From NCBI GenBank assembly GCA_902500755.1, contig CABVRV010000014.1:1-55668 (forward strand): a DNA stretch of 55,668 nt, given 5' to 3'. A program made the translations under genes and the position numbers. Source of the DNA: an uncultured Nitrospira sp. Its GTDB lineage: Bacteria > Nitrospirota > Nitrospiria > Nitrospirales > Nitrospiraceae. This document shows, one piece after another, positions 1 to 55,668 of this stretch. How positions within the stretch are numbered: position 1 is the stretch's first letter; every line of letters starts with the position of its first letter. The notes under the pieces are model-generated. The model worked only from the letters and a program-made list of their open reading frames with translations, had not been told where the DNA came from and did no database searches.

Positions 1-59
1 CCGTGCGGGAAGGTGGCAAGACGGTGGGCTCGGGCGTCGTGACGGAAATCCTGGCGTAG
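1..59 (+). CDS. tuf: elongation factor Tu, C-terminal end (partial)
   Basis: The window opens inside a gene. The frame starting at base 3 reads VREGGKTVGSGVVTEILA and stops at 57-59, which is the canonical EF-Tu C-terminus (domain 3). EF-Tu delivers aminoacyl-tRNA to the ribosome. It lies 38 bases before rpsJ in the same direction, the usual str-to-S10 junction. Only 18 residues are visible, so the paralogue cannot be told, but the match to the family end is clear. Confidence 0.9.
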   Translation, partial: VREGGKTVGSGVVTEILA

Positions 60-97
60 GTCGGAACGCGTTCGGTTGATAGATTAGGAGTAACGAC

Positions 98-409
98 GTG
101 AAGGTCGATCAGCGAATTAGAATAAGGTTGAGGGGGTTCGACTATAGGGTGCTCGATCAGTCTGTGAGTGAAATCGTTGAGACTGTTCGACGCAGTGGGG
201 CAAGAGTAATCGGGCCGATTCCACTTCCCACTCGAATTGAAAAGATCACGGTTCAGCGATCGACGCATGCCGACAAGAAGTCACGCGAACAGTTTGAGAT
301 GCGCACGCACAAACGATTGCTCGATATCATGGAGCCGACGCCTGAAACGATGGATTCCCTGATGAAGCTCAATCTAGCGGCCGGTGTGGACGTAGAGATA
401 AAGTTATGA
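98..409 (+). CDS. rpsJ: 30S ribosomal protein S10
   Basis: S10 is a component of the 30S head and, in other bacteria, a partner of NusB in antitermination. The 103-residue protein has the family length and the signatures [13 protein letters not shown] near the N-terminus and GPIPLPTR around residues 39-46. It starts with GTG at 98, preceded by AGGAG at 86-90. It is the first gene of the S10 cluster, directly after tuf. Confidence 0.97.
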
Positions 410-475
410 ACTCGAGTGTGAACGGCTGAATCTTAGGGAACGGCACTCAGGCTCAATGCATAGCACTGGACAAAT

Positions 476-1096
476 ATGACAAACGGACTGATTGGGAAAA
501 AACTCGGAATGACGCAAGTGTTCGATGAGACTCGCTTGACGCCTGTCACTGTCATCGAGGCTGGTCCATGCCGAGTTGTCACTGTGCGGACAAAAGAGAG
601 GGATCGGTACGAGGCGGTTCAGCTTTCATTTGGTGAAGTGAAAGAGCGTAAGCTTTCAAAATCGGAACTTGGTCATCTAAAGAAAAATCAAGCATCGCCC
701 AGCCGTATCTTGCGAGAATTTAAGAAAGACGGTGAAGCGACAGTGGGGCAATTCGTCACGGTCGAGATGTTTAAGAAGGGTGATTGGGTTGATGTGATCG
801 GCGTTTCAAAGGGTAAGGGATTTCAAGGTGTTGTGAAGCGACATCACTACGCTGGCGGCCCTGAATCGCATGGGTCCATGTTTCATCGGGCTCCTGGGTC
901 AATTGGAGCCAGTTCATTTCCATCTCGTGTCTGGAAGGGGAAAACGCTGCCAGGCCATATGGGATCGGAGCGAGTGACAGTTCATCGCTTGAAGGTCGTT
1001 GAGTCACGGTTGGATGAAAATCTCTTATTTGTGCGCGGTGCGGTTCCTGGGGCAGCGAATGGAATCGTGGTCGTGCGGAAGTCTAAGAAGAGCTAG
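476..1096 (+). CDS. rplC: 50S ribosomal protein L3
   Basis: L3 is an early-assembly 23S rRNA-binding protein whose central loop reaches the peptidyl transferase centre. The 206-residue protein has the N-terminal [15 protein letters not shown] and the loop motif [20 protein letters not shown]. The central loop continues through [16 protein letters not shown] to [12 protein letters not shown]. It carries His where many proteobacterial L3 proteins have the methylated Gln. The ATG at 476 follows a 66-base gap after rpsJ, and the stop is two bases before rplD. Confidence 0.98.
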
Positions 1097-1098
1097 AT

Positions 1099-1722
1099 AT
1101 GCCTACTATCGATCTGGTGGATTTGCAAAAAAAGAAAGTTGGGACGGTTGATCTGTCTCCGCAAGTCTTTGGGTGCGAGCCTCGTGCCAGTCTGGTGCAT
1201 GAAGCGGTGATTATGCAACGTGCTTGCGAGCGGAGGGGGACTGCGTCGACTTTGCGTCGAGGTGAGGTAAGTGGGTCTGGCAAAAAGCCCTGGAAGCAAA
1301 AGCATACCGGACGTGCTCGAGCCGGCTCGCTTCGTTCTCCAGTCTGGCGCCATGGAGGGAGTGTATTCGGGCCGAAACCAAGAAGTTACGCCTATTCAAT
1401 GCCCAAGAAAAAGTATCGAGCTGCTCTCCAGAGTGCGTTATCGGCTAAGGTAGCTGAGGGAAAATTGTTTGTGGTGTCCGATCTTTCCCTGCAACAGCCA
1501 AGGACAAAACTCTTGGCTCAAGCCTTGAGGCAATTCAGTGGAGGTGCTCACGCGCTGGTGATCATCGGGAAATCGCAGCCCGAAATCCTGCAAGCCGCAG
1601 AAAATTTGAATGACGTGAAAGTTCTCAGCGCAGATCAATTGAATGTCTACGACATTGTTCGCGCCCGCGTGATTCTGATCGCAGAGCGAGAGCTTGGGCC
1701 TGTGAGTGAGGTCTGGTCATGA
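1099..1722 (+). CDS. rplD: 50S ribosomal protein L4
   Basis: L4 binds 23S rRNA and lines the exit tunnel; in gamma-proteobacteria it also represses its own operon. The extended tunnel loop is visible as VSGSGKKPWKQKHTGRARAGS, and the globular Rossmann-like part follows (VIIGKSQPEILQAAENLNDVKVL). It is 207 aa, the normal size. It starts two bases after rplC stops and overlaps rplW by four bases (ATGA), which suggests translational coupling. Confidence 0.97.
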   Translation: MPTIDLVDLQKKKVGTVDLSPQVFGCEPRASLVHEAVIMQRACERRGTASTLRRGEVSGSGKKPWKQKHTGRARAGSLRSPVWRHGGSVFGPKPRSYAYSMPKKKYRAALQSALSAKVAEGKLFVVSDLSLQQPRTKLLAQALRQFSGGAHALVIIGKSQPEILQAAENLNDVKVLSADQLNVYDIVRARVILIAERELGPVSEVWS

Positions 1723-2012
1723 AGATTGAGATGCACAGAGTCTTGGTTCAGCCGTTATTGACTGAAAAGATCACTGGACTTCGAGAGAAAACCAATACCG
1801 TCGGTTTCGTGGTCCATCCCGAAGCGAATCGAGTTCAGATCAAGCAAGCGGTCGAGGCCCTGCTCAAAGTTAAGGTTGAGAAGGTCAATCTCATGAATGT
1901 TCGTGGAAAGGTCAAGCGGCTCGGTCGTTTTTCCGGTAAACGTTCTGATTGGAAAAAAGCTTTTGTCACGCTTAAAGAAGGTGAAAAGCTGGAGATGTAC
2001 GAAAGCGCCTAA
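1719..2012 (+). CDS. rplW: 50S ribosomal protein L23
   Basis: L23 sits at the tunnel exit and is a docking site for trigger factor and SRP. The 97-residue protein shows LVQPLLTEKITGLREK at the N-terminus and KVEKVNLMNVRGKVKRLGR in the middle, typical of the family. The start overlaps the rplD stop by four bases (ATGA). Confidence 0.96.
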   Translation: MKIEMHRVLVQPLLTEKITGLREKTNTVGFVVHPEANRVQIKQAVEALLKVKVEKVNLMNVRGKVKRLGRFSGKRSDWKKAFVTLKEGEKLEMYESA

Positions 2013-2061
2013 TCTTGATCGCGGCCTGTTCGGTAGGGTCTAGAGGGTAAAGAGGTATTGC

Positions 2062-2904
2062 ATGGGTTTAAAAGTCTATCGTCCAACATCTGCAGGTCGT
2101 CGAGGTATGACGGCCGTAGTGTCCGAGGATCTCATCGAGAAGAAGCCGGAAAAGTCATTAACCTCGTTTCATTTGCGAAGTGGCGGCCGGAACAATAATG
2201 GGCGGATAACTGTTCGGTTTCGTGGAGGTGGGCATAAGCGGCTCTATCGGGAAATTGATTTTCGTCGAGACAAAGTCGGTATTTCAGCAAAGGTTGCAGC
2301 TATCGAGTATGATCCGAATCGATCTGCAAGGATAGCGCTGTTGAAATATCGAGACGGGGAGAAGCGGTATATCTTGGCTCCGGTCGGACTTAGTTTAAAC
2401 GATGAAGTCCAATCTGGTCCACAGGCAGAGATTCGACCGGGGAATGCGCTTCCATTGGTGAATATGCCTCTTGGCACGACCATCCATAACCTCGAATTGA
2501 AGGCCGGTAAAGGTGGGCAATTGATCCGAAGTGCCGGTGGGTTCGCGCAGGTCATGGGGCGTGATGGCGACTATGTGCAGGTTCGACTGAAGTCCGGAGA
2601 AATGCGGAGAATTTTGGGTGTGTGTATGGCGACGGTCGGACAAGTCGGTAATGTGGATCATGAAAATGTCAGTGTCGGAAAAGCGGGACGGGGCCGATGG
2701 AAGGGGAAAAGACCGCATGTTCGTGGCGTGGTCATGAACCCGGTCGACCATCCGCATGGAGGAGGAGAAGGAAAGTCAGGACAGGGAAATCCGCATCCTG
2801 TTTCGCCATGGGGTCTTCCGACGAAGGGCTATAAGACCAGGCAAAATAAAAAGACCGACAAGTTTATCATTGCTCGACGAAAGTCAGGAGTGCGCAATGC
2901 CTAG
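2062..2904 (+). CDS. rplB: 50S ribosomal protein L2
   Basis: L2 is required for subunit association and peptidyl transferase activity. The protein is 280 aa, the expected length. It contains [19 protein letters not shown] near the N-terminus and the signature [14 protein letters not shown] with the conserved functional His near residue 231. It ends inside the start region of rpsS (eight-base overlap). Confidence 0.98.
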
Positions 2905-3184
2905 ATCGGTTAGTAAAGGGGCGTTTATCGACGGTCATTTGCTTAAGAAGGTGGAGCAGATGAATCAGACGAAGGATCGTAGGTTGATCAAGACGTGGTC
3001 GCGCCGCTCGACGGTCGTTCCTGACATGATCGGCCATACCTTCGCTGTTCACAACGGGAAAAAATTTATCCCCGTGTTTGTGACCGAAAACATGGTCGGT
3101 CATAAATTGGGCGAGTTTGCGCCAACGCGGTTTTTTAAGGGGCACGGACAGGCCAAGACTGAGAAGGCCGTCGCGCTGAAGTAG
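2897..3184 (+). CDS. rpsS: 30S ribosomal protein S19
   Basis: S19 belongs to the 30S head and contacts S13 and the A-site region. The start is the ATG at 2897, giving [20 protein letters not shown] and 95 aa, the family length. A longer open frame exists upstream but runs through rplB and is not used. The SD is CAGGAG at 2885-2890. Signatures include [45 protein letters not shown], of which the [10 protein letters not shown] segment is diagnostic. Confidence 0.97.
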
Positions 3185-3225
3185 AAGAATTAACGGTATT
3201 GGGTATCGATCACAGGGTTTTGAAG

Positions 3226-3582
3226 ATGACTGAAGCACATGCAATTCTAAGGTTTGTTCGTGTCGCACCGCGCAAAGCCAAGCCGGTGATCGATATGATT
3301 CGCGGCAGGCAGGTGCCGATGGCGTTGGCCATTCTGAAGCACATTCCTCGACATGCCGCTCGAGTCGTCGAAAAGATCGTTCGTTCCGCTGTGGCGAATG
3401 CTGAATTGAAGGAAATGGGAGATAGTGAATCTATGGTAATCTCCAAGGCCTTCGTCAATTGCGGCCCCACGTACAAGCGTGTGCGTGCTCGGTCAATGGG
3501 AAGGGCTAACGCAATTCAGAAGCGTACAAGTCATATCACCGTTGTGGTTACGACACCGGAAAGTCCAGGCAATCGCAAGTAG
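3226..3582 (+). CDS. rplV: 50S ribosomal protein L22
   Basis: L22 lines the exit tunnel; its beta-hairpin lies at the constriction where macrolides act. The ATG at 3226 gives MTEAHAILRFVRVAPRKAKP, matching the family N-terminus, and 118 aa. The open frame extends nine codons upstream to 3199, but that extension is not family-like. The hairpin region CGPTYKRVRARSMGRANAIQ is intact. No strong SD is visible before 3226, so the start rests on homology. Confidence 0.94.
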   Translation: MTEAHAILRFVRVAPRKAKPVIDMIRGRQVPMALAILKHIPRHAARVVEKIVRSAVANAELKEMGDSESMVISKAFVNCGPTYKRVRARSMGRANAIQKRTSHITVVVTTPESPGNRK

Positions 3583-3613
3583 ACTGATTCTCCTTTATTG
3601 AGGCTTATAGCGC

Positions 3614-4285
3614 ATGGGTCAAAAAACACATCCTATTGGTTATCGTCTTGGCTACAACTATACGTGGAGTTCTCGTTGGTATGCCGGGAAAGATTATGCC
3701 AAGCTTCTCCATCAAGACGTCAGAATTAGGAAGATGGTCAAGGCTCGGCTCTATCACGCTGGGGTAGCAAAGGTCGAAATTGAACGTTCTGGAGACCAAA
3801 CCAGAGTGATCATTCATACGGCCCGTCCCGGGATCATCATTGGCCGTAAAGGTGCAGAGGTCGATAAGTTGAAGGCTGACCTAGAGAAACAATATGGAGG
3901 GCAGGTCTACATCACGGTGAAGGAAATCAAAAAACCTGAACTTGATGCTCAACTTGTCAGCGAGAATGTGGCCACTCAACTTGAGAAACGAGTGGCCTTT
4001 CGCCGGGCTATGAAGCGTAGTGTTCAGTCGGCGCTTCGCCTCGGTGCTCAGGGTATTAAGATTATGGTCGCTGGTCGATTAGGAGGCGCAGAAATCGCGC
4101 GAACGGAGTGGTATCGAGAGGGGCGGGTGCCTTTGCACACGCTTCGTGCTGAAATTGATTATGGCTTCGCTGAAGCGCATACAACGATGGGACAGATCGG
4201 AGTGAAGACTTGGATATACAAAGGCGAGCTTCTTCCCGTTCAGCCTATGAAAGCAGAATCATCATTAGATCGCCGGTTTGCGTGA
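3614..4285 (+). CDS. rpsC: 30S ribosomal protein S3
   Basis: S3 forms part of the mRNA entry channel and helicase. The protein is 223 aa. It begins [20 protein letters not shown], has the KH-domain loop [14 protein letters not shown] near residues 75-90 and the C-terminal domain [24 protein letters not shown]. It starts at the ATG at 3614 and is followed after 12 bases by rplP. Confidence 0.98.
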
Positions 4286-4297
4286 GGAGATCGAGCC

Positions 4298-4714
4298 GTG
4301 TTAGCTCCTAAGAAAGTCAAATTCAGAAAAATGCAAAAAGGCCGGATGACAGGTAAGGCCTATCGTGGAGGACAGATCACTCTGGGTGAATTCGGCTTAA
4401 AGGCTTTGGAGCCCGGGTGGATCACGAGTCGCCAGATTGAAGCAGCACGCATTGCGATTACTCGACACGTAAAGCGTGGTGGGCAGGTCTGGACGCGTAT
4501 TTTCCCGGATAAGCCTATTACCAAAAAGCCAGCGGAAACTCGAATGGGAAAAGGAAAAGGTAATCCTGAATATTGGGTGGCCGTGGTGAAGCCTGGTCGG
4601 ATCCTTTATGAGATGGATGGAGTCACTCCGGAAACTGCTCGAGAGGCGTTTCGGCTTGCGTCTCACAAGTTGCCTATCGCGACAAAATTAGTTGTCCGCG
4701 GTGAGTTTGGCTAA
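4298..4714 (+). CDS. rplP: 50S ribosomal protein L16
   Basis: L16 organises the A-site of the 50S subunit. The protein is 138 aa and starts with GTG ([19 protein letters not shown]). Signatures are [11 protein letters not shown], the [21 protein letters not shown] block and [19 protein letters not shown]. The upstream SD is GAGGAGA at 4282-4288. Confidence 0.97.
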
Positions 4715-4750
4715 GTTCCTGCTGGTGCAAATAGAGATCAAGGTGAGTGT

Positions 4751-4966
4751 ATGGCATTAGACATGAAAGAACTGCGAAATATGACGGTGGGCGAGCTTGC
4801 CGAGAAAGAAAAGCAGCTGGTGCAAGAGCTGTTCAATCTGCGTTTTCAGTTCGGTACCGGACGTCTTGAAAATCCGATGCAGATTCGAAAAACCAAACGG
4901 GATATCGCCCGGGTGAAGACGGTTCTTCAGCAGGGGATTGATCGAACTGAAGCGGCGAAGGGGTAA
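4751..4966 (+). CDS. rpmC: 50S ribosomal protein L29
   Basis: L29 is a small helical-hairpin protein next to L23 at the tunnel exit. The protein is 71 aa with the family blocks KELRNMTVGELAEKEKQL and LFNLRFQFGTGRLENPMQI. The ATG start at 4751 follows AAGGTGAG at 4740-4747. It precedes rpsQ, as in nearly all bacterial spc-region operons. Confidence 0.96.
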   Translation: MALDMKELRNMTVGELAEKEKQLVQELFNLRFQFGTGRLENPMQIRKTKRDIARVKTVLQQGIDRTEAAKG

Positions 4967-4975
4967 AGGACACTT

Positions 4976-5242
4976 ATGGCTGAAGTGGTGAAACGCCGTC
5001 ATTGGTATGGCGATGTGGTCAGTAATAAAATGCAGAAGACGGTCGTCGTGGTGGTGTCAAGATCGGTCGTTCATCCGATCTACAAAAAAGTTCTCAGGCG
5101 AGTGACGAGACTAAAAGCTCATGACGAAAGTGGCGTCTGTAAAGTGGGGGATCGGGTCAAGCTTGTCCAGACGAGACCGCTGAGCAAGGAAAAGAATTGG
5201 CGTGTCGTGCAGGTTATGGAAAAAGGACAGCCTGAAAAGTAG
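4976..5242 (+). CDS. rpsQ: 30S ribosomal protein S17
   Basis: S17 is a primary 16S rRNA binding OB-fold protein. The protein is 88 aa. The conserved part is GDVVSNKMQKTVVVVVSR, then VHPIYKKVLRRVTRLKAHDE and VGDRVKLVQTRPLSKEKNWRV. It lies nine bases after the rpmC stop. Confidence 0.96.
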   Translation: MAEVVKRRHWYGDVVSNKMQKTVVVVVSRSVVHPIYKKVLRRVTRLKAHDESGVCKVGDRVKLVQTRPLSKEKNWRVVQVMEKGQPEK

Positions 5243-5293
5243 AAGAACTTTTTCTCCGGCTTCTACACTCGTGATACCCGCAGGAAGATTGCA

Positions 5294-5662
5294 ATGATTC
5301 AGAATTATACATATATGGATGTGGCTGACAATTCCGGGGCCAAGCAGGCCATGTGCTTTCATGTCTTTGGAGGCACGAGACGGCGCTATGCATCGTTAGG
5401 TGACATTGTGGTGGTGGCTGTCAAGGAAGCGATACCTCAGGCGAGTGTGAAGAAGGGCGACGTGAGTCGAGCGGTCATCGTTCGCACGACAAAGGAAGTT
5501 CGAAGAGAAGATGGGTCGTATATCAAGTTCGATCGGAATGCGTGTGTCCTGATTAATAAAGACGGTGAACCGATTGGAACTCGTATCTTCGGACCTGTTG
5601 CCCGGGAGCTTCGCTGGAAGAAATTCATGAAGATCATTTCCCTGGCACCAGAAGTTTTGTGA
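5294..5662 (+). CDS. rplN: 50S ribosomal protein L14
   Basis: L14 forms part of inter-subunit bridges. The protein is 122 aa, exactly the family length. It begins [20 protein letters not shown] and ends [20 protein letters not shown]. The SD is CAGGAAG at 5281-5287. Confidence 0.98.
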
Positions 5663-5681
5663 AGGGGAGCGAACGAGGAGC

Positions 5682-6014
5682 ATGGTGGAAGCACTGAGAA
5701 AAAGTAGAATTCGTAAAGGTGATATGGTTGTCGTGGTTTCTGGCCGTGAACGAGGGAAGACCGGCAAGGTACTTTCCGTTGACCTCAGGACCGGTAAAGT
5801 GATTGTGGAAAAGTTGAATATTATCAAGCGACACACAAAACCGAATCAGAAAGCGAAGCAGGGGGGCATATTGGAGCGAGAAGCCCCGCTGCAGATTTCA
5901 AACGTCATGTTTTTTTGCCCGGTGACGCAAAAGCCCACGCGAATTGGGGTGCGCCTTTTAGAAGACGGGCGGCGGGTCCGCTTTAGTAAGAAATCCAACG
6001 AGACTGTGGAATAG
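5682..6014 (+). CDS. rplX: 50S ribosomal protein L24
   Basis: L24 is an assembly-initiating 23S rRNA protein with a KOW motif. The KOW part is [20 protein letters not shown] near residues 10-29. It is followed by [15 protein letters not shown] and a ProGln-type core ending in [22 protein letters not shown]. It is 110 aa with an ATG start preceded by GAGGAG at 5675-5680. Confidence 0.97.
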
Positions 6015-6023
6015 GGTTAGGTT

Positions 6024-6671
6024 ATGGCTAAGGAACCGAAAAACCAATCAAGCAAATCATCTGAACGAAAGAGTGCGAAGAAGGACACCTCACCTCCGCA
6101 GTTGGATCAGGGAAGCGAGGAATCGAAGTTTCGCCCAAGGCTTCGCGATATGTATGAACAGCAAGTCATTCCGGCGCTGATGAAAGAGTTTGGGTATAAG
6201 AACGTGATGCAAGTGCCCAAGCTTGAGCGTATGGTGCTGAATGTTGGGATGGGTGAGGCCATTCAGAATGTGAAGCTCTTAGAGGGTGCCGTAACTGAAT
6301 TGGGAATGATTACAGGGCAAAAGCCAGTTGTCACGAGAGCGAAAAAAGCCATTGCTGGTTTCAAGCTGAGGCAAGGATTGCCGATTGGTGCCAAAGTGAC
6401 GCTCCGGAGTCGACGGATGTATGAATTCTTCGATCGGTTGGTATCGTTGGCACTGCCTCGTATCCGTGACTTCCGAGGGGTATCCCCCAAAGCGTTCGAT
6501 GGTCGGGGTAATTATACGCTTGGGTTGAAAGAACAGCTGATCTTTCCGGAAATCAAGTACGATGAAGTGGCATCCATTCATGGCATGGATATTACTGTGG
6601 TCACCACAGCCAAGACGAACGACGAAGGAAAGGCTCTTTTGAAACATCTTGGAATGCCGTTCCGCGCGTGA
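6024..6671 (+). CDS. rplE: 50S ribosomal protein L5 with N-terminal extension
   Basis: L5 binds 5S rRNA and contacts P-site tRNA. Family core begins near residue 38 ([20 protein letters not shown]) and continues with [33 protein letters not shown] and [21 protein letters not shown]. The protein is 215 aa against about 180 in most bacteria. The first 37 or so residues are a Lys/Ser/Glu-rich low-complexity segment ([16 protein letters not shown]). The ATG at 6024 has GGTTAGG nearby. No internal ATG lies close to the core start, so the extension is probably translated. Confidence 0.95.
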
Positions 6672-6717
6672 GGATGGTGGGGGTAGCGATAGTGTTTTTG
6701 GATGGGAGGGGTAATTT

Positions 6718-6903
6718 GTGTCACGATTAGCGCTGAGAAATAAGGCAGCGACAAAGCAGAAGTTCTCCACTCGAGAGTATCACCGCTGTGCTGTCTGCGG
6801 TCGAGTGCGTGGCTATCTTCGTCGATTTCGAATGTGTCGAATTTGTTTTCGCATGATGACGTTGCGTGGGGAGATTCCCGGAGTTCGGAAATCGAGCTGG
6901 TAG
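6718..6903 (+). CDS. rpsN: 30S ribosomal protein S14, zinc-binding type
   Basis: S14 is needed for late 30S assembly. This is the short 61-aa form with a CxxC...CxxC zinc ribbon (CAVCGR and CRIC around residues 23-43). It starts with GTG at 6718 after GGAGGGG at 6704-6710. It occupies the standard position between rplE and rpsH. Confidence 0.95.
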
Positions 6904-6952
6904 CTGATACTCTCGCGCTGATGACTGCTAAAAGAGAATAGAAGGGGATAGC

Positions 6953-7348
6953 ATGGTTACCGATCCAATCGGCGATCTTCTAGTTCGTTTGAAGAATGGT
7001 GCTCAGCGACGTTTTGAAACAGTCACGGTTCCCACTTCAAAATTGAAACGAGCCATTTTAGAAATTTTGAAGCGGGAAGGGTATGTCGACTCAATCGAAG
7101 ATGAGGTGCGGGATGGGCATCCTGTTCTGAACGTGCGGCTTCGATATATAGGCGAAGGACAGCCTATGATTACGGGGTTGGAGCGCATTAGTAAACCAGG
7201 GCGCCGTGTCTACGTTGGTAGTGAGGATATCAAAAAAGTTCGCAATGGTATTGGCATATCCATTCTCTCTACCTCGAAGGGGATTATGACTGATCAGGAA
7301 TCTCGCAAAATTCATCTCGGAGGCGAGGTTCTTTGTTCGGTGTGGTAA
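6953..7348 (+). CDS. rpsH: 30S ribosomal protein S8
   Basis: S8 is a primary binder of 16S helix 21 and, in enterobacteria, the spc-operon repressor. The protein is 131 aa. It begins MVTDPIGDLLVRLKNGAQRR and ends with the diagnostic block GIGISILSTSKGIMTDQESR then GGEVLCSVW. The SD is AAGGGGA at 6942-6948. Confidence 0.97.
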   Translation: MVTDPIGDLLVRLKNGAQRRFETVTVPTSKLKRAILEILKREGYVDSIEDEVRDGHPVLNVRLRYIGEGQPMITGLERISKPGRRVYVGSEDIKKVRNGIGISILSTSKGIMTDQESRKIHLGGEVLCSVW

Positions 7349-7384
7349 ATCGGTTCAATCTCGATTGAAGGATAGAAATACGTT

Positions 7385-7921
7385 ATGTCTCGCATTGGGA
7401 AAAAACCAATTGCCATTCCTGGTGGAGTGGAAGTCAAAGTCGCGGGATCCACGGTGTCGGTCAAGGGGCCACTCGGGAAGTTAGATTGGTCTCTCGTGCA
7501 TGGGGTGAAGGTGGCGGTCAGTAATGGCCAGCTCATTGTCGATCGTGCAAACGATGATCGAAAGGTGAGGGCGTTGCATGGCCTGACTCGTGCTGAGCTG
7601 AACAATATGATTCAGGGTGTTACAAAAGGTTACGAACGTTCGCTCGAAATTACCGGGGTCGGGTACAAGACTCAGCTTCAGGGTCGGACGTTAAGCTTCA
7701 ATGTTGGATACATTAATCCGGTGATCTATCAAGTGCCGGCAGGTATCGATGTAAAGGTTGATAAGCAGACGCTGATCAACCTCAAGGGAGTTGATAAGCG
7801 GTTGGTAGGTCAGGTTGCAGCTGACCTGCGTGCCATTAAACCGCCGGATGTCTATAAGCAAAAAGGTGTCCGGTATGCTGGTGAAATCTTGCGGAAAAAA
7901 GAAGGCAAGACAGGGAAGTAG
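7385..7921 (+). CDS. rplF: 50S ribosomal protein L6
   Basis: L6 sits near the sarcin-ricin loop and the factor-binding site. The protein is 178 aa. It starts MSRIGKKPIAIPGGVEVKV and has two repeated domains. The C-terminal signature is KPPDVYKQKGVRYAGEILRKKEGKTGK. It is followed nine bases later by rplR. Confidence 0.97.
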   Translation: MSRIGKKPIAIPGGVEVKVAGSTVSVKGPLGKLDWSLVHGVKVAVSNGQLIVDRANDDRKVRALHGLTRAELNNMIQGVTKGYERSLEITGVGYKTQLQGRTLSFNVGYINPVIYQVPAGIDVKVDKQTLINLKGVDKRLVGQVAADLRAIKPPDVYKQKGVRYAGEILRKKEGKTGK

Positions 7922-7930
7922 GAACTGACG

Positions 7931-8296
7931 ATGAATGCGGCAAACAAGGTTCAACAACTTGAGCGACGACGACGGCGAGTGCGACAAGTCATTCTAGGGA
8001 CGGCAGAGCGACCACGATTGAACGTCTTTAGAAGCACGGCTCATATCTATGCCCAAATTATCGATGATATTCGGGGTACGACGCTGGCTGCTGCCTCATC
8101 TCTTGATAAGGCGCTTCGTAAAACCCTCAAGTCAACTGGTGGAATTGAAGCGGCCAAAGCAGTTGGCAAACTAATAGCGGATCGTGCCAAGGCTGCAAAG
8201 GTCACAGCGGTTGTTTTTGACCGAGGGGGGCGGATGTATCACGGTCGTATCAAAGCCCTTGCGGATGCATCCCGTGAAGGGGGATTGAAATTTTAG
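7931..8296 (+). CDS. rplR: 50S ribosomal protein L18
   Basis: L18 binds 5S rRNA together with L5 and L25. The protein is 121 aa. Core signatures are [33 protein letters not shown], and the C-terminal [27 protein letters not shown]. The ATG at 7931 follows the rplF stop closely. Confidence 0.96.
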
Positions 8297-8382
8297 GCTG
8301 AGATGGGGCCAGAGGCGAGTATGGTAACACCGGTAAGTCTCTTAATGAACTGTCAGCGAACTTAGGACTGAGGGGTACGAGC

Positions 8383-8892
8383 GTGCGAGTCAATCCCGAT
8401 GAATTGAGCCTGAAAGATAAAGTTGTATTCATCAACCGAGTTGCAAAGGTTGTCAAGGGTGGGAAGCGCTTCAACTTCTGTGCCCTCGTAGTCGTTGGGG
8501 ATGGCCATGGATGGGTCGGAATCGGGAAGGGAAAGGCCGCCGAGGTTCCGGTTGCGATTTCTAAAGCCGTCGAGCAGGCGAAAAAACATCTCGTTCATGT
8601 CCCGCTCAAGGGTGGGACTATCCCGCATGAAGTCCACGGTTTGTTCGGGGCGGAACACGTGTTGCTGAAACCCGCGGTCGATGGAACAGGCATCATCGCT
8701 GGGGGCGCCGTTCGTGCCGTTGTGGAATTAGTCGGTGCCCACAATATCATTGCGAAAACTCTCGGGCGCGGCAATCCATTCAATACAGTTCGCGCCACAC
8801 TCGACGGACTAACCCAGCTAAGAAATTTGGATGATGTCCTTCGCTTCCGCCGGCAAGCTGTCGTCGAAGCGCGGGAAAGGGCAACGGTCTAA
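8383..8892 (+). CDS. rpsE: 30S ribosomal protein S5
   Basis: S5 contributes to mRNA entry and decoding fidelity. The protein is 169 aa. It starts with GTG at 8383, preceded by GAGGGG at 8369-8374. The double-stranded RNA-binding part reads [19 protein letters not shown], then [14 protein letters not shown]. The C-terminal domain includes [20 protein letters not shown]. An 86-base gap precedes it, longer than most gaps in this operon; no other gene is seen there. Confidence 0.97.
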
Positions 8893-9114
8893 ATGAGTGC
8901 AGCACAATCATCAACAAAAACTCCTCGGTCGAAAGTGAACAACGTGCGAGTAACACTGAAGCGAAGTCCAATCGGGACACCAGAGCGCCATCGCCTTGTC
9001 TTGCGTGGCCTAGGTCTCCGACACATTCGTCAAACGGTTGTCCGTCCTGATACACCGCAAGTACGAGGGATGATCCAAAAAGTTGGTTATCTGCTTGAGG
9101 TTGGCAAGCCATGA
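8893..9114 (+). CDS. rpmD: 50S ribosomal protein L30
   Basis: L30 is a small, non-universal 50S protein. The protein is 73 aa; the conserved part begins at [20 protein letters not shown] and continues [21 protein letters not shown] short Ser/Thr-rich segment of about 17 residues precedes it. It starts immediately after the rpsE stop and overlaps rplO by four bases (ATGA). Confidence 0.95.
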
Positions 9115-9560
9115 ATCTTCATGAATTGGCCCCAGCAAGAGGGGCAAAAAAGCGACGAAAGCGTATTGGGCGCGGACCTGGTTCCGGTCATGGAAAAACT
9201 GCCACCAAAGGGCATAAAGGGATACTGGCTCGATCCGGGGGAGGTAAGCGCCCAGGCTTCGAGGGTGGACAGATGCCGTTGGTGCGTCGGCTTCCGAAGT
9301 TTGGTTTCACAAACCCATCCAGAGTGGAATATGCCATCGTCAACCTGACAAGTCTTGCAGATTGGACAGGGAGCGAGACAATCACTCCGCAGGCGATGGT
9401 TGATGCCGGGTTAGTGAAGCGGAAAAAGCGACCGATCAAGATTTTAGGTAATGGCGAGCTAAAGAAGCCTCTCGTCGTTCAGGCTCATAAGTTCAGTAAG
9501 TCGGCAGAGGCGAAGATCCAAGCGGCCGGAGGGCGAGTCGAGGTTATCGGCGGTGCTTGA
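9111..9560 (+). CDS. rplO: 50S ribosomal protein L15
   Basis: L15 is a late assembly protein of the 50S subunit. The protein is 149 aa. It begins [20 protein letters not shown] and has the Gly/Arg-rich extended loop [17 protein letters not shown], then [18 protein letters not shown]. The C-terminal domain ends [15 protein letters not shown]. It overlaps secY by eight bases. Confidence 0.97.
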
Positions 9561-10872
9561 GCGGCTCCTCACCAGTTTTCAGAATATTTTTAAGATTCCC
9601 GAGCTGCGGACTCGAGTGCTGTTCACGCTCGGGATGTTGGTTGTCTATCGAGTGGGCTCACATATCCCGACCCCTGGTATCAACGGAGAAGCACTATCAG
9701 AATTTTTACAGAAACAGGGTGGCGCTCTCTTAGGGTTTCTGGATATTTTTTCAGGCGGTTCGTTGTCACGCCTGACGATCTTTGCGCTGGGCATCATGCC
9801 ATACATCAGCGCGTCGATCATTCTTCAATTATTGACGGTCGTCATCCCACATTTGACCAAGTTGGCCAAGGAGGGTGAACGAGGCCGTAAGAAGATTATT
9901 CAGTACACGCGGTTCGGAACGATCGGCATCGCTCTGATTCAAGGGTTCGGTATTGCGGTTGGATTGGAGCAAATGAATCAGGGGGCGTTTGTGCTCACCG
10001 CCGGATGGGGATTCCGGCTCATGACGGTGATCACGCTCACGGCGGGCACAGGCTTCTTGATGTGGCTGGGTGAGCAGATCACGGAGCGAGGGGTTGGGAA
10101 TGGGATTTCGTTGATCATTTTTGCCGGAATCGTCGCGCGGCTTCCATCGGCGGTCGCACAGACCTACAATTTGTATGAGATCGGCCAGCTCAATGCGTTC
10201 TTATTGGTTGCCTTGGGTCTCCTCATGGTCGCAGTTGTAGCCGCAATCGTCTTTTTGGAAAGCGGGCGAAGAAAGATACCGGTTCAGTATGCGAAGCGAG
10301 TGGTCGGACGAAGGGTTTATGGAGGGCAGAGCACGCATATTCCATTGAAGATCAATACGGCAGGCGTGATTCCTCCCATATTTGCCTCGTCGATCATTGC
10401 GTTTCCTGCGACCATAGCTGGGTTCTTTGAGACGCCATGGATAAAATCTATCGGAATGCAGTTAGCTCCTGGATCACTCCTCTACACGTTGATGTATGTG
10501 GGGCTGATTGTCTTTTTCTGTTTCTTCTATACGGCGGTTGTCCTTAACCCAGTTGATATGGCCGACAACATGAAAAAGTACGGAGGCTTCATTCCAGGGA
10601 TCAGGCCGGGGCAGCGGACCTCCGACTATATCTATAATGTGCTGACGAAAATTACGTTCGCCGGAGCTATTTATCTTGCGATTGTCTGTGTCATTCCTGA
10701 ATTCCTTATTTACAAGCTGAATGTCCCTTTCTATTTCGGAGGAACATCTCTGCTCATCGTAATTGGGGTCGGTCTCGATACCGCTCAGCAGATTGAATCT
10801 CACATGTTGATGCGCAACTACGAGGGGTTTTTAGGTAAAGGGATGGCTCCGTTACGTGGAAGAAGTGGGTAA
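9553..10872 (+). CDS. secY: preprotein translocase subunit SecY
   Basis: SecY is the channel subunit of the SecYEG inner-membrane translocon. The protein is 439 aa with the usual ten-helix hydrophobicity pattern. Motifs seen are [17 protein letters not shown] near the start, [40 protein letters not shown] in the middle, and [20 protein letters not shown] before the cytoplasmic loop. It starts with GTG at 9553 inside the end of rplO, so translation is probably coupled. It occupies the conserved spc-operon place between rplO and adk. Confidence 0.98.
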
Positions 10873-10876
10873 GGTT

Positions 10877-11533
10877 ATGCGCTTGGTGTTCCTTGGTGCT
10901 CCAGGGGTTGGGAAAGGTACCCAGGCTGATAAGGCTGCAGCGCACTATGGCATCTGTAAGATCTCGACCGGTGATCTGCTTCGAGAGGCGGTTCGCAATC
11001 AGACTCCTCTTGGCCTCGAAGCCAAAGGGCATATGGATCGAGGAGGATTGGTTCCTGACTCAGTGGTCATTGGATTAGTGCGAGAAAAGCTGGCAGATTC
11101 TTCCATTGCATCTGGGTTTATTCTGGATGGATTTCCAAGAACGGTTCCTCAGGCCGAAGCACTCGCCAAAGTATTGAACGAACGAGGTCTGCATTTAGAT
11201 CGCGTGATTAACTTCGAAGTCTCCCGAAAAGAAATCGTAAGACGTCTGAGTGGGCGTCGAAGTTGTCCCAAGTGCCAAGCGACCTATCACGTCGACTTTG
11301 CCCCATCAAAGATGGGGAACGCTTGTGAGAGGTGCGGAGAAGCATTGACTCAACGGAGCGATGATCAGCGAGAGGCGATCGAAATGCGGCTCCGTGTGTA
11401 TGAAGAACAAACGGCGCCATTGATCAGTTTTTACGAGAAGCAGCATGTGTTGTCGCATCTCAATGGTGCCGAGACGGTGGACGCCGTGTCCCAAAATCTC
11501 TTACAGATGCTGGCGACATACCAGACGGCATGA
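10877..11533 (+). CDS. adk: adenylate kinase with zinc-binding lid
   Basis: Adk catalyses ATP + AMP = 2 ADP. The ATG at 10877 gives MRLVFLGAPGVGKGTQADKA with the P-loop GAPGVGKGT at residues 7-15; the frame extends a few codons upstream into secY but the family start is here. The AMP-binding part TGDLLREAVRNQTPLG and DGFPRTVPQAEAL are present. The lid has CPKC and CERC, the four-Cys zinc form seen in Gram-positives and several other phyla. It is 218 aa. Its stop overlaps the map start. Confidence 0.97.
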   Translation: MRLVFLGAPGVGKGTQADKAAAHYGICKISTGDLLREAVRNQTPLGLEAKGHMDRGGLVPDSVVIGLVREKLADSSIASGFILDGFPRTVPQAEALAKVLNERGLHLDRVINFEVSRKEIVRRLSGRRSCPKCQATYHVDFAPSKMGNACERCGEALTQRSDDQREAIEMRLRVYEEQTAPLISFYEKQHVLSHLNGAETVDAVSQNLLQMLATYQTA

Positions 11534-12279
11534 TCATTCTGAAAACGCCTGCCGAGATTGAAGTCATGGCACAGGCGTCACGGGTAGTCGCTGAGGCATT
11601 GGAGATTGTGAAGAAGGCCGTCCGGCCTGGTATCAGTACGGAAGAGCTAGATCGCATCGCTGAAGAGGAGATACGAGTCAGAGGAGCGCTTCCAGCCTTC
11701 AAAGGCTATCGGAACTATCCAAAGACTCTCTGTGCCTCGGTGAACGATCAGGTGGTTCACGGTATTCCTTCCAGGCGAAAGCTGAAAGAAGGGGATATCA
11801 TCGGGTTAGATCTTGGGGCAATTGTTGGCGGGTTCTATGGGGATTCAGCCGTGACCGTAGCCGTTGGGGCAGTTCCTGGAACAACGGAAAAATTGGTTCA
11901 GGTGACCAAAGAGGCACTCTACTTGGGCATCAAGCAGGCAGTGGTCGGTAATCGTCTTTCAGATATTTCACATGCGGTTCAAGAGCATGTAGAAGCGTCA
12001 GGGTTTTCAGTCGTGACGGAGTTTGTTGGTCATGGTATCGGGCGACAATTGCACGAAGAGCCTCAAGTTCCGAACTATGGAAAACCGGGCCAAGGTCCTC
12101 GGTTACAGCCGGGGATGGTGTTGGCGATTGAACCCATGGTCAATATCGGGCGGAGCGCCGTTCGTGTGCTCGATGATCGATGGACGGCCGTCACGGTAGA
12201 TGGCAGTCTGTCGGCCCATTTCGAACACACAATCGCCATACAGCCCACAGGAACTCCTCGTATCCTGAGTCAGTTGTAG
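11530..12279 (+). CDS. map: methionine aminopeptidase type I
   Basis: Map removes N-terminal Met from nascent proteins. The protein is 249 aa. The di-metal ligands are recognisable: Asp in GLDLGAIVGGFYGDSAV (two Asp), His in FVGHGIGRQLHEEP, Glu in LAIEPMV and Glu in HFEHTIAI. It starts at the ATG at 11530, overlapping the adk stop by four bases (ATGA). The adk-map-infA order is the standard spc-alpha junction. Confidence 0.97.
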   Translation: MIILKTPAEIEVMAQASRVVAEALEIVKKAVRPGISTEELDRIAEEEIRVRGALPAFKGYRNYPKTLCASVNDQVVHGIPSRRKLKEGDIIGLDLGAIVGGFYGDSAVTVAVGAVPGTTEKLVQVTKEALYLGIKQAVVGNRLSDISHAVQEHVEASGFSVVTEFVGHGIGRQLHEEPQVPNYGKPGQGPRLQPGMVLAIEPMVNIGRSAVRVLDDRWTAVTVDGSLSAHFEHTIAIQPTGTPRILSQL

Positions 12280-12320
12280 AAAATGTAGAGCTGGATTCAT
12301 AGGGAAGAATACAAGACGAC

Positions 12321-12539
12321 GTGGCAAAAGAAGAGATTATCGAAGTCCAGGGCTCGGTAGCGGAGACGCTCCCCAACGCCATGTTTCGAGTTAAGCTTGA
12401 TAACGGCCATGTCATACTGGCTCATATCTCAGGGAAAATGAGGATGCACTTCATCCGTATTTTACCCGGCGATAAGGTCACGGTGGAAATGTCGCCTTAT
12501 GATTTAACACGAGGCCGTATCACCTATCGTTTTAAATAG
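12321..12539 (+). CDS. infA: translation initiation factor IF-1
   Basis: IF-1 is an S1-type OB-fold factor that occupies the 30S A site during initiation. The protein is 72 aa, exactly the family length: [19 protein letters not shown], then [20 protein letters not shown] and the ending GRITYRFK. It starts with GTG at 12321, 41 bases after map. Confidence 0.97.
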
Positions 12540-12558
12540 ATGGGGGTTGGGAATTGGT

Positions 12559-12672
12559 ATGAAGGTCAAATCATCAGTCAAGCCCATTTGTGCAAAATGT
12601 AAAGTTGTTCGTCGTCGGGGAGTTGTCCGCATTCTCTGTAAGAACCCTCGCCATAAACAGCGGCAGGGATAG
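12559..12672 (+). CDS. rpmJ: 50S ribosomal protein L36
   Basis: L36 is a 37-residue zinc-ribbon protein of the 50S subunit. The reading frame begins [20 protein letters not shown]. It continues [17 protein letters not shown] and then TAG at 12670-12672. The Cys11, Cys14, Cys27 and His32 ligands show the zinc-binding form. It lies between infA and rpsM, the standard place. Confidence 0.97.
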
Positions 12673-12784
12673 GGAAGAAGCGTGCTGGAGAAGAGTGAAA
12701 CACCAGCCGTTAGCTGGCAGGACGGACACAGTTGACAGGAAAGCAGTCTAGTAGAACTGTTGAGGACATAGAGCTGGAGGAAGA
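12673..12784 (+). other. alpha-operon leader region before rpsM
   Basis: This 112-base gap is larger than most in the operon. It contains a small hairpin, CCAGC (12703-12707) pairing with GCTGG (12713-12717), and a TTGACA at 12733-12738 without a convincing -10. In E. coli the equivalent leader folds into the S4-binding pseudoknot. I see no proof of that fold here; this is only a candidate regulatory leader. Confidence 0.3.
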
Positions 12785-13180
12785 ATGGCACGTATTGCTG
12801 GCGTCGATCTACCAAGAAATAAGCGAACTGATGTGGGGTTAACGTATATCTACGGGATCGGCCGGACATCTGCCCAACAGATTCTTGATGAAGCTGGGAT
12901 CGATGGGGCGGTTCGTGTCAAGGATTTGAGCGAAGACAAGATCGTCAAGTTGCGCGAAATCATTGAGCGCGATCATCGAGTCGAAGGCGATCTTCGTAAA
13001 GAGGTATCCCTCAATATCAAGCGGCTGATTGATACGGGGACATACCGAGGGTTGCGCCATCGCAAAGGATTGCCGGTCCGTGGTCAGCGGACTAAAACCA
13101 ATGCCAGAACACGTAAGGGACGGCGTGCGGGAGTGAGTAGTAAGCCGCGACCAACGGGCCCGAAATCGTCCGGCGCCTAA
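12785..13180 (+). CDS. rpsM: 30S ribosomal protein S13
   Basis: S13 lies in the 30S head and touches P-site tRNA and the B1 bridges. The protein is 131 aa. It begins [20 protein letters not shown], has [12 protein letters not shown], and the signature [20 protein letters not shown] near residues 95-114. A basic tail of ordinary type follows. The SD is GGAGGAAGA at 12776-12784. Confidence 0.97.
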
Positions 13181-13207
13181 TTTGCTGGGAGGTCAGGAGG
13201 GGTTCGC

Positions 13208-13591
13208 ATGAGTGTTAAAAAAGGGAAAAAGAAAGAGCGTCGAATCGTTCAGAGTGGGGTGGCGCATGTGCAAGCGTCATTTAATAATACAATTGTGACG
13301 ATCACCGACATGAGCGGCAATACGGTGGTATGGGCAAGCGCGGGCAACCAAGGGTTCAAAGGATCACGCAAAAGTACACCATTCGCGGCACAGCGAGCTG
13401 GAGAAGCTGCGGCACGAAAGGCCATGGAAAGCGGGATGCGACAAGTTGATGTGTATGTCAATGGCCCAGGTTCTGGGCGAGAGTCCGCGATTCGCTCATT
13501 GCAAGGGGCCGGCTTGCGAATCAATCTCATCCGTGATGTGACACCGATTCCACATAACGGGTGTCGGGCACCCAAGCGGCGCCGCGTTTGA
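13208..13591 (+). CDS. rpsK: 30S ribosomal protein S11
   Basis: S11 forms part of the 30S platform. The protein is 127 aa. It contains [35 protein letters not shown] and the ending [19 protein letters not shown], all family hallmarks. The ATG at 13208 is preceded by a strong SD (CAGGAGGGG, 13194-13202). Confidence 0.98.
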
Positions 13592-13677
13592 GTTCATGAA
13601 TCAAGGAATCCGTTTTTGAAGAAGTCTGAAGAGGTCATGGTAGGTGAATCAGTAAGCTAATTCCCGAGGAGGACGCA

Positions 13678-14304
13678 GTGGCAAAGTATCGTGGTCCTGT
13701 CTGTCGGTTGTGTCGACGAGAAGGTGAGAAGCTCTTTCTCAAGGGGACTCGCTGTATGACGGAAAAATGCGCCATCGAACGGCGGAGTTATCCACCTGGG
13801 CAACATGGGCAGGGGCGTCAACGCACCTCCGACTATAGCCTTCAGCTTCGAGAGAAGCAGAAGTTGAGACGAATCTATGGGCTTCAGGAGTGCCAGTTTC
13901 GGGGCGTGTTTGAACGTGCGGAACGACAGACCGGCGTCACCGGCGACGCCCTACTGCGTCTCCTTGAATGTCGATTGGATAATGTGACCTATCGTCTGGG
14001 GTTTGGTGCGTCACGCAAGCAGGCTCGTCAGATGGTCAGTCACGGGCATTTCATGCTGAATGGCAAGAAGATTACGGTTGCTGGTGCGCTGGTGAAGCCG
14101 GGCGATGTGATTGAAATTCGCGAGCGAAGTCGAGACATGGCTGCAATCCAAGCTGCATTGGAATCTGTCGATAGCCGAGGGATTCCTGACTGGCTCGAAT
14201 TGGATAAAGGTGCATTCAAGGGAATTGTACGGTCCTTGCCGGCGAAGGAGCAGATCGCGTTACCGGTGAACGAACAGATGGTGGTGGAGTTGTATTCGCG
14301 CTAG
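13678..14304 (+). CDS. rpsD: 30S ribosomal protein S4
   Basis: S4 nucleates 30S assembly and often represses the alpha operon. The protein is 208 aa. It starts with GTG at 13678 behind a strong SD (GAGGAGGA, 13666-13673). The N-terminal domain carries a four-Cys zinc site: CRLC at residues 9-12, then Cys26 and Cys31. The S4 RNA-binding domain RLDNVTYRLGFGASRKQARQ is near the middle. Confidence 0.97.
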   Translation: MAKYRGPVCRLCRREGEKLFLKGTRCMTEKCAIERRSYPPGQHGQGRQRTSDYSLQLREKQKLRRIYGLQECQFRGVFERAERQTGVTGDALLRLLECRLDNVTYRLGFGASRKQARQMVSHGHFMLNGKKITVAGALVKPGDVIEIRERSRDMAAIQAALESVDSRGIPDWLELDKGAFKGIVRSLPAKEQIALPVNEQMVVELYSR

Positions 14305-14382
14305 TCCGCCTTGGTCTTTCGTTCCGTCGGTCCGGAGTCATCTGTCAACGTATTCGTTACTCGATGGTATGGAGGGTCGGTC

Positions 14383-15387
14383 ATGATCAAAGCGATGAAG
14401 GACTTTCAGATCCCGATACGGGTGGAAGCCGACAAGGATGCACATTCGCCCACGTTCGGTCGGTTTACAACGGAAGCATTCGAACGGGGGTTCGGCACGA
14501 CAATTGGGAATGCCCTCCGTCGCATTTTGTTGTCGTCGCTCACGGGAGCTGCTGTGACCACCGTGAAGATCGAAGGAGTCGTCCACGAATTTTCGACGAT
14601 TGCAGGTGTCACCGAAGATGTCACGGCGATTATTCTGAATATTAAGAGTCTGCGGTTGGCGCTTCACACGGATAAACCAAAGACGATTCGACTGAAGAAG
14701 AAAGGGCCAGGGGAGGCAAAGGGCTCCGACATCCTTCACGATGCGGATGTGACGATTTTGACGCCTGATCTGCATATCGCCACGCTTGACAAGGATGCCA
14801 CGTTGGACATTGAAATGACCATCAAGCATGGGCGGGGTTATGTGCCGGCAGAACGCAATAAAGAAGAAGGATTGCCGATCGGAGTGATCGCCATCGACTC
14901 CATTTTCTCACCGATCAAACGAGTCAATTTTTATGTTGAGAATGCGCGTGTTGGGCGTATGACTGATTACGATAAGCTGACAATGGAAATCTGGACAGAC
15001 GGAACCATTAGCCCAAGAGACGCTCTATCGACCGGGGCAGGCATTTTACGTGAACATTTGGATATTTTTATCAATCCAGAGGAGCGAAGCGAAGGGAAAA
15101 GCGAGATCGGCTATGAGGAGTCTCAGCGAGAGGTGAATAGAAATCTCTTGCGTAGTGTAAACGAGTTGGAATTATCTGTTCGAGCGGCCAATTGTCTCAA
15201 AAACGCGAATATCAAAACCATCGCCGATCTTGTGCAAAAATCTGAAGGGGAGATGCTCCGTACGAAAAACTTTGGGAAGAAATCTCTCAACGAGATTAAG
15301 GAAATTCTCACTGAGATGGGACTTTCGTTGGGAACCAAAATAGAGGATGGGCCTTCGCCACACAATGGAAGCCCAAATCCTGAATGA
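14383..15387 (+). CDS. rpoA: RNA polymerase subunit alpha
   Basis: RpoA starts RNA polymerase assembly and binds UP elements and activators through its C-terminal domain. I chose the ATG at 14383, preceded by GGAGGG at 14371-14376. It gives [17 protein letters not shown] and 334 aa; the open frame reaches 14311 but that part is not family-like. The N-terminal domain has [20 protein letters not shown]. The alpha-CTD includes [20 protein letters not shown]. An acidic linker ([14 protein letters not shown]) joins them. Confidence 0.98.
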
Positions 15388-15411
15388 CGCTTTTTAGCCG
15401 AGAGGAACACC

Positions 15412-15843
15412 GTGCGACATAGGAAAAAAGGACGGCAACTTGGGAGGCAGACCAAACACCGAGGAGCATTGTTCAGAAACTTGGTCACTTCATTGTTGGA
15501 GCAGGAGCGAATTGAGACGACTGGAGCGAAAGCGAAGGAGCTACGAGGATTTACTGATCGCATGATCACGCTTGGTAAAGAGGGAACTCTCCCCGCGAGA
15601 CGACGCGCTCTGAGCTTTCTTCGGAGCAAGACCGTTGTGTCCAAGCTATTTGACGATGTTGCAGGACGATTCAAGGATCGATCCGGAGGATACACCAGAA
15701 TCATCAAGACTCGTCGGCGTATTGGTGATGCTGCTGAAATGGTCGCAATCGAGTTGGTTTCCCGCCAAGAGGTTCCCCATAAGAAAACGACGGCTGCTTC
15801 CAAGGCGCAGCCTGCGTCCGGAGAGTCTGGGTCCTCGACATAG
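15412..15843 (+). CDS. rplQ: 50S ribosomal protein L17
   Basis: L17 is the last gene of the translation super-operon. The protein is 143 aa with GTG start ([20 protein letters not shown]) and the helix [20 protein letters not shown]. The C-terminal 25 residues are an Ala/Ser/Thr-rich tail beyond the roughly 120-residue core, which is common in several phyla. A strong terminator begins 29 bases after the stop. Confidence 0.97.
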
Positions 15844-15872
15844 TGTTCTTGGGCAGTCCGCTGGGCGATGAT

Positions 15873-15910
15873 GAAACGACTCCCACATGAGTTCATGTGG
15901 GAGTCGTTTC
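15873..15910 (+). terminator. intrinsic terminator after rplQ
   Basis: A perfect 18-base inverted repeat occupies 15873-15890 and 15893-15910 with a two-base centre. It reads GAAACGACTCCCACATGA on the left arm. The T-rich end of the right arm and the following GTTTCT could act as the release tract. It closes the ribosomal protein operon. Confidence 0.85.
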
Positions 15911-15931
15911 GTTTCTAGACCCTGGCGGACG

Positions 15932-15960
15932 TTTACATGGTAGCCCGTGCATGCTACGAT
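15932..15960 (+). promoter_or_regulatory. sigma-70-type promoter for lptC operon
   Basis: TTTACA at 15932-15937 and TACGAT at 15955-15960 are separated by exactly 17 bases, close to the sigma-70 consensus. It lies between the rplQ terminator and lptC, 46 bases before the lptC start. It is assigned from sequence only. Confidence 0.6.
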
Positions 15961-16006
15961 CGTGCCAGGGTTCGTTGTGGGATTATGCCAGGGGCACGCC
16001 TAATTC

Positions 16007-16579
16007 ATGTGGGAGCTTATAGCGAGACGCGCTCTTTTGGCATCGAGTGTGCTATTGGCCGCATTCCTTGGGTATCTTCTCGTCAGAAATGCAGATTCTC
16101 TGCCGACTAGCCAGCCGATTTCTCTTGAGCCACTGGAACAAGCTGATGCCAAGCTCTCGGAGTTTATTTTTACGCAATCGAAAGGTGATGCGGTGCAATG
16201 GCAAGTACAGGCAAAGCAGGCTCGGGTATTTGAGCAAGAAAAGCAAGCGTTGCTCCATGATGTGGCTCTCACTTTTTACGGGGGAGACGGTGAGCAAGTA
16301 ACGGTCCATGGCGAAGAAGGAACACTCGATACGGCGAGCAAGAAGTTTGTGCTGTCGAATCGAGAGGCGCCTATCATTGTGACAACTAGGAGCGGATACA
16401 CGATTTATACCAACCATTTGGTCTGGATAGATCAGGCTAAAGAAATTCGAACGGAAGATCCTGTCCGAATCGTAGGACATGGGTTGGAGATAAGAGGTCT
16501 TGGATTGCTCGGGCGGATGGAATCGGAAGAATTTGAGGTTCTAGGCGATGTTCATGTGGATCTCGTTTCTGCTTCTTAA
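16007..16579 (+). CDS. lptC: LPS export protein LptC
   Basis: LptC is the bitopic inner-membrane protein that passes lipopolysaccharide from LptBFG to LptA. The protein is 190 aa. One N-terminal membrane helix is seen (residues 7-26, LASSVLLAAFLGYLLV). The periplasmic beta-jellyroll that follows has the family pattern: QWQVQAKQARVFEQEKQALL, then GTLDTASKKFVLSN. It overlaps lptA by 32 bases and is followed by lptB, which supports the call. Sequence similarity in this family is low, so context matters. Confidence 0.9.
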   Translation: MWELIARRALLASSVLLAAFLGYLLVRNADSLPTSQPISLEPLEQADAKLSEFIFTQSKGDAVQWQVQAKQARVFEQEKQALLHDVALTFYGGDGEQVTVHGEEGTLDTASKKFVLSNREAPIIVTTRSGYTIYTNHLVWIDQAKEIRTEDPVRIVGHGLEIRGLGLLGRMESEEFEVLGDVHVDLVSAS

Positions 16580-17159
16580 CATCATATGTTTTGGAAGCAC
16601 GTCCGCCGCTCTTTCTACGGAACCCAGAAATCTGAGACAGAGCGTTGAGGCGCCTGGTGTTCCGACTACCATTACGTCTAAGAAAATGACGGTTCGCAAT
16701 CAAGATAGTCAGGCAGTGTTCGAGGGGATGGTTGTGCTGACTCGAGGCCCTCTTGTTGTTCATTCAGATAAAATGGTGGTGTCGTTTCATTCTCGAAAGC
16801 GAGACCTTATCCAGCCGTCGTCCAATGGAGCGAACCACGAGGAGCCGGCTCAGAACGTCTCTTCAACTAAAGGAAGCAGTGCCACATCGACGATTTCAAA
16901 TCGTTCCGTCAGTCGAATCGAAGCGACTGCGGATGCTCACCCTGTCAAGATTGAATATGAGAATGGCAACGCCACCTGCCAAAAAGCCGTGTATTTCATC
17001 GACGGCGACAAAGTTGTGTTAACTGGTGAACCAGTGGCATGGGAGAGGGGGACCCGTGTCAGCGGTAGGCAGATCACAATTTTTCTGACTGAAGAGCGGA
17101 GTGTGGTAGAAGGAGGGTCTCACCTTCGCATCGAAGGTGAGGAGGCGGATAAGCCGTGA
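16548..17159 (+). CDS. lptA: LPS transport periplasmic protein LptA
   Basis: LptA forms the periplasmic bridge carrying LPS to LptD. The protein is 203 aa with a signal peptide (WISFLLLNIICFGSTSAALS, residues 4-23). The OstA-like repeats follow: TTITSKKMTVRNQDSQAVFE, GPLVVHSDKMVVSF and VVLTGEPVAWERGTRVSGRQ. A Ser/Asn-rich insert around residues 85-120 interrupts the core. It starts inside the 3' end of lptC (ATG at 16548 or 16554) and overlaps lptB by four bases. Confidence 0.92.
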   Translation: MFMWISFLLLNIICFGSTSAALSTEPRNLRQSVEAPGVPTTITSKKMTVRNQDSQAVFEGMVVLTRGPLVVHSDKMVVSFHSRKRDLIQPSSNGANHEEPAQNVSSTKGSSATSTISNRSVSRIEATADAHPVKIEYENGNATCQKAVYFIDGDKVVLTGEPVAWERGTRVSGRQITIFLTEERSVVEGGSHLRIEGEEADKP

Positions 17160-17938
17160 CTCAGGGTATTCACGCTGGACCGGGAGTTCTTATCGATTCA
17201 CGCTCCGCACAGACTGGAGACTGTCTACAGGCTACGGGATTAGTCAAAAGTTTCCGTGGTCGAAAAGTCGTCAAAGGAGTCGCAATCGAAGTCTATGCGG
17301 GTGAGGTAGTCGGCCTTCTTGGTCCTAATGGGGCTGGGAAGACCACCATTTTCGACATGGTGGTGGGTTTATGCCAGCCTGATGAAGGGGAAATAACCTT
17401 CAAGGGAGAATCGGTTACCAGCCTGCCGATGTATAAGCGAGCACGAAGGGGAATCGGGTACCTTCCTCAGGAATCATCAGTCTTTCGCCGGCTTTCCGTA
17501 GAGCATAATGTCTTGGCGATTCTTGAAATGCTGGGGTATGCTCGTAAAGAACGGAGTCAACGGGTGGACGCTCTGCTCAAAGAGTTGGATCTGCTCCATA
17601 TTCGTAAGAGTATGGCCTATGCCCTGTCAGGAGGAGAGCGGCGACGTTTAGAGATTACAAGAGCCTTGGCAGCCACGCCGTCATTCATGTTGTTGGATGA
17701 GCCGTTCGCGGGGATTGACCCCATCGCTGTTGCAGATATTCAACAGATCATCACTCGGTTGAAAAACAAAGGGATCGGAATACTCATTACCGATCATAAC
17801 GTCCAGGAAACTCTATCCATAGTCGACCGAGCTTACATCATCAACGAAGGGTTGATTCTGGAATCCGGACCTCCTGAGGTGATCGTTCAGAGTGAAACTG
17901 CTCGAGCGGTCTACCTCGGGGAACAGTTCAAGTTATAG
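17156..17938 (+). CDS. lptB: LPS export ABC ATPase LptB
   Basis: LptB is the cytoplasmic ATPase powering LPS extraction. The protein is 260 aa. Walker A is GPNGAGKT (residues 55-62), the Q-loop is YLPQESSVFRRLSVEHNVL, the signature is YALSGGERRRLEITRAL, and Walker B is FMLLDEPFAGIDP. It starts with GTG at 17156 overlapping the lptA stop (GTGA). The first 25 residues before the ABC core are longer than in E. coli; an internal start is possible but none is clearly better. Confidence 0.96.
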   Translation: MTQGIHAGPGVLIDSRSAQTGDCLQATGLVKSFRGRKVVKGVAIEVYAGEVVGLLGPNGAGKTTIFDMVVGLCQPDEGEITFKGESVTSLPMYKRARRGIGYLPQESSVFRRLSVEHNVLAILEMLGYARKERSQRVDALLKELDLLHIRKSMAYALSGGERRRLEITRALAATPSFMLLDEPFAGIDPIAVADIQQIITRLKNKGIGILITDHNVQETLSIVDRAYIINEGLILESGPPEVIVQSETARAVYLGEQFKL

Positions 17939-17955
17939 AGGATGAGCCGTCAACG

Positions 17956-19461
17956 ATGAAATTGCGTCTGGATCTGAAACTTAGTCAGAAGTTGATCATG
18001 ACGCCGCAGTTGCAGCAGGCAATTAAACTGTTGCAGTTGTCACGCCTTGAGTTGCAACAGAGCCTGACCCAACACCTCTTGGAGAATCCTTTGCTGGATG
18101 AGCTCCAATCTGATGGAGAAGAAAATGAGTCCTCTAGCAATGATGAGAAAGCAGAGGAAGCCTCAGCTGCGGCAGGACAGGAGCCGGTCAGTACTGTGGA
18201 AACACCGGAAGAACGAGGGTCTCCTGAGGAGTTTTCCGCATCCGGGTGGGAAGAATACTTCGGTAGGGATCGGCGGGACGGACAGTCTGAATACTCCGGA
18301 GCGTCTGATGATTTCCCCTCATATGAACAGACGGTAGCAAAGGCGACGTCCCTTGAAGAGCATCTCCTCTGGCAGTTGTCTCTATCTGCCCTTTCCGATC
18401 GAGACAAAGAACTTGGTCGGTTAATTATTGGTAATCTGGATGATGATGGCTATCTTCGCATTCCGTTGACTGAGGTTGTGGCTGGTTCTACGTTTACTGA
18501 AACTGAGGCCGAATCTGTACTCAGGGACATTCAGACCTTCGATCCCACTGGAGTCGCCGCAAGAGATCTGGCGGAATGCCTTTTGCTGCAACTAGGACAT
18601 TTGGGTCGCAACCCATTCGGTTCGCTCGGCTCTCCTCCCGGAGCACTCAAAGGATCGGTGATTGAAAGCATTATTCAGCATCATCTAAAGGATTTAGAGA
18701 GAAGGCAGTATGCGAAAATTGCGAAAGCCTTAAACGTCACGATCGAGGAAGTATTCCAAGCTACAAAGATCATCGGTGAGCTCGAGCCCAAACCGGGGAG
18801 ACCATTCACCAACACCCAGAACTATGTCATCGTACCAGACGTGTTTGTCGTCAAGAATGAAGGGGAGTGGGTTGTCCTGTTGAACGATGATGGTCTTCCA
18901 CGGATGAGGATCAGCCCGTACTACAAGCAGCTCATTTCCTCCGGACAGGGTGGAACCCCAGAAACCAAAGCATATATGGATGAGAAACTGCGGGCCGCGC
19001 AATGGGTCATTCGAAGCATCGAGCAACGCAATAGAACCATAGTCAAGGTGGTGTCGAGCATTGTGAAATTTCAGGAGCAGTTTTTTGAGCAAGGGGTGCA
19101 GTGCCTCAAGCCTTTGGTCCTCAAGCAGGTGGCAGAAGACATTGGAATGCACGAATCCACGATTAGCCGTGTGACAGCGAACAAGTATATGTATTGTCCA
19201 CAGGGCATGTTGGAGCTCAAATATTTCTTCAATGCCGGACTTCAGCGAACTGATGAACCATCGAGCATGCACTCCTCTGTATCCGTTAGAGATATGATTA
19301 AAAACATGGTGGCAGAAGAGGATGGAAAACGTCCTTTGAAAGATGAGGAGATTGCGGCTAGGCTTCGTACCCAGGGTGTCCTCATCGCTAGGAGGACCGT
19401 GGCTAAGTATCGAGCTGAATTGAATATTGCATCCGCCAGTCAACGCAAACGATTCTTTTGA
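17956..19461 (+). CDS. rpoN: RNA polymerase sigma-54 factor
   Basis: RpoN directs RNA polymerase to -24/-12 promoters that need an AAA+ activator. The protein is 501 aa. Region I is LDLKLSQKLIMTPQLQQAIK (residues 4-23). An acidic linker (residues about 52-110) follows, then the core-binding domain, and the RpoN box ARRTVAKYRAEL at residues 478-489. It lies 17 bases after lptB, the position widely conserved in diderm bacteria, followed by hpf. Confidence 0.98.
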   Translation: MKLRLDLKLSQKLIMTPQLQQAIKLLQLSRLELQQSLTQHLLENPLLDELQSDGEENESSSNDEKAEEASAAAGQEPVSTVETPEERGSPEEFSASGWEEYFGRDRRDGQSEYSGASDDFPSYEQTVAKATSLEEHLLWQLSLSALSDRDKELGRLIIGNLDDDGYLRIPLTEVVAGSTFTETEAESVLRDIQTFDPTGVAARDLAECLLLQLGHLGRNPFGSLGSPPGALKGSVIESIIQHHLKDLERRQYAKIAKALNVTIEEVFQATKIIGELEPKPGRPFTNTQNYVIVPDVFVVKNEGEWVVLLNDDGLPRMRISPYYKQLISSGQGGTPETKAYMDEKLRAAQWVIRSIEQRNRTIVKVVSSIVKFQEQFFEQGVQCLKPLVLKQVAEDIGMHESTISRVTANKYMYCPQGMLELKYFFNAGLQRTDEPSSMHSSVSVRDMIKNMVAEEDGKRPLKDEEIAARLRTQGVLIARRTVAKYRAELNIASASQRKRFF

Positions 19462-19507
19462 TAACCGCTGCGCTGCATCCAAAGAAATACACAACTTGGA
19501 GGTAGGC

Positions 19508-19828
19508 ATGAACTTGAGAATCACGGGTCGACACATGGATGTTACCCCAGCCCTGAGAAGCTATGTGGAAACAAGATTTGGTCGTCTGGATCGCTATGGG
19601 TTGAAGGTTGGATCACTTCAAATCGTACTGGGAGTTGAGAAGCTGCAGCATAAGGCCGAAGTCACTGGTGCTGTGAGCGGGAAGCGGATACAAGCCAAGA
19701 CGTCAACTCCGGAAATGTATGCCACCATTGATGCGCTCGTTGATCGTGTGGACGCGCAGTTTCGAAAGTGGAAAGATCGTCTTGCCAATCACAAACCGGT
19801 CAAATCGAAGAGGCCAGTGGTTATGTGA
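19508..19828 (+). CDS. hpf: ribosome hibernation promoting factor, short form
   Basis: HPF binds idle 30S subunits and promotes 70S/100S hibernation. I chose the ATG at 19508, preceded by GGAGGTAGG at 19498-19506, giving MNLRITGRHMDVTPALRSYV and 106 aa. Upstream extension to 19427 would overlap rpoN and is not family-like. It has only the N-terminal Ribosomal_S30AE domain and no long-form C-terminal dimerisation domain. rpoN-hpf adjacency is classical. Confidence 0.94.
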   Translation: MNLRITGRHMDVTPALRSYVETRFGRLDRYGLKVGSLQIVLGVEKLQHKAEVTGAVSGKRIQAKTSTPEMYATIDALVDRVDAQFRKWKDRLANHKPVKSKRPVVM

Positions 19829-20000
19829 TCCCAGCAATACCAGGATGAACGATTATCAGAGCCCATCTTGACGGCATCGTCAGATGAATAGTTGGTCGAT
19901 GCAGTCAATTTGATCGAAAGGGAGCACGTTCTATCTTGTCCCCCCAAGCGGCTCTCATGTAGTTAATCTTCAGCTGCACAAGTCCGGTAAAGTAGCTCAC

Positions 20001-20894
20001 GTGTCTGTGCTGCGACCGTCTGGTTCTATGGCACGACTGAACCTGGTGATCATCAGCGGTTTATCGGGGTCTGGAAAATCCTACGCTCTAAAGGCGTTCG
20101 AGGATGCCGGGTACTTCTGTATCGACAATCTTCCTCCTGCCCTGCTTCCGACCTTTGTCGATCTCTGTGACCAACAACATAATGAAATCGCCAAGGTCGC
20201 CCTCGGTATCGATATACGAGAACGGGTGTTCTTTTCTGATCTTGTTGGAATCCTGGAACGAGTCAAAACGCTGGGCCACTCGGTCCAGTTATTATTCCTT
20301 GAGGCTCGTGAGGAAGTACTGATCAGGCGCTTCTCGGAATCCAGGCGCCCGCATCCACTCTTGCCGCATCTTCCCGTTCTGGAAGGAGTCCGATTTGAAA
20401 AAGAGCGACTGACGGAACTTCGGCGGCACGCTGATCGTATCATCGATACCTCGGATCTTACGGTTCACGAACTTGGGGAGCTGCTCGCAAAGGAGTTCCA
20501 ACGCGAATCTTCGGAAAGACGGCTGACTATCTCACTCCTCACCTTCGGGTATAAATTCGGTGTACCCTATGATATTGACCTCTTATTCGATGTGAGATTT
20601 CTGAAGAACCCGTTCTTTGTCCCTGAACTTAAGCCGCTCCCCGGAAACGACCCTCAGGTTCGTCATTTTGTCTTAGCAGACCCAGATGCGCGCACGTTTA
20701 TTGACCACGTCGAAAAACTATTGAAGTTCCTCCTGCCGTTGTTTCAACGAGAACGGCGCAGTTATCTGACTATCGCCATTGGATGCACCGGTGGACGCCA
20801 TCGGTCTGTCGCAATCGCCAGCCATCTCTGCGAAAGCCTCACGACGTTAGGATACGAAGCGGGGCTTAAACATCGAGATATCGATAAAACCTAG
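20001..20894 (+). CDS. rapZ: RNase adapter / nucleotide-binding protein RapZ
   Basis: RapZ (YvcJ/YhbJ family) is a GTP/ATP-binding protein; in E. coli it guides RNase E to GlmZ and binds GlcN6P. The protein is 297 aa from GTG 20001; an ATG at 20028 (MARLNLVIISG) is an alternative and neither has a good SD. Walker A is GLSGSGKS (residues 20-27). The C-terminal GCTGGRHRSVAIAS block is intact. Neighbouring PTS-Ntr genes that often accompany it are missing here. Confidence 0.95.
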   Translation: MSVLRPSGSMARLNLVIISGLSGSGKSYALKAFEDAGYFCIDNLPPALLPTFVDLCDQQHNEIAKVALGIDIRERVFFSDLVGILERVKTLGHSVQLLFLEAREEVLIRRFSESRRPHPLLPHLPVLEGVRFEKERLTELRRHADRIIDTSDLTVHELGELLAKEFQRESSERRLTISLLTFGYKFGVPYDIDLLFDVRFLKNPFFVPELKPLPGNDPQVRHFVLADPDARTFIDHVEKLLKFLLPLFQRERRSYLTIAIGCTGGRHRSVAIASHLCESLTTLGYEAGLKHRDIDKT

Positions 20895-20954
20895 GCTATT
20901 GCAGCAATAGCAGCAATCCCATTCCTCTCACAACCGCCGGTTAAAGCCCTTTCC

Positions 20955-20982
20955 TTGACAGCTAGAGCATATTGACTATACT
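20955..20982 (+). promoter_or_regulatory. sigma-70-type promoter for pil operon
   Basis: A consensus TTGACA at 20955-20960 and TATACT at 20977-20982 are spaced by 16 bases. It lies 47 bases before the small MerR-like gene that heads the pilMNOPQ run, and 60 bases after rapZ. This is one of the clearest promoters in the window. Confidence 0.75.
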
Positions 20983-21029
20983 TAATTTTGTGACTACCAA
21001 CAGTCTTAGCTTACGATACTAATACGCAA

Positions 21030-21242
21030 GTGAAGAAGCCTAGAAAATCATCGATACAAGAAGGGTTTAAGGCCTATGAAATATGCGACTTGTTCGATAT
21101 TTCTAAGGCTACACTCTTTCGCTGGGAGCGGAACGGGGTTATCACCCAACCAGCTCGGGATTGGAGAAACTGGCGTCTTTATACGCGAAAAAACGTGGAT
21201 GAAATTGAGAAAGTTATTCGCGCTCGCAAGGTGGTCGCGTAG
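21030..21242 (+). CDS. small MerR-like helix-turn-helix protein
   Basis: A 70-residue protein starting with GTG at 21030. Residues 11-60 look like a MerR-type winged HTH: AYEICDLFDISKATLFRWER for the helix-turn-helix and NGVITQPARDWRNWRLYTRK for the wing. There is no effector-binding or dimerisation domain beyond a short basic end. It lies 18 bases before pilM and behind a strong promoter. It could regulate pilus genes or its own promoter, but this is inferred from position only. Confidence 0.75.
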   Translation: MKKPRKSSIQEGFKAYEICDLFDISKATLFRWERNGVITQPARDWRNWRLYTRKNVDEIEKVIRARKVVA

Positions 21243-21260
21243 AGTAGCAGGTACCGAATT

Positions 21261-22367
21261 ATGATGAGTTCACTCAAGAAGCTCGTAGAGACCGACATTA
21301 TCTCAATGTTGACTCCTCGTCGCCAGCTTGTTGGGCTGGATATTGGGTCAAGCGCGATCAAGGTTGCTCAGCTCAAGGAAAGTAAGGGACGGTATTTCCT
21401 GCAAAAGTTCGGCGTCAAACCACTCGAACCCGAGGTGATAGTTGACGGGACGGTCATGGATGAAGGCCGTGTCGTTGCGGCTATCCGAGAACTATTCGAT
21501 GAAGCAAACATCAAGAATAAGCACGTGGCTATCTCGATTTCGGGGCATGCCGTCATCGTCAAGAAGATTAATCTGCCGCCCATGCCGGATGAAGAATTGG
21601 AAGGCCAGGTAAAGCTAGCTGCCGAGCAGTATATTCCCTTCGACATCAACGAAGTCAACATCGACTTCCATGTGTTGCCACCGGACCTCTCGAACGATGG
21701 ACAGGGCGACATGGCGGTGATCCTGGTCGCTGCCAAGAAAGATAAAATCAACGAGCTGACGGAACTGGTGAAGGCTGCGGGGCTGATTCCAATGGTCATG
21801 GATGTCGATGCCTTTGCGATTGAAAATATGCATGCGATCAATTATCCGATGGCACAGGAAGAAACAACCGCCCTGGTGAATCTCGGTGCCAGTGTGATGA
21901 ATGTCAACATCATTCGAGCAGGGTCATCCCTATTCACTCGAGATATTCCTTTGGGTGGGAACCGCTATACCGAGGCGATTCAACGCGAAATGGGGCTGTC
22001 GTTCGAAGAGGCTGAAGAGAGCAAGAAAAATGACCGAGCCGGCGATTCCAGTGGTGTCTCGGTCGGCAACGTCATCGACAGCGTGAATGCGGAAGTCGCG
22101 GCGGAGATAGCCAGGACTGTGGATTACTTCAAGAATTCAACCGCCAATTCCGAGCTTAGTCGCGTGCTGCTTTGTGGCGGGGTGGCCAGGGCGAAGGGGT
22201 TGATTCAGCAGCTTGGTGATCGGATGCAACTTTCTGTGGAAATGGCAGATCCATTTGCAGAAATCGACATCGCAGGGTGCGATGTCGATCCCGACCTCCT
22301 GACCGATATGGCTCCGTCTGCGGCTGTCGGCATCGGGTTAGCACTGAGAGCGGTGGGTGACAGATGA
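21261..22367 (+). CDS. pilM: type IV pilus assembly ATPase PilM
   Basis: PilM is the cytoplasmic actin-like protein that binds the N-terminus of PilN in the pilus alignment complex. The protein is 368 aa. The phosphate-binding loops are LVGLDIGSSAIKVAQLKE near residue 24 and LVNLGASVMNVNIIRAG near residue 208. The C-terminal VLLCGGVARAKGL is also present. It starts at ATG 21261 (ATG 21264 also possible) and overlaps pilN by four bases (ATGA). Confidence 0.95.
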   Translation: MMSSLKKLVETDIISMLTPRRQLVGLDIGSSAIKVAQLKESKGRYFLQKFGVKPLEPEVIVDGTVMDEGRVVAAIRELFDEANIKNKHVAISISGHAVIVKKINLPPMPDEELEGQVKLAAEQYIPFDINEVNIDFHVLPPDLSNDGQGDMAVILVAAKKDKINELTELVKAAGLIPMVMDVDAFAIENMHAINYPMAQEETTALVNLGASVMNVNIIRAGSSLFTRDIPLGGNRYTEAIQREMGLSFEEAEESKKNDRAGDSSGVSVGNVIDSVNAEVAAEIARTVDYFKNSTANSELSRVLLCGGVARAKGLIQQLGDRMQLSVEMADPFAEIDIAGCDVDPDLLTDMAPSAAVGIGLALRAVGDR

Positions 22368-22921
22368 TTCGAATTAATCTACTCCCCGGTGGGCCAAAGG
22401 GACGGCCAGCGAAGCCTCAATATGATGTTCGCGCGCAGGCGTTGCTTGGCGTGGGAGTCATCCTGATCACGCTGGCCGGCTGTTGGTGGTATTCATCCTC
22501 CTTGGACGACGAACTTGAGGCTCGGCAAGAGGAAAAGCAGGATAAGGAAAAGCAAGTTGCGCAGCTGAAGGAGCAGGTCAAGCAGGTCCAGGACTTTGAG
22601 CAAAGGAAAAAGCTTCTGGAGGACAAGAATCGCATTATTGACCAGCTTGAGCAGTCAAGAATGGGACCGGTGAAAGTCCTCGACCATGTGAGTCAGAGTT
22701 TGGAGCCCCTTAAAGTATGGCTCACGCGGCTGGGTGTAGCTTCCGAAACGGTTGAACTGGAGGGGAAGGCGTTAACGAACGACGATGTGGTCGAATTCGT
22801 TAATAATTTGCGCCGTACGGATTACTTTACCGGCATCAATCTGCAGGAAAGTAAAGCCACGGTCGAAAACAAGATCAATCTGTATCAGTTCCGCTTAGCC
22901 TTTCGGCTGAAGGGGTCATGA
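22364..22921 (+). CDS. pilN: type IV pilus assembly protein PilN
   Basis: PilN is a bitopic inner-membrane protein of the alignment complex. The protein is 185 aa. Its N-terminus MIRINLLPGGPKG is the PilM-binding motif. A membrane helix follows (about residues 27-45, ALLGVGVILITLAGCWWYSS). Residues 48-95 form a charged coiled coil. The rest is a periplasmic ferredoxin-like domain. ATGA overlaps with pilM and pilO suggest coupled translation. Confidence 0.94.
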   Translation: MIRINLLPGGPKGRPAKPQYDVRAQALLGVGVILITLAGCWWYSSSLDDELEARQEEKQDKEKQVAQLKEQVKQVQDFEQRKKLLEDKNRIIDQLEQSRMGPVKVLDHVSQSLEPLKVWLTRLGVASETVELEGKALTNDDVVEFVNNLRRTDYFTGINLQESKATVENKINLYQFRLAFRLKGS

Positions 22922-23565
22922 TGGCGTTGCCACAAGTCAATCTGGATGCACTTCGCAACGTGCCAGCTACGCAAAAGGCCGCGCTCTTATTCCTTCTCCT
23001 CGGCGGCATCATCGCGGCATTTTACTTTTACATCGCAGAGCCTAAGTCTGAGATCATCGCTGTGCTGGAGGCTGAGAATAGTAAGCTGGAGAGCGAGATT
23101 CAAACGCTCACGATCAAAGTGAAGCATCTTGATGAATTAGTGGCGGCAAACAAGCAGCTCGAAATTGAGTTGGCCAAGAAGAAAGAACGACTTCCGCCGG
23201 AAGAAGAAGCCATCATGCTGCTGAAACAGGTATCTGACCTGGGAGTCCGACTGGGGCTTGATATCAGGCTATGGAAACCAGGAGCGCCAACAGAAGATGC
23301 GTCGAAGCTCTTTGTCAAAATGCCGGTCAATGTTGAAGTGTCAGGTGTGTACCACACCGCCGCGCTGTTCTTTGATCGGATCAATCGGCTACCACGGATT
23401 ATTACAGTGTCGGGACTCAAGATTGGATCTCCAAAGGTAGAACAAGGGCGAATCGTATCGCAAACGACGTTTGATCTGGTGGCCTATGCCGCGCCACAAG
23501 AGAAGCCGGTTTCGGGAGCGCCGACAGCAGGGAATGTACCCAACGTTGCTCAAGCTGGCAAGTAA
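22918..23565 (+). CDS. pilO: type IV pilus assembly protein PilO
   Basis: PilO pairs with PilN in the inner membrane and contacts PilP. The protein is 215 aa with one membrane helix (residues about 22-39, ALLFLLLGGIIAAFYFYI) and a long coiled coil (residues 45-90). A periplasmic domain follows, including PVNVEVSGVYHTAALFFDRI. The C-terminal about 25 residues are Ala/Pro/Gly-rich. Confidence 0.93.
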   Translation: MMALPQVNLDALRNVPATQKAALLFLLLGGIIAAFYFYIAEPKSEIIAVLEAENSKLESEIQTLTIKVKHLDELVAANKQLEIELAKKKERLPPEEEAIMLLKQVSDLGVRLGLDIRLWKPGAPTEDASKLFVKMPVNVEVSGVYHTAALFFDRINRLPRIITVSGLKIGSPKVEQGRIVSQTTFDLVAYAAPQEKPVSGAPTAGNVPNVAQAGK

Positions 23566-23578
23566 GGGGTCGCCCACG

Positions 23579-24205
23579 ATGCAGCGATTGATTATGAGTG
23601 AGAAGAAGGCCTGGAACTTTTTCCTGATGGTTGGTCTTGGCATGGCGTGGGTGTGGATCGCCCCGTTCTGGACCTTGCATGTTCAAGCTGAGCCTTCCCC
23701 TTTACCTGGACCAATAGCGCCCATGAGGCAAGAGGCTATTAAAATCCCCCCCGTTCCGGATATTCCTCGAACGGCACCGCCTGCTATGGAACTGCCATCA
23801 CCGGGTGACGGTGCACAGTTGGTTCCCCAGCTGCCATTGACAGACGGTGTGGCTGGTGTCGGATACGATCCTTCTGGTCGTCGAGATCCATTTGCTCCCA
23901 TCGTTCAGGAACTTCAGCCAGGAAAGGTCGATACCACCCTTCCACCATTGCAACGTGTGACGCTGACGGAGCTCAACCTTATTGCTATTGTGTGGGGAGC
24001 ATACGGCTACACCGCGATGGTTCAAACTCCGGAAGGTCATGGGTATACCGTGCGTCGAGGAACGAGGGTGGGGCAGAATAGCGGAGTGGTCAGCGCAATT
24101 ACCGAACGTGGCATTATCGTTCAGGAGCGGTTCACGGATGTCTATGGCAAGAAGCAGGAGCGGGAGTATGTCAAGCTCCTTCATCCCAAAGAGGGCTCAG
24201 AATGA
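23579..24205 (+). CDS. pilP: type IV pilus assembly protein PilP
   Basis: PilP links PilNO to the secretin PilQ. I chose ATG 23579 (MQRLIMSEKKAW), preceded by AAGGGG at 23564-23569; ATG 23594 is an alternative. It gives 208 aa. The N-terminal hydrophobic stretch (FFLMVGLGMAWVWIAPFW) acts as signal or anchor; no lipobox is seen, unlike proteobacterial PilP lipoproteins. The motif DPSGRRDPFAPI and the HR-domain (NLIAIVWGAYGYTAMVQTPE) are typical. Confidence 0.92.
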   Translation: MQRLIMSEKKAWNFFLMVGLGMAWVWIAPFWTLHVQAEPSPLPGPIAPMRQEAIKIPPVPDIPRTAPPAMELPSPGDGAQLVPQLPLTDGVAGVGYDPSGRRDPFAPIVQELQPGKVDTTLPPLQRVTLTELNLIAIVWGAYGYTAMVQTPEGHGYTVRRGTRVGQNSGVVSAITERGIIVQERFTDVYGKKQEREYVKLLHPKEGSE

Positions 24206-26181
24206 AACCAATAATCTCTCGCGCAGATAGTTTCATGACGGCTAGATGCTTCATCAGAGCCTGGGGGCTCGTCTTCTTCACGCTCATCGCATGTGCGGAG
24301 ACGAAAGCTCTTGCCGATGAGACCGATGCTGTGAAGCAAATCGACATGACACGAGCCGGAACGTCTCAAATGCGATTGCTCGCTCAAGCTGTCACGGCTA
24401 TTGAGATTCGCCCCGAAGCAGATCTGGTGACCGTTGTGATCGCCGGCGATGGCCAACTATTTCCTGAGACTAACTTCTTGGACGAATCCCGCTTGGTCAT
24501 CGATATCCCGGCCGTGTCCTCCACCCTCAGACGTTCCGTAATTCGGGCCGACCATTATTTGCTCAAGAAGATAAGAGTGGGGCATCATGCTGACAAGATC
24601 CGGCTGGTATTCGATGTCCCGGAACGACCTATCTATTCTCTAGCCCGAGAAGCCAACAAGGTATTGATCACACTGAAACCGAGTGAACCCAGACTCCTCT
24701 CTGCGATCGCGACCCAAGTTAATAGGGATCAGAGTGTGATCAGCCTTCCTCGCTCGCGAAAGCCGACGTTTGAAGCGAGAGATCACGTGGTCAGAAAGGC
24801 GGCACGAATTGTCAGGCCTGCGCAGTCTCAATTCAAGATACAGCGAGCTCAAATGACGGAAGAGAGTCCCTCAGCAGAGAAAGAGGAACGATCCGATGAC
24901 CTTGTCATAGGGAAATCACGGTTTGTGGGTCGGCGCATCTCGCTCGACTTCCAGCAAGCGGACATCACCAACATTCTGCGATTGATCGCCGAGGTCAGTG
25001 GTTTCAATATCGTTGTCGGAGAAGGCGTGAAGTCGAAGGTGACGATGAAGATGGTCAATGTGCCATGGGACCAGGCGTTGGATATGCTCTTAAAAATGAA
25101 TGGCCTTGGCATGTTTCGTCAGGGGAGCATTGTCTGGGTCGATTCGTTGGCAAATCTTTCCAAACAGCAGGATGAAGAGGCACGAGCCAGAGATTCCAAG
25201 ACGAAGGCTGAACCGGTGATCGACCGTGTCTTCTATATCAGGCATATCCCCGCGCAAGAGCTGATGCAATCGCTCAGACAGAACCTGAGCCCGCGCGGCC
25301 GAATGCAATTTAATAATGGAAGTAACGCATTAGTTGTGCAGGACACGGAATCACAGTTGACGGTGATTAAGCAACTTGTCGAAGGACTCGACCTGGAAGT
25401 TCCTCAGGTCCAGATTGAAGCGCGCATCGTACAGGCTGATACAGTCTATGCCCGCGGGATGGGGATTCAGTGGGGGTTTAAGACCTCACAGTTTAATCCG
25501 AGCGATTTCCATTTGATTGGAAACCCAACCGGGGGGTTTGCGCAAGCTGGCGGAACTGGGGCCACGACGATAGAGAGAACCTTCTTGGTGAATTTGCCTG
25601 CTCAGGTGGGAGGACTGCCAGCTGTGCCAGGCATCGGCTGGACCTTTGGAAAGCTGGCCGATGGATTTGCTTTGGACATGAGGCTATCAGCCGGTGAATT
25701 ACTAGGCTTGAGCAAGGTAATCGCCGCGCCCAAGATTACCACGTTGGACAAACGGGAGGCGAAGATCTCTCAGGGCGAATCAATTCCATTTCAAACGACG
25801 TCGTTGCAGGGTACACAAACAACATTCGTCGATGCGAACTTGGAGTTGAATGTCACGCCACAGATTACCTCGCGTGATCCCAGGGAAGAGTATAAAAGAA
25901 TCATGCTACGTGTGCGGGCGACCCGCAATGCCGTCGGCGCACGGAGTAACCCGGCCGGGCCGAGTATCGATCGGCGAGAAGCGACGACCCAAGTGATTGT
26001 GAGAGATGGAGAAACGATGGTGATCGGCGGAGTCTTCGTCGATACGCAATCCAACAACGTGCAAGGTGTCCCGTATCTGTCTCGCATGCCCGTCCTCGGT
26101 TGGCTATTCAAGAACAAGTCTGAATCGGTCGGCAAACAAGAGTTGCTGATTTTCCTCACGCCCAGCATCGTCAAGACCTAG
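24202..26181 (+). CDS. pilQ: type IV pilus secretin PilQ
   Basis: PilQ forms the outer-membrane pore through which pili pass. The protein is 659 aa. An N-terminal signal peptide ends near residue 39. An AMIN domain (about residues 63-158) may bind peptidoglycan. A charged linker follows, then an STN/N0 domain (245-310, SLDFQQADITNILRLIAEVS) and an N1 NolW-type domain (343-398). The secretin domain (400-659) ends KQELLIFLTPSIVKT. There is one AMIN domain; many proteobacterial PilQs have two. The start overlaps pilP (ATGA). Confidence 0.96.
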   Translation: MKPIISRADSFMTARCFIRAWGLVFFTLIACAETKALADETDAVKQIDMTRAGTSQMRLLAQAVTAIEIRPEADLVTVVIAGDGQLFPETNFLDESRLVIDIPAVSSTLRRSVIRADHYLLKKIRVGHHADKIRLVFDVPERPIYSLAREANKVLITLKPSEPRLLSAIATQVNRDQSVISLPRSRKPTFEARDHVVRKAARIVRPAQSQFKIQRAQMTEESPSAEKEERSDDLVIGKSRFVGRRISLDFQQADITNILRLIAEVSGFNIVVGEGVKSKVTMKMVNVPWDQALDMLLKMNGLGMFRQGSIVWVDSLANLSKQQDEEARARDSKTKAEPVIDRVFYIRHIPAQELMQSLRQNLSPRGRMQFNNGSNALVVQDTESQLTVIKQLVEGLDLEVPQVQIEARIVQADTVYARGMGIQWGFKTSQFNPSDFHLIGNPTGGFAQAGGTGATTIERTFLVNLPAQVGGLPAVPGIGWTFGKLADGFALDMRLSAGELLGLSKVIAAPKITTLDKREAKISQGESIPFQTTSLQGTQTTFVDANLELNVTPQITSRDPREEYKRIMLRVRATRNAVGARSNPAGPSIDRREATTQVIVRDGETMVIGGVFVDTQSNNVQGVPYLSRMPVLGWLFKNKSESVGKQELLIFLTPSIVKT

Positions 26182-26208
26182 CGCCCATTCAGTGGGGTGT
26201 GACTGGAA

Positions 26209-26246
26209 AAGAGCGTGGTGACGCTGGTTGGCGTCGCCACGCTCTT
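26209..26246 (+). terminator. terminator hairpin after pilQ
   Basis: A 16-base stem pairs 26209-26224 with 26231-26246 with one G-U pair and a six-base loop. Its left arm is AAGAGCGTGGTGACGC. The trailing sequence CTACTTGG is not T-rich, so efficiency is unclear. The location at the end of the pil operon supports the call. Confidence 0.65.
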
Positions 26247-26425
26247 CTACTTGGTAGCGACCACTGCAATGACCTTCAAGGATTTGGATATCTCCTCACG
26301 AAAGTGGCGCTCATTTTAGTTTTTTTGGGGCTGTGTTACGATGCAGCGCCTTGAGCATCGTCTGTACGACGGCAGCATGAAAGCGATATGAACTCCTATC
26401 CCTTCGCTCTCCGCATGGTTATGAG

Positions 26426-27520
26426 ATGACTCCGATCTTCACGGTTCCGGTATCGTTAGCCGAACGAAGTTACGAAATTACTATCCGTGCGGGGTTGTTG
26501 GAGAAGCTCGGGAGCGAACTGAAGCACCACGCCGTCCAAAGAAAGGTCGCAGTCGTGACCGATCGACGAGTGGCGCGGCATTACCTAAAAACTGTGTCGG
26601 AAACAATCAAGAGGTACGGAATTGAGCCGGTTCCGATCATTCTGGATCCGGGTGAACGTTCCAAAACATTGAAGACAGTGGAGTCCGTGCTCGATGTCTT
26701 GGCACGTCATCGATTTGAACGTTCCTCTGTGCTGCTCGCGCTGGGTGGAGGAGTCGTCGGCGATGTCGCAGGGTTTGCAGCGTCGATCTACCAGCGCGGT
26801 ATGTCTTATATCCAAGTGCCGACGACGCTTGTCGCTCAAGTAGATTCCAGTGTCGGAGGAAAGACAGGAGTCGACCATCGGCTGGGCAAGAACCTGATTG
26901 GATCATTTTTTCAACCGCGTGCTGTATTGATAGATCCGTTGGTCCTCCGAACCTTGCCCACGCGTGAATGGGTTGCCGGCCTGGCTGAAGTGATTAAGTA
27001 CGGCATCATCGCAGACGCGTCATTCTTTTCCTACCTGCAGCGCTACATGCCTGATCTTCTGAGCCAAGCGCCCATAGTTGTCTCGACGGTGGTGAAACGA
27101 TCGTGCGAGATCAAAGCCGAGGTTGTGTCAGCGGATGAGCGCGAGTCCGATCGGAGACGAATTCTCAACTATGGCCATACGATTGGGCATGCGCTTGAAG
27201 CATTGGGCGGCTATCAGTCACTGGTCCATGGAGAGGCGGTCGGAATCGGGTTGGTGCAGGAAGCTGATCTCGCCTGTTTCCAGGGATGGTGTAGCCATGA
27301 AGTCGTTGAAGGAATTCGACGCATCGTGAAAGCTGCCGGGCTAAAAGACACAATGCCTCGGTGGACACCTTCAAAGATCTGGAAGGCGATGCTTCATGAC
27401 AAAAAGGTTTCAGCAGGGCGGGTCATCGGGGTATGGCCCACACGCATTGGAGAGGTTCACATAGCCTCGTTAGAGAAGCCGGTGTTCGATCGATGGTATG
27501 TTGCGTCGCAGTCAGCATGA
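26426..27520 (+). CDS. aroB: 3-dehydroquinate synthase
   Basis: AroB makes 3-dehydroquinate from DAHP, the second step of the shikimate pathway, using NAD and a divalent metal. The protein is 364 aa. Signatures are GGGVVGDVAGFAASIYQRG, VPTTLVAQVDSSVGGKTGVD and the metal-binding NYGHTIGHALEALGGY with HGEAVGIG. A possible -10 TACGAT lies at 26337-26342. In many diderms aroB follows pilMNOPQ with aroK; here aroK is absent. Confidence 0.97.
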   Translation: MTPIFTVPVSLAERSYEITIRAGLLEKLGSELKHHAVQRKVAVVTDRRVARHYLKTVSETIKRYGIEPVPIILDPGERSKTLKTVESVLDVLARHRFERSSVLLALGGGVVGDVAGFAASIYQRGMSYIQVPTTLVAQVDSSVGGKTGVDHRLGKNLIGSFFQPRAVLIDPLVLRTLPTREWVAGLAEVIKYGIIADASFFSYLQRYMPDLLSQAPIVVSTVVKRSCEIKAEVVSADERESDRRRILNYGHTIGHALEALGGYQSLVHGEAVGIGLVQEADLACFQGWCSHEVVEGIRRIVKAAGLKDTMPRWTPSKIWKAMLHDKKVSAGRVIGVWPTRIGEVHIASLEKPVFDRWYVASQSA

Positions 27521-27635
27521 CTCACGCATGGATCGCTCCGTAAGGTTCCTCGGCGAGGAGTCACGTCGAGGAAGTGGGTTTTCTCTTGCGTCATGGTCGG
27601 CTTCCTGTGTGGTGACCCGGTTAGGCTAGCGCGCA

Positions 27636-29414
27636 ATGAGAGTGTTACGAATCGCCATGGTACAGATGAACCCGACCGTCGGGGATCTGAACGGGAATGT
27701 TCATCGTATCGTGGAATGGATCGGCGAAGCGCGAAAAGCCCAAGCGGACTTGATTGTCTTTCCCGAACTCGCCATTACCGGCTACCTTCCTGAAGACCTT
27801 CTCTTCAAACGGCAGTTTGTGAACGATAATTTACGCGCGTTGAAGGAGGTTGTCCGAGCCTGTCGCGGTTTGGTTGCTGTAGTAGGGTATGTGGCACGAA
27901 GGGGTCAAACCCAATCAAAAGTCTTGCAGCTGTCGAGTGACACAGGCGATCGACAGCCGCTCTATAACGCCGCGGCGCTGATTGCCAATTGCAAAATAGT
28001 CGGAACCTGTCACAAGGGGTATGTGTCGAACGATAGCGATGAACGCCGATATTTTCGATCCGGCCAACAGCCCCCGCTACTCGTGATCAATGGCATGAGG
28101 ATCGGTGTATTGATCGGCGAAGGCCTGTGGCGTTCAGAAGAGTCTGCCCAAGCGCAAGTGGCGGCTGGGGCTGAAGTGATGATCACCCTCAATGCTTCTC
28201 CATTCCAGATCGGCAAAAGTCGTTCACGGGAGCGATCTTTGAGGACCTGGGCACGTAAAAACGGGGTTATTGCCTCCGTTGTGAATATGATCGGAGGTCA
28301 CGATGAGCTGGTCTTCGATGGGAATAGCCTTATCCTCGATCAGTCGGGCCACGTGATTGCGCGTGGTCGTGCCTTCAAGGAGGAGTTGCTGATGGCGGAT
28401 GTGAGTCTTGATGCCGTCCGACGCAGAGGTGGAGTCGGTGGGCGGAAATCGGGATTACCGAAAAAAACCATCTCGACCGTTGATCGTCTTCTGGTGAAGC
28501 TGCCGACGACGAAGGGAAAGCGGGCTCATATTATTTCGAGAGTGGCTGGGCCTTTGGAGGAGGTTGAAGAAATCTATCAGGCCTTGGTTCTTGCGGTGAA
28601 AGATTATGTCCGGAAGAATGGGTTCACTCGAGTGGTGATTGGGGTGAGCGGCGGAGTCGATTCTGCATTGACGGCAGTGATTGCTGCGGATGCACTTGGG
28701 GCATCAAACGTATTTGGGATTTTTATGCCGTCTCCCTATACGTCCCATGAAAGCGACGCCGATGCGAGGCAGCTAGTGCAGAACCTCGGCATCGAGTTGA
28801 GCGTCATCCCGATTGCCCTAACGTTCGAATCCTATCGGCAGTCGCTGGCTCCGGCCTTCGGTCAGCGCTCAACGGATCTGACGGAGGAAAACCTTCAGGC
28901 GCGCATTCGTGGCAATATCCTTATGGCGATGTCCAATAAGTTTGGACATCTGGTGTTGACCACCGGGAATAAGAGTGAGCTGGGTGTGGGATACTCGACT
29001 TTGTACGGCGATATGGCCGGCGGGTTTGCCGTCATCAAGGATGTGTCGAAGACGATGGTGTATGAGTTGGCAAGGTTTCGCAATGCTCAAGGACCATCTC
29101 CAGTCATTCCAACAGGTACCGTGGACCGACCGCCGACCGCCGAACTCAAACCCGATCAAAAAGACGAAGACACATTGCCGCCATACAGGGTTCTCGACCC
29201 TATCCTTCAGGCCTATGTGGAAGAAGACCGTTCCTTGGACGAGATTGTCGCGGCAGGGTTCGATCGAGCAACCGTTGCTCGTGTGGTGCGGATGGTCGAT
29301 ACCAATGAGTTTAAGCGCCGCCAGGCACCCATCGGTGTCAAGATCACTCCTCGTGCTTTTGGAAAAGATCGTCGGATGCCGATCACGAACGGATACCGCA
29401 GCATCGAAGAGTAA
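27636..29414 (+). CDS. nadE: NAD synthetase with degenerate glutaminase domain
   Basis: NadE amidates nicotinate adenine dinucleotide to NAD. The protein is 592 aa: an N-terminal nitrilase-type glutaminase domain (about 1-270) and a C-terminal synthetase domain (about 310-592) with the ATP-pyrophosphatase loop SGGVDSALT and TTGNKSELGVGYSTLYGDMAGG. The nitrilase Glu44 (FPELAITGY) is present. The family block ICEDLW reads IGEGLW: Gly161 replaces the catalytic Cys. The family's LPNYGVFDE loop is also altered (GYVSNDSDE). The rest of the domain is well kept. It therefore probably uses ammonia directly or another nitrogen donor. Confidence 0.94.
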   Translation: MRVLRIAMVQMNPTVGDLNGNVHRIVEWIGEARKAQADLIVFPELAITGYLPEDLLFKRQFVNDNLRALKEVVRACRGLVAVVGYVARRGQTQSKVLQLSSDTGDRQPLYNAAALIANCKIVGTCHKGYVSNDSDERRYFRSGQQPPLLVINGMRIGVLIGEGLWRSEESAQAQVAAGAEVMITLNASPFQIGKSRSRERSLRTWARKNGVIASVVNMIGGHDELVFDGNSLILDQSGHVIARGRAFKEELLMADVSLDAVRRRGGVGGRKSGLPKKTISTVDRLLVKLPTTKGKRAHIISRVAGPLEEVEEIYQALVLAVKDYVRKNGFTRVVIGVSGGVDSALTAVIAADALGASNVFGIFMPSPYTSHESDADARQLVQNLGIELSVIPIALTFESYRQSLAPAFGQRSTDLTEENLQARIRGNILMAMSNKFGHLVLTTGNKSELGVGYSTLYGDMAGGFAVIKDVSKTMVYELARFRNAQGPSPVIPTGTVDRPPTAELKPDQKDEDTLPPYRVLDPILQAYVEEDRSLDEIVAAGFDRATVARVVRMVDTNEFKRRQAPIGVKITPRAFGKDRRMPITNGYRSIEE

Positions 29415-29605
29415 CCGTTTGTGGAAATCAGGATAGGATCCTCCCTTCCTCATTCGTGGGCGTAAGCACCGAAAGCTACAGATTCTGATCAGCCAAGAAT
29501 TTACTGAATTTTGCGGACTTCTCGCTATTTCGGCCATTGAGAGACGGAAGAGGATGGGCTATGATGACCACCCCACTTAACCTAAGGCGTATAGGCGCAT
29601 GATGA

Positions 29606-30025
<420 letters not shown>

Positions 30026-30083
30026 CGCGAAGGATTCACACGATGGCGGACCATTGTGGAGGATCTCTCAAAGGAGGACGGGC

Positions 30084-31493
30084 ATGAACGTGCGCGAGGT
30101 GTTGGAGTTTGCCAAGAAACAGAGGGTACGGATGGTAGACCTGAAATTCGTCGACTTGCCGGGTGTATGGCAACACATGACCATCCCTCTGAGTGAACTG
30201 ACGGAAACCCTCTTCAAGGACGGTTCCGGCCTCGATGGATCATCAATTCGTGGCTGGAAGGCCATTAACAACAGCGACTTGTTGGTGGTTCCCGATCCCG
30301 AGACGGCCTGCTTGGATCCCTTTACGGCAATCCCGACGCTCAGCATGACCGGCAATGTTGTGGATCCGATCTCACGAGAGAATTACGAGCGCGACCCCCG
30401 ATTTATCGCGCAGAAGGCGGAGAAATATCTCCAGAATACCAAGATTGGGGACAGCTCGTTCTGGGGACCGGAGGCGGAATTTTTTATCTTTGATCACGCC
30501 CGTTACGACCAAACCAGCCATAGCGGCTTCTACTATGTGGATTCCGAGGAAGGCGCATGGAACATGGGGCAAGAGGGCATCAACTTAGGCGGGAAGATCC
30601 GCCATAAACAAGGATATTTCCCCGTCGCTCCGGCCGACACGCAACAGGATATCCGGAGTGAAATGGTCCTTGAAATGGAAAAGGTCGGCATCGTGGTGGA
30701 AAAGCATCATCATGAGACGGCTTCGGCCGGCCAGGCCGAGATCGATATTCGTTTTGATTCTCTCGTGCGAACCGCGGACAAGATGATGATGTACAAGTAC
30801 ATCGTGAAAAACGTGGCTCGTCGGCATGGGAAGACGGCGACGTTCATGCCGAAGCCGCTGTTCAGCGATGCCGGATCCGGCATGCACACTCATCAGAGCA
30901 TTTGGAAGGATGGGAAGCCGCTCTTTGCCGGGAAGGACTATGCCGGCATCTCACAGATGTGTTTGTATTATATCGGAGGCATTCTCAAACATGCGCCGGC
31001 GCTGGCTGCGTTTACAAATCCGACGACGAATTCCTACAAGCGCATCACGCCGGGATTTGAAGCGCCGGTTCTCCTCGCCTATTCCAGCCGGAATCGATCG
31101 GCGGGTGTTCGTATTCCGATGTATTCTCCCAGTCCGAAGGCTAAACGCATCGAAGTGCGCTTTCCTGACCCCTCATGCAATCCGTACTTGGCGTTCTCCG
31201 CGATGCTCATGGCGGGCCTGGACGGCATCCAGAACAAGATCAACCCCGGTGAGCCGGCGGAAAAGGACCTCTATGATCTTGATCCAAAAGAGGCCGCCAG
31301 CATCCCCACGATGCCTGGGAGCCTTGATGAAGCGATCAGTAGTCTAGAGAAAGATCATCAGTTTCTGCTCAAGGGAGAGGTATTTACCGAGGAGCTGATT
31401 GAGGCCTGGATCGGCTATAAGCGAACCAAGGAAATCGATCAGATACGTCTTCGACCGCATCCCTATGAGTTTTTCTTATATTACGATGTCTAG
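30084..31493 (+). CDS. glnA: glutamine synthetase type I
   Basis: GlnA condenses ammonia and glutamate to glutamine with ATP. ATG 30084 is preceded by AAAGGAGGA at 30069-30077. It gives 469 aa, the GSI-beta length. Motifs: [20 protein letters not shown] near the N-terminus, [12 protein letters not shown], the ATP-binding [20 protein letters not shown] and [17 protein letters not shown]. Tyr397 in DLYDLDP is the expected adenylylation site. It forms a pair with glnB. Confidence 0.98.
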
Positions 31494-31533
31494 CTTGATG
31501 GATCGATCGGCACGCCGCACACGGTTCAAAACG

Positions 31534-31923
31534 CTAGTGTGTCTCGCAAGCGGTTGTCGACAGGGCGTGATCGACGCTGTGCGCCTCAATCACCTGCCAA
31601 CCGCCGTTTTTGATGTAGCCGGCGGTGGATCGACCGGCGCCCATCTGTCGAGAAAACTCTATGACCTGAAGGACGCGAACACGCGATCCTTCACAGTCAA
31701 ATTCCTTATGTGTCTTGGAAGATAAGAATCGCGTCGTGCTGTTCCACTTGATATCAGTCAACTGCCACAGCGTTGCTCGCTCGCCTGCTCGTTGAATCGT
31801 GCTTGGATCGAAGTACATCGTTTCGAGGCCGGTCGGTTGATACTGTTTCTCGATGACGACCCATCCCGCATGGACCGGGTCATAACTGAACATGAACAAC
31901 ACGACGAGGAACAGGCGCTTCAT
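31534..31923 (-). CDS. small secreted protein, surface-adhesin E-like
   Basis: A 129-residue protein with a signal peptide (MKRLFLVVLFMFSYDPVHAG) and a mature part resembling the small secreted family typified by Haemophilus protein E. Features are FDPSTIQRAGERATLWQLTD, a Cys pair (FDCEGSRVRVL and TTACETH) and SRQMGAGRST. It lies alone on the minus strand between glnA and the divergent CBS gene. Family assignment is from pattern recognition and function is unknown. Confidence 0.75.
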   Translation of the reverse strand: MKRLFLVVLFMFSYDPVHAGWVVIEKQYQPTGLETMYFDPSTIQRAGERATLWQLTDIKWNSTTRFLSSKTHKEFDCEGSRVRVLQVIEFSRQMGAGRSTAGYIKNGGWQVIEAHSVDHALSTTACETH

Positions 31924-32102
31924 CGTAGCCTAACCCGTGAGAGAGCTGTTCTAAAACCCAGATTGAATGGAATAAGGGCCATCCATCAAAAAATCAAGCC
32001 ATAAAATTCAGGTGCTGCGAGTCTGAAAACGCATACCCCTGGCCCTCTTGAGCCTCGTGGCGGCTTAGGGTATTCTCGCGGTCACAACCTAGGAGGGGTC
32101 CT

Positions 32103-32864
32103 ATGCCGAAGCGAGTGCGAACAGGACTGACGCGAAGTGACATTCTCGATCGGTATGTCGAGCGGTTCAAGCAGCAGCTCGTGAAATTCCAGCCATTCCT
32201 CTCACGCAAGCGCGGGTCGTCTTCGCTCGAAGATTTCGACGAGGCAGCCGAAGAGCTGATCAGCCAGGTGTTCGGAGGCGCGTCCGATGAATCGGAGGCC
32301 TATTTCTTTGCGAAAACGGGGGAGTCAGCGCTCCTCCCGGAAGAAGCGCAGGAAAGTGGAACCCACGATGTCGAACGCGAAGGTCTTCATCAACGTCGAC
32401 AAGTACTGGAAAGTTGCCTGGCTGACCTCGAATTGCGTCGTCGGTTGCAGGCAACCAGGCAGGGCAAAGGGGCGGAGCAAACACTCGTCTCCGACTACAT
32501 GTCGCACGATGTGTGGAGTATTCATAGGGAGGCGACGATCAAGCAAGCTGGGCAACTCTTACAGAAGCACAAAATCGGCTCACTGATCGTCGACGATGGA
32601 TCTCGGTATATCGGGATTATCACCGAGTCGGACCTTACTCGCAGAGCAGTGGCCAAAGGCCTCGATCCCAACTCGACAAGCATCGCCTCCTGCATGAGTC
32701 GGTCCCTCGTCACGATTGAGGAAGACGAATCGTTGGCCGATGCCAGATCGCTCATGAAGAAGCACGGCATCCGGCATCTGCCCGTGACTGCGGACGCCAC
32801 GATTATCGGAGTCCTCTCCGTCTCCGATCTCCTCCGCGCTTTCGAAGAGCAGAAATCGTCGTAA
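32103..32864 (+). CDS. tandem CBS domain protein
   Basis: A 253-residue protein. The C-terminal part (residues about 128-248) holds two CBS motifs: VSDYMSHDVWSIHREATIKQ through GIITESDLTRR, and IASCMSRSLVTIEEDESLAD through GVLSVSDLLRAFEEQ. Such pairs bind adenosine nucleotides. The N-terminal 125 residues are charged, with SRKRGSSSLEDFDEAAEELI, and match no domain I recognise. ATG 32103 follows AGGAGGGG at 32091-32098. It is a single gene converging on the GMC oxidoreductase. Confidence 0.85.
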   Translation: MPKRVRTGLTRSDILDRYVERFKQQLVKFQPFLSRKRGSSSLEDFDEAAEELISQVFGGASDESEAYFFAKTGESALLPEEAQESGTHDVEREGLHQRRQVLESCLADLELRRRLQATRQGKGAEQTLVSDYMSHDVWSIHREATIKQAGQLLQKHKIGSLIVDDGSRYIGIITESDLTRRAVAKGLDPNSTSIASCMSRSLVTIEEDESLADARSLMKKHGIRHLPVTADATIIGVLSVSDLLRAFEEQKSS

Positions 32865-32890
32865 TGCCCATCACGCCGCCGCGAGGCCAC

Positions 32891-34567
32891 TCAGTCAAGA
32901 TGCCGCGAGAGCCGCAAGGCAAGTCCGACTAGGGTGCGCACCGGGTTGGCCGCGGAGCTGAGCGGCATCACCGACATGTCGCAGACATAGAGCCGGTCCG
33001 TCCCGACGACGCGCAGGTTTTCGTCCACCACTGAGTGGTGTGCAAACGGCGCATCGAGCTGCGGCCGGTAGGGCATTCGCAGGCTGCCGACGGCGTGATG
33101 TACTGTGCCCCAGCCAAACCCTTTGCCTCCTTGTCCGTACCGAGCGTTGTCGGCCGGCTGGGCCGGTTGGCCGTTGACCTGGAACTGCGAGAAAATTCGC
33201 AGCGTCACTTGGTTGAGCACGTCCCAGATTTGCTCGGGATTCTTCTGCCACCCGGCCAGCGCGGGGAACCGTGATCCAGCCAGATAATCGGCCCAGCTCT
33301 GGTTCCTGAACGCAAGCTCCGGCACATACCCAAACGGCGGGGCCGGTTTGACCTCGTTGTTCTCGTCAAGGCAGTTGCCGAAGCTGAACTTGATGTCGAT
33401 CCTGGCCGCTCCGCCGGGGGGAGTCGGAGCGGCCGCCTCGGGATCATTCTCCCGCAGGTGCCAGTACTCGTGGTTGAGGTTCATCTCGACGTTAAAGGGG
33501 AAGCGGATCTCGTTGTTTGCGTCGCGCAGGCCGCGGGAGTAGAAGACGATCTTGGCATGATCATCCTGTCCCAGCGGCACGCTGCCGATGTTCGTCACGA
33601 ACGTCGTAATCTCGTTCGAGGTGGGGTGATCCGTGAGCCCACGGCCCACCAGATTCTTCACGTCCTGTGGCAACCATGGGAACATGCTGGAGCGGCGAAG
33701 CAGTTTCGGACTTTCGATCGAGCCTGTGGCAAGGACGACCTTTCCGGCCGTGAAGGACCGGGCCTGCCCAGTCCGAGTATTGCGGGCGACGAGCGTCAGA
33801 TGGTCGCCGTGATTCTGCACATCCTCAACATAATGGTTCAGGAGCAAGTGGAGGCCCGGCCCGTCTCCGTGGCTCACGCCCGGCGTGAGGCCAACCTGGT
33901 TCACCAGGAGTTCGGCTGTATTAAAGACACCGGTGCCTTCGGTGAAGAATTCGTCCTTCGGCGTGCCGTCTGGTTTCAAATAAGGCTGGTGCAGGGCACG
34001 TGGCGTTTCCTCGATGATGAAGTCAGCGTTGAGCGAGGACTCACGTAACCGCCCGACTACGGCCTGGGCCGTGGTACCCATTGACGTGGACTCGTTCATC
34101 GTCTGTCCGGCTTGATCCAGCAGTCCACTTGCTAAGTCTTGCCGAACCCGTGGCGGAAAGTAGTCCAGCTCCCAACCTTGGATGCTCGGGATCAACCCGG
34201 ACCAAAAGATCGACCGTCCGCCGAAGTTCAGCTGCGGCTTTTCGCCAATGTAGTTCTGCGCGCCGCTGTGTCCGGCTTGCCAGAACGTATCGCACCCGAA
34301 GTGTTTTGCTAGACTGCTATTAGGGATGCGGGAGATGTTATAGACATGGGTGGGGTAGAGGAACGATCCGGCCTCCAGCACGAGAATTCGTTTTTGCGAA
34401 CCAATCCGGTCAGCCAAGTCATCCGCGAGCATCCCGCCGCCGATCCCTGAGCCGACGATAATAATGTCGAAATCTTCACGCCAGCCGATGTACTCCAGAA
34501 ACAGACGCTCCCGGGCGGCCGTGTCTTCCGAGACAAAATTCGCGTAGGTTGAAGGGGTAAAAGTCAT
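32891..34567 (-). CDS. GMC-family FAD oxidoreductase
   Basis: Glucose-methanol-choline family flavoenzyme of 558 aa. I chose ATG 34567 (MTFTPSTYANFVSED), preceded on the minus strand by GGGAGGA; a longer frame to 34660 begins with TTG. The FAD dinucleotide-binding motif is DIIIVGSGIGGGMLADDLAD at residues 34-53. The C-terminal part has GTVHHAVGSLRMPYR with the catalytic-type His, and SAANPVRTLVGLALRLS. No signal peptide and no cytochrome or gamma subunit gene adjoins it. The substrate cannot be told; sugar or alcohol/sterol oxidation is typical of the family. Confidence 0.88.
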   Translation of the reverse strand: MTFTPSTYANFVSEDTAARERLFLEYIGWREDFDIIIVGSGIGGGMLADDLADRIGSQKRILVLEAGSFLYPTHVYNISRIPNSSLAKHFGCDTFWQAGHSGAQNYIGEKPQLNFGGRSIFWSGLIPSIQGWELDYFPPRVRQDLASGLLDQAGQTMNESTSMGTTAQAVVGRLRESSLNADFIIEETPRALHQPYLKPDGTPKDEFFTEGTGVFNTAELLVNQVGLTPGVSHGDGPGLHLLLNHYVEDVQNHGDHLTLVARNTRTGQARSFTAGKVVLATGSIESPKLLRRSSMFPWLPQDVKNLVGRGLTDHPTSNEITTFVTNIGSVPLGQDDHAKIVFYSRGLRDANNEIRFPFNVEMNLNHEYWHLRENDPEAAAPTPPGGAARIDIKFSFGNCLDENNEVKPAPPFGYVPELAFRNQSWADYLAGSRFPALAGWQKNPEQIWDVLNQVTLRIFSQFQVNGQPAQPADNARYGQGGKGFGWGTVHHAVGSLRMPYRPQLDAPFAHHSVVDENLRVVGTDRLYVCDMSVMPLSSAANPVRTLVGLALRLSRHLD

Positions 34568-35097
34568 GGCGTCCTCCCATCGTTGGAGTGAGCTGTCGTG
34601 TGTGCGGCGCGATTCTGAGACCAGTTCAGCTCGCTGATAAGCTTCGAGCTTTGCGATCAAAAGAGATGATAGGGGAATGGGGATGGAAAGTCGATGAGCC
34701 AGTCGAGGGTACTGAGAGATGGATTTGAGAAAGAAACAACGGTACCGTAAGGCTTCTCATCTCTAACCAGCGGTCGTGACAGATTGACTGATTCCCTACG
34801 AAGTTTGATAATGCGCGGCGTCGGTGCAGGGATTTGTAACTCGAAATTGAAAAACCCATTCCCGGTGTTGCGTCCAAAAGGACGATCGTGTGAGCTGGTG
34901 AAACCATGAACGGGGGTGACCATAATCGCAGGCCCTTCGACAATCTCAGGGTGAGTGGATTCTGACAAGAATTTTCTGGATGCCGCCATATGAGGAAACG
35001 AAGAACTTGATTTTAATGACTCTATGCAGCTGTCGACAAATGGCCATACGTTGATGATCAGGAACCGTCAAACAGAGTGCAATTGAGGAGGTGCTCC
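34568..35097. other. 530-base intergenic region
   Basis: The region separates the GMC gene (minus) from the unknown gene at 35098 (plus). Minus-strand frames of about 100 codons exist (34626-34943, 34657-34989) but lack a convincing SD or family features. At 34933-34958 there is a copy of the short element whose minus-strand reading gives STHPEIVEGP, a sequence seen as a dispersed repeat in many genomes. No RNA gene was recognised. Confidence 0.5.
34933..34958. repeat. dispersed STHPEIVEG-type element
   Basis: The plus strand reads CCCTTCGACAATCTCAGGGT and then GAGTGG. It closely matches the widespread extragenic sequence that yields spurious 'S(S/T)HPE(L/I)VEGP' peptides in many genomes. 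I recognise the element from general knowledge. Only one copy was noticed in this window. Confidence 0.45.
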
Positions 35098-35973
35098 ATG
35101 GCATCCAAAGATACGATTAGGTCATCAACTCTTAGCACCCCTGTGCCCTTAGATATGATCGAAGCCTGGCTTCGAGGAGAGTACCTTATCAGTCAGAATG
35201 AGAGCAGCGGATACGAACTACTAGGTTATAGCCTTATGCTAAGGGGGCTTTATGTTTATACGGTGACTATAAAAAATGAAGAGGCAGGGTCTCATGTAGG
35301 AGCGAATGAAAAGTTTCCTAAAGATTTTTCAAAAACAATTGCAGCTTGGGGTATCTGCAAGATTGACCTGAGGGATGGAGATATTCTGTTTCACGGAATT
35401 CGCCTTGGGTTGAACACACAGCGGCATAACGACCTTAACAAAGACCAGCTTGATGATATCAAGCATGTAGCGTGGTATTCGATTTTTTCCAAGCTTACAA
35501 GAGTACCGGGATCTCAAGATCCGGACATGTATTTTGGATATGTTCTCGTTCCTCTTAACAAGGACTCTGTCACCTACGACACATTCAGATGGTATTCGCT
35601 AATGGAATATAATCGTAAGACTAAGGGGGATACGGATGAGAAAAGCAAGCATAATGACCCGTGGATAGGCTTTGAGCTGCCAATAACGAGAGATGCGGAC
35701 CTCAAACTAATGTTCACTCAAGCCTACTCTAAAGATTTTAGAGTCGCACTCTGCAATTATCTCATGGCCATAGAGGAAGATCTTGATCGCCCTAAACTTA
35801 AAAATAAAGATGAAGTCAAAGCTATTGGCCACATTAAGATGGAACAGTGGAAGGGTAATATGCGTTCTGGCGAATTGCACCCAGTGAATCCTGCCACCTC
35901 CGCGTTACAACGTCCTGGAGTACTGAATCTTTTCCCTCTTTTGGTAGACAATCTGGGATTTGAAGCGACGTAA
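35098..35973 (+). CDS. uncharacterised protein of AAA-linked accessory locus
   Basis: A 290-residue protein from ATG 35098, preceded by GAGGAGG at 35085-35091; the frame runs upstream to 35077. No known domain was recognised. It is soluble-looking with mixed alpha/beta pattern, with aromatic-rich blocks such as YSLMLRGLYVYTVTI and a charged C-terminal third (LDRPKLKNKDEVKAIGHIKM). It lies 15 bases before the AAA+ gene, so the two are probably co-transcribed. Base composition is clearly lower in G+C than in flanking genes (21 of 60 G+C at 35221-35280), suggesting transfer. It might be a partner or substrate-recognition subunit of the ATPase; that is inference. Confidence 0.75.
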   Translation: MASKDTIRSSTLSTPVPLDMIEAWLRGEYLISQNESSGYELLGYSLMLRGLYVYTVTIKNEEAGSHVGANEKFPKDFSKTIAAWGICKIDLRDGDILFHGIRLGLNTQRHNDLNKDQLDDIKHVAWYSIFSKLTRVPGSQDPDMYFGYVLVPLNKDSVTYDTFRWYSLMEYNRKTKGDTDEKSKHNDPWIGFELPITRDADLKLMFTQAYSKDFRVALCNYLMAIEEDLDRPKLKNKDEVKAIGHIKMEQWKGNMRSGELHPVNPATSALQRPGVLNLFPLLVDNLGFEAT

Positions 35974-35988
35974 GTGGAAGTGAAAGCT

Positions 35989-37383
35989 ATGGCTCAAGAA
36001 CTTCGATATGACTATTGCAGCGTACTGAATGGCAACTCGCTGCCTAGTGACTTGCTGAAACCTGAGCAATCGCCAAATCAGGGCTCGTTCAGTACCCTTA
36101 ATCCAACCTATGACAAGGAGGTAAGGAATGCTGAAAACAGGCTGAGGGAATACTTTGGGAGCGCAACAAAAGATACCCCTCCGCTGAACTGTTTAATCTT
36201 GGGGCCTCCAGGTGCGGGGAAAACATTCCTTGCTGAATCTCTTGCGGGTGCCGCACAAGTCGAATACGATGAAGTCAATGTGTCGCTTATGAGCGATCCT
36301 CAGGAATTGTTGGGGCAAATACGCAAGCGAAAAGATGACAGGCCGAAATTTTTGTTCATTGACGAATTTGACGTTACAATTGGAGGGTCGTCGGTCACGC
36401 GCTTTTTGCTCGAGCCAATGACAAACAAAAAAGAATGTTTTAAGACGGCATTTGTTTTTTCAGGTAGTTATCTTAAAAGCAAAAGCATACTAAACCGGCT
36501 CAATGGCAATCTAACCGATTTCGATCTCACACTTTTCCTTCTGCATCTAATTGGCAGGCAGCCAAATGAAATGTTGCGAGCTCAGCTTATCCAGCTCTAT
36601 GAAATGTGCTGCCTCTATCAGAAAAGTCGCCATGATCTAGCACCCGATGCAGATGTTCTGCAATATCTTAGTCAGCTGCACAAGCTACGAGACTTTCTAT
36701 CTCGTATTAATGGTTTTATTCTCCAGATACCGGATATCGCATCTCCCATGATGATCACGGATAATTCTTTGATTATAGATCGCAGTTTGCTTAATTCAAA
36801 TAGTTCGAAGAGACTGCGCTTGCGCGAATCCAGGACGGCACAAGCTGTCGTCGAGTTTGCTAAAAACATGGAGCCTCAGATGGGAGATCAGAATGATAGG
36901 CCCAGTTTTCCTGTTTTTGGAGACCCGAGTGCATCCCTAGTGGGATTCAAGCACATGCTATTATTGGAACGGCTGAGATTAGTGCTTCAGCTCCTCCGCC
37001 GGCGAATCAAGCAGACGAGCAAGTGTAATCATTCCTACTTCATGGCTCGACAATCTCTGAATTTCCTTGCAATGGTTCCCCTCCACCATAATATTCGCAG
37101 CCTTCGATACATCATTGATCAATGTCTTATTGAAAGATCTTTCTGGAATCCCCATTCCTCTGAATTTATGCAGACGAGCCTTCCTTCTTGTGAGCTGCGA
37201 CTGAATGTTGAGTCGCCCATCCTTGATATGCACATAGCCCCAGAGCCATATTTTTCAAGCCCAAGAGTGCTTTGGGATTTTCTTGGAACGGCGAATAGTG
37301 CTCAGCGAACTGTAGATAACGCCAAGGAATTTAAACCGAAGTGGCTTGAGAATGGAGATGAATTGATCCTCATCAGAGGATAG
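35989..37383 (+). CDS. AAA+ family ATPase, unknown role
   Basis: A 464-residue protein from ATG 35989 (an in-frame GTG lies at 35974). The P-loop GPPGAGKT is at residues 72-79, with LAESLAGA after it. Walker B is FLFIDEFD at 121-128, and the sensor-1 strand is AFVFSGS at 154-160. After the small AAA+ core the C-terminal 250 residues show no recognised domain. They hold a basic stretch (LRLVLQLLRRRIKQTSK) and end in DELILIRG. The gene is AT-rich like its neighbours. It sits between an unknown protein and a channel-like pentapeptide protein. This is a plausible anti-phage or stress module, but the sequence does not prove it. Confidence 0.85.
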   Translation: MAQELRYDYCSVLNGNSLPSDLLKPEQSPNQGSFSTLNPTYDKEVRNAENRLREYFGSATKDTPPLNCLILGPPGAGKTFLAESLAGAAQVEYDEVNVSLMSDPQELLGQIRKRKDDRPKFLFIDEFDVTIGGSSVTRFLLEPMTNKKECFKTAFVFSGSYLKSKSILNRLNGNLTDFDLTLFLLHLIGRQPNEMLRAQLIQLYEMCCLYQKSRHDLAPDADVLQYLSQLHKLRDFLSRINGFILQIPDIASPMMITDNSLIIDRSLLNSNSSKRLRLRESRTAQAVVEFAKNMEPQMGDQNDRPSFPVFGDPSASLVGFKHMLLLERLRLVLQLLRRRIKQTSKCNHSYFMARQSLNFLAMVPLHHNIRSLRYIIDQCLIERSFWNPHSSEFMQTSLPSCELRLNVESPILDMHIAPEPYFSSPRVLWDFLGTANSAQRTVDNAKEFKPKWLENGDELILIRG

Positions 37384-37462
37384 ATATTCTGGCGCTGTTC
37401 GTTTTACATTGCTCAGAAGCACTCAGCAAGGGTGCATGGTGCCAAGTGATCAAGGAGAAAAA

Positions 37463-37513
37463 GTGACAAACCTATTAGACGACTGGTTTGCACCGTTGCT
37501 GGATTACAACTAG
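37463..37513 (+). CDS. possible 16-codon leader frame
   Basis: A very short frame begins with GTG at 37463 after a strong SD (AAGGAG at 37452-37457) and encodes VTNLLDDWFAPLLDYN, ending at TAG 37511-37513. The same frame stays open after the stop to TGA 37613-37615 and reads like coding sequence (FPDIIYSMQYLSQNLDFYA). It may be a leader peptide or the decayed front of a gene before the pentapeptide protein. Support is weak. Confidence 0.3.
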   Translation: MTNLLDDWFAPLLDYN

Positions 37514-37577
37514 AAGGAAGTGGCTTTCCCCGATATCATTTACAGCATGCAATATCTCAGTCAAAACTTGGATTTTT

Positions 37578-39362
37578 ATGCCACTCGGAGGCAGGAAAAT
37601 CCACCTATCACTTGATCAGCTGATGGAAACCATCTCTTCTCTAGAGGCGGTCGACCCTCTCCTGAAATATGAAAAACTCATGAAATGCACGGTGGAAGGT
37701 GACCTGGACTTAAGGCTATGGAATAGGTCGTGCAAGACATTTGAGTTTGAACATTGCCTCTTCAAGGACTCGATCATTGTCGCGGACTCGCCAGCGCTTA
37801 CCGCTGGTGTTCAACGTAATGAAACAAGCTTGGGCCTCCTGTTTACTAATTGCACTTTTGAAGTCCCATTGAGCTGGATAGGTTTGTGTTTTCAGTTCCC
37901 TGTAATGTTCCAATCATGCCGATTCAATCGATACACGGATTTTACCCATAGCGCTTTTTATGACTTTAGTTTCAGGTATTCCAACTTTGATGAAGGTGCC
38001 TATTTTGAAGGTGTTCAATTCCTCCTCCCCAAAATTCTTGTATGGAGTCCAGCTCTACTACTTAATCAGTTTGAGATGGTCACTTTCAAAGGGGGAGCAG
38101 AGTTTGATTATGCTCACTTCGACATTCCCGTTTGCTTTGCCCGCGCCAATTTCTATGAATCCTCGACCTTTCGTCATGTAACATTCAGTTGGTGCGACGG
38201 AGGAAATGGCAAGAAAGTCTGTTTTGATTTTAGGAATGTAGAGATATTTGGCTCCGTGGTATTTCAACGATCACTTATAGGAGTCAGTGCTCCGATAACT
38301 TCAAATGACCAGAGACCGGAGAACGGAAAAATTACGGACGTACCTGTTGAAGCAGACTTTACGTTCGTTCATGTACACAAACGGCATGGTCTCAGCTTTC
38401 ACTCCGAAAATCTTCAGCAGGCCAAGTTTCTAGGCACAAACCTAGATGCATGTTACTTCAACAATGTCGAATGGCCACGGCTACAAACGCATTACCCCTT
38501 AAACCTTCGCAAACTGGAAACCTTAGTACGAAGTAATGCGTCTAACTCCCTGCTCAAGTCTGTCTTATGGTTTCTGCTTTGGAGCTGTGGAATAGCGGTA
38601 TATTTGCTTTGTAGCGCATCTTTAACCGTTCTACGGTTTTTCTCGTATTTGGTGATCCGATACGATACTCGTTCACTCTCAGGACCTCAACAGAGTGCTC
38701 GGGAATGCTCTTGGTGTTCATACGAAGAATACGGGATCTATGACCACTGCTTACAGCAGGAGAAGCAAGAGAAGGTCTTTGATCAAAAATGCCAAAAAGG
38801 GGAACAGGTAAATCCAGAGGTGAAGAAGTGGAGAGGCCAGTGGGCGCTACTGTCCAGGGCCTATCGTGATCTTAAGACTGCCTATGAGGACAACAAAGAT
38901 TATATCTATGCTAGCGATTTCCATTACAGAGAGAAGGAGCTGCGACGAATCAACTGGGAGGTGCCGAGGTCAACTCGCGTCCAGCTTTATCTCTACTGGC
39001 TTGTGAGTGGGTATGGTGAACGAGCCATGCGCCCCCTGGGCTGGTTTGTGCTCGTTCTTCTTTTGGGGGCGGCCATCTATGCATCTGATGGGGATGTCCT
39101 TCTCAAGGCAGCGGCCAGTCCTGCTGCAGCGGGGCAAGGATTAGTAACCTTCATGATACCCCAACCTTTTCCTCTAGAGAAAGCCGATTGGGGAGCCGCT
39201 CTCCGATATAGCGCAGAAACTATGGCATTTCTAAAGCCAGATTTTTTAGACCTGGGGCAAGGCTTAACCTTCGCTCGATGCGTAGCCTGGGCCCAAGCCA
39301 TCACCGGGCCATCCCTCTTTGCCATGTTTGTATTGGCACTCAAGAATAAGCTAAAGCGCTGA
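37578..39362 (+). CDS. pentapeptide-repeat membrane protein, channel-like C-terminus
   Basis: A 594-residue protein if it starts at ATG 37578; the frame is open from TTG 37488 and ATG 37623 is another option, and none has a clear SD. The N-terminal half is a degenerate pentapeptide (F/Y every fifth residue) right-handed beta-helix: e.g. FTHSAFYDFSFRYSNFDEGA and CFARANFYESSTFRHVTF. A membrane segment follows (SVLWFLLWSCGIAVYLLCSA). After a Cys/charged loop comes a two-helix end: PLGWFVLVLLLGAAIYA, a re-entrant-like segment, then WAQAITGPSLFAMFVLALKN. That end resembles a two-helix ion-channel fold, but no TVGYG-like filter is seen. AT-rich. It is the likely membrane component of the accessory locus. 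Confidence 0.8.
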   Translation: MPLGGRKIHLSLDQLMETISSLEAVDPLLKYEKLMKCTVEGDLDLRLWNRSCKTFEFEHCLFKDSIIVADSPALTAGVQRNETSLGLLFTNCTFEVPLSWIGLCFQFPVMFQSCRFNRYTDFTHSAFYDFSFRYSNFDEGAYFEGVQFLLPKILVWSPALLLNQFEMVTFKGGAEFDYAHFDIPVCFARANFYESSTFRHVTFSWCDGGNGKKVCFDFRNVEIFGSVVFQRSLIGVSAPITSNDQRPENGKITDVPVEADFTFVHVHKRHGLSFHSENLQQAKFLGTNLDACYFNNVEWPRLQTHYPLNLRKLETLVRSNASNSLLKSVLWFLLWSCGIAVYLLCSASLTVLRFFSYLVIRYDTRSLSGPQQSARECSWCSYEEYGIYDHCLQQEKQEKVFDQKCQKGEQVNPEVKKWRGQWALLSRAYRDLKTAYEDNKDYIYASDFHYREKELRRINWEVPRSTRVQLYLYWLVSGYGERAMRPLGWFVLVLLLGAAIYASDGDVLLKAAASPAAAGQGLVTFMIPQPFPLEKADWGAALRYSAETMAFLKPDFLDLGQGLTFARCVAWAQAITGPSLFAMFVLALKNKLKR

Positions 39363-39419
39363 ACCTCAATCATGTGATATGGAAGCGGTACTGGGCAGCC
39401 CGCATCGAGGATTTGCCGT

Positions 39420-40010
39420 CTACTCGATGGTGTGCCCTTCCAGGAAGATTGCTTGCTCCAGGGTGCGGAAGAACTGCTGGTAGGGGACTGGGTCTTCGAC
39501 AGCATGGAGGTGGAACTGTGCGCTGGCGCGGACGACGAGTTGCGACTCGTTACGGTCACGGACGGTGACGGTCAGTCGCACCAGGTCGCTGCGGTGATAG
39601 AAGGGTCCCCAGGCTCGGTAGGTTTTGGTGAGAAACAAGAGCGTGTCGGGACGGTACAGGATATAGGACGGATCGAGGAAACTGGGTTGCTCAAGGTCGA
39701 CATATTTCTTGGCAGATATGATCCCTAATTCCTCGTCGAGCACGTCGATCTTGCAGTTTAGGTCCTGCAAGGTCATGACGATCGCCTGGAGCATCTTTCG
39801 CCGGTCTTTGGTATCGAACACACGCGTCTGTGCGGCCCGTACCTTGACTTGACTCTCCTCGGATAACCAGATCTGCGTCCGTGCATCCGATTGATTGTCG
39901 TGCCGCATTTCGTAGGGTGTGCAGGCGGTGAGCAGCGAAACCACAGTGAGCACTGTTGGTAGCAGCATTCGAAAAGGCGTTCGTGTACTCAGCGATCGGT
40001 CGGCGATCAT
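39420..40010 (-). CDS. lipoprotein, paralogue 1 of three
   Basis: A 196-residue lipoprotein with lipobox LLTAC (Cys30). The mature part begins with a stretch including VKVRAAQTRVFDTKDRRKML, then LQDLNCKIDVLDEELGIISA, and ends VPYQQFFRTLEQAIFLEGHT. The same three blocks occur in the next two genes, so the three are paralogues. It starts four bases inside the end of the preceding gene (ATGA) and is last in a four-lipoprotein minus-strand operon. Outer-membrane anchoring is likely; function unknown. Confidence 0.82.
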   Translation of the reverse strand: MIADRSLSTRTPFRMLLPTVLTVVSLLTACTPYEMRHDNQSDARTQIWLSEESQVKVRAAQTRVFDTKDRRKMLQAIVMTLQDLNCKIDVLDEELGIISAKKYVDLEQPSFLDPSYILYRPDTLLFLTKTYRAWGPFYHRSDLVRLTVTVRDRNESQLVVRASAQFHLHAVEDPVPYQQFFRTLEQAIFLEGHTIE

Positions 40011-40471
40011 GGCGAGGCTGTTGACTCCTGAGAGAGAAACAAGGCTCGTTGCAGCGCGGCGAAGAAGTTCTGATAGACCTTCGGGTCTTCGATAGGTTTG
40101 TTGTTGTAAATGGCGTTGGCACGGAAGCTCATCTTCTCTGTCGTCTCCTGCCGCACTGTCACGGTGATTGTGACGACGTCGTAGTAGTTGGGTTCGGCGA
40201 ATCTTGCCGCGGTCACAAGACCAAGTCCTTCATTGGCCCGCTCGATGATGAAACCCAGGTCTTGTAGGGAAGCGATGACGCCGCGAATGGCGGCGTTCCG
40301 GTCCCTGAGGTCGAAGCTCCTGGTTTGGAGACTTCGGATCTTCATCTGTGCCTCCGTCGGGGCGAGCATGTCCGGTGTCGGTTGCGGTGCCGCGCAGCCC
40401 TGGAGGGAGAGGGTTTCGGCGAGCAGGAGGCCTGCGCCGAGCAGAGTGATGTGCATCGCAGATTTATTCAT
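40007..40471 (-). CDS. lipoprotein, paralogue 2 of three
   Basis: A 154-residue lipoprotein with lipobox LQGC (Cys26). It is the shortest of the three paralogues. The shared blocks are IRSLQTRSFDLRDRNAAIRG, SLQDLGFIIERANEGLGLVT and YQNFFAALQRALFLSQE. It has no extra domain between the blocks, so it shows the family core. It lies nine bases after paralogue 3 and overlaps paralogue 1. Confidence 0.82.
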   Translation of the reverse strand: MNKSAMHITLLGAGLLLAETLSLQGCAAPQPTPDMLAPTEAQMKIRSLQTRSFDLRDRNAAIRGVIASLQDLGFIIERANEGLGLVTAARFAEPNYYDVVTITVTVRQETTEKMSFRANAIYNNKPIEDPKVYQNFFAALQRALFLSQESTASP

Positions 40472-40480
40472 GCCATGTCC

Positions 40481-41071
40481 TCAGATTCGATGGGCCTCTA
40501 GGAAGACGGCCTTGGAAAGTTTGGCGAAAAATTGCTGGTAGATTTCCGGGTCTCGGATCATTTCCATATATTGCTCACCGGGCGGGATGTATTGATTGTC
40601 CACTTGACCGTCCCCCTTCCACACGACCCGATAGAACATGATGCGGACTTCCTGGCGGGTGGCTTCGGCATTGAGCGGACGGGAGATGAGGGATGCGGCG
40701 ATCTTTTGATGGAGGTCCACCGGCTGCATGAGCTTTCCAAGGGAGAGAATCAGCACCAATACTTGTCTGACATATTGGCCATACTCGCGAGCGCTGCGTT
40801 CCTTTGTCGCGCGTAGGAAGCCAACCGGCCGCTGGCTTTCTTCGACTTGAAAACCCAAGTCTTGGAGTACGGCGGCTGAGGCCGAGAGGAGTTCCCGTTC
40901 ATTCGGCGTTTCGAACATCCGGGTCTGCATCGTGCGGTTCTTGGGAATGTCCGGCGTCAGTGCGAAGAGCTCGGCCGGCTCGGTAGGGGCGACGCAGCCG
41001 CTCAGGGCCGTCAGGACAAGGATCGCGGCAACCGGTGCACCGGTTCGAACGATGGCGCGGGTCCGTCTCAC
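40481..41071 (-). CDS. lipoprotein, paralogue 3 of three
   Basis: A 196-residue lipoprotein if started at the GTG at 41071 (MRRTRAIVRTGAPVAAILVL), which gives a clean signal peptide and lipobox LSGC. The open frame extends to 41215 but overlaps the upstream gene and is not signal-like. Core blocks: MQTRMFETPNERELLSASAA, LQDLGFQVEESQRPVGFLRA and YQQFFAKLSKAVFLEAHRI. An insert of about 40 residues (REYGQYVRQVLVLILSLGKL) between core blocks includes a hydrophobic segment. It begins seven bases after the BamE-like gene. Confidence 0.78.
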   Translation of the reverse strand: MRRTRAIVRTGAPVAAILVLTALSGCVAPTEPAELFALTPDIPKNRTMQTRMFETPNERELLSASAAVLQDLGFQVEESQRPVGFLRATKERSAREYGQYVRQVLVLILSLGKLMQPVDLHQKIAASLISRPLNAEATRQEVRIMFYRVVWKGDGQVDNQYIPPGEQYMEMIRDPEIYQQFFAKLSKAVFLEAHRI

Positions 41072-41078
41072 CGGCGGA

Positions 41079-41471
41079 TCAGAACTGGGTAGAGTTATAG
41101 GCAAAGTCCCGGACCTTCTTCTCTTCGTCGTACTTGATGATGATGGTGAGGGTCCGTTGGCGCTGCGAGCTCGAACTGTCGCGTGAGGTAGTGCCGAGAA
41201 TGATGATGCTCGCAAAGGATGAGCTGGCCGTGTCCACGCGATCGGTGGAGACCTTGTCGTAGATCCAGACCTCGCGCCGTTTCTCGTCCGTGGTCACGAT
41301 ATTGGGACTCCCGAGCAGTTCGGCTACCTGGGAGGCAGCCATCCCGACCTTGATCTCCCCCTGCACCTTGCCGACAGTGAGGCGGTCTTCCTTGATTTCG
41401 GCCTTGTTGCCACCACAGCCTGCGGCGGTCATGAGCAGACAGAGGCTTAGGATGCTCCAGATCGATTTCAT
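41079..41471 (-). CDS. BamE/SmpA-like small lipoprotein
   Basis: A 130-residue lipoprotein with lipobox AAGC (Cys19). Residues about 40-75 show the SmpA/OmlA-type pattern IKVGMAASQVAELLGSPNIV then EVWIYDK. A Ser-rich middle and a strand-rich end (RTLTIIIKYDEEKKVRDFAY) follow. It is the first gene of the four-lipoprotein operon. True BamE acts in outer-membrane protein assembly; whether this one does is unknown, as the fold is shared by many lipoproteins. Confidence 0.8.
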   Translation of the reverse strand: MKSIWSILSLCLLMTAAGCGGNKAEIKEDRLTVGKVQGEIKVGMAASQVAELLGSPNIVTTDEKRREVWIYDKVSTDRVDTASSSFASIIILGTTSRDSSSSQRQRTLTIIIKYDEEKKVRDFAYNSTQF

Positions 41472-41614
41472 CGTGGGGTTCCCCTTTCTGTTGTCTCGGT
41501 GTGACGTGAAGCCATCGACGATGACAGGCTACTGTTCCCTTGGGAATGTGTCAACTTAACAGAAGAAAAAGCGCCGCTCGCGCCCAAGATCAAGTACACT
41601 ACCCTTCACCGATT

Positions 41615-43450
41615 ATGCCACCGACTATGTTGCTTAGTTGCGAGTTGCTTGAGAAGAGTTACGGGATCAAACCGTTGTTCACCGGTCTGTCGATCGGACT
41701 CTGCAACGGCGATCATGTCGGATTAATCGGACCCAACGGCTCTGGGAAGTCCACGTTGCTCAAGATATTGGCCGGCCTCGAAGAGCCCGATAACGGGACG
41801 CGATCGGTGCGGCGGCACGTTCGCATCGGCTACGTTCCCCAAGAGCCTTCATTTGGCGAGCAACATTCGGTCGAAGACGTATTGACCAAGGTTTTGCTCG
41901 ATGAGGGGTTCGATCCGCATGAGCAGGGTGGGCGCATAGCCAAAGCCCTTAGCCTCGGTGGATTTGTCGGTTCAGACCAGGCAGTCTCGACATTGTCGGG
42001 AGGATGGAGAAAACGGCTGGCGATCGCGCGGTCGCTGATGCTGGAACCAGACGTGCTGCTCTTGGATGAGCCGACAAACCACCTGGATGTCGAGGGTATC
42101 CTTTGGCTTGAAGGTCTTTTGAAGGCCGAACCCCATGCATTCATTGTCATCAGCCACGACCGGCAGTTCTTGGAATCGGTGACCACCAGGGTTTGGGAAT
42201 TAAACCGCCGATACGCCAACGGGGTCTTTCAGGCGAATGGCCGGTATAGCGAGTTTTTGGAGCAGCGCGACGCGGCGTTACAGGCGCAGGCCGATTATCA
42301 GGCGTCGCTGGCGAATCGGGTACGGCGTGAGGTGGAATGGCTCAGGCGAGGGCCCAAAGCCCGCACGACCAAAGCCAAGGCCCGGATCGATTCCGCAGGG
42401 CGGCTCATCGAAGAGCTTCAGGATATAGAGTCGCGACGGCCGCAAGGGTCGGCCGGGATTGACTTCACGGCTTCCGGACGAAAATCCAAACAATTGTTGG
42501 TTGCGAAGGGGCTTGAAAAATCACTCGGCGGCAAGGCGATCCTATCCGACCTCGATATGTTGTTGGGCCCGGGCGAGCGGATCGGTTTGCTTGGGCCCAA
42601 CGGCAGCGGCAAGACAACGCTGCTGAAGCTCTTGGCCGGTACGCTAGAGCCGGATCGCGGCTCCCTCACGCGCGCCGATCGGTTGCGAGTGGTGACTTTC
42701 GAGCAACATCGTGAATCGTTGGACCAACAAGCGACCTTGCGCCGAGCTCTGGCTCCGGCCGGCGGCGATGCCGTCGTCTATCAGGATCGGTCCGTCCATC
42801 TTGTCTCATGGGCCAAGCGCTTTCTCTTTGCACCTGAGCAACTGGATCTGCCGGTCTCACGCCTCTCCGGTGGAGAACAGGCTCGATTGCTGATCGCGCA
42901 GTTGATGCTGCAACCCGCTGATCTCTTGATCCTCGACGAGCCGACGAACGACCTCGACATTCCGACGCTCGATGTGTTGGAAGACAGTTTGCTGGAATTT
43001 GCCGGCGCACTTGTTCTCGTGACGCATGACCGGTGGCTCTTGGACCGTGTCTCCACCAGACTCCTTGCGCTGGACGGGATGGGTCGTGCCGAGTGGTTCG
43101 CTGATTATGCTCAATGGGAAGCGGTACAGGAGAACAAGGCTTTGGAGGAGAGCCGGCCATCGTCTCCACGAGACCGTGCGGCGAAGCCGAGTTCTAGTAA
43201 GCGGAAAGGTCTCTCATACAACGAACAGAAGGAATGGGACCAGATTGAAGCAAAGATTCTCGATGCGGAGGAGGTTGCCGCTGCTTGCCACGCGGGGGTG
43301 AACGATCCAACGATCGTCTCATCCGCCGACGTGCTTCAAGAACGATACGCCGCGCTGCACGCCGCGCAGGCCGAGGTTGAGCGGCTCTATAAGCGCTGGG
43401 CGGAGTTGGACGAGAAACGAGCGCAATTAATCAGCGGCGCGCAACTCTAG
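41615..43450 (+). CDS. uup: ABC-F ATPase, Uup type
   Basis: A duplicated ABC ATPase without membrane domains, about 611 aa from ATG 41615 (ATG 41627 also possible; the frame is open from 41540). Walker A motifs are GPNGSGKS and GPNGSGKT, signatures LSGGWRKRLAIARS and LSGGEQARLLIAQ, and Walker B LLLDEPTNHLD and LILDEPTNDLD. A linker separates the cassettes. The C-terminal coiled-coil (LSYNEQKEWDQIEAKILDAE onward) marks the Uup subfamily, implicated in DNA/ribosome-related housekeeping. It is divergent from the lipoprotein operon. Confidence 0.92.
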   Translation: MPPTMLLSCELLEKSYGIKPLFTGLSIGLCNGDHVGLIGPNGSGKSTLLKILAGLEEPDNGTRSVRRHVRIGYVPQEPSFGEQHSVEDVLTKVLLDEGFDPHEQGGRIAKALSLGGFVGSDQAVSTLSGGWRKRLAIARSLMLEPDVLLLDEPTNHLDVEGILWLEGLLKAEPHAFIVISHDRQFLESVTTRVWELNRRYANGVFQANGRYSEFLEQRDAALQAQADYQASLANRVRREVEWLRRGPKARTTKAKARIDSAGRLIEELQDIESRRPQGSAGIDFTASGRKSKQLLVAKGLEKSLGGKAILSDLDMLLGPGERIGLLGPNGSGKTTLLKLLAGTLEPDRGSLTRADRLRVVTFEQHRESLDQQATLRRALAPAGGDAVVYQDRSVHLVSWAKRFLFAPEQLDLPVSRLSGGEQARLLIAQLMLQPADLLILDEPTNDLDIPTLDVLEDSLLEFAGALVLVTHDRWLLDRVSTRLLALDGMGRAEWFADYAQWEAVQENKALEESRPSSPRDRAAKPSSSKRKGLSYNEQKEWDQIEAKILDAEEVAAACHAGVNDPTIVSSADVLQERYAALHAAQAEVERLYKRWAELDEKRAQLISGAQL

Positions 43451-43485
43451 CGAGCAACGACGGAATATGTGACTACTCTTTAAGG

Positions 43486-43505
43486 GCAAACACTCCTGTG
43501 TTTGC
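43486..43505 (+). terminator. possible terminator after uup
   Basis: GCAAACAC (43486-43493) and GTGTTTGC (43498-43505) form a perfect eight-base stem with a TCCT loop, 36 bases after the stop. There is no T-tract after it, so it may be only a 3' stabilising hairpin. Confidence 0.4.
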
Positions 43506-43592
43506 AACGCTCGATTCTGGTATGGTACCCACTGTCGAGTGCCCTCCCCTCGGGTGTACCTACGGTTTTGAGTGAATGGGAAAGGACCCCCC

Positions 43593-45155
43593 ATGCTTCT
43601 TAATTCAAGACACCGTGTCGTTATCGTCTTGTCGTTCCTGCTGTCGTTGACGAGTTGTTCCGATACCGATTTTGTCGTTCGCCCCCCGGCGCCGGAGAAA
43701 CTCTCGACCATAGAAAACCCAATCGTCGGGACCACGGATTCCGTCATCAGCGTACCGGTGCAGCTGGACCTTTCGCCTTTTCTCCAAGCTGTCAACGATC
43801 AGAACATGATCCCGAAGAAGTTCGATCATTGGGGGAGTTTTATCAAGCATCCTAAAGGCGTGGAGTACAAATACTACGCAGAACGGGATGACTTTTCCAT
43901 CGAGCGATCTGGTTCTCAGCAAATGGGTACTGCTGATCCCAGTGTATCGAACGGAGATCTGTCGCTCAGAGATTGGTGGAAAGGCATTGATCTCTCCGGG
44001 TCATCGCTCTCCGTGAGCGCCCCCCTTCGCTATAAAATTGGCGTGCATCCCCATTCTCAAACTGGTGATGCGCCTCCCCAGTGTGGCGACGGCAGTGAAT
44101 GGCCTAAACAAGCTACGCTCAAGGGAAGTATCGCGATGGCGATGATGCCGAATTATAGCGTATCGGCATCCCTGCGCGATGTGACGGTGAATCCTAATGA
44201 TTTGTGCAGGTTGCGTATCGCGGATATGGACGTGTCCCCAGTCGTCAATGCCAAACTCTCTGATCACGTCAAAGGCGGACTGAGTAAGGCTGTCTCACAG
44301 CTTAATGCACTGACCGTCAGGTCTCCCGCGGAGGATGTCTGGAGCGCGCTGCGCAATCCTATCCAGTTGGAACCGGATGTCTGGCTCCTGCTCAATATCG
44401 ACAAGGTGAAACATGGGGGATTTTCCGGGGATGGCCACGTGGTGAAGGACACCCTTCAGATTACTGCGAATCCGGTCATAGTCTATGGTGCTGAACCAGC
44501 TGCGACACCCATCACACTTCCCCAGATCGAAACAGAACCGGCTTCCCCGGAATTTCGCGGCGTCGCTGATGTCCAAGGAGACTATCCCGGGGGTCGGCCA
44601 AGCTCCAAGGGGTTTCACGTTCTGAGCGACACCCAGGTGGATTACAGCACGCTCTCGAAGTCGCTTTCGAACCGGCTCAAAGGGAAACGCGTCGTCAATA
44701 AAGGTAATTTTATTCAGATGACAGGCGCGACGATTTCCGGCTTGGGCGCCAACCAAGTGCTTCTACGTGTTGATTTTACAGGAGACGCGCGCGGTCACGT
44801 GTATTTGATCGGGAAACCGGAGATCAACGCGATGACACAGACTGTCTATCTCAGTGGCCTTCGCTATGATCCCAAGACCACTCATCTGCTGCAGACAGCG
44901 GTCCCCGATTGGTTCTATCACGCGCCGCTCCGAGAGGCCATTGCCCCAGAAATCGTGCTCGGAGTGACACCGATGACCGACCGATTACGTGATCTTCTGA
45001 AGACCGGGCTGAATCGAACGCTGAGTCCCACCGTCTCAATGCAAGGGGCCGTGACGTCGATGCAAGGCATCGCCGTGTTCGCCGATGTTGATGCGCTGCA
45101 TGTTCGAGCGATGAGCGATGGAACGCTCACTATGACAGTGGGCAGTAAGCCCTAA
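43593..45155 (+). CDS. DUF4403-family lipoprotein
   Basis: A 520-residue protein from ATG 43593, preceded by AAAGGA at 43581-43586 (a GTG at 43572 is in frame). The signal peptide ends in lipobox LTSC. The mature protein begins with the family pattern for DUF4403: STIENPIVGTTDSVISVPVQ then LDLSPFLQAVNDQN. It continues with repeated mixed alpha/beta units such as ALRNPIQLEPDVWLLLNID. It resembles tubular lipid-binding folds, but function is unknown. Stands alone between uup and the convergent HEAT gene. Confidence 0.8.
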   Translation: MLLNSRHRVVIVLSFLLSLTSCSDTDFVVRPPAPEKLSTIENPIVGTTDSVISVPVQLDLSPFLQAVNDQNMIPKKFDHWGSFIKHPKGVEYKYYAERDDFSIERSGSQQMGTADPSVSNGDLSLRDWWKGIDLSGSSLSVSAPLRYKIGVHPHSQTGDAPPQCGDGSEWPKQATLKGSIAMAMMPNYSVSASLRDVTVNPNDLCRLRIADMDVSPVVNAKLSDHVKGGLSKAVSQLNALTVRSPAEDVWSALRNPIQLEPDVWLLLNIDKVKHGGFSGDGHVVKDTLQITANPVIVYGAEPAATPITLPQIETEPASPEFRGVADVQGDYPGGRPSSKGFHVLSDTQVDYSTLSKSLSNRLKGKRVVNKGNFIQMTGATISGLGANQVLLRVDFTGDARGHVYLIGKPEINAMTQTVYLSGLRYDPKTTHLLQTAVPDWFYHAPLREAIAPEIVLGVTPMTDRLRDLLKTGLNRTLSPTVSMQGAVTSMQGIAVFADVDALHVRAMSDGTLTMTVGSKP

Positions 45156-45222
45156 GTCGCCTTCTGGGAACCGAGTGGCGCGAAAGTCTTCTCCCAAGAC
45201 ACAAGCGGGGGAACACGTGAGT

Positions 45223-46323
45223 CTATCCACCGGTGGGAGTGGGGAGGACGCGACTCGCGGTGCTCTGGATAGCCTGCCGAGCATGACGTGCGCGGAATTT
45301 CGCCAACACGGGGGCCAGGATTTCCTGTGCCTCAGGAGTTGATAAGGTCTCTTGTAATAATTCAAGCTTTTCCTCCGTCATTGACTTCAAACTGCCCAGT
45401 GCCTCTCCGGCGCGATAACGCACCCACCATTGTTCATCACTGAATAGCGCAATCAGCCGTGCTTCATCGTCATGTGTCCCCATTTTCCCGAGCGCGGTAG
45501 CGGCTTGCACTCGTACGTACCAGGCCGGGTTTGAAAGATGCTGGCGGATCACCGGAAGATCGGTTGAGTCTCGAAACTCTCCAAATGCAAACAGAGATGC
45601 GGCCAGCATGTCACCGGAAGAAGATTGATCATGAAGAAATTGCCGCAATCTTGAGAGTCCATGTGGACTTTGTGTAATCGGGAGATGGCGAATCAAACGT
45701 GGAGAGACGAGGGGATCCCCCTGGATGGCCGCTTGCACCATGGTTGCTGAAGCGAGATCGTGACCCACTGTACTCAGCATTGAGGCGACCTTGAGGGGGG
45801 ACCAATCCGTTCGCCGCCCGATGAGAGGGATGAGAAGTGGAAGTGCGGCATCAGCATCGATAAGGAGCAAGGTCTGAGCCGCCTGAAACGCTAAGAACGA
45901 ATTGGAGTGTGTCATGAGCGCGGATATCTCGTCCCAGACGGAACGGTCTCGTAACCGGCCTAATGTCGCGACGGCGAGAATCCTGCGGCGCAAAAACCGT
46001 GAGTGTAAAAGGTCCTTTGCCACATGATCACTGCCGGCTTGCCGAGCCATGTGGATCAGGTGAGGGGCCATTGAGTCGGACTTGGACGCGCAGAAATCGT
46101 TCCAGAGATGAAGAAAGACGGTGTGTTCGGGACGCGTGAGTCGAGGCAACACCTCGATGGGGCTGCTGAGGCAATGTTCTAATAGCGGCAGCCATTGCGC
46201 TGTGACTTGTCGCTGCCGTTGGTCTTTGATAGAGCGGTTCATTCGGAAGAGAAGAATGCAGGCCACGAGGAGAAAGATCATGCAACCGATCGAAAGGGCG
46301 CTAACGTACCAGAATCCAAGCAT
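45223..46323 (-). CDS. HEAT-repeat membrane-anchored protein
   Basis: A 366-residue protein with one N-terminal membrane helix (residues about 5-26, WYVSALSIGCMIFLLVACIL). A helical repeat array follows, in which HEAT/PBS-lyase-like units are visible (RRRILAVATLGRLRDRSVWD; AWYVRVQAATALGKMGTHDD; WWVRYRAGEALGSLKSMTEE). The repeats probably face the cytoplasm as a scaffold. It is the last gene after the YaiO-like and GH-like genes on the minus strand, so a role in polysaccharide synthesis or export is inferred from context. Confidence 0.82.
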   Translation of the reverse strand: MLGFWYVSALSIGCMIFLLVACILLFRMNRSIKDQRQRQVTAQWLPLLEHCLSSPIEVLPRLTRPEHTVFLHLWNDFCASKSDSMAPHLIHMARQAGSDHVAKDLLHSRFLRRRILAVATLGRLRDRSVWDEISALMTHSNSFLAFQAAQTLLLIDADAALPLLIPLIGRRTDWSPLKVASMLSTVGHDLASATMVQAAIQGDPLVSPRLIRHLPITQSPHGLSRLRQFLHDQSSSGDMLAASLFAFGEFRDSTDLPVIRQHLSNPAWYVRVQAATALGKMGTHDDEARLIALFSDEQWWVRYRAGEALGSLKSMTEEKLELLQETLSTPEAQEILAPVLAKFRARHARQAIQSTASRVLPTPTGG

Positions 46324-46380
46324 GAGAGCAGGTCAGCAAAGGGCCAAAGGAAAACGGTTCTGGAGTCGCATCGACCTCTT

Positions 46381-48210
46381 TCACCAATGATAGATAATGC
46401 TGAAACTCCCTCCCCGCCGCACGTACAATATGCCACGGTCTTCGTAATATCCGGTTGCTTCCAAGGAAATGCGTTCGGCGATCGGGAGTGTGATGCCCGC
46501 TTGGACGGCATGGCTGCTGACCCGTGTCAAATCCTGCTCAGCTACGATGCGTTCTCCTGACGTGCCGAATGAGCCCGAGGCAAAGAACTGCAGTCGATTT
46601 GTGGGGCGCCAGGTCAGACGAGATGCCAGGGTCAGCGCGCCTGTTTCTGGAACGTAATAGAGTTTCTCTGTGAGCCATAGATTGAAGGGGAGAAAGACGG
46701 TCAAGCCGGGGATCAGAAGATCGTTATTGCCGGTCTTGTAAGACAGGTGTCGGTAGCCAAAGGAGACTTCAATGATCGAGAGGAATGGGGTAGCGATTCC
46801 TAATCCTTGCGAGACCTCTCCCGCGATCGAGTAATTGGGTGAAAAGTGCGGGTTGATCGTTCCTTGCGCGGCGAGGTACCCCCATGCTCGTTGCCACAAT
46901 GGGCTGTACAATTCGCCCGATAGAGGCGTGTCATGGAAGCCAAACCTGGTAAGTGGTTCAACCCTGGCAATTGCGGTATACGCGCCGAACGACGTCGCCG
47001 CTTCAATAAGGATATTCCGCTCATCTGGAATCTCTCGTGAATAGGAAAACTGGCCATAGCCCAACTTAAGATAGTCTCGGTAGGGCAAGCGGACAGTGGA
47101 ATCCCGCAAGCCGAGAGGTGCCTGAGGGGAAGCCTCCATGGCGGCAGTGATGGCCTGGACACGAGCTGTGCTTTCCTGATCCCCCGTTAGCTGCGCTAAT
47201 CGTGCATAGTGAACGAGAGCGTCCCGGGGAGCTCCGCTCCAGAACAAGGTATCGGCTAAGCCCCGGAGCGCGTCTGTATTCGCATCGTCCTGCCGAAGAA
47301 CGTTCTGGTAGAGCGCGATCGCGGCATCAAACTGTCTTTGCCACGAGAGCACCCGGGCTAGGCCTGTTTGGACATCAGCATCGGCGGGATGACGCAGGAG
47401 AATATCGCGGTAGAGTGAAACTGCTTGCTCTAGTTGTCCCTCCCTCGCCAATACGCGTGCGAGATCACCACGTATTTCGTCGTCTTCCGGACGTTCCGCG
47501 AGTGCCTGCCGGTACGTGGCTATGACTTGCCCGTATTCGGCATCCCGCTCCCATGCCCGTGCCCGCGCCAAGGTCTCATCTCTTCCTTCAGAGACGGATG
47601 ATTCGGCGAGTGCCGAAGAAACCCGTTCCTGTTGAGCCATCGTGCTTCTGATCGATGCGATGCGCTCCGCAACCGTCGAATCCTTCGACACGGCGTACGC
47701 TCGTTCGTAGTAAGGTAACGCTTCCGCTGATCGCCCTTCCCACAGAAATACGTCTGCTAGTCCTTGAAGGGCCTCGGCATGGCGTGAGTCTTCCCGCAAC
47801 ACTCCCTCGTAGAGTTTCTGCGCTTCCGGCATATGTTTCTGCCACGATAATACCCGTGCAAGCGCGGTCCGCATCTCCAGGTCAACCGGGTGCCGCTGTA
47901 CCACATCCCGGTACAATTCCACGGCTTCCGCGTAAGCACCTTGCCATGACAGAAGCCGGGCCAGGGCCGCTCGAATATCGTCATTCTCGGGATCACGTAA
48001 CAGGATTTCTCGGTAGAGCGGAATTGCGTCGCCATAACGCTGAGCGGCTTCGAGGTGTTTCGCCTGATCGATCAATACGTGTGTGGAGTGCGCGTCAGCG
48101 TGCTGAGCATGGGCGGTCCCGATTTCACAGAGACATAACAGGAAACAGTAGAAAAATAGCGGAACACCCCTGTTCACGAATGGCCGGTGCGAAATGGATA
48201 GGGAAGGCAT
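46381..48210 (-). CDS. TPR protein with YaiO-like outer-membrane barrel
   Basis: A 609-residue secreted protein. A signal peptide ends near residue 35 (IGTAHAQ). Residues about 40-340 are TPR repeats with the repeated phrase 'ALARVLSWQ', and 'LYRDILLRHP'-like phrases. The last about 240 residues are beta-strand-rich, ending SFSIIYHW, with a C-terminal aromatic as in outer-membrane barrels. The barrel resembles the YaiO family. The layout parallels PgaA (TPR plus barrel), so it is probably the outer-membrane exit for a polysaccharide. It begins one base after the GH-like gene ends. Confidence 0.85.
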   Translation of the reverse strand: MPSLSISHRPFVNRGVPLFFYCFLLCLCEIGTAHAQHADAHSTHVLIDQAKHLEAAQRYGDAIPLYREILLRDPENDDIRAALARLLSWQGAYAEAVELYRDVVQRHPVDLEMRTALARVLSWQKHMPEAQKLYEGVLREDSRHAEALQGLADVFLWEGRSAEALPYYERAYAVSKDSTVAERIASIRSTMAQQERVSSALAESSVSEGRDETLARARAWERDAEYGQVIATYRQALAERPEDDEIRGDLARVLAREGQLEQAVSLYRDILLRHPADADVQTGLARVLSWQRQFDAAIALYQNVLRQDDANTDALRGLADTLFWSGAPRDALVHYARLAQLTGDQESTARVQAITAAMEASPQAPLGLRDSTVRLPYRDYLKLGYGQFSYSREIPDERNILIEAATSFGAYTAIARVEPLTRFGFHDTPLSGELYSPLWQRAWGYLAAQGTINPHFSPNYSIAGEVSQGLGIATPFLSIIEVSFGYRHLSYKTGNNDLLIPGLTVFLPFNLWLTEKLYYVPETGALTLASRLTWRPTNRLQFFASGSFGTSGERIVAEQDLTRVSSHAVQAGITLPIAERISLEATGYYEDRGILYVRRGGSFSIIYHW

Positions 48211-48211
48211 G

Positions 48212-49855
48212 TTATTCTTGCAATCCTAGATAGCCGGGCAGATCATGAATCAACAGTCCGGAAAGACTTGGTGTTGGAATTTTGGCAAACACCTGATTGA
48301 TCGCGAGACGAACTTCACGTCGGGTACGGTCCGCAAAGGAGAGGCGCTCGGGGCGCACGGTCGTGTGATGATGGATGCGAAACCACAGGTGGTCCTGTCC
48401 GTGCAAATCCACAGGAGCGGCATTTCCCAACGTAAACATCCTCCTTACGGGGTCGAGCGTCCCATCTGCGAGGGTCGGATTCATTTCTCGTTTTAAGACG
48501 ACATGCCGTTCCGGTAGTAGGCGCGTTGTTTCCATGCCAAGCCAGACAGGAATGCCTGTTAGAAAGCCATAGCGCAGAGTGTCCTCGCTGATGGCCGTCA
48601 ATTCCTGAACATCTGTTCGGTAGCTCATCACGGCGACCTCATCGGCTCGATCCATAACGGCAAATGCGAGAGGGCGACTCCGATGAACCGTCGAGGTGAA
48701 CCAAAACGGTATGACAACGGATAGTCGCCCTCGATCACCGAAGGCCGCCTTTACGCGCTCGATCGTGCTCAGATAGCGATCGAAGATCGTACCATCATCG
48801 GGAAAGCCGTCTAGAAGATAGGGTTCGATGTCCAACTGCACCCCTGGAAGGCCACTGTTACCGACGAGTTTCAGGAGCCGTGTGAGCTTATCGGTCAGAA
48901 TGGTTGGGGTATCAATCATATCTGGGGCCCCGTCGAGGGCGAACAACTCGATACCCGCCGCCCCAGTGGAGGCAAACAACGCGGCGTAAGCGGCCCAGAC
49001 CTGATCGGAATCTTTCAAGTCGGGCATTTGGAGTGCCAATCGTCGGCAATGATGTTGTCGGCAAGTAGACAGCATCTCGGCAGGGTCGCGTATTGCAGAT
49101 CGATAATCCCAATACCAAAACCCGATCGAGCGGGTCGGCTGAATGGTCGGCTCTCGAGTCAGCCAGACGATTTCATCCAGCACGATGTCCGCGTCATTTT
49201 CTGCAAGGAGTTGCACCTGGGTGAGTTGCCGAAGATCGAGTGTGTGGGCGCTCGGTGCGAGAGGGAACTCAACCTCAAATCGACCCGTGACGTGTCCTAC
49301 CACCGCGCTGTCCTGCTCCCCATCAGCGGATTCCGTAACCAGTACGATCGCCAAGGGGCTGGAGCTAGTCCCACGCACACGGAGTTTGTGGAATGATAGT
49401 GCGTCCAAGCGGTTGTTCGTCGTCTGAAGAGACCAGGCAAAGCCGCAGGGGGATGTCCCATTACCGACAAGCCGGATTCGAAGAGGGGCCATGAAACCGT
49501 CTTGTTGAGCTTGACAAAGACCAATCGAGGTCCCGGCGCTGGTCAGCGAAAAGAGGTCCAGGCGCAGGTCAGGAGGTCGGTAGGAAGAAACTACAAAAGG
49601 ATTTGCTGCCTGCCGGCCGCGCACTATAATTTTAGGAACGGATTGATTACCCGTATAGACCAATTCGATTTCCTCGATTTCAGCAAGCGAAGTCTGTCCA
49701 GGAACAGAGATTTCTTGGGCAGTTGAAGGAAACGGCCATAGCCAAACCGCCATCATCATGATCGATGTTGTCCATGCGATCAGGTTCGCGCAGGGAAATG
49801 CCCGGACATCACGAACGGGCCCAAATGCATCCAGATTCCACGCTGTGGGACTCAT
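48212..49855 (-). CDS. secreted GH18-like TIM-barrel protein
   Basis: A 547-residue protein with a signal-type hydrophobic segment at about residues 25-46. The first half is beta-rich and may be a carbohydrate-binding or jelly-roll domain. The C-terminal half looks like a TIM barrel: RSIGFWYWDYRSAIRD, then GIELFALDGAPDM. GVQLDIEPYLLDGFPDDG resembles the DxxDxDxE strand of GH18, and VVIPFWFTS and VAVMSYRTD are further barrel strands. It could cleave or modify a hexosamine polymer. The ATG at 49855 overlaps the divergent GT2 start, so the true start may be internal. Confidence 0.72.
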   Translation of the reverse strand: MSPTAWNLDAFGPVRDVRAFPCANLIAWTTSIMMMAVWLWPFPSTAQEISVPGQTSLAEIEEIELVYTGNQSVPKIIVRGRQAANPFVVSSYRPPDLRLDLFSLTSAGTSIGLCQAQQDGFMAPLRIRLVGNGTSPCGFAWSLQTTNNRLDALSFHKLRVRGTSSSPLAIVLVTESADGEQDSAVVGHVTGRFEVEFPLAPSAHTLDLRQLTQVQLLAENDADIVLDEIVWLTREPTIQPTRSIGFWYWDYRSAIRDPAEMLSTCRQHHCRRLALQMPDLKDSDQVWAAYAALFASTGAAGIELFALDGAPDMIDTPTILTDKLTRLLKLVGNSGLPGVQLDIEPYLLDGFPDDGTIFDRYLSTIERVKAAFGDRGRLSVVIPFWFTSTVHRSRPLAFAVMDRADEVAVMSYRTDVQELTAISEDTLRYGFLTGIPVWLGMETTRLLPERHVVLKREMNPTLADGTLDPVRRMFTLGNAAPVDLHGQDHLWFRIHHHTTVRPERLSFADRTRREVRLAINQVFAKIPTPSLSGLLIHDLPGYLGLQE

Positions 49856-51281
49856 GACGCCGGAAGATCTCTTTGGCTTTTTTCAATCGGGGTTTCTTGT
49901 GTACTTAGCCGCCCTGACCGGGGGATATCTGACGCTCAATGTCATATCGATCTTCTCGCTCCGACAGTATTTCAACGAGCGAATGAACGAAGGCTTTCCG
50001 GGCGCATTCACGGGGTATGAGCCGCAGATCAGCATCATTGTGCCAGCATACAACGAAGCGGCTACTATCGCGAATTCTATTCGATCTTTGTTACAGCTGA
50101 ATTATTCCGAATATGAAATTATCATTGTGAGCGACGGTTCCACTGACAACACCGTTGAAGTCCTGCGGCAAGAGTTCGGATTGAAGCCGTTTCCTGAAGC
50201 CTATAGCCACGACCTGCCGACTCAACCGGTTCGTGCGACGTATCATTCGTCGACCTACGCCAATATCCGTGTCATCGACAAAGAAAACGGAGGGAAGGCA
50301 GATTCTCTGAATGCGGGAGTCAATTTGTCGGTGTATCCGTTATTTTGTTGCATCGATGCCGACTCCGTATTAGCGCAGGATAGTTTGTATCGAGTGGTCC
50401 AGCCGTTTTTGCTCGATCATCGCACGATCGCGTCCGGCGGCACGGTGCGTGTTGCCAACGGGTGTTCCGTAGAAAACGGACTCCTGAAAAGAGTCGGCCT
50501 GCCGTCCAGTTTCTTGGCACTGTTACAAACGGTTGAATACTTGCGCGCGTTCCTATCCGGGCGCCAGGGATGGTCTCCTCTCAATGCGATGCTGATTATT
50601 TCTGGTGCTTTCGGTGTATTCCGGAAAGAGGCGGTCATGAAAGTCGGAGGGTACCGAACCAACACGATCGGCGAAGATATGGAATTGGTCGTGCGGTTGC
50701 ATCGCTATTACCGTCTCAACGGTCTGCCCTACCGCATTACCTATGTGCCGGACCCGGTCTGTTGGACCGAGGTGCCGGAAGATTTGCGCACTCTCAGGAA
50801 TCAGCGCATCCGTTGGCAGCGCGGCTTATGCGACAGCCTGGCTGGCCACTTTGAGTTATGCTGTCATCGAAAGGGTGGGCCCGTCGGCTGGCTCGCCTTT
50901 CCATTCATGGTGATCTTTGAATGGTTTGGGACTGTGTTCGAGATGGGCGGCTACTTTCTTCTCCTTGTAGGACTGATGCTAGGGGCGGTGTCATGGGATG
51001 TCTGGTTAGTGTGCATGGCCGTCGCTATTGGGTTCGGCATCACGCTCTCATTAAGCGCCCTCCTCATGGAAGAAATGACGTTTCATTTATATCAACGTCC
51101 CTCGGATTTCTTAAAATTGCTTGGCGCATCTGTCCTTGAAAACTTTGGGTATCGGCAGCTGAATTCTTACTGGAAACTGATAGGTCTCGTGCGATGGCTC
51201 CGTGGAACAAAAGCGGAGTGGGGCAATATGATTCGATCCGCCGCATGGCAATCCCCCTCTATTCCTCCCGGCAACGGCTGA
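49854..51281 (+). CDS. GT2 family processive glycosyltransferase
   Basis: A 475-residue membrane glycosyltransferase from ATG 49854 (MTPEDLFGFFQSGFLVYLAA); the frame is open from 49758. GT-A motifs: ISIIVPAYNEAATIANSIRS, VSDGSTDNT, DADS, the GED motif in TIGEDMELVVRLH, and the processive QxxRW motif as NQRIRWQRGL. Membrane helices lie at the N-terminus and in the last 120 residues. The pattern fits a synthase of the poly-GlcNAc (PgaC/IcaA) or YaiP type. Its divergent partners are a GH-like protein and a YaiO-like barrel. Confidence 0.9.
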   Translation: MTPEDLFGFFQSGFLVYLAALTGGYLTLNVISIFSLRQYFNERMNEGFPGAFTGYEPQISIIVPAYNEAATIANSIRSLLQLNYSEYEIIIVSDGSTDNTVEVLRQEFGLKPFPEAYSHDLPTQPVRATYHSSTYANIRVIDKENGGKADSLNAGVNLSVYPLFCCIDADSVLAQDSLYRVVQPFLLDHRTIASGGTVRVANGCSVENGLLKRVGLPSSFLALLQTVEYLRAFLSGRQGWSPLNAMLIISGAFGVFRKEAVMKVGGYRTNTIGEDMELVVRLHRYYRLNGLPYRITYVPDPVCWTEVPEDLRTLRNQRIRWQRGLCDSLAGHFELCCHRKGGPVGWLAFPFMVIFEWFGTVFEMGGYFLLLVGLMLGAVSWDVWLVCMAVAIGFGITLSLSALLMEEMTFHLYQRPSDFLKLLGASVLENFGYRQLNSYWKLIGLVRWLRGTKAEWGNMIRSAAWQSPSIPPGNG

Positions 51282-51285
51282 CCGG

Positions 51286-51315
51286 CCGGCAGTGATCAGG
51301 AAGAATCACAGCCGG
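51286..51315 (+). terminator. possible hairpin after GT2 gene
   Basis: CCGGC at 51286-51290 pairs with GCCGG at 51311-51315, and inner GTGAT pairs with ATCAC around one A-A mismatch. It follows the GT2 stop by a few bases. No T-tract follows. Confidence 0.35.
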
Positions 51316-51434
51316 GTTCCAGCAAAGCCATGATTTCTCCGATAAAGCGCCCCGCTATAGTTTCGTCCGTTTCTAGCCGATAGAGAAGTCGGGATCCTGT
51401 CCCTATCTACGCACGATCCGGAGGAGCTGTCATC

Positions 51435-52292
51435 ATGCCATCGGCGCACGAACTGGTTCAGTCCTGCACCGCGATCTTCACATTACCGGAGATTTACTTT
51501 CGTGTGCGGGACGTGGTGGACGATCCCGATTCGACCATGGATGATCTTGCCGCCGTCCTCAAGCTGGATCCAGCCATTTCGGCGAGGTTGCTCCGCATCG
51601 TCAATAGCCCTATGTATGGGTTCCCCAAACAAATCGATACCATCACTCACGCCGTCAATCTTCTTGGCACGCAGGCTGTCAGTGACCTTGTGACCTCGAC
51701 CACCATCGGCCGAACTTTTTCCGGGATGCCGGTTCAACTTATGGACGTCCCCCGGTTCTGGCGCAAAAGCGTATTCTGTGCCCTGCTCGCCGGAAAGATC
51801 GCCAAGTCCTGTGGCATCGACGACAGCGAACGCTTCTTCATCGAAGGCCTGTTGCGCGACATCGGCCACTTTGTTCTGTATCAGACCGTCCCGCAGAGGG
51901 CCCAATCTGCGCTCATCGAGGCGGACTACCTCGATAGCTCACTCGCCGAGGTGGAGCAGTCCAACATCGGCTGCGATTTCGCTGAAGTGGGTGCCGAACT
52001 CATTCACTCATGGGGCATGCCTGCACAGATTGAGCAGGCCGTCCGATACCAACTGAGCCCAAACGAGGCCGGCGATGGTGCCCTTCATGCGTCCATTGTT
52101 CATTTGGCCGGCGTTATCGTCGATCACGAAGAACTCGATCCGAACCGCCGCCATGAGGTTCTGCCGTTTGATTCTTTCGCCGTCACCACCACGCAGTTTA
52201 AGACACCAAGCCTCTCGGCGCTGCTCATAGAGACCCATGCGCAACTACAAGATACTCTCGCGCTGATCCACCCACCCGCCATGGCGGCGTAG
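51435..52292 (+). CDS. HDOD-domain signalling protein, copy 1
   Basis: A 285-residue protein consisting almost only of an HDOD domain, a catalytically inactive HD relative used in signalling. Seen: KLDPAISARLLRIVNSPMYG, ITHAVNLLGTQAVSDLV, FWRKSVFCALLAGKIAKSCG, and EGLLRDIGHFVLYQ where the HD-type His is Arg. ATG 51435 is preceded by GGAGGAG at 51420-51426. It aligns without gaps to the next gene, its paralogue. Confidence 0.9.
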   Translation: MPSAHELVQSCTAIFTLPEIYFRVRDVVDDPDSTMDDLAAVLKLDPAISARLLRIVNSPMYGFPKQIDTITHAVNLLGTQAVSDLVTSTTIGRTFSGMPVQLMDVPRFWRKSVFCALLAGKIAKSCGIDDSERFFIEGLLRDIGHFVLYQTVPQRAQSALIEADYLDSSLAEVEQSNIGCDFAEVGAELIHSWGMPAQIEQAVRYQLSPNEAGDGALHASIVHLAGVIVDHEELDPNRRHEVLPFDSFAVTTTQFKTPSLSALLIETHAQLQDTLALIHPPAMAA

Positions 52293-52485
52293 TTCAGGTG
52301 TTCTTCGTGCTTGGGACCACATCCCCCTTCCGTATCTTGCTACCGAACTTGCCCAAACTCGAGATGCATCACGGGCGCTGATGCAATTGACAAGATCCGG
52401 TTTGCAGCGGATGCCCTCCACCTCTGAATGCAAGGATTATCTCTCTTGTGTTGCCGTATCCACCTGCTGAGTAGCGATCCGATCC

Positions 52486-52513
52486 TTGCAGTCTATCGCT
52501 GATCGGTTACACT
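52486..52513 (+). promoter_or_regulatory. candidate promoter for HDOD copy 2
   Basis: TTGCAG at 52486-52491 and TACACT at 52508-52513 are spaced by 16 bases. It lies 16 bases before the 29-codon leader frame and 124 bases before the second HDOD gene, which suggests separate transcription of that copy. Confidence 0.45.
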
Positions 52514-52529
52514 GAAAGGAGGGGAAGAC

Positions 52530-52619
52530 TTGGATATTTCATTCGGAGGCACTACAAAACGGTTCTATCCATTTGTGACTGATAGAGTAAAAAGCGGGCG
52601 TCTATCTCTCGACAGATAA
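52530..52619 (+). CDS. possible 29-aa leader peptide before HDOD copy 2
   Basis: A short frame starting with TTG at 52530 behind a very strong SD (AAAGGAGGGG at 52516-52525) and ending at TAA 52617-52619, 18 bases before the HDOD start. It begins MDISFGGTTKRFYP and is basic. It is in frame with the HDOD gene, separated only by the stop. It could be a coupled leader or simply chance. Not supported by homology. Confidence 0.35.
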   Translation: MDISFGGTTKRFYPFVTDRVKSGRLSLDR

Positions 52620-52637
52620 CTGGAAGGATTCTGCACC

Positions 52638-53495
52638 GTGCCGTTGGCGAGCGAACTGGTCCAGTCTTGTACCTCTGTCTTCACACTGCCGGCGCTGCAC
52701 TCCCACGCGCAAGATGTTGTGGACAATCCCAATTCATCGATGGAGGAGCTTGCCAACATCCTGAAGTTGGATCCGGCCATCTCGGCGAGATTGCTCCGTA
52801 TCGCCAACAGCCCTTCCTATGGGGAGGCCAAACAGGTCGACGCCATTCCCCGTGCGGTCAACTTAATTGGTGTCCAGTCTGTGAGGGACCTCGTAGCCGC
52901 GACCACGATCGGTCAGACTTTTCCCGGGATGCCGTCTCAATTCATGGATGCAACCAGATTTTGGCGCAAGAGCCTATTCTGTGCGTTGGTCGCCGAAGGA
53001 GTGGCAACGTCGTGTGGGGTTGAGAACAGCGATCGCTGCTTTGTCGAAGGCCTCCTGCGTGACATCGGCCACTTCGTGCTGTACCAAACAGTCCCCCAGC
53101 GGGCGCAGTCTGCGCTGATCGAAGCCGGGTACCTCGAAGCATCGCTGGCCGAGGTGGAGCAGTCCAATATCGGCTGCGACTTCGCTGAGGTAGGTGCTGA
53201 GCTCATCCGGTCTTGGGAAATGCCCGTGCGACTTGAGCAGGCCATCCGCTGTCAGCTTAGTCCAAAGGATGCTGGCGAATTTGCGTTCCATGCGTCTATC
53301 GTTCATCTGGCCGGTGTCGTGGCCGACAACGAAGAACTTGAGCCAAGCCGGCGCCCTGCCCTGTTGCCGTTCAGCCCTCATGCGATCACCGCCACCGGGT
53401 TTGCACTAACCAACCTTCCGACGTTGCTGACCGATGTACGCGCACAGCTACGCGACACGCTGGCGCGTGTCTGCCCACAAGCCATGGCGGCATAG
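52638..53495 (+). CDS. HDOD-domain signalling protein, copy 2
   Basis: A 285-residue HDOD protein starting with GTG at 52638 after GGAAGGA at 52621-52627. It has the same length as copy 1 and lines up along the whole chain; residues about 138-185 are almost identical (ALIEAGYLEASLAEVEQSNI). It too has Arg in place of the HD His in LLRDIGH. N-terminal and C-terminal thirds have diverged more, so the duplication is not recent. Likely a regulatory protein of unknown output. Confidence 0.9.
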   Translation: MPLASELVQSCTSVFTLPALHSHAQDVVDNPNSSMEELANILKLDPAISARLLRIANSPSYGEAKQVDAIPRAVNLIGVQSVRDLVAATTIGQTFPGMPSQFMDATRFWRKSLFCALVAEGVATSCGVENSDRCFVEGLLRDIGHFVLYQTVPQRAQSALIEAGYLEASLAEVEQSNIGCDFAEVGAELIRSWEMPVRLEQAIRCQLSPKDAGEFAFHASIVHLAGVVADNEELEPSRRPALLPFSPHAITATGFALTNLPTLLTDVRAQLRDTLARVCPQAMAA

Positions 53496-53571
53496 CTCCA
53501 CCGAACATTGCCTGAAACCATGAAGGGGGTTGGCAATAGGTCGATACGCCTATCTGCTCTGAATCGGTGAG

Positions 53572-54216
53572 TTAACCAGGAGGCCTATCCAACCGCCAGA
53601 TATGTTCCGTCGCTGCGCACTTGCCCTTGAGCCCACCGGGGACGTCTATTCGGGCTAGGGGTGTGAGGGTGTAGGTGTCGCTGTAGTGGCGATGCAATTC
53701 ATCGGAAGTGACGGAGAAGGGAGGTCCGGGAGCCATAGTTTGGTCATACTCATAGCCGATGACGAGTTGAGGTGCCAAGGGTGTGAGAGCTTTGAGATGC
53801 GCTGCATACCGTATCCGAGTGGGCTCCGGTAGCGCGACCAACGCGGCTCGATCATAAACCGCATCGACTGAACCAAGTATCTCACGGGATAGGTCAAAGA
53901 GATCGCCCACGAAAATGTCGATCTTCTCTCCACGAAAGAGCCTGTGCTTCCCGACCTCCGTGATACGGGGCTCTATCCCCAGCTCGGCAAAGAGCTGGGT
54001 CACGGCCAGTTCACTGAGTTCCGCTCCGGCGACATCATAACCGCGCGACAGGAACCAGCCGAGATCGAGCGACTTGCCGCAGAGCGGGACAAACACTCGA
54101 CCGCCTGGAGGCACATTCAATGAAGGGAAGTGGGCAATCAGCAGCGGGTTGACGGTGGACTCATGCCATCCAGCCTGGTTCGTCTGCCATCGGTTGTGCC
54201 AAAAACTTGCATCCAT
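53572..54216 (-). CDS. tpm: thiopurine S-methyltransferase family protein
   Basis: A SAM-dependent methyltransferase of 214 aa. Family signatures: MDASFWHNRWQTNQAGWHES at the N-terminus, and the SAM-binding block RVFVPLCGKSLDLGWFLSRG with GYDVAGAELSELAV. DAVYDRAALVALPEPTR and the C-terminal HIWRLDR are also seen. Bacterial TPMTs methylate selenium, tellurium or thiol compounds; the natural substrate here is unknown. It stands alone, transcribed towards the HDOD gene. Confidence 0.93.
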   Translation of the reverse strand: MDASFWHNRWQTNQAGWHESTVNPLLIAHFPSLNVPPGGRVFVPLCGKSLDLGWFLSRGYDVAGAELSELAVTQLFAELGIEPRITEVGKHRLFRGEKIDIFVGDLFDLSREILGSVDAVYDRAALVALPEPTRIRYAAHLKALTPLAPQLVIGYEYDQTMAPGPPFSVTSDELHRHYSDTYTLTPLARIDVPGGLKGKCAATEHIWRLDRPPG

Positions 54217-54446
54217 GGGAATCTCTCAGTGAGTGGCTAACCAGGCTGATGCCAGAGCCATCCTAAAGAGCAGAGGCGAGAGAAGACAATATGAGGGGGA
54301 TGAAGGCTAGCCAGAGGATGGTTCCTGACACACTTTTCGCATCGAGAATCAAACCGGCCTCGTGATGCACAATACAAGGTCCGACCCCAGCGTCAGATCC
54401 CCACATTGCTCAGGATGGACTCCATCTATTTGTCAGATTTCGAAGG

Positions 54447-55243
54447 TCAGAACAATGTCTTTGTGGTTTTCTCTGCTCCGGAAATTAGCTCGTGTACCTC
54501 ATCGAAGGTAGGTTCCTGAGATTTATTGTGCGCACACAAGTTGCGGATATCGCTAAGCCGTTGTATTTGCCGCCAAGCTGGAACTTGATATACTCAGCAG
54601 CTTTAAGGGTTTCATTAAGGTCAGATATTGTTGGGTCTTTCTTTTTAACGGGGACGTTGTGGTTTTTAGCGACTTGGCTGAGATTTTTTTCGAGAACAAC
54701 ACCTGCAATTGTCCCAGCCGCACGAAGAAATCCATGCTTCAATAGTTCTCGTGCGGAGCCAAGCTCTGAATCTAAGAGGTCAGCAGAAATGAGCTGACGG
54801 ATGTCTAACAGGCTGCTTTCAAAACGTCGTTGAGAAGCTCTGAGGATGCTAAGCTGATTTTGGAAGCGCATGGTAGCGGCAGCATTGTCATCAAAATGTT
54901 TTGTCCCTGAAAGTGAATTTCCAGAGCGAACACCATTCATCCAGTCCTGGATGGTATATGAGGTGCCGTCGATCGTCTTGCGCTTGCCGTTGCCCTTGTA
55001 CAAATCTTCAAATTCAGACAACCGATCAGGAATTAACTGCTTAATGACGGCACCAGCTTCGGTATACCATCGCTGATATTCACGAAAGAAGATACCACGA
55101 TCGTTTTTCACGTAAGCTAGTTCGTCTTTGGTAAGCTGCTTTTTTGTGCTCTCAAACTCTAAGGAAAGGTCTGTAAGCATTCGTTCGCCAAGGGTTATGA
55201 GGTCGGTCAGGTCTGCTCGATACTTGTCGAGATTCGAAGACAT
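54447..55243 (-). pseudogene. HEPN-domain protein, frameshifted
   Basis: The frame from ATG 55243 encodes about 220 sensible residues (to LKAAEYIKF) and then turns into an unlike tail ending at 54485. One base earlier in phase, from 54581 downwards, the minus strand reads PAWRQIQRLSDIRNLCAHNK, then SQEPTFDEVHELISGAEKTT, KTLF and stop at 54447-54449. RNLCAH is an Rx4H motif, the catalytic motif of HEPN ribonucleases, and the whole end matches the conserved C-terminus of such proteins. A single missing base at about 54582-54583 would restore a 265-aa protein. It is AT-rich compared with the rest. It may be a true pseudogene, a sequencing error or programmed frameshifting. Confidence 0.8.
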
Positions 55244-55668
55244 GCTTTGGCCTTATATTTATGGAGGAGTTGTAATAAATGCCTCTACTTCCTGGAGAGT
55301 AATATTGGGGTGGGATTTTGTACTGTGCATCACTGGCTCGCTTAATTTCTTTACGAAACCGGTTCCCTTCTGACTGTTTGTCGCAGGGTTACAACCCGGT
55401 CTGATAACGAGTGCTCCGTCCGACGCCGATGGAGATGAGGATATTCTTTTTGGCCAGGTCTTGCAAATCTCATGTGGGAGAAAAATGGGATCAAGTAATA
55501 GGGTTGGATCGTTATTGTGCATCGCTGGCTTGTTCGGATCTTGTAAGCAAAAGCAGGTGCCGGAGTACAGCTGCTATGGCCTGGTCGACTGACCGTCGAT
55601 AGTGAGGCCGGTGCGACTGCTATCATTCAACGAACTTTCGTCCCGCAATCGATGGCCTGATTGCGTCC
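55244..55668. other. 425-base right-end region without supported gene
   Basis: Overlapping minus-strand frames of 87-91 codons exist (55259-55522, 55351-55626) but have no recognisable family, SD or codon pattern. Near 55590-55625 a plus-frame peptide (VDSEAGATAIIQRTFVPQSM) faintly recalls an IS91-type transposase but is too short to call. The region may contain remnants of mobile DNA. Confidence 0.35.

Follow-up and report, generated by a model that had tools for sequence, protein, structure and literature searches.

A possible conflict-module core in Nitrospira: an adjoining gene pair for a soluble protein and an AAA+ ATPase beside the RyR-linked clade, followed by different membrane protein genes

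Three intact, co-directional open reading frames, here termed A, B and C, occupy positions 35098–39362 of the forward strand of a 55,668-nucleotide stretch of DNA from an uncultured Nitrospira sp., the whole of which is referred to as the window. Genes A and B adjoin in the window and again in a second genome of the same family (G040), in which a different membrane protein gene follows them, and sequence comparison places the AAA+ ATPase encoded by gene B beside the RyR-linked AAA+ ATPases, as their sister. We consider the chances about even that A-B is a conflict module in which A senses, B transduces and a swappable membrane protein executes. More specifically, and tentatively, A-B might be the core of a conflict system that is as yet undescribed, a reading to which we give somewhat less than an even chance; it would combine an AAA+ ATPase of the RyR clade after loss of both the RyR domain and the N-terminal region, a new sensor family represented by A, and interchangeable effectors (SLATT or pentapeptide half-channels).

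Gene A (35098–35973, 291 aa) begins with an ATG downstream of GAGGAGG. It is followed after 15 bp by gene B (35989–37383), which encodes a 464-aa AAA+ ATPase and for which GTG 35974 is a possible alternative start. Gene C (37578–39362) encodes a 594-aa protein with pentapeptide repeats and a C-terminal membrane part, and lies 194 bp downstream of B, lacking an obvious ribosome site, so that the spacing is tight for A-B only. The results from BLASTN analysis of the window against the L108 locus indicate that a genome of the same genus (G085) keeps both flanks of the region, with 84.4, 86.9 and 86.1% DNA identity in the three nearest blocks. This homology stops at 34596 and resumes at 39420, and the edges of an island missing from the same site in G085 (34597–39419) were therefore set at 34596/34597 and 39419/39420. 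At this position G085 carries 1850 bp of unrelated DNA including a PIN_3-domain ORF (E value 3.5e-17), which makes this a site that holds alternative cassettes. The G+C content of the island is 0.455, whereas the 4.2-kb stretches of the window have a mean of 0.527 (sd 0.026) and the lowest of them begins at 34601; thus, the low G+C exceeds line-to-line noise. The per-gene G+C of A, B and C is 0.43–0.47, and their GC3 is 0.43–0.48 vs 0.62–0.73 in eight measured flanking genes. The first-pass annotation had regarded the three co-directional, low-G+C genes as an island, which both the base composition and the edges set by G085 confirm, and its base counts (21 of 60 at 35221–35280 and 40 of 60 at 42601–42660) are exact. 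Horizontal acquisition of the A-B-C island is supported. The left side of the island contains a short dispersed repeat (34865–34983) that is matched in 11 of 39 genus genomes, including the window's own (contig C64). Beyond the right edge, on the reverse strand (39420–41215), there are three adjacent lipoprotein-like genes, apparently tandem paralogues, which by eye have QTR.F and LQDL stretches in common.

Based on hydropathy, the product of gene A is soluble, with no hydrophobic segments. It has no family in Pfam, PADLOC, NCBIfam or PHROGs, and the only match across all searches made was the partner copy in G040 (31% identity). The leader and ribosome site of A (35077–35101, CAATTGAGGAGG) are also common to the window and G040; the local alignment of the two leaders scores 30, which none of 200 shuffles equalled (best shuffle 27). 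An exact-peptide search of genome contigs gave 21 pattern matches, none of which was confirmed, while profile searches of viral contigs and of 35 genomes reached through loci, and a tblastn search of plasmids, gave no match. The best E value of the A profile against the PDB was 1.4. No A-B was found in 188 genomes of one other phylum, the single weak match of the A profile (0.007), which spans 39 columns in an AAA ATPase ORF, being set aside as chance. The idea that A arose by separation of the N-terminal domain from a RyR-linked ATPase was rejected (hhalign probability 0.04%).

In the product of gene B, the AAA core (PF00004; E value 6e-10) is the sole Pfam assignment, together with a weak bpMoxR match (0.021). 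The PADLOC matches of B are at the level of the P-loop only, the best being IetA (E value 3.2e-6) over 63 residues (72–134), and neither A nor C has a PADLOC match, in agreement with the earlier remark that the set is unlike described systems. The window and G040 copies of B share 40% identity and keep the ATPase motifs. The R-finger stretch of B, which we took to resemble that of AAA+ proteins with RyR domains, served as the starting point for comparison. A motif scan with this R-finger led to one viral contig, and a tblastn search with its protein led to two plasmid proteins, one of which is annotated as "RyR domain-containing protein"; L130, L131 and L008 are also of the RyR-linked AAA+ kind. 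The R-finger motif K..DF.SR is present in both B proteins, in all three of the first RyR-linked rows, and in L059 and L008, but in none of 16 other AAA+ rows. The G040 copy fails the sensor-2 pattern as written, and reads HNVRSLKFM. A 21-row tree separates B and six RyR-linked proteins from 13 generic AAA+ proteins with a support of 100/100 and makes B the sister of the six; L010, L015 and L016, each of which has two AAA domains, were omitted from it, and L059 is represented by its longer copy L130. A profile of the six RyR-linked rows scores the two B proteins at 58.1 and 49.6 bits, vs 41.1 and 41.6 for a generic seven-row profile. Profile-profile scores separate the two groups poorly (121.8 vs 114.6), and single-sequence comparison does not separate the clades, the three first RyR-linked rows ranking below most generic rows. 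Most of the C-terminal half of B aligns with the lid part of the RyR-linked clade (R-finger, sensor-2, and L.MH), and the initial description of B as a small-core AAA+ protein with an unknown C-terminal domain is therefore not supported. The P-loop is at residue 427–635 in the six relatives vs approximately residue 72 in B.

According to Pfam, there is no RyR domain in A, B, C or two flanking genes. A RyR search of 174 family genomes gave no match, yet neither did its control, and absence is not shown thereby. A RyR domain or gene is seen in two of the six RyR-linked relatives, the neighbours of the other four having been scanned in part; it is fused to the ATPase by annotation in L127 and adjacent by Pfam in L131. 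At the latter locus (G322, 4293–9342), the gene of a long RyR-linked AAA+ ATPase has a RyR gene (PF02026; E value 6.3e-20) directly before it and a DUF4062-STAND-TPR gene behind it, and the three may constitute a separate conflict locus. Passages of PMC13232231 describe an action of phage proteins with RyR domains on cADPR immune signals. In genome contigs the B profile reached at least 50 loci (P-loop patterns), and L008 was the sole carrier of the clade motif among 18 loci tested. The viral scans gave no full-length relative of B, and plasmids and phages at most one generic AAA.

Of 176 family genomes, two carry A and two carry B; in each case they are the window's own genome and G040, and the genes adjoin in both. 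Among 270 genomes of the class, a profile of A reaches two. In a 396-genome sample of the phylum, 29 genomes pass an E value of 1e-6 with the B profile, with long matches in the window genome and G040 only (902 and 946 bits; third best, 44.8). The G040 cassette has a G+C of 0.47–0.48 vs 0.51–0.61 in six neighbours, and in both A-B loci the next co-directional gene encodes a membrane protein and has a similarly low G+C. None of the open-access papers searched describes A-B.

The third gene of G040 encodes a small membrane protein of 159 aa, approximately 35–36 bp behind B, and is not a pentapeptide protein. The layout first proposed, a soluble protein, an AAA+ ATPase and a membrane protein, thus describes the window correctly but is not a fixed trio, the third gene being replaced in G040. 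The 159-aa protein has no family match in Pfam, PADLOC or NCBIfam at E values up to 1. A search of 296 phylum genomes gave relatives in G158 (23% identity; E value 4.1e-15) and G213 (22%; E value 2.3e-6); further matches in G243 and G254, which cover some 50 residues within long frames next to genes for sigma factors, were dismissed as chance. The G158 and G213 relatives match NCBIfam SLATT_4 at E values of 7.9e-8 and 1.1e-6, with 32.3 and 28.5 bits against a curated cut-off of 55. We describe the G040 protein as putatively SLATT_4-like, a likeness that passes through these two sub-cut-off relatives, its own sequence having no SLATT match. The G158 copy is located near type I RM genes. In G213 (L122, 114–4137), the SLATT_4-like small membrane gene follows GajA and GajB of a Gabija system on the same strand (PADLOC E values 2e-178 and 2.4e-249). 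No plasmid match was found for any of the three copies. SLATT proteins have been predicted to be nucleotide-responsive, pore-forming effectors (passages of PMC7159879), and phage defence by DRT10 depends on a SLATT gene (passages of PMC12632851).

For gene C, the ATG at 37578 is a likelier start than the TTG at 37488 given by the ORF lister, because it aligns with the start region of the nearest relative (MPLG...). The product contains pentapeptide repeats (PF13576; E value 4.6e-8) and hydrophobic stretches near residues 329–355, 483–509 and 568–586 (hydropathy); of its earlier designation as a channel-like pentapeptide protein, these features show the pentapeptide part but not the channel character. 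C is matched in 7 of 246 phylum genomes, its own counted, and its relatives are 41–43% identical; the C-terminal part matches 73 plasmid records, mainly from Streptomyces. The relatives of C at all six other loci are unaccompanied by A or B: A has no match there, and the sole match of B is weak (1.2e-4) and falls in a Lon-like ORF in L090. Hence, the co-occurrence that the first-pass annotation proposed as a check holds for the A-B pair but not for the trio. With relatives standing apart from the pair, C is a separately mobile module, and this distribution, along with the gap and the want of an obvious ribosome site, means that its link to A-B may be chance. The position of C behind A-B is suggestive of membership, of which we are less sure than of the A-B pair.

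In G098 and G067 (L091, 5676–6521, and L092, 10125–10967, respectively), a gene for a protein of 281–282 aa precedes the C relative. The L091 copy has no Pfam match; the FVEV stretch of the product might resemble nuclease folds. In G067 (L092, 6819–9946) a transposase-like ORF or IS (8178–8945) lies between the two parts of the C relative, and in G104 (L090, 6622–9126) the relative is in two ORFs, the second of which has a run of collagen-like G-D/R-x repeats ahead of the last membrane segment. The spacer between B and C in the window (37384–37577) contains a 16-codon ORF on the forward strand, from GTG 37463 to the stop at 37513, downstream of a good ribosome site (AAGGAGAA), which is possibly a leader peptide or a remnant. 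A structured RNA in this spacer was considered and rejected (folding z -0.35; no Rfam match).

Because the third gene differs in G040 and the relatives of C are found elsewhere on their own, the unit appears to be A-B plus an exchangeable membrane gene. In the proposed mechanism, A-B would be the constant part of a conflict module that spreads horizontally. A would be a soluble sensor or adaptor, and B, probably as an oligomer, would respond to a cue read by A or to a ligand that A delivers. Binding or hydrolysis of ATP by B would then lead to release or activation of the membrane protein encoded next door, i.e., the SLATT_4-like protein in G040 or, if it is indeed a partner, the pentapeptide protein C in the window. 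The active membrane protein may permeabilise or disturb the inner membrane, such that growth of the infected or stressed cell stops, as in abortive infection; phage would be a plausible trigger, and the cassette would have a role in defence. We infer this order of sensing, transduction and execution from the conservation of A and B as a pair, the occupation of one slot by two different membrane proteins, the published roles of SLATT, the link of RyR domains to immune nucleotides, and the island status of the locus. Counted against a conflict module are the total of two A-B loci, with none in the further 35 and 188 genomes searched with the A profile, the loose tie of C to the pair, the sub-cut-off SLATT scores, and the finding of no known defence system beside the window copy; in addition, two single-sequence AlphaFold2 models had mean pLDDT values of only 33.4 and 34.9.

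The nearest alternative is a self-contained pair with passer-by membrane genes: A-B might be a two-gene unit, e.g., a chaperone-like AAA+ ATPase with a client or adaptor acting in stress or metabolism, next to which unrelated neighbours arrive through turnover of the island. The occurrence of C alone elsewhere, the gap ahead of it, the two different third genes and the use of the same site by other cassettes, such as the PIN-domain gene of G085, are all in keeping with such a unit. However, a co-directional membrane gene with a G+C about as low as that of A-B comes next in two of two loci, and the family to which the third gene of G040 putatively belongs has been linked to conflict systems in the literature; we regard this alternative as rather unlikely, albeit one to be taken seriously. 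Patchy distribution and the broken C relatives of G067 and G104 would also suit a decaying island remnant without function, but all three ORFs of the island are long and intact, and the ATPase motifs persist between B copies only 40% identical, which makes a remnant very improbable.

A nucleotide-signal system, in which A makes or binds a nucleotide derivative, B reads it, as its RyR-linked relatives may do, and the membrane protein opens, would draw on the RyR domains fused or adjacent to members of the sister clade of B (L127 and L131), and on the prediction, in passages of PMC7159879, that SLATT proteins answer nucleotide signals. Yet the Pfam search of the three proteins gave no nucleotide domain, be it RyR, TIR, cyclase or another, and A matches nothing known and is unrelated to the N-terminal stretch found in the RyR-linked ATPases, so that we think this system improbable, although less so than a remnant. 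If the preferred reading of A-B as a conflict module is true, conflict systems with a membrane effector as their last step would gain an AAA+ transducer type and a new sensor family. SLATT and membrane pentapeptide proteins, by sharing the slot behind A-B, would join one functional class, which could be tested by swapping them. Moreover, the little-studied RyR-linked ATPases would be tied to a simpler, two-gene core.

Among known proteins, the RyR-linked AAA+ ATPases (e.g., WP_264051538.1 from Methylobacterium sp. FF17) have the motifs E.N.S, DEFD, L.PM, F.F.G, K..DF.SR, RSL and L.MH in common with B. They differ from it in having 430–630 residues ahead of the P-loop, a region which we take to be a PfkB-like fold, where B has only about 70. 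Furthermore, a RyR domain or gene accompanies two of six of them, whereas B has none and instead adjoins the unrelated gene A. IetAS resembles the cassette in placing an AAA+ ATPase in a small operon, but the similarity of B to IetA is confined to the segment given above, and the cassette has no IetS protease partner. The MoxR-vWA ternary conflict systems, as described in passages of PMC7159879, combine an AAA+ core with interchangeable effectors that include pentapeptide repeats; their vWA partner is not matched in A, B or C, and B is MoxR-like only by its weak bpMoxR match. The SLATT-effector systems, both GTPase-centric and DRT10, resemble the G040 copy in pairing a core for sensing or transduction with a small SLATT effector in the membrane. 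Their GTPase, reverse transcriptase, SLOG and SMODS partners were not found with A-B, and the window cassette has a pentapeptide protein in the effector slot instead. The layout of sensor, AAA+ ATPase and exchangeable membrane effector is therefore of a kind already known, and what would be new is the A-B core.
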